Origin: Deltaproteobacteria bacterium
GTDB taxonomy: Bacteria > Myxococcota_A > UBA796 > UBA9615
Direction of reading: 5' to 3'
Length of the DNA: 35,343 bases
Assembly: GCA_023954745.1 (NCBI GenBank)
Contig: JAGSHC010000038.1
Location: 1-35,343, forward strand
The first letter of the stretch is position 1; each line of letters opens with the position of its first letter. The notes beneath the pieces were generated by a model. The model had not been told where the DNA came from and made no database searches. It saw only the letters and a program-made list of their open reading frames with translations. Of the stretch, positions 1-35,343 are shown in pieces. A program made the translations under genes and the position numbers.

Positions 1-1273
1 CGCCCACGCGGTGCGGGTGGCCGACACGGCAGGCATGACACTGGTCAGCCGGGGCCGGGGCGGGATCGCGAGACAGGACCACCAGCACACCGACGGCGAG
101 CACCGTGACTCCGAGGAGGGCCACGAGCAGCGCCGCGTTCTCTTCGAGCCAGTCACCCCCTGCCTCGCCGACATCACGAAGCGCCTCGCGCACCTCCCGC
201 TTCGGAACCCGCCCCTCGTCGGTCTCGTACGCCGCCGACGCCGAGAGGACGCTCACGGTGTTCCACGCCACCGGGCCGTCGCCCTCGCCGGTGACCAGGG
301 TCTCGGGGGGGAGCAACTCCATCGCCTCGATCTCCGCGGTGTAGAACGCGTCGGCGAGGGCCTGCTCGGCGGGCTCGGGGCGTGGCGCGGCAGAGAGGGC
401 CGCCATCTCACCGGTGCTGGCCGACCGGTCCCGAATGGGGGGGCGAGCAACGAAGGGCGACCGGCTCAACACGGTCTGCATGTTCTCGACTGCCGCCCCG
501 GGACGTCGTTGGATACGCACTGCGACGGGGGTCTCCGGTCGCCCGGCGCGTCCCGCAGGCTGCATGTGCTGGGGGACCGCGCCCGGTGCCGCTTGAGCCA
601 GAGGGGCGAAGATCGGCACCGCGAGCAGCGTGTCCTTCTCCTCGGCGATGGCGTCGGGGCTCATCGGGTCGGGCAACGGGGCTTCGAGCTCGCTGACCTG
701 GGCCAGGGAGACGCGGCGCTTCATCGCCATGCTGCGGTAGGGGGCTTCGGGGTCGACGAAACGGTTCATCGCCCGGCAGGCATCGCAGCGGGCCAGGAGC
801 CCCTCCCGAGGGAGGGCGTCGCGCAGAGCCAGGCCACAAGCGTGACAGCGGGGGACCTGGCCCAGGTCGGAGAGCGGCACGTCGCCGACGTTGCCGGCAG
901 GGACGGTCTCCCACTTGAAGAGCAGCCGGATGGGCCCGATGGAGACGCTGCCACGGGAGCCATGCGCCAGCTGCGTCAGAACCCGTCGGCCGCTGCGAAG
1001 CGCAGTGCCCTCGTCCAGGAGCTCGGCCCCGGAGACCGTGCGCTCCTCGCGGTACATGGCGAGGGGCCAGTCGTCGTGAGCGTCGATCAGGCAGCCCTCG
1101 GACCCCAGGTTGAACAGGGGGTGCTCCAGCGGAGCCGTGGGCAGGTCCAACCTGAGCGTGGCGTCTTGGGACCTCCCCACCGTCACGGTCGCCGGGGGGC
1201 GGATGCAGGTTCGGAAGAGAAAGCCGCGGTCGCGGGTGGCTCCGATGCGGAGCTGGAGGACGGTTTTTCCCAC
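1..1273 (-). CDS. FHA-like / zinc-ribbon single-pass membrane protein (3' end outside window)
   Basis: The frame is open from a GTG at 1273 to the left edge, about 424 residues, with no stop. Residues 5-122 look like a divergent FHA domain: a VGRS turn at 32-35, a beta-rich stretch and a closing SIGPIRLLFKW strand. A zinc ribbon follows at 143-166 (CHAC, 16 residues, CDAC). Then comes a long Pro/Ala-rich linker and one hydrophobic segment near 379-401, after which another CxxC begins as the window ends. FHA domains bind phosphothreonine peptides. FHA plus zinc ribbon plus TM is a signalling-type layout seen in Myxococcota, but the target is unknown. The GTG was chosen because a TAGCCT box lies 8 nt upstream, and the next gene diverges across a 61 nt gap. 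The FHA assignment is by pattern; the canonical Ser/His/Asn-Gly residues are not all visible. Confidence 0.75.
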   Translation of the reverse strand, partial: MGKTVLQLRIGATRDRGFLFRTCIRPPATVTVGRSQDATLRLDLPTAPLEHPLFNLGSEGCLIDAHDDWPLAMYREERTVSGAELLDEGTALRSGRRVLTQLAHGSRGSVSIGPIRLLFKWETVPAGNVGDVPLSDLGQVPRCHACGLALRDALPREGLLARCDACRAMNRFVDPEAPYRSMAMKRRVSLAQVSELEAPLPDPMSPDAIAEEKDTLLAVPIFAPLAQAAPGAVPQHMQPAGRAGRPETPVAVRIQRRPGAAVENMQTVLSRSPFVARPPIRDRSASTGEMAALSAAPRPEPAEQALADAFYTAEIEAMELLPPETLVTGEGDGPVAWNTVSVLSASAAYETDEGRVPKREVREALRDVGEAGGDWLEENAALLVALLGVTVLAVGVLVVLSRDPAPAPADQCHACRVGHPHRVG

Positions 1274-1281
1274 GATGCCGG

Positions 1282-1287
1282 AGGCTA
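1282..1287 (-). promoter_or_regulatory. -10-like box TAGCCT for the FHA-like gene
   Basis: TAGCCT on the minus strand ends 8 nt before the GTG at 1273. This would place transcription start at or next to the start codon (leaderless). No convincing -35 or Shine-Dalgarno sequence is visible. Confidence 0.4.
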
Positions 1288-1306
1288 CCAGACCCAAGTG
1301 GCGTGA

Positions 1307-1312
1307 TAGCCT
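1307..1312 (+). promoter_or_regulatory. -10-like box TAGCCT for the Ig-domain lipoprotein
   Basis: The same hexamer as in the divergent gene, on the plus strand. It leaves room for a short leader that contains the AGGAGG at 1324-1329. Confidence 0.4.
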
Positions 1313-1334
1313 TCGCCGTCTCCAGGAGGGTCTC

Positions 1335-2189
1335 TTGTCGCCGTCTTCCTTCGCTTCGCTCCGCCTCACGCTCGCTTCCGTTGTCGTCGCTGCCCTCGCT
1401 GGCTGTGGCTCGAACGCCGGACAGTTGGACCTCTCCGCCGTGGGTGCCGCCGAGTTCGGTGAGCCGTACACCGCGCAGCTCGCTGTCGTGCGGGTCCAGG
1501 GCGATGGCTCCCTGACCAGCTACAACGATGCAGCGTCCTTCGTCGCCGGGGAGGGCAGCATGCCCGTCGGGCTGACGATGAACGAGGCTGGGCTCATCGA
1601 GGGCACGCCCACGAGCGTGGGCGTCTTCGAGCAACAGGTCTGGGTCAGCAACCTCAAGAACATCGAGTCCTTCTTGGACCTGGTGACCATCGAAGTGACG
1701 GCCGAGGGTGCGTTCATCGGTCACGAGCGTGACCAACTCACGCAGATCACCGACCTCCCCGGGTACCGCCAGAGCGACATCTGGCTTCGGCCCTCCGGGG
1801 GTGGTGAAGAGGGCATGCAGACCTACACCGCCAACGTCGGAATCTACCTACCGGGGCCCAACCAGGTCGCGGATGGTGGGGGCCTGGACGACGTGCGCAT
1901 CGCCGACCTCACGGTCGACGAGGTCACGGTCACGGTGGGTCCGTGGGACGAGGTGGGCGAGACGGACCCCCGTCCGGGATACCCCTCGGGTCACTACAAC
2001 GAAGACTCCCCGGTCACCCACGACGGAGGCTTCACCTTCTCCGCTGGCTCCGACACCGGCGAGATGGACGTGTCCTTCTCGCACCCCGTGCTGGGCATCG
2101 ACGCGACGCGCGTCATGGTCGTTCCGCCCGATTGGTGCACCAACGGGTTCCAGGAAGGCTCCGACTGGGACAACGGAGTCTGCGAGTAG
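1335..2189 (+). CDS. lipoprotein with putative Ig (He_PIG-like) domain
   Basis: A TTG start at 1335 is preferred because a perfect AGGAGG (1324-1329) sits 5 nt upstream and the first residues become a clean lipoprotein signal, with lipobox LAGC and Cys at residue 24. The protein has 284 residues. Residues 31-120 resemble the putative-Ig He_PIG/cadherin-like family: a PVGLTMNEAGLIEGTPT core with the typical Gly-Leu-Thr and Gly-Thr-Pro turns. The C-terminal half has no family I recognise; it is beta-rich, acidic and ends with a two-Cys segment (DWCTNGF...NGVCE) that could form a disulfide. It is probably an outer-membrane-anchored or surface protein. Transcribed alone, it converges on the five-gene minus operon. 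Confidence 0.8.
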   Translation: MSPSSFASLRLTLASVVVAALAGCGSNAGQLDLSAVGAAEFGEPYTAQLAVVRVQGDGSLTSYNDAASFVAGEGSMPVGLTMNEAGLIEGTPTSVGVFEQQVWVSNLKNIESFLDLVTIEVTAEGAFIGHERDQLTQITDLPGYRQSDIWLRPSGGGEEGMQTYTANVGIYLPGPNQVADGGGLDDVRIADLTVDEVTVTVGPWDEVGETDPRPGYPSGHYNEDSPVTHDGGFTFSAGSDTGEMDVSFSHPVLGIDATRVMVVPPDWCTNGFQEGSDWDNGVCE

Positions 2190-2234
2190 CTCCGACCTCG
2201 AGTCTGGGAGCGAGGCCCGAGCAGGGCGGGCCGT

Positions 2235-2264
2235 CCGGCATGTACCGACGCGGGGACGTGCCGG
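2235..2264. terminator. possible bidirectional hairpin between convergent genes
   Basis: CCGGCATGT at 2235-2243 pairs with ACGTGCCGG at 2256-2264 (9 bp, one G-T pair, 12 nt loop). It lies between the stops of the convergent genes ending at 2189 and 2268. There is no U-run, so it is only a weak candidate. Confidence 0.35.
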
Positions 2265-2267
2265 GGC

Positions 2268-2522
2268 TCAGGAGCGTCGACGAGCCCCGAGCAGGAGGAG
2301 CGCGCCTGCTCCGAGAAGGAGCGCTGGAGTCGGGACCGACTCGGGTCCGCCCACCCCGCAGAGAAACCCGTAAGTCGTCGCGTCCTCAGGCAACGCCTCG
2401 GCGGAGTCGTCGTCGTCGCAGGGGGCGGAGTCGTCGTCGTCGCCGATCGTGTTCGCGACCACCCCAGCGGGGAGGGTGATGAGGACGAGGGACATGGCGA
2501 GGGTGCGCAGAATGGTGGTCAT
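2268..2522 (-). CDS. 84-residue exported protein with D4SA repeats and C-terminal sorting-like anchor
   Basis: The ATG at 2522 overlaps the upstream gene's stop as TGATG, so translation is probably coupled. The N-terminal signal peptide runs to about residue 23. Two DDDDSA motifs follow (28-33 and 36-41). After a short middle come GGPESVPTPALLL, a hydrophobic helix (66-80) and terminal RRRS. This tripartite tail (short motif, TM helix, Arg cluster) is the design of PEP-CTERM and MYXO-CTERM sorting signals, though the exact signature is neither. The mature protein would be a tiny acidic peptide tethered at the membrane or processed by a sorting protease. It is the last gene of the operon. Function unknown. 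Confidence 0.75.
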   Translation of the reverse strand: MTTILRTLAMSLVLITLPAGVVANTIGDDDDSAPCDDDDSAEALPEDATTYGFLCGVGGPESVPTPALLLGAGALLLLGARRRS

Positions 2523-3877
2523 CACAACCTCACAAAGAACCCGACGAGGCCCTGGGCCTGCAGCTCGGGAGAGATGATGTCGCCGCCGGTGGCGGTGGCC
2601 GGAGGGAGTCGACGTCGGTAGAGCCCCCCGGAGAGTTCGATCTGGAGGCCCACCCGTTCGTGCAGGTAGAGGCCGACGCCCACGTCGAGCCAGCCTCCGG
2701 GCTCGACGGAGAACTGACGAGGGCAGCCGTCGAGGCTGGTGCAGCGGTCCCCGAAGAGCAGCGAGAAGTCCGCTCCACCGAAGATGAAGATCGAGCGTGG
2801 GAGCTCGGCCAGGAATCGCACCCCCATCCGGACAGGGAGCGTGATCACCGCGTCGTAGCCGTCGAGCTCGTCCGCTGGCCGGGCCGCGAACGCAAAGGCA
2901 GCATGGAACCACGCTGGGCCGGCGATGCGTACCCGGGTCGAGATGTCGGCCATGCCGAAGTCACTGCGGTCAATTCGCGCAATGCCTCCGCCAATGATGA
3001 TGTGGGCTCGGTCTCCCGAGGCGACGAGTCCCTTGGTGGGGGGCGGGGCGACGAAGCTCGCGCGGGAGGCGTCGAGCTCTTCCCGTTCCTCGGCGGCGAC
3101 GGGGCGCACGTCGGCGGTGGTGCCGAGCTCGGTGCTTTGCAGGGCGGTGATGGTGCGGGTCCCCGCGGGGCCGACGACGTCCGCGGCCCCCTCAAACACC
3201 TGCACGACGCCCCGGCCCTTCAGGTCGCCCCGGACGCGAACCAGCCCGGACGTGATGGTCACCGTGCTCTCGCCCACGACGAACGTGTAGGGGTCTGGGG
3301 TCTCGACCACCAGCTCGCCCAGACGGATGAGCGCCTTCCCGGGCTCGAAGCGCACCTGGCTGCGCTCCCCCAGCTCAAGGCGAAGTCCGCCGCCCGCGTC
3401 GATCGCTGCAATGCCTTGCCGGGTGCGAATCGCGTCCCCCGAGCCCAGGGCGAGGTCGGGCGTGGCCGGGAACTCGTTGCCCGCGCGCACCACCTCGGTC
3501 TCCCGCGAGACCTTGCGCACCAGGTTGAGCGATCCACCGGTCCGATCGCGGAGGACCACGATGGAGCCCATGGACGGCGTGGCCGTCGGCTTCGCCTCGA
3601 CAGGGACGGCGGTGCTCGACCCCGACGAGGCTTCGGCGGATGCCGCAGGCTCGGAGTCGTCGTCACCTGCAGAGTCGTCGTCGTCGCCTGCGGAGTCGTC
3701 GTCGTCGCCTGCAGAGTCGTCGTCGTCGCCTGCGGAGTCGTCGTCGCCTGCGGAGTCGTCGTCGTCGCCTGCGGAGTCGTCCCCAACTGCGGAGTTGTCG
3801 TCGGGAGTCGCGGCGCCGTCCTCCTGGGACCAGGCGGCAGAAGGCAAGACCAGAAGAAAGACCAACAACCAGCGCAT
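2522..3877 (-). CDS. FecR-domain protein with Asp-Ser-Ala repeat tract and C-terminal barrel-like region
   Basis: The start is ATG 3877 (MRWLLVFLLVLPSAAWSQ, a clean signal peptide), overlapping the upstream stop as TAATG. It has 451 residues. Residues 26-75 are a low-complexity tract of G-D(2-4)-S-A units. Residues 125-250 match the FecR domain: a strand-rich region with a GDAIRT turn, ELGERSQVRFEPG and a VRGDLKGRGVVQVFEG segment. Residues about 275-451 alternate polar and hydrophobic strands and end in a Phe-rich FFVRL, as in outer-membrane barrels. Classical FecR is a transmembrane sigma regulator; here there is no regulator TM or sigma factor, so the domain more likely serves as a periplasmic or surface binding fold. 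It is the fourth gene of the five-gene operon. Confidence 0.82.
   Translation of the reverse strand: MRWLLVFLLVLPSAAWSQEDGAATPDDNSAVGDDSAGDDDDSAGDDDSAGDDDDSAGDDDDSAGDDDDSAGDDDSEPAASAEASSGSSTAVPVEAKPTATPSMGSIVVLRDRTGGSLNLVRKVSRETEVVRAGNEFPATPDLALGSGDAIRTRQGIAAIDAGGGLRLELGERSQVRFEPGKALIRLGELVVETPDPYTFVVGESTVTITSGLVRVRGDLKGRGVVQVFEGAADVVGPAGTRTITALQSTELGTTADVRPVAAEEREELDASRASFVAPPPTKGLVASGDRAHIIIGGGIARIDRSDFGMADISTRVRIAGPAWFHAAFAFAARPADELDGYDAVITLPVRMGVRFLAELPRSIFIFGGADFSLLFGDRCTSLDGCPRQFSVEPGGWLDVGVGLYLHERVGLQIELSGGLYRRRLPPATATGGDIISPELQAQGLVGFFVRL
3649..3801 (-). repeat. tandem coding repeat (G-D3/4-S-A units)
   Basis: 18/21 bp units encode Gly-Asp(3-4)-Ser-Ala inside the FecR-domain gene. 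Asp is always GAC, while Ser and Gly codons vary (TCC/TCT, GGC/GGT). Unit length varies by one Asp codon, which suggests slippage. Confidence 0.85.
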
Positions 3878-4434
3878 TACTTGACCTCGAACGCGACGGA
3901 GTGGAGGACGGTCCCGGCCTCGTCCACGATGTCGACTCGCCAGGCGCCAATCCCATACACGGGCCGGGAAGTCCAGGTCCGCCACGTGGGACCGCCGACG
4001 GTGACGGGGATGCTGCTCTTGCGGGTCTCCCCGTGGAACCACTGATGCCGAAGTCGGCGCTTCGGCCCCGGGTTCTTCACTGACATGAAGCACGCCACCT
4101 CGACCCCATCCCGAAACTGGGTCGCGATCTCCTTGGGAGCGCGGTCCGCGACCTTGCCCGCCAGCACGACGCTCTCGAAGCTGATGGCCTTGGCACCCTT
4201 CGGAACCTCCGTCGGCTCCGGGGCTGGCGGAGGCGGCGGGGGCGTGGGCTCGGGAGGCCTGGCCCCGGGGGGGAGAGGAGGCTCCACCGGCAGGAGCTCG
4301 CCCAGCTCTCCCGAGAGCGGCGGCGGCGTCGGAGGCTCCACGACGGGGGGCACTTCGAGGGGCTCGACGCGCGGCTCTTCACTGCCAGAGCAACCGACAG
4401 CGACGAGCAACAAGACGAGGAGGGACCAGCGCAA
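3877..4434 (-). CDS. DUF2914 lipoprotein
   Basis: A TTG at 4434 gives a short lipoprotein signal with Cys at residue 15 (VAVGC). No other start fits, and the previous stop lies 11 nt upstream. It has 185 residues. Residues 20-75 are a Pro/Glu-rich linker. Residues 85-185 match DUF2914: a VADRAPKEIATQF opening, a VACFMSVKNPGP strand, the RHQWFHG turn, then a WRTWTSRP stretch followed by GAWRVDIVDEAGTVL. DUF2914 domains are periplasmic beta-sandwiches of unknown function. It is the third gene of the operon, between the barrel and the FecR gene. It probably sits on the inner face of the outer membrane with its linker spanning periplasm or peptidoglycan (inference). Confidence 0.8.
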   Translation of the reverse strand: MRWSLLVLLLVAVGCSGSEEPRVEPLEVPPVVEPPTPPPLSGELGELLPVEPPLPPGARPPEPTPPPPPPAPEPTEVPKGAKAISFESVVLAGKVADRAPKEIATQFRDGVEVACFMSVKNPGPKRRLRHQWFHGETRKSSIPVTVGGPTWRTWTSRPVYGIGAWRVDIVDEAGTVLHSVAFEVK

Positions 4435-4445
4435 GACGCCGGAGT

Positions 4446-5381
4446 CTACTCGGTTGTGGCCCCGTCGGAAGAGGAGGCGTCGCTCGCGGCCGGGAACGGG
4501 TAGCGCCACGACACGCCGAGTCCGGCTGCGATGCCGCGCGGTGCGTTGTTCGCGACGACATCCCCGGCCAGTCGCGCCTCGATGGCGAGCCCCTTCCAGA
4601 CCGTCACCCCCACGGAAGGACCAATGGTCACCGCCTCCCGCGAGACGTCGTCGTCCCTCACGTTCTTGTAGCCATCGACGCGCAGCACCACCCAGGAGCG
4701 GCCCGGCGCGAGACCCCAGGCGGCGTAGAAGGGAATCCCATCGACGAACTCGAGGTTCGTGTTCCAACGAACGAACGCCTCCGTCCGAAAGCGGTAGCCG
4801 ATCCCTCCCTCGACCCACATGGGGACCTTCGTGGGGATGCTCCCCCCCATCAGCATCATCGGGGTGATGTCGATCTGGCCGTCCCCCGGGATGGGAACCC
4901 ATTGGCGGTAGGGGCCGAGCCCCTTGCCGACGACGTCGTTGGCGTACATGGGGATCTTGACCTCCACCGACGGGGCGAGCTGGAAGCCCTTGCGGAGGAT
5001 CGAGGTCTGCAGCGCCACCCGCAGATCGCCCAGCCGCACGCCCGTGGCGGTGCCAGGCTCCGAGGTGCCGATGAGGGCAGGGTCCTTGAAGGTCGAGACG
5101 CCCACGGTCAGAGGCAACGACGCGGTGACTTGAATCGGCCACAGCGGAAAGACCCCCACCTCCCCGTACAGGGTGAGGTTGGTGCCGACGAAGCGCTGGA
5201 TGCCCGTCTCGCCGTCCGACCCCTGCAAGCGGGAGTCGAAGTAGTCGGTGGTGTAGTAGAGGTCGCCGCCGAGCTTGGCGTAGTGCTGGCCCAGCTCCTT
5301 GGTCCATGGACCTGCCCAGGCGGTCAGCGGCAGCGCGACCAGGGTGAGCGCCAGGGCACCCCCGAGACGGCCGATGTTCAC
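4446..5381 (-). CDS. outer-membrane beta-barrel protein
   Basis: The GTG start at 5381 overlaps the stop of the Mo-oxidoreductase gene as GTGA. The first residues (VNIGRLGGALALTLVALPLTAWA) form a signal peptide. The mature 288 or so residues consist of alternating amphipathic strands with aromatic ends, such as YGEVGVFPLWPIQVTASLPL and WVEGGIGYRFRTEAF, and late strands GVSWRYPF. This fits a transporter or porin-like barrel (MetA/OmpA-type size), although the last residues are Ser/Asp-rich rather than a terminal Phe. It is the second gene of the operon. Substrate unknown. Confidence 0.75.
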   Translation of the reverse strand: MNIGRLGGALALTLVALPLTAWAGPWTKELGQHYAKLGGDLYYTTDYFDSRLQGSDGETGIQRFVGTNLTLYGEVGVFPLWPIQVTASLPLTVGVSTFKDPALIGTSEPGTATGVRLGDLRVALQTSILRKGFQLAPSVEVKIPMYANDVVGKGLGPYRQWVPIPGDGQIDITPMMLMGGSIPTKVPMWVEGGIGYRFRTEAFVRWNTNLEFVDGIPFYAAWGLAPGRSWVVLRVDGYKNVRDDDVSREAVTIGPSVGVTVWKGLAIEARLAGDVVANNAPRGIAAGLGVSWRYPFPAASDASSSDGATTE

Positions 5382-6418
5382 GTCACCACCACCCGAATCT
5401 CCATGCCGCCGTTGAAGCCACCGAGCCGGTCGGTGCCGTCGGCGCTGTCCTCGGACATCGCCCCGCTCTCTGTCGTGACGCGTGTGCGCACGTAGTAGTC
5501 GCCGACGCCCTCGGGCGTGAACTCGAAGGACCACAGGGTCCAGGTGTGATCGTTCTCGGAGCTGTAGGTGATGTCGGCCTGCTGCCAGGTCACGCCGTCG
5601 TCCCGAGTCCATTCGACCCCGGCGATGGCGTCGAGGCCGGCGAAGGCCGATCCCTGCACCCGCACCGCTCCGCCCTCCCCAAAGACCGCGTACGCGGTGG
5701 GGTTCAGAGTCAGCGCATTGGGGCGGTAGGTCGCCTCGTTGGACCAATTGCGCCGCTCCCAGTACCCGATGTGGGCGATGGGCGAGAACTCGAGTCGTTC
5801 AACCCACTTGGGGTTCTTGGTCCCGTAGCGGCCGGGCACCAGGAAGCGGAAGGGCGCCCCGTGGGCGGCCGTCAGCTCCTCCCCGTTCATCTGCCAGACC
5901 AGCCAGATGGGCGCGTCGAGGTCGGAGATCGGGATGGACGTGTCGTACCCGTCGGCGGCGAAGAAGACGATCTCGATGGCGTCCTCGGGGACCTCGATGC
6001 CCGCGAGCTCGAGGAGCTCCACGAAGGGAAGCCCAGTCCACACCGCGTTGTCCACAAAGAGGAACCGAGGGCTGGACCCGATGCACTGCAGGGTGTGCTC
6101 CTTGAGGCGGGGCTCCTCGATGGCGCGAACGAACGCCTGATCGATCGAACCCAGCAAGTCCCCGGTGCCCGAATCGATGATCTCCATGGTGTGGGTCGCC
6201 GGATCCACGTCGGGGGTGCCACAACAGCTCTGGATGTAGAAGTCGGACTGGTCCGAGATCCCCGAGAGCGGACCGGGGTCTTGTGGGGGAGGGATGCTCA
6301 GGGTGTCGCATCCAGGCAGCGCCACCCCGCTGGCCGCCCCCGCAACCGCGAGCCCTCCGGCCTTCAAGAGGAAGCGGCGGTCGAACAGGGGGACTTGAAT
6401 CGTGAACCTTCTCGTCAT
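5378..6418 (-). CDS. sulfite-oxidase-family molybdopterin-dependent oxidoreductase, Tat-exported
   Basis: 346 residues, ATG at 6418 with GGAGG 5 nt upstream. Residues 13-20 (DRRFLLKA) are a Tat-type motif, followed by a hydrophobic stretch and a lipobox-like LPGC (Cys37). The body matches the oxidoreductase molybdopterin-binding domain: EHTLQCIGSS carries the candidate Mo-ligand Cys112, and AAHGAPFRFLVPGRYG is the conserved pterin-contact loop. From about residue 240 a Mo-co dimerisation (Ig-like) domain follows (VRVQGSAFAGLDAIAGVEWTRD). The family transfers oxygen atoms, for example SO-like or MsrP-like chemistry; the substrate cannot be read here. It is the first gene of the five-gene envelope operon and diverges from the kinase gene. 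Confidence 0.85.
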   Translation of the reverse strand: MTRRFTIQVPLFDRRFLLKAGGLAVAGAASGVALPGCDTLSIPPPQDPGPLSGISDQSDFYIQSCCGTPDVDPATHTMEIIDSGTGDLLGSIDQAFVRAIEEPRLKEHTLQCIGSSPRFLFVDNAVWTGLPFVELLELAGIEVPEDAIEIVFFAADGYDTSIPISDLDAPIWLVWQMNGEELTAAHGAPFRFLVPGRYGTKNPKWVERLEFSPIAHIGYWERRNWSNEATYRPNALTLNPTAYAVFGEGGAVRVQGSAFAGLDAIAGVEWTRDDGVTWQQADITYSSENDHTWTLWSFEFTPEGVGDYYVRTRVTTESGAMSEDSADGTDRLGGFNGGMEIRVVVT

Positions 6419-6524
6419 TGGGCCTCCAGGCTCTCCTCACATGTAGACCAAGTCTCCGGGGTGGTTACGGGAAATCTTCGCGAAGACGAGAAAGGCGTTC
6501 ATGGACTCCCTCAGCGGGTCCCGC

Positions 6525-6530
6525 TACCTT
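6525..6530 (+). promoter_or_regulatory. -10-like box TACCTT upstream of the PfkB kinase
   Basis: TACCTT followed by GC-rich sequence, 48 nt before the ATG at 6579. The 160 nt divergent gap 6419-6578 holds no other feature I can support. Confidence 0.35.
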
Positions 6531-6578
6531 GCCGCGGCCGCGGTCCCCAGGGCCGCAAAAACCTCGCCCGGAGTGGTC

Positions 6579-7601
6579 ATGCACCTCGACGTCTGTGGTC
6601 TCGGAAACGCACTGGTGGACGCTCTCGTCGTCATGGACGAACGGGAGGTCATTCATCGACACGCTCTCAAGAGGGGCACGATGCACCTCGTCAGCCACGA
6701 TCGCTGGGAAGAGGTCTACGGGGAGGTCAAGGGAGGCTCGGTCGAGCTTCACCCTGGCGGATCCTGCGCCAACGCGGTGTCGACGGTGGCTCTGCTCGGA
6801 GGCAATGCCAGCTTCTGCGGGCTCGTCGGGGAAGACGAACTCGGGCAGGTGTACGGCAAGAAGCTCGAAGAGGTCCTGGGCCGTACCCACCTCGTGAGCC
6901 GCTCCGCGGTGCAGACCGGCAAGTGCCTCAGCCTCGTGTCCTCGGGAGATGCCGAGCGGACGATGCTCACGGACCTCGGCGGAACCACCGAGCTGCTGCC
7001 GGCAGACTTGCCCGTCGAGGCCATCGAGAGCGCGAGCTGGCTGCACATCACGGGCTATCTCTTCACCGGTGGAACCGTCGGCGACGCCGCCATGGAGGCG
7101 ATGGACCGCGCGCTGCACGCGGGGACGCGGATCTCGCTGGATGTGGGTGACACCTTCGTCATCGACCACTTCCGCGACGCCATCGCGACCGTCATTCGCC
7201 GCTACGCAGACGCCGTCTTCCTGAACGAGGACGAGGCGAGTCGCCTCATCGGGGGCGGCGACGCCGCTCTGGCCCTGCACGAAGTCGGCAAGTGGTCCGA
7301 GACCGTCGTCGTGAAGCTCGGCAAGCGCGGCAGCCTCATTCGTCATCAGGGCGACGTCTATCCCGTCGAAGCGCGCCCGGTGCCGGCGGTGGACACCACG
7401 GGAGCCGGAGACGCCTACGCGGGCGGCTTCCTCTATGGCCTGACCCGCGGCTGGCCGATTCAGGCGTGTGGGCGCCTCGCATCTGCCGTTGCCGCCATGA
7501 CCGTGGGTCAAGTGGGCGGCGTCATCCGAGACCGCGAGAAGCTCCAGGAGCTCCTGCCGCGGCTCGCGCCCGAGACTGCGGCCGTAGCCGCCACCCTCTA
7601 G
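6579..7601 (+). CDS. PfkB-family sugar/nucleoside kinase (adenosine-kinase-like)
   Basis: The ATG at 6579 gives the usual N-terminus MHLDVCGLGNALVD, and GGAG lies about 6 nt upstream. An in-frame ATG at 6501 would add 26 residues unlike the family. It has 340 residues. Residues 59-65 (PGGSCAN) form the substrate-binding glycine motif. DTTGAGDAYAGG (272-283) is the second PfkB signature, with catalytic base Asp278 and the anion hole. Family members phosphorylate adenosine, ribose, fructose or similar substrates with ATP in the cytoplasm. The N-terminal half (GxGNALVDxL, GGSCANAV) is closest to the adenosine-kinase-like subgroup, so the substrate is uncertain. It is monocistronic, ended by the hairpin at 7646. 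Confidence 0.88.
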   Translation: MHLDVCGLGNALVDALVVMDEREVIHRHALKRGTMHLVSHDRWEEVYGEVKGGSVELHPGGSCANAVSTVALLGGNASFCGLVGEDELGQVYGKKLEEVLGRTHLVSRSAVQTGKCLSLVSSGDAERTMLTDLGGTTELLPADLPVEAIESASWLHITGYLFTGGTVGDAAMEAMDRALHAGTRISLDVGDTFVIDHFRDAIATVIRRYADAVFLNEDEASRLIGGGDAALALHEVGKWSETVVVKLGKRGSLIRHQGDVYPVEARPVPAVDTTGAGDAYAGGFLYGLTRGWPIQACGRLASAVAAMTVGQVGGVIRDREKLQELLPRLAPETAAVAATL

Positions 7602-7645
7602 ACCGTCCTGCCCTCCGGCCCCCGCGCGGGGGCCGGCCTCGACGT

Positions 7646-7683
7646 GCAACCACCCGCGACGCTCCGGCGCCGCGGGTGGTTGC
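7646..7683 (+). terminator. strong GC hairpin after the PfkB gene
   Basis: GCAACCACCCGCG (7646-7658) pairs perfectly with CGCGGGTGGTTGC (7671-7683), with a 12 nt loop followed by GTTTCGG. The T-run is short, but the 13 bp perfect stem just after the kinase stop makes it a good terminator candidate. Confidence 0.65.
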
Positions 7684-7702
7684 GTTTCGGGGTCCGGAAC
7701 GA

Positions 7703-7738
7703 GAAGAGGGCTGGCTCATTGCTGAGCCAGCCCTCTTC
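7703..7738. terminator. perfect 16 bp hairpin, terminator facing the micro-lipoprotein gene
   Basis: GAAGAGGGCTGGCTCA (7703-7718) and TGAGCCAGCCCTCTTC (7723-7738) form a perfect 16 bp stem with a TTGC tetraloop. It sits just past the stop of the minus-strand gene at 7761. On the minus strand it is followed by TCGTTCC. It could act in both directions. Confidence 0.65.
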
Positions 7739-7760
7739 AACGCGATTACTCGCGACTGGG

Positions 7761-7889
7761 CTATGCCGAGTCGTCGTCGTCCATGGCGGCCGAATCGTCG
7801 TCGTCGTCGTCGGCAGCGGGGCAGCCGGCGAGCACGAGGGTCGAAGAGGCGAAAGCCATCGCGAGCAGAATCATCATAAAGCGCTTCAT
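7761..7889 (-). CDS. acidic micro-lipoprotein, copy A (D6SA..D4SA)
   Basis: 42 residues with a strong AAGGAG 7-8 nt before the ATG at 7889. Residues 1-22 are a lipoprotein signal and LAGC places the lipid Cys at 23. The mature peptide is only about 20 residues: CPAA, six Asp, SAAM, four Asp, SA. At DNA level it differs from the copy at 9496-9621 by six substitutions and one extra Asp codon (GAT), yet the flanks of the two copies do not align. The product would be a lipid-anchored polyaspartate tag at the inner or outer membrane; no function is known. It is convergent with the kinase gene and immediately downstream of the metallopeptidase gene on the same strand. Confidence 0.85.
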   Translation of the reverse strand: MKRFMMILLAMAFASSTLVLAGCPAADDDDDDSAAMDDDDSA

Positions 7890-7964
7890 CAGTATCTCCT
7901 TGCAGCAGTGTTGCGAGTCATGAGGGCTTAAGGCAAGGCGCGTGCCAGTCCGTCACGTTTCTCC

Positions 7965-9386
7965 TCAATTCCAGAGGAACGCGGCGCTGACCGCGGCTCT
8001 GCGCAGATGTGCTGGCGCACCAGACAAGACCACCACGCGGCCGCCCTGTCGCTCGATCTTCGCCTTCGGCAAGCGACTCTTCGCCGCCTCCGCCACGGCG
8101 AGAGCCGCCCTTTCGGAACCCCAGTCGGAGACCCAGAGCACGACGGGCTGGCCGGGCACTGCGGTGCCCGGTTTGGATTTGTTGGGCTCGTAGACCACGA
8201 CACGGTCGCCATGCCATTCCGCCGTGAGTGCGACATTTCTGTCGCGGCTTGGGCGGACCCAGCGCGCTCCCTCTGGGCTTCCGGCGAATGGATCTCCCTG
8301 ATCTGTAAGGACAACATGAGTTAGCAGGCGTCCCAGAGCGCTGTCCCAGAGTTGTTTCCATCCGGGTAGGAATGTGCCCGGTTTCGTCAGGCCGGGCAGA
8401 AACGTGCCCGACTCCCACAGGTGCGGCGCAAGCACTTCGGCGCTGCTCTTTGGCGGACGCGCGAAAAGAAACGCGCCCATGGGGTCTTCGGGGTGTGCCT
8501 CGAGGTACCCGCTGACAAAGCGGGTGCCGACCACGTAGGGAAACAGAAGCTGGGCCCGCAGCGCGGGCGGTGTGTCCCTGGGGAGAAGCATCGTCGCGAG
8601 GTCGTCGTCGAGACCCAGGTCGAGCCCTTGTGCGAGATCCGCGGCGGACACGTTTGCCTGGTCCAGCCCGAGGAGCTCGGCGAGTTCGGCCATCATTCCC
8701 TGGTCTGCGCCCGAGGCCAGTGACTCTGGGGTCACTCCGAGCCCCCCGAGGGTGACGCGGTTCATGACGTGGCTGGCGTGTCCCTCGAGCACTGCTTGCA
8801 TCGCGGCCGCGCGGTCTTCGTCTTCGTGAGCGCCCTCGAGCCAGGTCGCCAGCGTCCAGTGCTGATCTTGCAGGGCGTGGGTGAGCTCGTGGCGGATGAC
8901 CGGTTGCTGCATGAGCGGGTGCACATCGTCGAGCAGATACAGAGTTCGAGTCTGCGGGTCGAAGAAGCCGCCCACCTGTGCGCCGTAGAGCCTGAGCACT
9001 TCGGCGCGTAGCTCCTGCTCGGGGCGCAGGAGCCCCAGCGCCTTCCAGCCGATCTCCATGGCGCGCGCGCGCTCGGGCGGGAGCTGCTCGTCGATGAGCC
9101 CCTGGACATGGGCCACGGCCTCCGCGCGGGTGATCACCTCCGCCTCGATGGGCCCCCGCCGCGGCATCGCGGCCGCTCCCTCCACCGCGGGGAGCTCCTG
9201 GCGGACCAGGGCAAGGGGGTCGACGTCTGCGCTTCCGCGGCCCATGAGCGCCTCGACCTCACGCAGCAGTTCTTCGATCTCGGGCTGGGCCGCCGAAGGC
9301 CTGGGGATCCAGACGAAGAGAGCGAGCAGGACGATTCCTACCACCCGGCTTGCGTATTGGCGGTTCCCTGGTAGAACCCCGCCCAT
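7965..9386 (-). CDS. exported HExxH zinc metallopeptidase
   Basis: 473 residues from ATG 9386, the start that gives an N-terminal hydrophobic segment (residues 13-33). An in-frame ATG 33 nt upstream is possible and neither has a good Shine-Dalgarno. Residues 163-177 contain VIRHELTHALQDQHW, with zinc ligands His166 and His170 and catalytic Glu167. Glu201 in AVLEGHASHV is the likely third ligand, as in gluzincins. Before it, GGFFDPQTRTLYLLDD is the beta-edge strand seen in these proteases. After about 290 there is a short internal repeat (SGTFLPG / PGTFLPG). Substrate unknown; it acts in the periplasm or is membrane-anchored. It is bracketed by the two micro-lipoprotein genes. Confidence 0.82.
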   Translation of the reverse strand: MGGVLPGNRQYASRVVGIVLLALFVWIPRPSAAQPEIEELLREVEALMGRGSADVDPLALVRQELPAVEGAAAMPRRGPIEAEVITRAEAVAHVQGLIDEQLPPERARAMEIGWKALGLLRPEQELRAEVLRLYGAQVGGFFDPQTRTLYLLDDVHPLMQQPVIRHELTHALQDQHWTLATWLEGAHEDEDRAAAMQAVLEGHASHVMNRVTLGGLGVTPESLASGADQGMMAELAELLGLDQANVSAADLAQGLDLGLDDDLATMLLPRDTPPALRAQLLFPYVVGTRFVSGYLEAHPEDPMGAFLFARPPKSSAEVLAPHLWESGTFLPGLTKPGTFLPGWKQLWDSALGRLLTHVVLTDQGDPFAGSPEGARWVRPSRDRNVALTAEWHGDRVVVYEPNKSKPGTAVPGQPVVLWVSDWGSERAALAVAEAAKSRLPKAKIERQGGRVVVLSGAPAHLRRAAVSAAFLWN

Positions 9387-9414
9387 GACAGGTGGATGTG
9401 TCCGCTCCGGGCGG

Positions 9415-9420
9415 TACATT
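9415..9420 (+). promoter_or_regulatory. -10-like box TACATT upstream of micro-lipoprotein copy B
   Basis: TACATT within GGTACATTCCG (9413-9423). The same 11-mer recurs at 9925-9935 before the next lipoprotein gene. The leader would be about 70 nt. Confidence 0.35.
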
Positions 9421-9495
9421 CCGAAGAAGTTGAGAGTTGACGGCGCCATTTTTCGGCGCCAGCGAGCGACCCGGACGTTCGTGGAAGGAACCGAT

Positions 9496-9621
9496 ATGAA
9501 GCGCATGATCATGATTCTCCTCGCGATGGCTTTCGCCTCCTCGACCCTCGTGCTCGCCGGCTGCCCCGCTGCCGACGACGACGACGACTCGGCCGCCATG
9601 GACGACGACGACTCGGCGTAG
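9496..9621 (+). CDS. acidic micro-lipoprotein, copy B (D5SA..D4SA)
   Basis: 41 residues, ATG 9496 with GGAAGGA about 7 nt upstream. The signal peptide and LAGC lipobox (Cys23) are nearly identical to copy A. The mature peptide is CPAADDDDDSAAMDDDDSA, with no other domain. A rho-independent terminator follows at 9671, so this is a stand-alone transcription unit. It diverges from the metallopeptidase gene across 109 nt. The near-identity with copy A points to recent duplication or gene conversion restricted to the coding region. Role unknown; a charge brush, cation binding or a sorting substrate are all guesses. Confidence 0.85.
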   Translation: MKRMIMILLAMAFASSTLVLAGCPAADDDDDSAAMDDDDSA

Positions 9622-9670
9622 TTCCGAGGCGAGCGCCGCACCTTCGGGAGAGCGGCACTCATCAGGTCAG

Positions 9671-9699
9671 AAGCCTCGCCCCTTGGGCGGGGCTTTTGT
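9671..9699 (+). terminator. rho-independent terminator of micro-lipoprotein copy B
   Basis: AAGCCTCGCC (9671-9680) pairs with GGCGGGGCTT (9686-9695, one G-T pair), 5 nt loop, followed by TTGTC, so the stem ends in a run of four T. Confidence 0.75.
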
Positions 9700-9964
9700 C
9701 GTTCCGGATGCCCTCCTCCGGGGCCAAGAGTGCCACCCACAGTCGCGCTCAGGGTGCCAGCGACGATGACCACTCCATGGACGACGACGACTCCGGCCAC
9801 TCCATGGAGCGGGCCTGGGCGGTCGCCGCCCACGTCAGAGACGGTTTCGCGCGCGTCCCTCGCACGGGGGCGCGCGCGAGATGCTTGGGCCCCACAGATC
9901 CCGCTGTCGGAGCCGGATCCCTCTGGTACATTCCGGGCGCCTCGCAGGGGGCAGGGAGTCGTCT
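9700..9964. other. intergenic stretch with D4S-like remnant and hairpin
   Basis: No supported gene lies between 9622 and 9964. Plus-strand triplets at about 9759-9810 read DDDHSMDDDDSGHSM, resembling the D4SA motif, with CCACTCCATGG repeated at 9770-9780 and 9797-9807. There is no signal peptide or credible start, so it may be a decayed gene or a regulatory stretch. A hairpin at 9847-9879 (TCGCGCGCG..CGCGCGCGA) and the TACATT box at 9927 precede the next gene. Confidence 0.4.
9927..9932 (+). promoter_or_regulatory. -10-like box TACATT for the 867-residue lipoprotein
   Basis: Part of GGTACATTCCG (9925-9935), identical to 9413-9423. It leaves a leader of about 25 nt with AGGGAG ahead of the ATG at 9965. 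Confidence 0.45.
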
Positions 9965-12568
9965 ATGTCCAGTCAGCGCTTGATTCTTCTGCTTACCGCC
10001 CTGGTGCTCGTCGCCGGTGGGTGCAAAGACGTCGAAGAACCCGGCGGCGCCACGTTCACGCCGCCATCGTCGGTGTCCGCGGCCGACTACAGCATCGTCG
10101 TGACCCCCTCCGCGAGCTCCGTGATGGCAGGAGACGAGGTCACCTTCGAGGCTCGCCTGCTCGGCCCGGACGACGAGGACCTCACCGACCAGTACGACAT
10201 CCGCACCGAACTCTCGCCCAGCATCGGCGTGCTCTTCGATGGCGCGGGTCTGTACCGCTTCACCTTCACCGACACCTACACCTACTTCGCGACTGCCGAG
10301 GTCCGAGGCGCCACCATCGTTGGGGCAGCCAGCGTCGACGTCCTGCCCGGCGGAGCCGCGGACATCGATGTCGAGCTCGAGGTGCCCATCGCCGAGGCGG
10401 GCCAGCCCGTGGGCGTGTGGGCGGAGATCAGCGACGCGTTCGGCAACCCCGCCGAGGGCGAGGTCACCTGGTCCGCGGACAGCCCCGCCATCGTCAGCGC
10501 AGGGGAAGTGCGCTCGGAGCAGACGGGGAGCTTTGCGGTCACCGGGACCCTGGCGGACGGCACGAGCGACTCGGAGGCCTTGACGGTCACCGCCTCGGAG
10601 CCGACGAGCCTCAGCATCTCCCTGTCGTCCTACGATGTGGAGAAGGGCGACGGCGTGGTCGTCAACGTCGACGTTCGCGATGCGTTCGGCAACCCCTCCA
10701 ACGCAGTGCCCGACCTCGCTGCGAGCCCGGCCGGTGCCCTGGCCTGGGGCAACTTCGTTCGCTTCGACAACGAGGGCATCTTCACGGTCTCGGCCGACCT
10801 CCCCCAGTGGGGCCTGCATGCCGAGGATGGACCAGTCCTCGTGGACTCCAGCGGGCCGTCCATCCGCGTGACGACTCCGGGGCGCGGCATCGAGATCCCC
10901 AGCTCCGATGGGCCCACGGTGCTCGTGACCGGCTCGGTCTCCGATGCCTGGACCGGCGTAGTGAGCGTGGACATCAACGGACAGCCAGCCACGTTGCTCG
11001 CCGGCGGACTCTTCGAGTTCGTGATGACGCCGGAGCAAGGGCTCAACAGCATCGAGCTGGTGGCGGTGGATGGCGACGGCAATGTGTCGGACCATCACCA
11101 GACGTTTCTCTGGGGTGAGTTCAACCCCATGGGTACGCCCCAGGAGGACGGCATCCTCGCTCGACTCAACGAGGGAGCCATCGACACCATCGAGGACCTC
11201 GCGGGCACGCTCTTCGACCCCCAGGACATCGTCAACGGGCTGATCAACCAGCCGCTGTGGTCCAATAGCCAGCAGACCTGCATCAACATCTGGCCCTTCG
11301 GGAACCAGTGCGTCACCTGGTGGTCCCTCAACGCCGGCGTCACCTCGGCGACCCTGGGCAACATGGTCATCGACCTGGACGCGCAGAACGGCTACCTGGA
11401 CTTCTTCGCGAGCATCTCGCCCTTCGCCATCGGCGGCGGCATCTGGGGGCAGCTGTTCCCCTCCGTCTCTTTCCTCAACGTGAACATCAACCTGGGGATG
11501 GAGGCGAGCTCCAACGCCGCGGAGATCGACAGTGACGTCTCCCTGTGGGTGAACTCCACCAACGACATCCAGGTGGGCATGGCCAACACGGACGTCGACC
11601 TGCCGGGGTTCAGCCTGCAGATCTACGGCGCCGGCATTCTCGGCGATGTGCTCAACCCGGTGCTCGGATGGCTGAGCCCGGTCCTCGAGGCCCTGATGGA
11701 GGCGGTGCTGCCGCCGGTCATCGAGGGACAGATCCCGGGCCTCATCGAGGATGCGCTGGGCGACATCGACATCGCCGCCACGATCCCGCTGTTCGGCACC
11801 GACATCGACATCGAGGCTCTGCCCCAGGACATCGACATCGACGTCGACGGCATGACCATCGCGCTGGAGTCGGTGGCCACCACGACACCGGGGCCCAACG
11901 CTCCGACCACCCTGGGCTCGTGGAACCGCTCCGACTACGTCGTCCCGACGTTCCCGGCGAGCCCGGACTTCGACCTGTCGATGGCTGACAACTTCGTCAA
12001 CCAGCTGCTCCACGCCGTGTGGCAGGCGGGCGTCCTGGACCTGACCATGGACAGCAGCGAGCTGGGCCTGGACCTCGCAGACCTCCAGGACTTCCTGCCC
12101 CTCACCGAGATCTCCTTCGAGACCATGCCCCTGCTGCCTCCGGTCGTGGGGCCGGCGAGCACCGGGTCTGGCCTCCTCGAGCTGGGAATCGGCGACATGA
12201 TGGTCAACGTCTACGGTGACCCCGGCGGCACCTACGGGCTGATGATGCAGCTCGCGGTGACCATCGAGGCGGACGCCGACCTCAGCATCGACTCCGACAA
12301 CTTGATTCAGTTCGGAGTGGGCACGCCCTCGGTGGTGATGAGCTTCGTGACCTCCGACTGGCCGGACCTGAACGGCGAAGTCGCCGAGGACTTGATGGAC
12401 GCGGTCGTGGACCTGCTCGCCCCCATGCTCACCGACATGCTCGGTGGCATCGGCGGCATCCCGATCCCCGAGCTCCCTGGCTTTACGCTCGGCGCTCCCA
12501 CCATCTACCGCGAGGCCGCTCCGGCCTACTACATCACAGCGGCTGGCAACCTCGTCATCGTCCCTTGA
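9965..12568 (+). CDS. 867-residue multidomain lipoprotein (Ig-like N-terminal half, amphipathic C-terminal half)
   Basis: ATG 9965 with AGGGAG upstream; lipobox VAGGC gives Cys20. Residues about 40-290 hold two or three bacterial Ig-like repeats: a VTPSASSVMAGDEVTFEARL opening, and the motif DAFGNP present twice in VxVxISDAFGNP-type strands. Residues about 300-385 resemble a glucodextranase-B/Big-type domain (SGPSIRVTTPGRG..VDGDGNVSD). From 390 on, the protein is rich in amphipathic helices and strands (LNPVLGWLSPVLEALMEAVLPPVIEGQIPGLI is split across helices) and very acidic, with repeated DIDIDV. This part has the look of a lipid-binding tubular (BPI-like) fold, but that is only an impression. 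Likely surface or outer-membrane lipoprotein, monocistronic. Confidence 0.8.
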   Translation: MSSQRLILLLTALVLVAGGCKDVEEPGGATFTPPSSVSAADYSIVVTPSASSVMAGDEVTFEARLLGPDDEDLTDQYDIRTELSPSIGVLFDGAGLYRFTFTDTYTYFATAEVRGATIVGAASVDVLPGGAADIDVELEVPIAEAGQPVGVWAEISDAFGNPAEGEVTWSADSPAIVSAGEVRSEQTGSFAVTGTLADGTSDSEALTVTASEPTSLSISLSSYDVEKGDGVVVNVDVRDAFGNPSNAVPDLAASPAGALAWGNFVRFDNEGIFTVSADLPQWGLHAEDGPVLVDSSGPSIRVTTPGRGIEIPSSDGPTVLVTGSVSDAWTGVVSVDINGQPATLLAGGLFEFVMTPEQGLNSIELVAVDGDGNVSDHHQTFLWGEFNPMGTPQEDGILARLNEGAIDTIEDLAGTLFDPQDIVNGLINQPLWSNSQQTCINIWPFGNQCVTWWSLNAGVTSATLGNMVIDLDAQNGYLDFFASISPFAIGGGIWGQLFPSVSFLNVNINLGMEASSNAAEIDSDVSLWVNSTNDIQVGMANTDVDLPGFSLQIYGAGILGDVLNPVLGWLSPVLEALMEAVLPPVIEGQIPGLIEDALGDIDIAATIPLFGTDIDIEALPQDIDIDVDGMTIALESVATTTPGPNAPTTLGSWNRSDYVVPTFPASPDFDLSMADNFVNQLLHAVWQAGVLDLTMDSSELGLDLADLQDFLPLTEISFETMPLLPPVVGPASTGSGLLELGIGDMMVNVYGDPGGTYGLMMQLAVTIEADADLSIDSDNLIQFGVGTPSVVMSFVTSDWPDLNGEVAEDLMDAVVDLLAPMLTDMLGGIGGIPIPELPGFTLGAPTIYREAAPAYYITAAGNLVIVP

Positions 12569-12573
12569 TGGAT

Positions 12574-12589
12574 GGCGCCCGCGGGCGCC
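12574..12589 (+). terminator. GC palindrome after the large lipoprotein gene
   Basis: GGCGCCC GC GGGCGCC, a perfect 7 bp stem with a 2 nt centre, starting 5 nt after the stop. There is no T-run. The rest of the gap to 12744 holds no gene I can support. Confidence 0.35.
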
Positions 12590-12744
12590 CGTTCAGGCGA
12601 TGATGTCGTGGAGAGGCTGAGGCCCAGCGAGTTGAGGCTCAGCGCGATGTGGGCGAGCCGCCAGGCGTGGCGTCGGTCGCGCGGGGGGGTGAGCGCCGTG
12701 GAGGGGCAGGTGAGGGGCTCCCAGCGTCCCTGGGACGCCTCCCA

Positions 12745-13470
12745 TCAACCGAAGAGCTCTACGCGTTGCATCAGGGTGTTGTCGGTCTGGGTGAGAAGCT
12801 CATCGACGGCGGCGCTTGCGGCGGCCGCGTCCCCGCGGGCGATGGCGTCCACGGCGGCGCCCATGCGCTCGATGTACTCGGGATGCACGAACAGGAGGGC
12901 GGGCATGCGTTCGACGAACGCCTGGCTCAGTCGCCCCAGCGAGTGGAACATGAGCGTCGCTACCACGCTGCCCGCCGCCGCGACCATGGCCTGGTAGAGG
13001 GTCAGATCCGCCTGCATCGTCAGCAGGATGTCGCCGTCGTTGCGGATCTGCTGGGCCATCAGGGACTGCAGACGTTCGATGTGCTCGGGGGTCGCGCGAT
13101 TGGCGGCAAGGCCAGCGACCTCCACCGCCATGCGCCGCCGCATCAGCAGAACGTCGGTGAGCATGGCGTTGCGTTCGTCCTTGCTCGCGACACGGATGAG
13201 GTCGGGGAGGAGGGACAGCTCTCCGGTCTGCCGGAAGTCGGCGACGCGCACGCCGTCCCCCTGCCGCGCCACCACGAGCCCCTGCGCCTCCAGCGATCGG
13301 ATCGCCTCACGCAGGGTGTTGCGGTTGGTGCCGAACCGCGGGGCGAGCTCCCGCTCGGGCGGGAGGCGTTCACCGATGGCGACCTCTCCCCGGAGGATGG
13401 CGAGACGTAGCTGCTCTGCCACCGACTCGGAGATGGCCTTCTTCTCTATGCGCGCGAGGTCCAGGGGCAT
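12745..13470 (-). CDS. GntR-family transcriptional regulator, FadR-like (FCD subfamily)
   Basis: 241 residues, ATG 13470. The N-terminal winged helix (about 10-77) is typical: RLPPERELAPRFGTNRNTLREAIRSLEAQG, then a wing (QGDGVRV). The all-helical C-terminal domain begins with FRQTGELSLLPDLIRVAS, a layout matching E. coli FadR, and lacks the His-rich metal site of most FCD proteins (DLTLYQAM in place of DxxFH). This suggests an acyl-CoA-type or other non-metal ligand; it is inference. A TACAAT box lies 6 nt before the ATG, so the mRNA may be leaderless. It is divergent from the TPR gene over 44 nt, a usual place for an autoregulated target. Confidence 0.88.
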   Translation of the reverse strand: MPLDLARIEKKAISESVAEQLRLAILRGEVAIGERLPPERELAPRFGTNRNTLREAIRSLEAQGLVVARQGDGVRVADFRQTGELSLLPDLIRVASKDERNAMLTDVLLMRRRMAVEVAGLAANRATPEHIERLQSLMAQQIRNDGDILLTMQADLTLYQAMVAAAGSVVATLMFHSLGRLSQAFVERMPALLFVHPEYIERMGAAVDAIARGDAAAASAAVDELLTQTDNTLMQRVELFG

Positions 13471-13476
13471 ACGGAG

Positions 13477-13482
13477 ATTGTA
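13477..13482 (-). promoter_or_regulatory. -10-like box TACAAT for the gntR gene
   Basis: On the minus strand, 6 nt before the ATG at 13470, with no Shine-Dalgarno. The surrounding ATACggagattGTAT (13470-13484) is an imperfect inverted repeat that could be an autoregulatory operator. Confidence 0.45.
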
Positions 13483-13499
13483 TCGCCCAGCCCGGCGAG

Positions 13500-13505
13500 T
13501 ATCAT
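13500..13505 (+). promoter_or_regulatory. -10-like box TATCAT for the TPR gene
   Basis: Ends 9 nt before the ATG at 13515; no Shine-Dalgarno in between. Confidence 0.45.
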
Positions 13506-13514
13506 CCGCGGCCC

Positions 13515-14246
13515 ATGTACTCCCTCATCGCAGCGCTGCTCTCGTCCCTCGCAACCCTCGGGCTGGTGTCCGTCTTCACGAAGACCTCCTACGCGGTCCT
13601 GCCCGCCATGGCGGTGCTCGGAGGTGTGTATTGGGTGCTCGCCCGGCGGCACAGCAAGGTCGTCGAGGGGCTCATGGAGGATCTCCAGCGGGAGATCCAA
13701 CAGCAGCGGGTTCCCACGGCGATTCGCATGCTCAAGGGCGCATACCCCCATGCGAAGTGGGTCTTCATGCTCAAGGGGCAGATCGACGGCCAGATTGGCA
13801 CCCTGCACTACATCCAAAAGGACTTCGACGACGCGCTGCCGCTCCTCGAGGACGCGTGGGTCAAGCACTGGGTGGCCAAGGGGATGCTCGCGTCGTATCA
13901 CTTCCGGCATCACAAGTCGGACAAGGCCTTCGAGACCCTGGACGCCGCCATCGCGGCAACGAAGAAGGAGCCCATGCTCTATGGGCTCAAGGCCTACATG
14001 CAGTTCAAGATGAAGGACCGTGATGGCGCCATCGCGAGCCTCCAGGCCGGCAAGGCCAAGTGCCCATCGTCGGCGCCCATCAGCTCCAACCTCATTCGGC
14101 TTCAGAACGCCGAGTCTCTCGACATGACCACCTTCGGGGAGCAGTGGTGGCAGTTCCACCTCGAGAAGCCGTCCATGAAGCAGCAGATGGCGCTCGCCGG
14201 CGTCTCGGGCAAGCCCAAGGGTGGCAAGAAGGCCATGTACCGCTGA
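13515..14246 (+). CDS. TPR-like membrane-anchored protein
   Basis: 243 residues. Two N-terminal hydrophobic segments (about 3-20 and 28-43) are followed by a helical body with tetratricopeptide-like pairs (KGQIDGQIGTLHYIQKDFDDALPLLEDAW; SDKAFETLDAAIAATKKEPMLYGLKAYMQFKMKDRDGAIASLQ). The tail is Lys/Gly-rich (GKPKGGKKAMYR). The helical part should face the cytoplasm as a docking platform. No catalytic residues are apparent. Its divergent pairing with the GntR regulator suggests co-regulation, but its partners are unknown. Confidence 0.75.
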   Translation: MYSLIAALLSSLATLGLVSVFTKTSYAVLPAMAVLGGVYWVLARRHSKVVEGLMEDLQREIQQQRVPTAIRMLKGAYPHAKWVFMLKGQIDGQIGTLHYIQKDFDDALPLLEDAWVKHWVAKGMLASYHFRHHKSDKAFETLDAAIAATKKEPMLYGLKAYMQFKMKDRDGAIASLQAGKAKCPSSAPISSNLIRLQNAESLDMTTFGEQWWQFHLEKPSMKQQMALAGVSGKPKGGKKAMYR

Positions 14247-14270
14247 GCAACGCTCCGTGCTGGCCCCCGG

Positions 14271-14276
14271 TAAGGT
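14271..14276 (+). promoter_or_regulatory. -10-like box TAAGGT for the antiporter operon
   Basis: Ends 6 nt before the ATG at 14283. The longer string CCGGTAAGGT is also close to CCGGGTAAGGT before the gene at 19523. Confidence 0.45.
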
Positions 14277-14282
14277 GACGCC

Positions 14283-16037
14283 ATGAGCGAGCCCTGGGAG
14301 GAGGCGGCGCCCAATCGACGGGCTCTGATACTGCGCATTGTGTTTGCGGCGGCCATTCCGCTGCTTGCGCTTGCGCTGCCTTCGCCCGCTGAGGGGCCCG
14401 GGCCGATCACCGTCCTGCCGCCGCTCCTCGCCATCGCGCTCGCCTTCGCAACCCGCTCGACGGTGCTCCCGTTGTTCGGTGGGGTGTGGCTGGGCGCTGC
14501 GATGATCGCCTACCGCGACGGCGGCGGGTTCTTCAGCCCAGTCAAGGGGTTGGTCTCGGCCGTGGACCGATTCATCATCCGCACCGCCTTCTACGACCCA
14601 GGTGGCGCCTGGTTCAGCGGGGGAGGGGAGTGGAAGTCCTTCAACCTCTCGGTGATCGGCTTCGTGTTCGCCCTCGTCGGGATGGTGGCGTTGACGATTC
14701 GCGGGGGTGGCATGGCCGGCGTCGCCGAACGCTTCGTCGTGCTGGCGAAGTCCGCACGGGCCACGCGCATCACGACCTGGCTGTTGGGGCTGGTCATCTT
14801 CTTCGACGACTACGCGAACACCCTGATCGTCGGTGGGACGATGCGCCCCCTCACCGACCGCATGCGCGTCTCGCGAGAGAAGCTCGCCTGGCTCGTGGAC
14901 TCCACTGCGGCACCGGTGGCCGGTCTCTCGCTGCTCTCGACATGGGTCGCCTACGAGGTCTCGCAGTTCGCGCCACAGCTCCCACCCGAGCTCTTCCCAG
15001 GTGGAGAGAGCGCTGGCTACAACGTCTTCATCCAGACCCTGCCGTACCGCTTCTACTGCCTCCTGACCCTCTTCTTCGTAGGCGCCATGAGCTTCATGAG
15101 TCGCGACTACGGGCCGATGCTGGCCGCGGAACGCCGGGCGCGCTCGACGGGAGCGGTCTTCCGTCCGGGCAGTCGCCCCATGTCCGGCGATGATGAGGCG
15201 GCGCAACCCAAGGACGACATCCCGCACCGAGCCCACGTGGCCTTCGTGCCTGTGTCCGTCACGCTGCTCTCCATCGCGGTGCTGTTCTTCGTGGATGCCC
15301 GGGGCGCGCTGGGCGAGGCGATGCCCACGACCCTGTCGATGGCCTCGGTGCGGGCGGTGCTGGGCGCGGTCGAGAACAACACGCTCATGCTGTTCTATGG
15401 CTCGGCCATTGGGCTGGCCGTCGCCCTGGCCCTGACAGTCGGGGAGAAGCTCCTGACCCCGAGGGAGGCCGCGTCCGCAGCCTCGTCGGGCACCAGAGCG
15501 ATGTTTCTGGCGGTGACGATTCTCGTCCTGGCCTGGGCCATGAGCGAGGTCTGCGGAGCCCTGGGGACCCGGGACTACATGACCTCGATGGCGCCGCTGA
15601 TCCCGCCGGTGATGCTGCCGGCCGGGCTGTTCGTGCTCGGATGCCTCATCGCGTTCGCCACGGGCTCATCGTGGTCGACCATGGGGATCCTGCTCCCGAT
15701 CGTCGTCGGTCTCGCGGCCGAGGTCGGCGCGGGGACGACCCTCGGAGCGACCGGAATGGTCATCGTCACCATCGGCGCAGTGCTCGACGGCTCCATCTTC
15801 GGCGACCACTGCTCGCCGATCTCGGACACCACCATCTTGTCGTCCACTGCGGCCGGCTCGGATCACATGGACCACGTGCGCACCCAGGCGCCCTATGCCC
15901 TGACGGTGTGCGCCGTCGCGCTACTCATCGGATACCTGCCCGCTGCGGCTGGGGTGTCCGTCTGGCTGCTCCTTCCCGCGGGGGCCGCCGCGCTGGTGCT
16001 CATCGCGCGCGTGTTCGGCCGGCGTCTGCACGATTGA
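14283..16037 (+). CDS. NhaC-family Na+/H+ antiporter
   Basis: 584 residues with at least ten hydrophobic segments. The family core is clear: FFDDYANTLIVGG (173-185), then MRPLTDRMRVSREKLAWLVDSTAAPVAGL, a stretch shared by NhaC-type antiporters. A second half repeats the hydrophobic pattern with GSSWSTMGILLPI and GSIFGDHCSPISDTT, the conserved substrate-site loop. It exchanges Na+ (or an organic substrate, as some relatives do) for protons across the inner membrane. A hydrophilic loop near residues 285-325 is cytoplasmic or periplasmic. Its stop overlaps the next gene's TTG as TTGA, so the three genes to 18402 form one operon. Confidence 0.88.
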   Translation: MSEPWEEAAPNRRALILRIVFAAAIPLLALALPSPAEGPGPITVLPPLLAIALAFATRSTVLPLFGGVWLGAAMIAYRDGGGFFSPVKGLVSAVDRFIIRTAFYDPGGAWFSGGGEWKSFNLSVIGFVFALVGMVALTIRGGGMAGVAERFVVLAKSARATRITTWLLGLVIFFDDYANTLIVGGTMRPLTDRMRVSREKLAWLVDSTAAPVAGLSLLSTWVAYEVSQFAPQLPPELFPGGESAGYNVFIQTLPYRFYCLLTLFFVGAMSFMSRDYGPMLAAERRARSTGAVFRPGSRPMSGDDEAAQPKDDIPHRAHVAFVPVSVTLLSIAVLFFVDARGALGEAMPTTLSMASVRAVLGAVENNTLMLFYGSAIGLAVALALTVGEKLLTPREAASAASSGTRAMFLAVTILVLAWAMSEVCGALGTRDYMTSMAPLIPPVMLPAGLFVLGCLIAFATGSSWSTMGILLPIVVGLAAEVGAGTTLGATGMVIVTIGAVLDGSIFGDHCSPISDTTILSSTAAGSDHMDHVRTQAPYALTVCAVALLIGYLPAAAGVSVWLLLPAGAAALVLIARVFGRRLHD

Positions 16038-17230
16038 GTCGAGGGAAGAGCCCGCCGCCGCGCGTGGGGGTCGCCGCCCTGGCACTCGGCCTGGCCACGG
16101 TGACCGCCACGGCACTGGTGCCGGGGTTGCAGTCGCTCGTGGGCCCCGAGGAGACCGGGGGAGTGGACCTCGCACACCGTGTGGCGGAGGCGACGGTCCT
16201 GTGGGGAGGCGCGTCCCCTTACGGGAACGGCCCGGCGGGTGGCAACGCGGTGTATCCACCGGCCTCCTATGTGCTGTTGGGCCCCCTCCTGCTGGTGCCG
16301 TACGGGCTGCTCAAGTGGCTCTGGGCCGGCTCCATCGTCCTCCTCCTGGGGGGCCTCGGGTGGGGAGCGACCCGCGTCGCGGAGGTGACCAGGCCTGAGC
16401 AACTGGCCCTCGTAGGTCTTCTGCCGGCCAGCATCGCCGGGGTCGCATACGGGACCCAGAACGGGCAGATCCACGTGCACGTCGTGGCGGCCCTCCTCGG
16501 GGGGATGGCCCTGCTGCTTCGGAGTCGACCCGACGCGCGGTCGGACCTCCTGGGCTCGCTGCTGCTCCTGGCAGCCCTCATCAAGCCCACGGTGGCTGGC
16601 CCGGCGACCCTCCTGCTCCTGGCGCGGCGGGACCGATGGCGTGTCCTGGCGAGGGTGGGTGTCGCCTACCTCGCGCTGACCGCAGTGGGCTGCGCTCTCG
16701 CTGGGGGGGGGATGGGTGTCTTGTCGGACTGGCTCTTCCGGGCCCAGGGGGGGGCGGACTACGGAGCGGGAGGAAGCTACGGCAACGCGCACGCGTGGAG
16801 CGCGATGGTGGGCCTGACTGATCTGAACGCAGCGACCACCGTGGTGATTCTGGTCGGCTTCCTCACCTTTGCGCTGGGGCGGAGCGCGGGACATGCCATC
16901 GACGGGACCCGTTGGGCGGGGGTGGCTCTTGCCGCGCTGGTCGCGCGGGTCGCCGTCTACCACCAGGGCTACGACGACACCTTGCTCATAGCCTTGCAGT
17001 TTGGCCTTCTGGCCATCGTGGCCCGGCGAGGAGTGCGGAGCCTCGCCGGCGGGGTGTTGGCGGCTCTCGTGCTTGTTCAGCTCCCAGGCCGGGGCTGGGT
17101 AGGGCTCGGCGGGGCGATGCCCAACCCCCTCGAGGTAGCCCGTGTGGTCGTGTGGGCGGCCGGGGCTGCGCTGTGTACGAAGGCCCTCGCCGACAGCGGT
17201 ACCCTGGGGTCCGAGGAGGCGGGTGGATGA
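16034..17230 (+). CDS. GT87-like integral membrane glycosyltransferase (copy 1)
   Basis: TTG at 16034 overlaps the antiporter stop (TTGA). A GTG at 16064 is an alternative with no better ribosome site. About 398 residues and 9-10 membrane segments. NAVYPPASYVLLGPLLL is the hallmark of GT87/DUF2029 polyprenyl-phosphate-sugar-dependent transferases, with the first luminal Asp in GGVDLAHRVAE. NGQIHV, ALIKPT and YHQGYDDTLL are the later family motifs. Members move mannose or related sugars from a lipid carrier to glycans on the outer face of the inner membrane. Together with its paralog downstream it suggests a two-step or two-linkage glycan assembly; the acceptor is unknown. Confidence 0.8.
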   Translation: MSRGKSPPPRVGVAALALGLATVTATALVPGLQSLVGPEETGGVDLAHRVAEATVLWGGASPYGNGPAGGNAVYPPASYVLLGPLLLVPYGLLKWLWAGSIVLLLGGLGWGATRVAEVTRPEQLALVGLLPASIAGVAYGTQNGQIHVHVVAALLGGMALLLRSRPDARSDLLGSLLLLAALIKPTVAGPATLLLLARRDRWRVLARVGVAYLALTAVGCALAGGGMGVLSDWLFRAQGGADYGAGGSYGNAHAWSAMVGLTDLNAATTVVILVGFLTFALGRSAGHAIDGTRWAGVALAALVARVAVYHQGYDDTLLIALQFGLLAIVARRGVRSLAGGVLAALVLVQLPGRGWVGLGGAMPNPLEVARVVVWAAGAALCTKALADSGTLGSEEAGG

Positions 17231-18402
17231 CCCAGCGGCGAGCCATCGATGGACTGCTGTTCGTGCTCGCACTGGGCTTTGCGATCCTGGTCGTGCCCGA
17301 CGTGTTCGATGGTCTGGAGACCCTGTGGAGCGGGGCGGGCACCATCTCGGGCATCGATCTGCGCATGCGGGTCAAGGAGGTCGGGGGCTGGTTCGCCGGT
17401 GCGCCCGTCTATCGGACCGACGCGAACGCGGTCTATCCCCCGGCCGGGTATCTGGTCATTGGGGCCCTTACGGGTGGCGCGGACTTCGAGCGCGCGCGTG
17501 CGCTCTGGGCCGTACAGAGCGTGCTCCTTCTGATCCTGGCGTCGGTGGGCGTGATGTTCGCCACGCGGTCAGAGGGAATCGCGCGCCGCGCGACGGCCCT
17601 CCTGGTGGTGCCGGGCGTCGCGGCGATCGCCCCCGGAGTCGCCAATGGGCAGGTGCATCTCCTCACGGTCGTCGCCGGGGTCGCCGGAGCGCTGCTCCTC
17701 GCACGCCGCGAAGGCTCGTGGGCCACGGACATCGCAGGTGCGCTCTTGATGGTCATCTGCCTGGCCAAGCCCACCAACGCCTCTGCGTTCTTCCTCGCTG
17801 GGTGTCTGCTCTCGGGGCGCTGGCGGCCCGCACTGCTCAGCGTCGGGCTCTACGGTCTCGCGACGGTCGTGGCCCTGACGTTCGCCACCGAGACCTGGCT
17901 CGTCACCCTCAGTCGTTGGGTCGACCGGGCGGTGTCCGGGGCCGAGTACGGGGCCTACGAGGGAGGTTCCACCAACGCGCACACCTTCCTCGTCAAGGTG
18001 GGGATCCGCCAATACTCGACGCTCATCACCGTGGGGCTGCTGGGCCTCTTCGGTGAGTGGGCCTCCCGACGACGGACCGCTGACCCTTGGGTGGTGCTCG
18101 GGGTTGGGGGGCTCGTGGCGCGGCTGTGCGTATATCACCGGTCGTACGACGACGTCCTCGTGGTCCCGGCCCTCATCGCGCTCCTCCGGCTGGTCTGGGG
18201 GGGGAGGGAGGACGCGCCGGCGTGGGTGCGCCACGGCGCTGTCGCGGTCACCGTGGTGGCCTTCGTGGTCATCGGCTTGCCCGAACGCGTGCTCCCGAGC
18301 ACCCAGGCGTTCGAGATACTGCAGACCGCTGGGTGGCTGGCGATGCTTGTGTTTCTGTGGGCGGCGTCTACGCACACCGAGTCCAACGGGGACCACGCGT
18401 AG
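17227..18402 (+). CDS. GT87-like integral membrane glycosyltransferase (copy 2)
   Basis: 391 residues; ATG 17227 overlaps the upstream stop as ATGA. Paralogous to its neighbour over the full length: NAVYPPAGYLVIGALT, NGQVHLLTVVAG, CLAKPTNAS, GAYEGGSTNAHTF and YHRSYDDVLVVPAL line up with the copy-1 motifs in the same order. GIDLRMRVKEV carries the expected acidic residue of the first luminal loop. Divergence between the copies is high, so the tandem duplication is old and the two probably differ in acceptor or linkage. The next gene, a UDP-xylose synthase, starts 45 nt later under its own box, so a joint role in glycan synthesis is plausible but not shown. Confidence 0.82.
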   Translation: MTQRRAIDGLLFVLALGFAILVVPDVFDGLETLWSGAGTISGIDLRMRVKEVGGWFAGAPVYRTDANAVYPPAGYLVIGALTGGADFERARALWAVQSVLLLILASVGVMFATRSEGIARRATALLVVPGVAAIAPGVANGQVHLLTVVAGVAGALLLARREGSWATDIAGALLMVICLAKPTNASAFFLAGCLLSGRWRPALLSVGLYGLATVVALTFATETWLVTLSRWVDRAVSGAEYGAYEGGSTNAHTFLVKVGIRQYSTLITVGLLGLFGEWASRRRTADPWVVLGVGGLVARLCVYHRSYDDVLVVPALIALLRLVWGGREDAPAWVRHGAVAVTVVAFVVIGLPERVLPSTQAFEILQTAGWLAMLVFLWAASTHTESNGDHA

Positions 18403-18434
18403 CGCATCGCGCCTCATTTCAGCGAGAAGCCGTT

Positions 18435-18440
18435 TAGACT
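18435..18440 (+). promoter_or_regulatory. -10-like box TAGACT for the UDP-xylose synthase gene
   Basis: Ends 7 nt before the ATG at 18448; no Shine-Dalgarno. Confidence 0.45.
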
Positions 18441-18447
18441 CCGCCTC

Positions 18448-19419
18448 ATGCGGATTCTGGTTACCGGCGGCGCTGGCTTCATCGGCTCACATCTGTGCGA
18501 GCGGCTCCTCGCCGACGGGCACGAGGTGATGTGCCTCGACAACTTCTACACCGGCCGACGAGCCAACATCGCGCGGCTGTTGTCGAACACCGACTTCGAG
18601 GTGATCAGGCACGACGTCACTCAGTCGATCCTCCTCGAGCCCGACCGGATCTTCCACCTCGCGTGCCCGGCCTCTCCGGTGCACTACCAGTGGAACCCCG
18701 TGAAGACGGTGAAGACCAACGTCATGGGCACCATCAACATGCTGGGCCTCGCGAAGCGAGTGAAGGCTCGGCTGCTGCATGCAAGCACGTCGGAGGTCTA
18801 CGGCGACCCCGAGGTGCATCCGCAGCGCGAGGACTACTGGGGAAACGTCAACCCCATCGGTCCGCGGTCTTGTTACGACGAGGGCAAGCGGGTCGCTGAG
18901 ACGCTTTGCTTCGACTATCACCGGCAGAACGGCGTCGACATCCGGGTCGTGCGGATCTTCAACACCTATGGCCCCCGCATGCTCATGAACGACGGGAGGG
19001 TCGTGTCCAACTTCGTGGTGCAGGCGCTGCGCGGCGAAGACATCACGCTGTACGGGGACGGCAGTCAGACTCGCTCGTTCTGCTACGTCGACGATCTCAT
19101 CGAGGCCATGGTGCGGATGATGAACAACGACGAGCACATCGGGCCCGTCAACCTGGGGAACCCTGGGGAGTTCACCATCCTGCAGCTCGCCCAGCTGGTG
19201 GTGGAGCTCACGGGCTCCTCGAGCAACCTCGTGCGCCGCCCCCTGCCCAAGGACGACCCGACCCGTCGCCGCCCCGACATCACGCGAGCGCGCGAGTGGC
19301 TGGGGTGGGAGCCCACCGTCCAGCTCCGTGAGGGGCTCGGGCGGACCATCGATTACTTCGAGCAGCTACTTCGCGACGGCGAGCCAGAGCGCGTGAAGAT
19401 GCGGACCGGCGGCCCCTGA
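18448..19419 (+). CDS. uxs: UDP-glucuronate decarboxylase (UDP-xylose synthase)
   Basis: 323 residues, an extended-SDR enzyme that oxidises, decarboxylates and re-reduces UDP-glucuronate to UDP-xylose. The Rossmann motif GGAGFIGSH is at 7-15 and the catalytic pair Tyr143/Lys147 lies in SCYDEGKR. The UXS-specific signature [18 protein letters not shown] (70-87) is intact, as are STSEVYGDP and the [10 protein letters not shown] loop. Length is that of soluble UXS. It is followed by the UDP-glucose dehydrogenase that makes its substrate, 103 nt downstream. Confidence 0.93.
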
Positions 19420-19468
19420 GGCGGTGCCCCTCCTGGGGGGACCCTGGCGAGGGGTGGGCCCTGCCGGG

Positions 19469-19474
19469 TAAGGT
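19469..19474 (+). promoter_or_regulatory. -10-like box TAAGGT for the UDP-glucose dehydrogenase gene
   Basis: In the 103 nt gap after uxs, with a leader of about 40 nt containing GGAGA before the ATG at 19523. It suggests the gene has its own promoter even though it works in the same pathway as uxs. Confidence 0.35.
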
Positions 19475-19522
19475 CCGCGCCCGCGCGGCAACGAACTCCC
19501 CGCCGCGCCGTGTGGAGACAGC

Positions 19523-20848
19523 ATGCGTTTGACCGTGGTGGGTACCGGCTATGTGGGCCTGGTGAGCGGAACGTGCCTTGCCAACACCGGCAATGACGTC
19601 GCGTGTCTGGACATCGACGAGCGCAAGATCGCTCGCCTGCTCGAGGGCATCTCGCCCATCTACGAGCCTGGCCTCGATGAACTCATTGCCCGCAACGTCA
19701 AGGCGGGACGCCTCAACTTCACGACGGACAAGGCCGCCGCCTATGCGGGGGCCGACGCCATCTTCATCTGCGTCGGGACTCCGAGCGACGACCGCGGCCG
19801 GGCGGACCTCAAGTTCGTGCTCGCCGTGGCGGACGACGTGGGGGTTGCCATCGAGGAAGGGGAGTACGGACCGGACGGCCCGATGGTCATCGTGAAGAGC
19901 ACGGTGCCCGTGGGAACGAACAAGAAGGTCCGCGCGGTCATCGAGGGGCGCACCAGCAAGCCGTTCCGCATGGCGAGCAACCCCGAGTTCCTCAAGGAGG
20001 GGGACGCGATCCTCGACTTCAACAAGCCTGACCGCGTGGTCGTGGGCGTCGAGGATGAGCTCACCGCGGCCCAGATGCGTGAGCTGTACGAGCCCTACGT
20101 GCGCCAGGGGAACCCCATCCAGACCATGGATATCCCGTCCGCCGAGATGGTCAAGTACGCCTCCAACTGCATGCTCGCCACGAAGATCTCGTTCATCAAC
20201 GAGATGGCGAACCTGTGTGAGGTGTACGGCGCGGACATCGATGAGGTCCGGCGCGGCATGAGCTCCGACCGGCGCATCGGAAAGCACTTCCTCTACCCGG
20301 GGCTCGGCTATGGCGGGTCCTGTTTTCCCAAGGACGTCCTGGCCGTGATGTCCATGGGCGAGGACTCCTCGACGCCCACCGACTTGCTGGACTCGGTCCA
20401 CGCGGTGAACCAGGCGCAGCGCCAGGCGTTCATTCGCAAGGTGCAGCGAGGACTGGGAGAGGTCGAAGGCAAGCGCATCGCCGTGTGGGGCATCGCGTTC
20501 AAGCCCGGTACTGACGACATCCGCGAGGCCCCGTCCATCACCGTGATGGACTGGCTGCTCGAGCAGGGTGCCAGCGTGGTGGCCTTCGACCCCGTGGCCC
20601 ACGAGACGGCGGGCCCGGTCTACGGCGACCGCATCACCTTCGCTGCCAACGCCCTGGAGGCCCTCGAGGGCGCGGACGCGCTCATCATCCACACCGAGTG
20701 GAACGAGTTCCGGCACCCGGACTTCAAGGCGATGAAGCGCAAGCTCAAGACCCCCACCATCTTCGACGGGCGCAACATCTACCGCCCCGAGCAGATGCGG
20801 GCGCTGGGCTTCTCGTATTACTCAGTGGGTCGCGCCGACGTCGCCTGA
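19523..20848 (+). CDS. ugd: UDP-glucose 6-dehydrogenase
   Basis: 441 residues, with GGAGA 6 nt before the ATG. The N-terminal NAD-binding domain (VVGTGYVGLVSG, 5-16) is followed by the helical linker with Lys211/Asn215 and the catalytic thiol Cys267 in GYGGSCFPKD. The C-terminal UDP-binding domain runs from about 305 (IAVWGIAFKPGTDDIREAPS). The enzyme oxidises UDP-glucose twice with NAD+ to UDP-glucuronate. With uxs it supplies both UDP-glucuronate and UDP-xylose for envelope or exopolysaccharide synthesis. It converges on the lipoprotein gene ending at 20864, with only 15 nt between. Confidence 0.95.
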   Translation: MRLTVVGTGYVGLVSGTCLANTGNDVACLDIDERKIARLLEGISPIYEPGLDELIARNVKAGRLNFTTDKAAAYAGADAIFICVGTPSDDRGRADLKFVLAVADDVGVAIEEGEYGPDGPMVIVKSTVPVGTNKKVRAVIEGRTSKPFRMASNPEFLKEGDAILDFNKPDRVVVGVEDELTAAQMRELYEPYVRQGNPIQTMDIPSAEMVKYASNCMLATKISFINEMANLCEVYGADIDEVRRGMSSDRRIGKHFLYPGLGYGGSCFPKDVLAVMSMGEDSSTPTDLLDSVHAVNQAQRQAFIRKVQRGLGEVEGKRIAVWGIAFKPGTDDIREAPSITVMDWLLEQGASVVAFDPVAHETAGPVYGDRITFAANALEALEGADALIIHTEWNEFRHPDFKAMKRKLKTPTIFDGRNIYRPEQMRALGFSYYSVGRADVA

Positions 20849-20863
20849 GCGGGTCGGGCACGG

Positions 20864-21700
20864 CTACTCGAAGACGAAGGCGCTGACTGCCTCGAAGGTG
20901 AGCACCACCGACAGCTGAGTGCAGCTGCCGAAGCCCGTGGGCCCCAGGTCGGCGTTTGCGTCGAGCAGTGGGCCGATGAGCTGAGGAATCTGGTCGCCGA
21001 TGCCGTCGAGGGCGGCGACGTTCTCCTCCAACTCCAGCACCGAGAGTGCACCGGAGATGACGCCGGTCATGCGGCCCGACTCGTCCCGCACGCCCTCCAC
21101 CATGCCCTCGAAGAGCGTGATGTCGATGAACTCGTCGAACACGTTCAGCGGCAAGCGGAGCTGCAGTCCCTCACCGAACAAGCGCGTTCCATCAAAGCTG
21201 GCGCAGGGCACGTTGGCCGACGGCGCCTCCGCGTTCCGCTCGAAGGTCTGCCCCGGCAGGACCTCGCCGTCGCCGCCGATCCGCACCGGTCCCAGCGCGC
21301 GCCCCACGGTGAGGTCCACGCACTCGGTCTCGGTGTCGGCGTTCATCTCCATGAGGAGGAGGAGCTCCCCGGAGAGCACTGAGTTCTGGATGAGGTCCTC
21401 GAGGGGGCCCGCTCCTGCCAGCTCCAGGGCGGGGAGCAGCCCAGCGAAGGAGTTGTCGATGCCCGGCAGCCCGGTCTCCACGTGGACGAGGTCCGCGATG
21501 CCGCAGCCTTCGATGTCCACGCTGTCGGAGACGCGTCCGTCCAGGTCGAAGCCCAGGGACTGCCCCTCAGGCTCCTCTCGGCCAAAGCCCAGGTGGCTCA
21601 CCACGGCGACGTCCGGTGCCGGTGCCTCGGGGGCGGGCTCCTCGCTCGGGCAGGCCGCCAGGAGCGGCAACCACGCGAGAGCCCAGGAGGATGCCCTCAT
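20864..21700 (-). CDS. uncharacterised lipoprotein of the DUF1592/DUF1552 operon
   Basis: 278 residues; ATG 21700 overlaps the DUF1552 stop as ATGA. Signal with lipobox LAAC (Cys17), then a Glu/Pro/Ala spacer. The rest is acidic and strand-rich with four widely spaced Cys residues (EGCGIAD, TECVDL, VPCASFD, GSCTQL), possibly two disulfides. No family recognised. Tight coupling to the two upstream genes suggests it works with them at the cell envelope. Confidence 0.75.
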   Translation of the reverse strand: MRASSWALAWLPLLAACPSEEPAPEAPAPDVAVVSHLGFGREEPEGQSLGFDLDGRVSDSVDIEGCGIADLVHVETGLPGIDNSFAGLLPALELAGAGPLEDLIQNSVLSGELLLLMEMNADTETECVDLTVGRALGPVRIGGDGEVLPGQTFERNAEAPSANVPCASFDGTRLFGEGLQLRLPLNVFDEFIDITLFEGMVEGVRDESGRMTGVISGALSVLELEENVAALDGIGDQIPQLIGPLLDANADLGPTGFGSCTQLSVVLTFEAVSAFVFE

Positions 21701-23016
21701 CGCTCGATGGCTCCGAGGGACTCGGTCGCGGCCGTCTCGCCGTCGCCGAACTGCGGTGGGTTGAGACCCATCGCCCGCATCGCCGTCAGCATCACCTTGC
21801 TCGCGTTCTCGCGCGTGGTGCTGCGGTAGTGCACGTCCTGCTCCATGAAGCCGCAGGCCCCCCCGGCCAGGATGAGCGGGTACTCATCCAGAGCGTGGGT
21901 CCGTGCGAGGCTCACCCCGCTGGTGCCGAGCAGCAGCATGTTGTCGAGCATCGACCCGTCGCCTTCGGGGATGGCCTCGAGAGTGGAGATGAACGCCGAC
22001 AGCTCCCCCATGATCTGGAGGACGACCTGGTGCACGCCCTCCTGCGGCTCCGGCTCGTCGTGGGTGAGCCGGTGGTGCCCGTCGCCAATGCCCGGGTAGA
22101 CGTAGTTGTCCACGGGCCCCGTGTGGCAATAGCTCAGGACGCGCGTCTGATCGCACGCGAGGGCCATCGCCGCCAGCTCTCCCATGACCCGCCCGCGCTC
22201 GAGCACGTTGGGCAACTGGGCGTCGGTCCCAGGCTCCTCGGGGCGCACGCACGCCTCGAGATTCGGAGGGTCCTCCTCCATGCGTGCGAGCCGCAGCTCG
22301 AGGTCGCGGATACCGGACAGGTGCTGATCGAGGCGCGCCTTGTCGACGGTCCCCACTCGACTCTCCAGCTCGGCGGTCTGCTCCATGACCGCGTCGAGCA
22401 CGGAGCGCCGCAGGCCGATGCGGGGGTCGATGATGGGGTCCTCGCCGGGAGCCACGAACCCCTCGCCGAAGATCCGCTGGAAGAAGGCGATGGGCGATCC
22501 CTCGAACGGATTCCTGGAGTTCGGCCCGTTGAAGCTGACCCCGCCGCCCGGGCGGGTGCCAATCTCCAGCGAGCGGAAGCGGGTGGCGCCACCGATCTCC
22601 TGGGCGAGGATCTGGTCGATGGTGGGTCCCGAGAAGGTCCAGTCGCCCTCTTCGCCAAAGGGGTCACGCCCCGAGAGGATCCCGCCCGTACCAGTCCAGT
22701 GGGGGATGCGGTTCCCGAGGCGAACCTCCGTCCCCGTCACCAGGGCGAGGCGGTGCTTGACCGGAGCGAGGGGGAGAAGCTCCTCGCTGAGCTCCCAGGC
22801 GTCCCCGGAGCCCGCCGCCGCTGGTGTCCAGCGCTCGGGGATCATCCCGTTGCCCCAGAACCACAGACAGAAGCGTCGGGGGAGCACGCCACCGTCGGCC
22901 AGGGCGGTGCCGTTGGCGTTGAGCATCGCTTCGAGGGGAGGGAGCGCCACCGTGATTGCGGCTCCGCCAAGCAGGCCCTTGAGCACGGTGCGTCGGTCCA
23001 GCGAGTAGCGGGACAT
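21697..23016 (-). CDS. DUF1552 protein, Tat-exported
   Basis: 439 residues, ATG 23016 overlapping the upstream stop as TGATG. DRRTVLKGLLGGAA (7-20) is a Tat-type signal. The mature part follows DUF1552: a RRFCLWFWGNGMIPERWTP opening, LVTGTEVRLGNRIPHWTGTGGILSG, SIDQ-type GPTIDQILAQEIG, a long helical middle, and DNYVYPGIGDGHHRLTHDEP followed by LLLGTSGVSLARTHALDEYPLILAGG near the C-terminus. This fold is distantly alkaline-phosphatase/sulfatase-like (DUF1501 relatives), with His residues that may bind metal. It is nearly always paired with a DUF1592-type protein, as here. Biochemical role unknown. Confidence 0.85.
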   Translation of the reverse strand: MSRYSLDRRTVLKGLLGGAAITVALPPLEAMLNANGTALADGGVLPRRFCLWFWGNGMIPERWTPAAAGSGDAWELSEELLPLAPVKHRLALVTGTEVRLGNRIPHWTGTGGILSGRDPFGEEGDWTFSGPTIDQILAQEIGGATRFRSLEIGTRPGGGVSFNGPNSRNPFEGSPIAFFQRIFGEGFVAPGEDPIIDPRIGLRRSVLDAVMEQTAELESRVGTVDKARLDQHLSGIRDLELRLARMEEDPPNLEACVRPEEPGTDAQLPNVLERGRVMGELAAMALACDQTRVLSYCHTGPVDNYVYPGIGDGHHRLTHDEPEPQEGVHQVVLQIMGELSAFISTLEAIPEGDGSMLDNMLLLGTSGVSLARTHALDEYPLILAGGACGFMEQDVHYRSTTRENASKVMLTAMRAMGLNPPQFGDGETAATESLGAIER

Positions 23017-24641
23017 CAGAGCTCCTCCAAGGGGCTGGTGTCGACCTCGGCGCTGGCCCGGAACAACGGGCTGCTCGTCAGCTCGATCAGGAGTGGCTGC
23101 AACTGGTAGCCCTGGTCGGCGAAGTCATCGGCGAGCCAGTTGAGCGCTTCGAGTTGGCCGAGGTCCTCGCGGTATCCGTTGGCATAGCGGGTCAGAGTCT
23201 TCGTGATGCACGGGCCGAGGTCTTCGTGCTCTCGCAGAGCCTCGGCGAGGCCGGCGGCGTTGTCGAAGACCACGTCGTCCAGCTCCCCCGAGCTGTCGAT
23301 GGGCACACCCTCCTCCAGGGTGCGGAAGCGACCGATGCCATCGAAGTTCTCGAAGCCGAGCCCCACCAGATCCATGTTCCTGTGGCACGAGGCGCAAGAA
23401 GGGTCCGCCAGGTGCTGTTGCACCCGGTCGCGCAAGGTGCGCGCCGCCTCGGTCACTGGGGGAATGGACGTGTCCACCCCCGCCGGTGGGCCCGGCAGCT
23501 CGGCGCAGAGGAAGACCTCCCGTACGAACTTGCCCCGCAGCGTCGCCGACGTGCTCACGGGATGCGCGTTGAGGGCCAGGAAGGAGGCGTGGCCAAGGAG
23601 CCCTCGTCTCTGACTCTCTTCGGGGTGCTCGTAGGCCGCGAAGCCGTCTCGCACTGGGGCCGGGATCTCGTAGAGGGCGGCGAGCTCGCGGTCGACGAAG
23701 GTGCGTCGCGACGTGAGCAGCTCGCGCATGTCGTCCTCGCGGTCGAAGGCGACCAGCTTGAAGAGCCGCTGGCTCTCCTGCCGCGCCGACTCCCCCAATG
23801 TGTCGCTCATGTGCGGGAAGACCAGGGGCTCCTTATAGAGGTCGTCGAGGTCGGCGAAGTGCATCCAGTCGTCGAACCACGCCGTGAGGCCTTCGGTGGC
23901 TCGAGGGGACGCCAACAGACGCTCAGTCTGAGCGACGAGGCCGCTCTCCTCGGAGAGCTCTCCGGCGGCCGCTGCATCGAGCAGCTCATCGTCGGGGGTG
24001 GTGTTCCAGAGCAGGAAGCTGAGCCGGGAAGCCATCTCCCAGTCGGTGTACTGACGAGGGATGTCACCGCTGCTCGCCGCGCCCAGCTCGACTCGGTAGA
24101 GGAAGTCGGGGGCCTGAAGCAGGCCAGCGATGGCGAACTCGAGGCCATCGTAGAAGTCCCCCAGAGTGCTCGCGGCGCTGGTCCCCAGGCCCGCGTAGCG
24201 AGAGACCTCGTCGGCGGACAGGGGACGACGCCACGCCCGTCGCCCGAAGCTGACGACGAACTGCTCGGCGCAGTCCGGGTCCTCGGCGGCGTAGGGCGTG
24301 CACGGCACCAGGGCGTCGCGTCGCTCCGGCTCCATGGCCTGCTCGGCGAGCAGATACGAGCTGGTCTCCACGTTCTCGACGCCACGGGGACTGAAGGCAG
24401 TGCGCCCGGCGCCCACGGCGAGCAGGCCGTTGAACCGCTCGTCGGGGTCCAGCTCCCCGGGAATCACGATGTCGTCGCCGAAGAGGTCGCGCACCGTGTT
24501 GGCGTACTGCACGTTCGTGAGACGGCGCAGAGTCGGGGGCTCGGGGTTCACGTCGGGCATGGGAGCCCGGCATCCGACGAGGACGGTCGCGGTGACGACC
24601 GCGAAGACGTTCACCTGCCAGCTGGTAAGTGGGACTCTCAC
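23016..24641 (-). CDS. DUF1587/1595/1592/1588/1585 cytochrome-like lipoprotein
   Basis: 541 residues, GTG 24641, with a TATGTT box 6 nt upstream and no Shine-Dalgarno. Signal with lipobox LVGC (Cys23). Domain order is as in planctomycete and myxobacterial relatives: DUF1587 (LRRLTNVQYANTVRDLFG), DUF1595, DUF1592 (MASRLSFLLWNTTPDDELLDAA), DUF1588 (RRGLLGHASFLALNAHPVSTS) and DUF1585 at the end. CASCHRNMD near residue 415 is a CxxCH haem-c motif at the DUF1588 boundary, followed by FENFDGIGRFR. The usual N-terminal haem domain (PSCVSCH) is missing, so this is the short form. Probably a periplasmic redox partner of the DUF1552 protein. Confidence 0.87.
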   Translation of the reverse strand: MRVPLTSWQVNVFAVVTATVLVGCRAPMPDVNPEPPTLRRLTNVQYANTVRDLFGDDIVIPGELDPDERFNGLLAVGAGRTAFSPRGVENVETSSYLLAEQAMEPERRDALVPCTPYAAEDPDCAEQFVVSFGRRAWRRPLSADEVSRYAGLGTSAASTLGDFYDGLEFAIAGLLQAPDFLYRVELGAASSGDIPRQYTDWEMASRLSFLLWNTTPDDELLDAAAAGELSEESGLVAQTERLLASPRATEGLTAWFDDWMHFADLDDLYKEPLVFPHMSDTLGESARQESQRLFKLVAFDREDDMRELLTSRRTFVDRELAALYEIPAPVRDGFAAYEHPEESQRRGLLGHASFLALNAHPVSTSATLRGKFVREVFLCAELPGPPAGVDTSIPPVTEAARTLRDRVQQHLADPSCASCHRNMDLVGLGFENFDGIGRFRTLEEGVPIDSSGELDDVVFDNAAGLAEALREHEDLGPCITKTLTRYANGYREDLGQLEALNWLADDFADQGYQLQPLLIELTSSPLFRASAEVDTSPLEEL

Positions 24642-24647
24642 CCGCGA

Positions 24648-24653
24648 AACATA
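24648..24653 (-). promoter_or_regulatory. -10-like box TATGTT for the DUF1592 operon
   Basis: 6 nt before the GTG at 24641, followed by TCGCGG. It supports a leaderless operon head. Confidence 0.45.
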
Positions 24654-24677
24654 CCTACTCCCCGAGCAGGACGCGCC

Positions 24678-25253
24678 TTACTTCGACGCAGCCTCGCGCA
24701 TCTGCTCGACGATGTCGGCGATGCCGCCCTTCTGGAAGGACTGCACGAGCCAGTTGGGTACCTTTCCGCCGGCGTCGTAGCGCAGGTGGTAGATGACCTT
24801 GCTGCCGTCGCCGTCGGGGTGGACTTCCCACTTGCCGTCGTCGAGGGGCGCGTCGACCACGTCCTCGCGCAGGGGCTCTTGCGAGTCGGCGCGCGTCCAG
24901 GAGGTGACGAAGCCACCATCGGGCAGGTCCTTGTTGGTGTACGTCAGCGTGATCTGCCGATCGGCGATGCCGCTGGCCTCGTGAATCTGGAACACGCGTC
25001 CGTCGGGGAGCACGGTGCTCTCCTTCACGGAGGAGAGGTAGTCATCGTGATCCTGGACGGCCTTCACGGCGGCGATGACCTTGGACGAGGCGATGGGCCA
25101 GACGCAGTCGGCGATGACGAGGTTGCGTCCGTCGGCGTCCTTGTCCCCCACGGAGATGCTGCAGTCGGCGCGCTTCGCGACCTCCTTGCGCTCGGCGTAG
25201 GCGGGAGTGGCGAGCAGGCAGATGAACAGCGTCAGCAGGACGGTGCGGAACAT
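24678..25253 (-). CDS. exported START/SRPBCC-domain protein
   Basis: 191 residues, ATG 25253 with AGGAG 8 nt upstream. Signal peptide 1-20 ends in PAYA. The mature part is a START-like helix-grip fold: a DCVWPIASSKVIAAVKAVQDHDDYLSSVKES opening helix and strand, VFQIHEASGIADRQITLTYTNK and WEVHPDGDGSKVIYHLRYDAGGKVPNWLVQSFQKGG, the typical C-terminal strand and helix. Such proteins bind lipid or other hydrophobic ligands; an exported one probably acts in the periplasm. Transcribed divergently from the glycosyltransferase at 25372. Confidence 0.82.
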   Translation of the reverse strand: MFRTVLLTLFICLLATPAYAERKEVAKRADCSISVGDKDADGRNLVIADCVWPIASSKVIAAVKAVQDHDDYLSSVKESTVLPDGRVFQIHEASGIADRQITLTYTNKDLPDGGFVTSWTRADSQEPLREDVVDAPLDDGKWEVHPDGDGSKVIYHLRYDAGGKVPNWLVQSFQKGGIADIVEQMREAASK

Positions 25254-25306
25254 GGGGGATCTCCTCGTGCGCGTCGCGCGGCGTCGGGCCGCCTCGACGG
25301 GGTCTG

Positions 25307-25312
25307 AAGGTA
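25307..25312 (-). promoter_or_regulatory. -10-like box TACCTT for the START-domain gene
   Basis: TACCTT on the minus strand gives a leader of about 50 nt containing AGGAG. Confidence 0.35.
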
Positions 25313-25371
25313 GCACCGGATCAGCCAGCAGATCGGGGCGCGGAACCCGCGATGGGATGCATCATGCGGCC

Positions 25372-26394
25372 ATGGCCCGCATCGCCCTCCTCTGTAGCGC
25401 CCACGGGTTCGGGCACGTCGCTCGCCAACTCGCGGTGGCGGAGGCGCTGCTGTTGCGGGGCGCCGAGGTCGAGGTCTGGACCGCCGCGCCGCCGGAGCTC
25501 GTGCACGACTACCTGCCCGGACTTCCGGTGCGGTCGGTGCGGCTCGACGTCGGCCTGGTCCAGAGCGACTCCCTCACCGAGGACCTGCCGGCCACGGCCA
25601 GGGCCTTGGAGCAGTACACCAGCGAGGCCCACGTGGAGGGCCTCGTCGCAGACCTGCGGGATGCTCGGCTCGATGCCGTGCTCGTGGACATCGCTCCCGC
25701 CGCCCTGGAGGCGGCCCGGCGCGCAGGGGTCCCATGCCTCGCCATCGGCAACTTCGACTGGGCCTGGATCTACAGCCACTACCCCGAGCTCCATGGGTTC
25801 AGTGAGCTCTTCGCCCGTTGGCAGGTGCCCCACCGAGCCTTGAGGATGCAGCCCGGGGCTCCCCTCACTCACTTTGCCCAGGTGGTCGACGTGGGGGTCG
25901 TCGGCCGGTGGCGACCGCCCGTGCGCCCCGACGCCGTGACGCCCCAGGAGCAGGGGGTACTGGTGTCCTTCGGCGGCTTTGGTCTCGACGCCCTGGACCG
26001 GGTGCTGCCCGTCGTCCCCGGAGTGCGCTGGCTGCTGGCTCCCCCGATGCGTCCCCTGGACCGCGTCGACTGCTCGTTCGTCACCGGGCTGAGCTACCCC
26101 GCGATGGTCGGAGGCGCGGACCGGGTCCTCACGAAGCCGGGCTACGGCATCTTCACGGAGCTGGCTCTCGCAGGGACGCCGGCGGTGCTGGTGCGTCGCC
26201 CCGGCTTTCCCGAGGCCGCCTACCTCGAGCCGGCCTTTGCCGCGCGGGGAGACGTGGTCCTCAATGGGGAGAGCCCCGAGGAGCTGCGCACGGCGTTGAC
26301 CGACGCCCTCGCCCGCCCCGCCACCAGGCCTCCACCAGCGGATCGGGGCGGAGCCACGCGAGTCGCTGACCTGATCCTCAGCGCTGGCGCCTGA
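25372..26394 (+). CDS. GT28/MGT-like glycosyltransferase
   Basis: ATG 25372 gives MARIALLCSAHGFGHVARQLAVAEAL, the expected first Rossmann strand plus glycine loop (SAHGFGH). An ATG 15 nt upstream is possible. 340 residues, GT-B layout: N-domain to about 165, then a C-domain with VLVSFGGFGLD and the donor loop GLSYPAMVGGADRVLTKPGYGIFTELALAGTPAVLV, close to the GT28/MurG family and to the N-terminal domain of bacterial L-arabinokinase-type proteins. Donor and acceptor unknown. Its TGA is directly followed by the stop of the convergent aldehyde dehydrogenase (palindrome TGATCA). Confidence 0.8.
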   Translation: MARIALLCSAHGFGHVARQLAVAEALLLRGAEVEVWTAAPPELVHDYLPGLPVRSVRLDVGLVQSDSLTEDLPATARALEQYTSEAHVEGLVADLRDARLDAVLVDIAPAALEAARRAGVPCLAIGNFDWAWIYSHYPELHGFSELFARWQVPHRALRMQPGAPLTHFAQVVDVGVVGRWRPPVRPDAVTPQEQGVLVSFGGFGLDALDRVLPVVPGVRWLLAPPMRPLDRVDCSFVTGLSYPAMVGGADRVLTKPGYGIFTELALAGTPAVLVRRPGFPEAAYLEPAFAARGDVVLNGESPEELRTALTDALARPATRPPPADRGGATRVADLILSAGA

Positions 26395-27795
26395 TCAGAG
26401 CAGGAAGCGAGTGATCTTCAGCTGCCCCTTGCTGTACGGGGGGTAGCGCACCGACGGGTCGACCCAGGTGGGCTTGTTGAGTACGCCCTTGCTGTGGCTG
26501 AACGTGTCGAAGCTGAACTTGCCGTGGTACGCGCCGACCCCGGAGGTCCCAACCCCGCCAAAAGGGAGCCCCGGCACGAGGAAGTGCTGCACGGTGTCGT
26601 TGATGCAGACCCCGCCGGAGCTGGTGTTGGACAGGATGAAGTCCTGGGTCTTCCGGTCGCCAGCGAAGGCGTAGAGCGCCAGCGGCTTCTGGCGGGACGT
26701 GACGATGTCCACCGCCTCGTTCATGTCCTTGACGGTCACGATGGGAAGCAGGGGCCCGAAGATCTCTTCCTGCATGAGCGGGGCGTCCATGGACACGCCG
26801 TCGATGAGGGTCAGGGCGAGGAACCGCGAGGCCTTGTCGTGCTGACCGCCCGCGAGGACGTTGCCGCCCTGCATGAGGGTCACCAGGCGGTCGAAGTGCC
26901 GGTCGCTGACGATGCGGCTGTAGTCGGGGCTCGCCTTCGTGTCCGTGCCGTAGAAGTCGGTGATGGCGGCCTTGAGCTCCCCGACGAACCGATCCTTGAT
27001 GGACTCCTCGACGAGGATGTAGTCAGGCGCGATGCAGGTCTGCCCTGCGTTGAGTCCCTTGCCCCAGATGATGCGTCGCGCGCTCACCTTGAGGTTGGCG
27101 CTCTTGTGCACGATGCATGGGCTCTTGCCGCCCAACTCGAGCGTCACGGGAGTGAGGTGCTTCGCCGCCGCGGTCATCACAATCTTGCCCACCCGTTCAC
27201 CGCCGGTGAAGAAGATGTGGTCCCACCGCTGCTCCAGCAGGGCGGTCGTCTCGGGCACCGCGCCCTCGACCACCCGAACGCACTGGGTGTCGAGGTACTT
27301 CGGCACGAGCTCGGCCATGAGCTTGCTGCTCGCGGGGGCCACCTCGCTGGGCTTGAGCACGGCGCAGTTGCCGGCGGAGATGGCGCCGATGAGGGGCGCC
27401 AGGGCGAGCTGAATGGGGTAGTTCCACGGGGCGATGATCAAGACCACGCCCAGGGGCTCGGGCTTGATGTAGGCGGTGCCCGGCTGCAGCGCGAGGGGCG
27501 CGGAGGTGTAGACCGGCTCCATCCAATCGGCGACGGCGTCGATGGCCTCTTCCGCCTCGCTGAGCAGGTAATGCACCTCCGCCAGGATGGCCTCGTAGTG
27601 AGGACGGCCGAGGTCCTCCTTGAGGGCCTGGGCCATGCGGTCTTCGTTCTCCTTGACCATGTCGCGGAAGCGGCGCAGCTGGGCTTTGCGCCAGCCGATG
27701 GGCTTGGTGCGGCCCGTGCGGAAGGTAGCGCGCAGCTCGCTGACGACCTGGGCGGCGTCCACGGAGGAGGTAGTGATCTTGGCGGCGGCGGACAT
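26395..27795 (-). CDS. aldehyde dehydrogenase, ALDH3-like
   Basis: 466 residues, GGAG 8 nt before the ATG. All catalytic residues are present: Asn125 (PWN), Lys148 (KPSE), Glu220 (LELGGKSP) and nucleophile Cys254 (GQTCIAPDY). Length and the C-terminal LPFGGVGTSGVGAYHGKFSFDTFSHSKGVL stretch place it in the ALDH3 group of fatty/aromatic aldehyde dehydrogenases. It oxidises aldehydes to acids with NAD(P)+. A hydrophobic C-terminal anchor is absent; it ends in KITRFLL. It lies 32 nt after the redoxin gene and could be the last gene of that run. Confidence 0.92.
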   Translation of the reverse strand: MSAAAKITTSSVDAAQVVSELRATFRTGRTKPIGWRKAQLRRFRDMVKENEDRMAQALKEDLGRPHYEAILAEVHYLLSEAEEAIDAVADWMEPVYTSAPLALQPGTAYIKPEPLGVVLIIAPWNYPIQLALAPLIGAISAGNCAVLKPSEVAPASSKLMAELVPKYLDTQCVRVVEGAVPETTALLEQRWDHIFFTGGERVGKIVMTAAAKHLTPVTLELGGKSPCIVHKSANLKVSARRIIWGKGLNAGQTCIAPDYILVEESIKDRFVGELKAAITDFYGTDTKASPDYSRIVSDRHFDRLVTLMQGGNVLAGGQHDKASRFLALTLIDGVSMDAPLMQEEIFGPLLPIVTVKDMNEAVDIVTSRQKPLALYAFAGDRKTQDFILSNTSSGGVCINDTVQHFLVPGLPFGGVGTSGVGAYHGKFSFDTFSHSKGVLNKPTWVDPSVRYPPYSKGQLKITRFLL

Positions 27796-27827
27796 GGGCG
27801 CTCTCCGATGGTCCCGTCGCGCGTGCG

Positions 27828-28490
27828 CTAGGAGCCGTACTTGACCGAGCAGCCGTAGGGCTTGGGGCTCGGGTTGCTCACCGCTCCGGCCTTGGACAGG
27901 TCAGCCAGCGCAGCATCGACGTAATTCTGGGTCGCGCCCGTGGAGTTTCCCAGAGGTGCGTTGTCCAGGGCCCCAGCGTAGACGAGGACTCCGGCTTCGT
28001 TGACCACGAACATGTGCGGGGTCGTCTTGGCGGAGTAGGCCTTGCCCACGACACCGCTCTCGTCGAGCAGAACGGGGTGATCCATGGCGTACTCGACCAC
28101 CGCCTTCTTGTTGCGCTCGAGGCCAGCGCCCTGCTTTCCGGGCGCCCCGGAGTTCACCGCCAGCCACACGATTCCGTTCTCGGCGTGAGTCGCCGCGAGG
28201 GTGCGCAGGGGGCCCTTGCGGCCGTGGGCGTACTTGACGAAGGGACAGTCGGGGTTGAACCACTCGATGACGACGGTCTTTCCCCGAGAGTCCGACAAGG
28301 ACACGGGGGTGCCATCGAGGTCGTTCAGGGTGAAGTCCGGCGCTGCCTCACCGAGCGTCGCCGCTCCGGGAGCCGCCGCGGTCGGCGCCACGCTCTCCTT
28401 CGCCGCAGCTTCGGCGTTGGCCGGCGAGGGCGAGCACCCCATCAGCGGGAGCGCGAGGACCAGGGAGGCAAGGGTCAGACAACGAATCAT
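27828..28490 (-). CDS. redoxin-family (AhpC/TSA) lipoprotein
   Basis: 220 residues, ATG 28490 overlapping the DsbD-N stop (ATGA), with GGAG upstream. Lipobox LMGC (Cys19), an Ala-rich spacer, then a thioredoxin-fold domain from about 45 (APDFTLNDLDGTPVSLSDSRGKTVVIEWFNPDCPFVK). The peroxidatic-type Cys82 sits in NPDCPFVK, with no CxxC partner. A second Cys is near the end (KPYGCSVKY, Cys214), a feature of the DCPF-type redoxin subgroup. TPHMFVV contains the cis-Pro loop. Probably a periplasmic thiol peroxidase or sensor fed by the DsbD-like neighbour (inference). Confidence 0.87.
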   Translation of the reverse strand: MIRCLTLASLVLALPLMGCSPSPANAEAAAKESVAPTAAAPGAATLGEAAPDFTLNDLDGTPVSLSDSRGKTVVIEWFNPDCPFVKYAHGRKGPLRTLAATHAENGIVWLAVNSGAPGKQGAGLERNKKAVVEYAMDHPVLLDESGVVGKAYSAKTTPHMFVVNEAGVLVYAGALDNAPLGNSTGATQNYVDAALADLSKAGAVSNPSPKPYGCSVKYGS

Positions 28491-29305
28491 GGGTCGCTCC
28501 GGGGGGAGGGCGGTGCCGTCAGCGCGAAGAAGGTGGGGCCGGTCGCCCGATCCACCCTCAGTACCCCGTGCAGAGCACCGTCCGCCGATGGGCCCGAAAG
28601 ATTGGCACGCAACGCGAGGACCGCATCCGAGTTGACGATCTCTTCACTGAGGAATGACGGGCGCTTGCCCCCCAACGCGGCCTCCAGTTCCACCGATGGG
28701 AACAGCGTGGCCGACGCTGCGCCAGACACCGTGACCACGAGGGTGCCAGCTCGGCGGCGCACGGTGACGCCGTCGGACTCCTCAATGGCCCGGGGCAGGG
28801 TGGACTCGAAGCGCGCCATGCCTGCGCCGTCATCCCGGCCCGTCACATCGAGTCGCACCTCGGCGCTCTCCGGTTGGCAGATCTCCCGGCAGACCAACCA
28901 ACGGCTGCTCACAAGCACCTCGCCGCTCGTCCCGGGCGGTAGGTCCAGGAACAGCATCCCTTCGCCGCCGTATCCGTACCCCACGAGCCCATCGGCTTCG
29001 AAGGCCACCGGCCCCGGGAACTGAAGAGCCGAGTGGGTGACGCCGTCGCTCGTGGTCACCGACGCGCTGGTCGCCATTCCGCTGTCGCCTGGGTTCTCCC
29101 AGTAGATGTGCCACCCCGGCGTGATCCGGTAGCGAAGCCCCACCCGCGTGCCGCCATCGTGGGGCCTCGACAACACCTCCATCGACACGAGGGGGCCTTC
29201 GGGAGGCGTCGTCTCGGCGCTCACGCCCCAGGGCAGCAGCGTGGCGGCGAGCAAGACCACCCCAAGGGGCCAGACTGCGCTGCGCGGAGGCAGCAGTTGG
29301 GTCAC
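28487..29305 (-). CDS. stand-alone DsbD N-terminal (DsbC/alpha-type) domain, periplasmic
   Basis: The GTG start at 29305 overlaps the ferritin-like stop as GTGA. 272 residues with signal peptide 1-30. The fold matches the N-terminal domain of DsbD/ScsB: RYRITPGWHIYWENPGDSGMAT, a LQFPGPVAFEADGLVGYGYGGEGMLFL strand set and WLVCREICQPESAEV with the redox pair Cys139/Cys143 (C-x3-C, as in the ScsB-like group). The TM and thioredoxin domains of full DsbD are missing; the protein ends at about 270. It therefore needs another electron donor, or works as a thiol carrier or chaperone for the redoxin encoded just downstream. Confidence 0.85.
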   Translation of the reverse strand: MTQLLPPRSAVWPLGVVLLAATLLPWGVSAETTPPEGPLVSMEVLSRPHDGGTRVGLRYRITPGWHIYWENPGDSGMATSASVTTSDGVTHSALQFPGPVAFEADGLVGYGYGGEGMLFLDLPPGTSGEVLVSSRWLVCREICQPESAEVRLDVTGRDDGAGMARFESTLPRAIEESDGVTVRRRAGTLVVTVSGAASATLFPSVELEAALGGKRPSFLSEEIVNSDAVLALRANLSGPSADGALHGVLRVDRATGPTFFALTAPPSPRSDP

Positions 29306-29820
29306 GCGCGGTCCGATGCTGGGTAGTACCGCATGGCGAGGGCGATGTGGTCGGCTTCCTCCTTCGCGATGAGGGCGAACAGCTTCGCGCTCTCCTCGTC
29401 GGTCTCGGCGAGGGCCGCGCCGAACCGCTCCCCGGCGATGCGGCCCCGGTCCTCGGCCTTGGCCATGTACCAGGTGAACTCGTGGGCGGTGGTGCACGCG
29501 GTCAGTCCCCGCCACAGGTGAGCGGAGACCGGGCGACCCTCCGGCGCGAATCCGAGGACCGCCATGCGGTCGAGCAGCCAGCCCAGGTGCTTGTGCTCTT
29601 CGTCGGCGAGGGTGCGCCAGGCCTCCTTCAGCGCGTCGGGCGCATCCTCGAAGGTGTCGGCCCCCCAACGGAAGGCTTCGCGCGCCTGGATCTCGGCGAA
29701 GGCAGCGATGCGCATGCGGTCCCCTACGCCTTCGGGGCGGCTCAAGGCGCGGGGTCCGGGGGGCTTCGCGCCGTCGGCGACGACGTCGAAGGGGCTCCAG
29801 TCGGGGGTGTCAGCGGGCAT
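29302..29820 (-). CDS. ferritin-like di-iron protein (DUF455-like)
   Basis: 172 residues, ATG 29820 with a TACCAT box 8 nt upstream and no Shine-Dalgarno. The four-helix metal site is complete: Glu43 in FAEIQAREAF, Glu75xxHis78 (DEEHKHLGW), Glu114 (TAHEF) and Glu155xxHis158 (KEEADHIAL), the repeated ExxH pattern of ferritin-like di-iron proteins. The helical spacing resembles DUF455. Possible iron oxidation, tRNA-hydroxylase-like or oxidative-stress role; unknown. First gene of the run leading to the aldehyde dehydrogenase. Confidence 0.83.
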   Translation of the reverse strand: MPADTPDWSPFDVVADGAKPPGPRALSRPEGVGDRMRIAAFAEIQAREAFRWGADTFEDAPDALKEAWRTLADEEHKHLGWLLDRMAVLGFAPEGRPVSAHLWRGLTACTTAHEFTWYMAKAEDRGRIAGERFGAALAETDEESAKLFALIAKEEADHIALAMRYYPASDRA

Positions 29821-29828
29821 CGCGGCCG

Positions 29829-29834
29829 ATGGTA
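29829..29834 (-). promoter_or_regulatory. -10-like box TACCAT for the ferritin-like operon
   Basis: On the minus strand, 8 nt before the ATG at 29820. Its TA overlaps that of the opposite box TAGTCT (29833-29838), so the two promoters probably exclude each other. Confidence 0.45.
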
Positions 29835-29838
29835 GTCT
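29833..29838 (+). promoter_or_regulatory. -10-like box TAGTCT for the coiled-coil gene
   Basis: On the plus strand, with a leader of about 45 nt including GGGAGGA before the ATG at 29887. Confidence 0.4.
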
Positions 29839-29886
29839 CCCGATCGACGGTGCGGGAGCCCATCCGCGCCTTGGGAGGATGCCCCG

Positions 29887-30285
29887 ATGAGCGACGAAGT
29901 GGTGGTTGCGACCCTCGACGACGTGGTCCGTGAACTCGACGCCCATGCGCGGGAGCTGAAGGGCCTGCGCGAGCTGGTTCTCGCCTACAATCCCCGCATT
30001 CGGGAGTTCGAGGACCGGTTGGATGGTGTCGAGCGCCAGCTCTCGGCGCTGAACACCCGCATGGACGCCGCGGAGGCGCGCCCCGACCCCATCGAGGACG
30101 AGCTCATCGCTCTGGAGCGCTCGGACGACAGCCTGCTCCAGCGCATGGATGCCCTCGAGGCGACCCGCTCGGGAGTAGTGCAGCGAGACGAGGAGGTCCG
30201 GCGCGCCCTGGACGGTCTCAACGGAGCCCTCGACGGCCTCCGCGGCGACCTGGATGGGCTCCGCAAGGCGGTCGAGTCCGACTGA
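29887..30285 (+). CDS. small coiled-coil protein
   Basis: 132 residues, GGGAGG about 8 nt before the ATG. Almost entirely heptad-patterned and charged from residue 10 to 130 (LRELVLAYNPRIREFEDRLDGVERQLSALNTRMDAAEAR; LNGALDGLRGDLDGLRKAVES). No TM or signal peptide. Cytoplasmic, probably oligomeric; function unknown. Stop is 4 nt from the convergent GNAT gene's stop. Confidence 0.75.
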   Translation: MSDEVVVATLDDVVRELDAHARELKGLRELVLAYNPRIREFEDRLDGVERQLSALNTRMDAAEARPDPIEDELIALERSDDSLLQRMDALEATRSGVVQRDEEVRRALDGLNGALDGLRGDLDGLRKAVESD

Positions 30286-30289
30286 GTCG

Positions 30290-30754
30290 CTACCCGGGCG
30301 ACGCCGCGCGGTCCATCCACCGATGGTCGATGCCCGCGTCGTCGAAGACCGGGCCGTACACGCGGAAGCCGTGCCGCGCATAGAACGGGATGGCGTGGGT
30401 TTGGGCAGCGAGCACGACGGTGTCGTCCCCGCGGGCCCCGGCGACGCGGACGAGCGCCTCGAGCACGGCTCCTCCGAGCCCCTTGCCTCTCCACGGAGCG
30501 CGGACGGCCATGCGACCGATGTGGGCGTCCGGCAGCAGTCGCCCCGTGGCCACCGGCTCGCCGTCGTCCGTCAGGACGAGCACGTGCACACAGTCGGGAT
30601 CGAGCCCATCGACCTCCTCGTCCAGGGGCACGTCCTGGCCCTCCACGAACACCTCGAAGCGAATGGCGAGCAGGGCGGCCTGGTGGGTCTCCCACGGGAC
30701 CTTGAGCAGTCTCCAGCCGAGCCCTGTGTCCATCACGTCGACTCCGTCGGTCAT
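30290..30754 (-). CDS. GNAT-family N-acetyltransferase
   Basis: 154 residues, ATG 30754 overlapping the hotdog-gene stop (ATGA). The acetyl-CoA site is clear: IGRMAVRAPWRGKGLGGAVLEAL matches motif A (RxxGxG/A) and YARHGFRVYGPVFDDAG the C-terminal motif B. N-terminal half YxxLRxEVFVxEQ-like (LLAIRFEVFVEGQDVPLDEEVDGLD) is typical of the ElaA/YjcF-like subgroup. Transfers an acetyl group to an unknown amine. Last gene of the three-gene SMUG1 operon. Confidence 0.88.
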   Translation of the reverse strand: MTDGVDVMDTGLGWRLLKVPWETHQAALLAIRFEVFVEGQDVPLDEEVDGLDPDCVHVLVLTDDGEPVATGRLLPDAHIGRMAVRAPWRGKGLGGAVLEALVRVAGARGDDTVVLAAQTHAIPFYARHGFRVYGPVFDDAGIDHRWMDRAASPG

Positions 30755-31257
30755 CCCAGCTCGGCTCCGTGCACGAACAGGGCGGACTGGTCTCCGCGAT
30801 ACACGTCCTTGCCGTCTTGGGAGAAGGTGAAGTCGTACCGAAGCATCACGCGCTTGGGGCCGACGCGGCTGCGCGTCTCCTTGGACCGCAGAGTCAGCGG
30901 GGGGCCGATCCGGGCCAGGTCGCGAAAGTCCGCGCGGTACACACGGCTCCCGAAGCCAACCCAGCCCTCATCCCACTTGCAGCCGTGGAAGAAGAAGGCG
31001 TGCAGGCAGCCCAGGCTCCCGGTGATCAAGAGGAGCTCGGGGCCGGACACGTGGCGAGGGTGCCTCGTGGGATCGCCCCGCTGCTCCGCTGCGATGGGCA
31101 GGTAGCGCGTGGTGTCCATGCGCCCCTCGAGGACCTTCTCGTCGGGGTCGGCGTGGGTGATCTCGTCCACGAGGAACGCCCTGGGCGAGTAGAGGAACGT
31201 CTTGAGGAAGCGCGTCATCTCCGCATCGGGCCACGGGGAGGGGATGAGGTCGGTCAT
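30751..31257 (-). CDS. hotdog-fold protein (FabA/FabZ-like)
   Basis: 168 residues, ATG 31257 overlapping the SMUG1 stop (ATGA). The segment ELLLITGSLGCLHAFFFHGCKWDEGWVGFGSRVYRADFRDLARIGPPLTLRS follows the hotdog pattern (long helix, then strands), with RVGPKRVMLRYDFTFSQDGKDVYRGDQSALFV as the last strands. It resembles FabA/FabZ dehydratase-like or acyl-binding hotdogs, but no catalytic His/Glu pair is obvious, so an acyl-thioester binding or modifying role is only inference. It is sandwiched between a DNA glycosylase and an acetyltransferase. Confidence 0.72.
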   Translation of the reverse strand: MTDLIPSPWPDAEMTRFLKTFLYSPRAFLVDEITHADPDEKVLEGRMDTTRYLPIAAEQRGDPTRHPRHVSGPELLLITGSLGCLHAFFFHGCKWDEGWVGFGSRVYRADFRDLARIGPPLTLRSKETRSRVGPKRVMLRYDFTFSQDGKDVYRGDQSALFVHGAELG

Positions 31258-31997
31258 GGGGCATTCCCGGGGAGGTCGATGCCGAGGGCGGCGAGGTCGG
31301 AGGTGGCGAAGCCAGCCCAGCCCTTGTTGGCCTTGGGGCTCGCTGGGCTGGGGTGAAGGACTCGGCCGATGCGCGGCGGGTTGGGCACGTTGGCCAGCGC
31401 AGCCTTGGCCTTCTTCTCTGCCCAGGCGCCGACGCCGATCACGAGGGACGGGGACAGCGCCGCCACGGACGCCCGGAGCGCGTCGTCGCAGGCCGCCTCC
31501 AGCGGGGCGCGCTCGGCCGCGGGCAGCTTGTCCGGCGTGCGGTTCCGTGCCGACGCTTCCATGAAGACGAGGGGGCAGTAGTTCAAGACGAAGAAGCGCG
31601 AGAAGAACTCCTCCGCGGTTCCGAAGTGCTCCGCCGCGAACCCCCACAGCCGGCGCCCCGAGACCTCCGAGCGGGCGCAGTCGAACCCTTCGATGGGACG
31701 CTTCGGATGCTCCGAGTCCGGCTTGCCGACGGACGCGCTGATCCCCATCCAGTCCCGAACGTGGGCGATCTCACCGAACGGCACCCCGGTCTGCGCCATT
31801 CCCCAGGGGCCCGGGTTCATGCCGAGGAACACTGCCTCCTTGGGGCCCGCGCCGAAGCGCTCGAGGTATTCGAGATGGGGCTCCCAGGCGTAGCGAAGGG
31901 GGTTGTAGACCGTGTGGGTCGGCTCCGCGAAAGCGAGAGCGTCCACGCTGTCGCGCAGGGCGACGGCGGCGGCAACGAGGGCAGAGGTGTCGGCCAT
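31254..31997 (-). CDS. SMUG1-type uracil-DNA glycosylase
   Basis: 247 residues, ATG 31997 with a TAGGCT box 6 nt upstream. SMUG1 motifs are intact: FLGMNPGPWGMAQTGVPFGE (57-76, with catalytic Asn61), and HPSPASPKANKGW with His215 in the base-flipping loop. Removes uracil and some oxidised pyrimidines from DNA, starting base-excision repair. Bacterial SMUG1 is found in Myxococcota and some Bacteroidota and Proteobacteria. First gene of a three-gene operon (SMUG1, hotdog, GNAT) with ATGA overlaps. Confidence 0.93.
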   Translation of the reverse strand: MADTSALVAAAVALRDSVDALAFAEPTHTVYNPLRYAWEPHLEYLERFGAGPKEAVFLGMNPGPWGMAQTGVPFGEIAHVRDWMGISASVGKPDSEHPKRPIEGFDCARSEVSGRRLWGFAAEHFGTAEEFFSRFFVLNYCPLVFMEASARNRTPDKLPAAERAPLEAACDDALRASVAALSPSLVIGVGAWAEKKAKAALANVPNPPRIGRVLHPSPASPKANKGWAGFATSDLAALGIDLPGNAP

Positions 31998-32000
31998 GCG

Positions 32001-32024
32001 GCAAGCCTAATCGAGTAGGCTTGC
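32001..32024. promoter_or_regulatory. palindromic bidirectional promoter between SMUG1 and SDR genes
   Basis: GCAAGCCTA (32001-32009) and TAGGCTTGC (32016-32024) are perfect inverted repeats with a 6 nt centre. Each arm carries the same TAGGCT -10-like box, one pointing to 31997 (6 nt gap) and one to 32040 (18 nt gap with GGAGG). It could also be an operator for a dimeric regulator. Confidence 0.5.
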
Positions 32025-32039
32025 GCGCGCGGAGGCTCG

Positions 32040-32885
32040 ATGAGGCAGTTGAGGGGGAGGGTCGCGATCGTCACGGGGGCGTCCCGGGGGATCGGCGTAC
32101 ACATCGCGTCCGCCTTGGCTGCAGAGGGCGTGGACCTCGCCCTTGCCGCGCGGTCGGCCCAGGAACTGGAGTCGGTGCGAGCGAGCATCGAGGCGCGAGG
32201 AGTCCGCTGCATCGCCGTCGTGACGGACGTCACGGACCAGGGTCAGCTCGAGGAACTCGTACGCCGTTGCGAGGCAGAGCTCGGGCCTGTCGATCTGCTC
32301 GTCAACAACGCGGGGATCGAGAAGGCCGCAGCCTACGAGGAGCTGAGCACCGAAGACATCGATCGCTTCATCGACGTGAACCTGCGCGCCCCGATGCACC
32401 TGACCCGCCTCGTGCTCCCCGGATTCGTGGCCCGCAATCGCGGTCACGTCGTGAACATCTCGTCCATCGCTGGCCTCGCCGCCACCGCCTACGGGGAGTC
32501 CTACAACGCGACGAAGCACGGGGTGGTGGGCTTCACCCGGGCGCTGCGGGCGTCCGAGCAGGTGTCAGGGAGCGACGTGTCCGCCTCGGTGATCTGCCCG
32601 GGTTTCGTCAGCGACGTAGGGATGTACGCAGGGTTCCGCGCTGACGGGGCGAGCCGAGCGCCGGTGCTCCTGGGCACGTCGTCGCCTCAGACCGTGGCGA
32701 AGGCCGTCATCCGGGCCATCAAGAAGGACCTGCCCGAAGTGGTCGTCAACCCGGGCCCCATGAAGCTCTTCCTGGCGGTGAGCCTCGTGTTTCCGAGGTT
32801 CGGCGAGTGGGTCTCGTCCCTCATCGGCGCCCACGACGTGTTCTCGTCGACCGCGAAGGCCCGGGGAACGAGCCGCAAGGGCTGA
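32040..32885 (+). CDS. short-chain dehydrogenase/reductase
   Basis: 281 residues, GGAGG 4-5 nt before the ATG. Classical SDR: TGASRGIG (12-19, NADP(H)-type with Arg), NNAG (89-92), catalytic Ser142 (NISSIAG), Tyr155 and Lys159 (YNATK). ICPGFVSDVGMY follows the family PG motif. The C-terminal extension from about 225 (EVVVNPGPMKLFLAVSLVFPRFGEW) is hydrophobic, as in membrane-associated ketoreductase-type SDRs. Reduces or oxidises a carbonyl of unknown substrate. Single gene, divergent from the SMUG1 operon. Confidence 0.9.
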   Translation: MRQLRGRVAIVTGASRGIGVHIASALAAEGVDLALAARSAQELESVRASIEARGVRCIAVVTDVTDQGQLEELVRRCEAELGPVDLLVNNAGIEKAAAYEELSTEDIDRFIDVNLRAPMHLTRLVLPGFVARNRGHVVNISSIAGLAATAYGESYNATKHGVVGFTRALRASEQVSGSDVSASVICPGFVSDVGMYAGFRADGASRAPVLLGTSSPQTVAKAVIRAIKKDLPEVVVNPGPMKLFLAVSLVFPRFGEWVSSLIGAHDVFSSTAKARGTSRKG

Positions 32886-32927
32886 CTCGGGGCCTGGCGG
32901 CTTCCCGTCGGCTCCTCGTCCCTCGAG

Positions 32928-33203
32928 CTACCTGTCGCCTTCGTCGGCCTCGAGCTTCGACAGAAGACGCTCTGCCTTGTGGATCTCGTCGTCGAGCACC
33001 GCGAGGTCTTCACGCAGATCGTTGGCCTGCTGACCCTCGCCGGCCTCGGCGGCTTGCGCGTCGAGCTCGGCGCGTCGTCGACGCAGCTGGTCGAGGAACT
33101 CGCGGAAGGCGGCAGCACGCCGCAGCGCCTTCTTCTTGGGACGCTCCTCGAACAGATGGCCCACTGCGTCGAGGAGCGAGCGGATCTTCTTCTTCCTACC
33201 CAC
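32928..33203 (-). CDS. 91-residue coiled-coil protein coupled to the Na/Pi transporter gene
   Basis: GTG at 33203 starts 8 nt inside the transporter gene's 3' end, with AAGGGAG about 7 nt before it. Basic N-terminus (GRKKKIRSLL, RPKKKALRRAAAF), then an acidic/basic heptad helix (LRRRRAELDAQAAEAGEGQQANDLREDLAVLDDEIHKAERLLSKLE). No TM segment. A longer in-frame start upstream is unlikely because it would run inside the transporter. Probably a cytoplasmic partner of the transporter's helical C-domain (inference). Confidence 0.7.
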   Translation of the reverse strand: MGRKKKIRSLLDAVGHLFEERPKKKALRRAAAFREFLDQLRRRRAELDAQAAEAGEGQQANDLREDLAVLDDEIHKAERLLSKLEADEGDR

Positions 33204-35067
33204 CCTTGCTCCCTTTGATGCGCCGCAGCTCGCCGGTGAGGCTGGCGTCGGACACGAACCGTTCGAGTTCGAGCGTATCGGTGTAGCTGGCGTGGGGCGA
33301 GGCATCGGTCAGCATCTCGTCGGCTACCGAGTGGAGCACGCTGTGGCGGGGGACGAACACGATCTGCGCGGCCTTCCTCAGGAGGTGGACGACCTCGCGG
33401 GCGGCGTCCCAGTCGTTCATCAAGGTGGTGGCGGCGGCGCTCGAGATGGCTCCGGCGCGCATGAGGGACTCCATCGCCTCGTCGCTCAGGGCGTCCCGTC
33501 GCTTTGCCCGCCGGGAGAGTCGCTGGAAGGCGACGAACTGCTGTGCCGGGTCCTCGGTGGCCTTGATGGCGTAGAGCCGACGCAGCGTCCGGGCAATGTG
33601 GAGCCGTAGCTCCTTGTACTGCGCGCGCGCCGCGGGGTCCCCGCCTCTGGCGTGGGCCTCCAGGTTGGGCATCACCGAGGTCATCGTCTTCACCGCGCGC
33701 GCGAGGTGGCGGCAGGCGCGTCGAATGGCGACCAGTTCGTCGAGCTGCTCGGGCGCCATCTCGCCTTGGGCGCGGCCGGAGAACTCCACGATGGCCGAGT
33801 AGAGCGTCTTGACCCGCTGGTAGTACGCGTCGAGCACGCTCTCCGTCAGGAGCGACGGGTCGAAGTCGAGCATTGCTTCGAGGTCGGCCTGGGAGAGGAT
33901 GTCCCCGCGCTTCACGCCGACCCCGTGGGCGAGAATACGGAACACCTGATCGTACAGATGCTCCGCTTCCCTGAAGAGCACCTCCAGTGCCGTCGCCGGC
34001 AGCTTCAGCGCGGCCTCATTCAGATGGAGGGGGGTCTTCGCGTCGGGGGGAGGGTCTTCAAGACGCGTCTCCAGCAGCCGCACGAGCTTCCCCACGAACG
34101 GAAGCATCACCAGGACGCCCACCCCGTTGAACAGGGTGTGGAACACCGCGAGACGCAGGGTCCAGTTGTCGGGGGCGAGCCCGATCCACCCCGAGATACT
34201 CTCGACGCCGGACTTGAACCAGCCGATGCAGGCGATGGCGAGAGCTCCCGTGACGAGGTTGAACACGAAGTGCGCCGCGGCGAGTCGGCGGCCGGCAGCG
34301 TTCGAGCCCAGCGCGCCGAGGGCGGCGGTGACCGTGGTCCCCACGTTGGCCCCGATGGCCAGGGCGAGCGCGCTCTCGTAGCCAATCTGGCCAGCCGCCA
34401 AGGCCGCGATGATGAGCATCAGCGTGGCGTGACTCGACTGCATGACCACCGTCGCGCCAGCGCCGAGTCCGGCGTAGACCAGCAGTCCGGTGAAGCCCGG
34501 CATCGCGTACTTCATGAGGTCCACGGAGGCCTGGAGTACCTCGAAGCCCTCCTTCATGTAGTGGATGCCCAGGAACAGGAAGCCGATGCCCGCCAGCACG
34601 TAGCCGAAGCCCGAGAGGCCCTTGCGCTTCTGCATGCTGAAGAACAGGCCGAAGACCAGCATGGGCATCGCGTAGGCGGAGATGGTCACCTTCATCCCGA
34701 AGCCGGCCATGAGCCAGGCGCCCGTGGTGGTGCCGATGTTCGCGCCGAGGATGATGCCCACCCCCTCGGTCAGGCCGATGAGCCCCGCGCTGAGGAACGA
34801 GATGGTGAGCACGGAGACGAGTGAACTGGACTGCATCACCGAGGTGGAGACGACGCCGAAGGTCAGGCTCCCGGGGAGGGTGCTCGTGAACCTGCCCAGG
34901 ACGCGCTCGAGGGGTCCACCCGTGAACGCCGAGAATCCCTGCTCGAGGAACAGCATCCCGAACAGGAAGATCGCGACGCCGGCCGCCACGGTCTGGAACT
35001 CGTCGCTCGCGGACATGCCCCACCCGAGGATGAGGACGATGGCGGCAAAGAGGAGGCGGCGCAGCAC
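33196..35067 (-). CDS. Na+/phosphate cotransporter with PhoU-like C-terminal domain
   Basis: 623 residues, GTG 35067 with TAGGCT 5 nt upstream. Two inverted NptA/PNaS repeats carry the signatures QSSS (79-82, MQSSSLVSVLTISF) and QSSH (210-213, MQSSHATLMLII), with GANIGTT and GANVGTT turns. About eight TM segments to residue 320, then a long helical PhoU-like region (350-600). The protein symports phosphate with sodium at the inner membrane; the C-domain probably regulates it. Its stop overlaps the small coiled-coil gene. Confidence 0.93.
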   Translation of the reverse strand: MLRRLLFAAIVLILGWGMSASDEFQTVAAGVAIFLFGMLFLEQGFSAFTGGPLERVLGRFTSTLPGSLTFGVVSTSVMQSSSLVSVLTISFLSAGLIGLTEGVGIILGANIGTTTGAWLMAGFGMKVTISAYAMPMLVFGLFFSMQKRKGLSGFGYVLAGIGFLFLGIHYMKEGFEVLQASVDLMKYAMPGFTGLLVYAGLGAGATVVMQSSHATLMLIIAALAAGQIGYESALALAIGANVGTTVTAALGALGSNAAGRRLAAAHFVFNLVTGALAIACIGWFKSGVESISGWIGLAPDNWTLRLAVFHTLFNGVGVLVMLPFVGKLVRLLETRLEDPPPDAKTPLHLNEAALKLPATALEVLFREAEHLYDQVFRILAHGVGVKRGDILSQADLEAMLDFDPSLLTESVLDAYYQRVKTLYSAIVEFSGRAQGEMAPEQLDELVAIRRACRHLARAVKTMTSVMPNLEAHARGGDPAARAQYKELRLHIARTLRRLYAIKATEDPAQQFVAFQRLSRRAKRRDALSDEAMESLMRAGAISSAAATTLMNDWDAAREVVHLLRKAAQIVFVPRHSVLHSVADEMLTDASPHASYTDTLELERFVSDASLTGELRRIKGSKGG

Positions 35068-35072
35068 GCCTC

Positions 35073-35078
35073 AGCCTA
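35073..35078 (-). promoter_or_regulatory. -10-like box TAGGCT for the Na/Pi cotransporter gene
   Basis: On the minus strand, 5 nt before the GTG at 35067; no Shine-Dalgarno sequence. It lies in the 23 nt gap after the stop of the Asp-repeat gene. Confidence 0.4.
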
Positions 35079-35090
35079 CGCCGGTCGAGC

Positions 35091-35343
35091 TCAGGTGATC
35101 CTGCGCCTGATCAGGAGCCCGATGGCCCCAAGGGCGAGCAAGGAAGGGGACCCTCGGGGTCCGGTGGAGGAGAGAGAGCACCCGCTCCTCGTGTCGTCGT
35201 CGTCGTCGTCGTCGTCGTCGTCTGCCGCGTCGTCGTCGTCTGCCGCGTCGTCGTCGTCTGCCGCGTCGTCGTCGTCTGCCGCGTCGTCGTCGTCCCCCTC
35301 CGCTTCGTAGGGGAAGAGGAACTGCCCACTGTCGTCTTCGAGC
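35091..35343 (-). CDS. Asp-Ala repeat protein with MYXO-CTERM-like tail (5' end outside window)
   Basis: The last 83 residues of a larger protein. An acidic lead (QFLFPYEAEG) is followed by four DDDDAA units, a run of ten Asp, then TRSGCSLSSTGPRG, a hydrophobic helix (SPSLLALGAIGLLI) and RRRIT. The Gly-Cys-Ser, TM helix and Arg cluster are the layout of MYXO-CTERM sorting signals (rhombosortase-type processing), by known family pattern. The stop is 24 nt upstream of the Na/Pi gene's GTG. Confidence 0.8.
   Translation of the reverse strand, partial: LEDDSGQFLFPYEAEGDDDDAADDDDAADDDDAADDDDAADDDDDDDDDDTRSGCSLSSTGPRGSPSLLALGAIGLLIRRRIT
35191..35310 (-). repeat. GAC-rich coding repeat (D4AA units and D10)
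   Basis: On the minus strand, 18 bp units of four GAC plus GCG GCA, then ten consecutive GAC codons. The array is probably prone to slippage, and assembly errors are possible here. Confidence 0.85.

Follow-up and report, generated by a model that had tools for sequence, protein, structure and literature searches.

An inverted pair of very small poly-Asp lipoprotein genes with signs of gene conversion limited to the reading frames

How two reading frames have come to be nearly the same, while the sequences on either side of them do not align, is the question raised by a locus in the genome G000 of a deltaproteobacterium (GTDB phylum Myxococcota_A). The window, i.e., the whole stretch of DNA that was analysed, spans 35,343 nucleotides and contains two lipoprotein genes that point away from each other: copy 1 (7761..7889, minus strand, 42 codons) and copy 2 (9496..9621, plus strand, 41 codons), with the products MKRFMMILLAMAFASSTLVLAGCPAADDDDDDSAAMDDDDSA (42 aa) and MKRMIMILLAMAFASSTLVLAGCPAADDDDDSAAMDDDDSA (41 aa), respectively. 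In a codon alignment, the copies differ by one Asp codon and six substitutions, located at ORF positions 10, 12, 15, 24, and 45 and at the last base; their Asp codons are GAC. As an inverted repeat (7797-7889 / 9496-9588), they clearly surpass any other in the window, with 93-nt arms that are 95% identical and 1,606 nt apart. The 100-nt flanks upstream of the two copies are not alignable with each other (z = -0.9), and the 120-nt downstream flanks align only marginally (z = 1.4). A search of the same genome with the product of one copy returned the two copies at E = 9e-21 and 1e-17 and no other match better than 5e-7, so the twin genes are a pair and not a dispersed family. The original prediction, made from the letters of the window, had described two such near-identical genes between unrelated flanks and had called for the copies to be counted; the description now stands confirmed.

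Seven genomes were available for comparison at the level of the order. In the window, copy 1 is convergent with a gene for a pfkB-family sugar kinase (6501..7601, plus strand), which forms the left anchor of a conserved neighbourhood. It is followed by a HELTH metallopeptidase-like gene with weak similarity to DUF6782 and Hvo_1808 (7965..9386, minus strand), by copy 2, and by the right anchor, a large Ig-like-domain lipoprotein gene (9965..12568, plus strand; 867 aa) with a weakly BPI-like (BPI/LBP-like) C-terminus. The arrangement is identical in G001, a member of the same genus, with both copies present. G002, from another genus, has pfkB, copy 1, copy 2, and the Ig gene, without the peptidase gene, and G005 has pfkB, copy 1, the peptidase gene, and the Ig gene, without copy 2. 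In G006, from another family, a 45-aa relative (MRKMLLALMALFAFSALAFAGCGDTSTDDDSADDDSAAADDDSAG) occupies the pfkB-side place, copy 2 is absent, and the syntenic metallopeptidase gene (locus L049, contig C159), whose product is only 32% identical, is oriented opposite to that of the window genus and G005. Syntenic orthologs of copy 1 are therefore found in G001, G002, G005, and G006, and those of copy 2 in G001 and G002. Judging from position and sequence, the pfkB-side gene is conserved at the order level, because its relative sits at the same place in another family; the prediction had been staked on conservation of this kind. In trees of the neighbouring genes, G005 and G004 branch closer to the window genus than G002 does (99.8/100 in the Ig tree), which leaves either a loss of copy 2 in G005 or two separate gains.

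The neighbourhood offers a few further observations. The 867-aa Ig-like-domain lipoprotein keeps its synteny across the order and belongs to a family without a name. Compared with G001, the window has about 150 nt more between copy 2 and the Ig gene, and this gap contains a spacer-like stretch without a signal peptide, ASDDDHSMDDDDSGHSM (9755..9810, plus strand), a possible relic of a further linker. G005 has a second gene, cut by a contig end (L083; C395 5497-5613), which has a different signal peptide and a mature start, PTPVDDDDDSSAMDDDD, equal to that of the pfkB-side gene of the same genome (L026 2166-2291).

Comparison with the relatives reveals that the flanks follow orthology while the reading frames follow paralogy. 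The 100-nt upstream flanks of the G000 copies match those of the syntenic copies in G001 with z = 8.3 and 7.7, whereas the upstream flanks of paralogs in these two genomes give z of about 0; the alignment of flanks that had been proposed as a check thus finds orthologs and not paralogs. In contrast, the reading frames are 94.3% (G000), 89.2% (G001), and 88.1% (G002) identical within a genome, as opposed to 77-78% between the orthologs of G000 and G001 and 51-58% between these and G002. Informative sites favour the grouping of paralogs by 12:1 (G000/G001) and 43:0 (G000/G002), and the orthologous topology was rejected by the AU test with four genes (p = 0.0013) and with six (p = 1.5e-5). Synonymous sites tell the same story: dS within the three genomes is 0.16, 0.48, and 0.34, compared to 0.6-0.7 for same-genus orthologs of the small genes and 0.96 for pfkB.

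The differences between paralogs are also distributed unevenly. In G002, the first 71 nt of the two copies are identical, a stretch that covers only the signal-peptide part, where 0 of 69 positions differ compared to 15 of 57 in the mature part (p = 2e-6). The G001 pair is reversed, with 12 differences among 69 positions in the signal part and one among 51 in the mature part (p = 0.007), such that the converted half differs by lineage and the mosaic tracts of G001 and G002 are opposite. In the window pair, five differences lie in the signal part, mostly within the first eight codons, but the run length is not significant on its own (p = 0.24). Since the pair is carried by only three genomes (G000, G001, and G002) and the genes have 41 codons, these tracts can be mapped only coarsely. 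In a tree of eight genes (UFBoot and FastTree), the pairs of G000 and G002 were recovered with UFBoot support of 91 and 92; the G001 pair falls short of strict monophyly, although the contrary grouping is poorly supported (UFBoot 60). Paralogs closer to each other than to orthologs, syntenic orthologs of both copies, similarity at synonymous sites, and mosaic tracts are the marks of concerted evolution, and all of them are found here. It is therefore highly probable that the twin genes have evolved in concert, through gene conversion that is limited to the ORF and passes between the inverted copies.

The original prediction had named gene conversion, cassette-like spread, and very strong constraint as possible sources of the near-identity, and only the first survives these comparisons. 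Without any exchange, the copies could be kept alike simply by selection on their DNA or protein sequence; purifying selection on the gene is real, and the mature part is of such low complexity that convergence would be easy there. Constraint of this kind, however, would hold orthologs equally alike, yet of 39 third positions, 13-14 differ between orthologs of the same genus, whereas the window copies differ at 6 of 41, and both the informative sites (12:1 and 43:0) and the AU test speak against it. Because paralogs resemble each other more closely than orthologs do, even at synonymous sites, constraint alone is rejected as a highly improbable account. Independent recent duplications in each lineage, or the arrival of the ORF as a mobile cassette, would fit the absence of copy 2 from G005 and G006, the confinement of near-identity to the ORF, and the C395 locus of G005, where another signal peptide precedes the same mature peptide. 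Set against this, the upstream flanks of both loci are orthologous between G000 and G001, and an orthologous peptidase gene separates the copies in the same order, which dates the duplication to before these two species diverged; orthologous flanks around paralogous coding sequences exclude a recent duplication, and the independent version is already refuted for G000 and G001. Moreover, the genome holds no other near-identical copy, no further repeats were found at the ORF edges, and the positions are fixed and conserved in three genomes, leaving cassette spread unsupported and this family of explanations unlikely overall. In G002, where flank similarity is weak, an independent duplication is possible and, given that G005 lacks copy 2, it requires no more steps than a single gain followed by a loss. 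Finally, the inverted pair might act, or once have acted, as a switch by which recombination turns the peptidase gene around (inversion or phase variation), with homogenisation as a by-product. Inverted repeats of 95% identity placed 1.6 kb apart would suit such a device, as would the opposite orientation of the syntenic peptidase gene in G006, but its orientation is the same in G000, G001, and G005, G006 has one copy only and a peptidase of just 32% identity, and no recombinase gene or site was identified, which makes a switch very unlikely.

What the two genes encode is nearly as unusual as their history. Both products have a positively charged start and a hydrophobic stretch followed by the lipobox LAGC. 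The signal peptide of copy 1 is MKRFMMILLAMAFASSTLVLAG and its mature peptide CPAADDDDDDSAAMDDDDSA, 20 residues; for copy 2, they are MKRMIMILLAMAFASSTLVLAG and CPAADDDDDSAAMDDDDSA, 19 residues. The pattern [AI][GA]C is present at the lipobox in all eight small lipoprotein genes compared, and the product matches the LPAM_1 profile below its cut-off. The genes almost certainly encode lipoproteins, with acylation and cleavage by signal peptidase II predicted from these features. A mature lipopeptide of 19-20 residues built from the D4SA motif had been foreseen, and the lengths agree; its description as one of the smallest lipoproteins is fair, although entericidin-type lipoproteins are of similar size. 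The mature peptide has a charge of about -9 to -10 across its 19-20 residues, and a profile search found no Pfam or NCBIfam family that covers the twin genes. NCBIfam matches of small proteins, including those to models of toxin subunits, were signal-peptide matches far under the cut-off and carry no meaning.

The same D4SA spacer recurs throughout the genome. Dozens of large lipoproteins in G000 start with a lipobox and a DDDDSA/DDDDAT spacer and continue into a folded part, so the product of the twin genes corresponds to the lipid anchor and spacer of such proteins without the folded domain, or head. The spacer also precedes MYXO-CTERM-like tags, in the window at 2268-2912 and 35091-35342 (both minus strand) and at locus L069; TIGR03901 scores these three tags at 16.6-21.5 bits, and one of the three passes the cut-off of 20. 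Tags of this kind suggest a lineage akin to the myxobacteria. The three proteins are small and secreted and consist of a signal peptide, a poly-Asp spacer, and the tag, an anchor-plus-spacer design with the anchor at the end opposite to that of the twin genes. Another complete headless acidic lipoprotein of 40 aa, MKSRLLILLSMFAFAAACVLPDGDSIYPDDDDDSAAEEEE, is encoded in G000 on C362 (19434-19550, minus strand; L072). About 15 of the 41 inspected D4SA/D4AT spacer matches reach a contig end, as on the G000 contigs C15, C326, C29, C228, C131, C170, C93, C98, C242, and C126, with similar cases in G005, because near-identical arrays of Asp repeats apparently break the assembly.

Synonymous change per site exceeds nonsynonymous change in the small lipoprotein gene (Fisher p = 0.0006 to 0.004), a comparison that had been suggested at the outset, and the gene, which persists on the pfkB side at the order level, is under purifying selection. 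This bears on whether the twin genes are non-functional, decayed stubs of larger lipoproteins, whose N-terminal anchor and spacer they do equal in sequence. Decay would sit badly with purifying selection and with a length class (40-45 aa), a place, and a stop-hairpin arrangement that are the same across an order, and it is a most improbable reading. It is hardly credible, too, that the genes form a toxin/antidote pair of the entericidin kind. The size of the precursors, the lipobox, and the presence of two paralogs do resemble the entericidin locus (PMC7296081), but neither Pfam nor NCBIfam yields an entericidin match, the mature part is polyanionic rather than amphipathic, G005 and G006 have a single copy, and the two products are kept the same where toxin and antidote should differ.

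Signals for expression surround both copies, as had been noted from the start. Copy 1 has the ribosome binding site AAGGAG (7896..7901, minus strand) and copy 2 has AAGGA (9485..9489, plus strand), and an AAGGAGA-type site is kept in the pfkB-side orthologs of G001, G002, and G005. The putative terminator of copy 1 (7703..7738, minus strand) is a perfect 16-bp stem, the longest in the window, and that of copy 2 (9668..9698, plus strand) has 14 pairs, including G-U pairs, and a T-rich 3' arm; their RNA folds give z = -7.0 and -3.5, respectively. A strong hairpin lies 3' of all copies in all genomes (z -3.4 to -7.0), and of the seven perfect stems of at least 12 bp in the roughly 245 kb read, four follow this small lipoprotein gene. 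The arms of the stems are not homologous between copies. Directly 3' of each twin-gene stem is the octamer CGTTCCGG (7694..7701, minus strand; 9700..9707, plus strand). Six of the eight small lipoprotein genes, from two families, have the pattern CGTTCYGG at a distance of 0-3 nt behind their terminator stem, with sites beyond the window at L024 6048 (minus strand), in L026 and L025 (also L010 and L012), and near L049 5312; two of the three occurrences of the octamer in the window are those at the twin-gene terminators. One more site is possible behind the second Ig gene of G006 (L038 4059). The GC-stem/T-tail pattern GGCGGGGCTTTT occurs once in the genome and the pattern TTTTTCGTTCYGG not at all. 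No sigma-70-type promoter was detected for the twin genes. Copy 1 starts about 75 nt past the co-directional peptidase gene (the gap is 75-80 nt across three genomes) and may share the transcript and promoter of that gene. Ribosome sites, terminators, and purifying selection make it plausible that both copies are active.

Taken as a whole, it is reasonably likely that the locus is an inverted paralog pair homogenised by conversion, whose product is a headless lipopeptide displayed at the cell surface. The pair would be older than the split of the two species of the genus, and probably than the family, and recurrent conversion, with short tracts ending inside the ORF or at its ends, would homogenise the reading frames. 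Each copy would yield a headless lipoprotein, i.e., a signal peptide and lipobox followed by 19-20 residues of the poly-Asp/Ser/Ala spacer that, in the larger lipoproteins of the lineage, separates the lipid anchor from the folded domain. From sequence features, we infer the processing, surface location, abundance, and selection for identity: signal peptidase II would cleave the peptide, the Cys would be acylated, and the product would be sorted to the outer membrane, where the acidic run near the Cys could act as a surface-export signal and about ten carboxylates would be displayed per molecule. If it is made in quantity, as the terminators may suggest, the peptide could form a polyanionic coat or spacer, and the two copies may be kept alike by selection for dosage or mixed assembly. 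A coat function at the surface is offered tentatively. Doubtful, though worth stating, is the stronger proposal that the ORF-limited concerted evolution has lasted because the headless poly-Asp lipopeptide is a major, uniform surface component, which would make it a new class of minimal structural lipoprotein in an uncultured, myxobacteria-like order.

Concerted evolution by gene conversion has been described before; what is new here is the 41-codon gene, together with the very short tracts and the headless family. Conversion at this locus acts on a protein gene of very small size, and its tracts end near the start and stop codons, which bears on the minimum homology that bacterial recombination requires when copies are inverted. 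The locus further defines a headless family of predicted surface lipoproteins missed by Pfam and NCBIfam, and points to a lineage-wide poly-Asp spacer beside N-terminal as well as C-terminal lipid anchors.

The closest known systems are the cases of long-lasting concerted evolution in prokaryotes, including tuf and ammonia-oxidation genes, for which 26 recurrent genes have been listed (PMC6053082). In those cases, paralogs are more alike than syntenic orthologs, synonymous sites included, and recurrent gene conversion is held responsible. The twin genes share this signature, but they are 41-codon genes without a known family, their tracts of about 45-120 nt lie inside the ORF, and the copies are inverted and 0.5-1.6 kb apart. 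To enter that list, paralogs must be monophyletic with a support of 70 or more in five or more species, and the twin genes are found in three; the claim here is for conversion at this locus, not for membership of the list. Among small lipoproteins of the surface or outer membrane, EcnA/EcnB and Atu8019 (53-aa precursor, 32 aa mature), the latter acting at the surface, likewise have almost no protein past the anchor (PMC7296081); the twin genes differ in that they match no sequence family, their mature part is poly-Asp, and the copies are homogenised, not specialised. The lipoprotein export signal (LES) of Bacteroidetes, SDDDD in B. fragilis and K-(D/E)2 in Capnocytophaga (PMC5080379), also places an acidic run a few residues from the acylated Cys. 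The mature start CPAADDDD, from another phylum, resembles it in the acidic part alone, as the run begins at +5, further from the Cys, without the preceding K or Q of the motif K-(D/E)2 or Q-A-(D/E)2 at +2 to +6; by analogy, it may work like an LES without being one. Finally, MYXO-CTERM surface anchoring involves an adjacent disordered region (PMC11980579), and the D4SA spacer adjoins MYXO-CTERM-like anchors in this genome, whereas the twin genes carry the same spacer behind an N-terminal lipobox instead of before a C-terminal tag.
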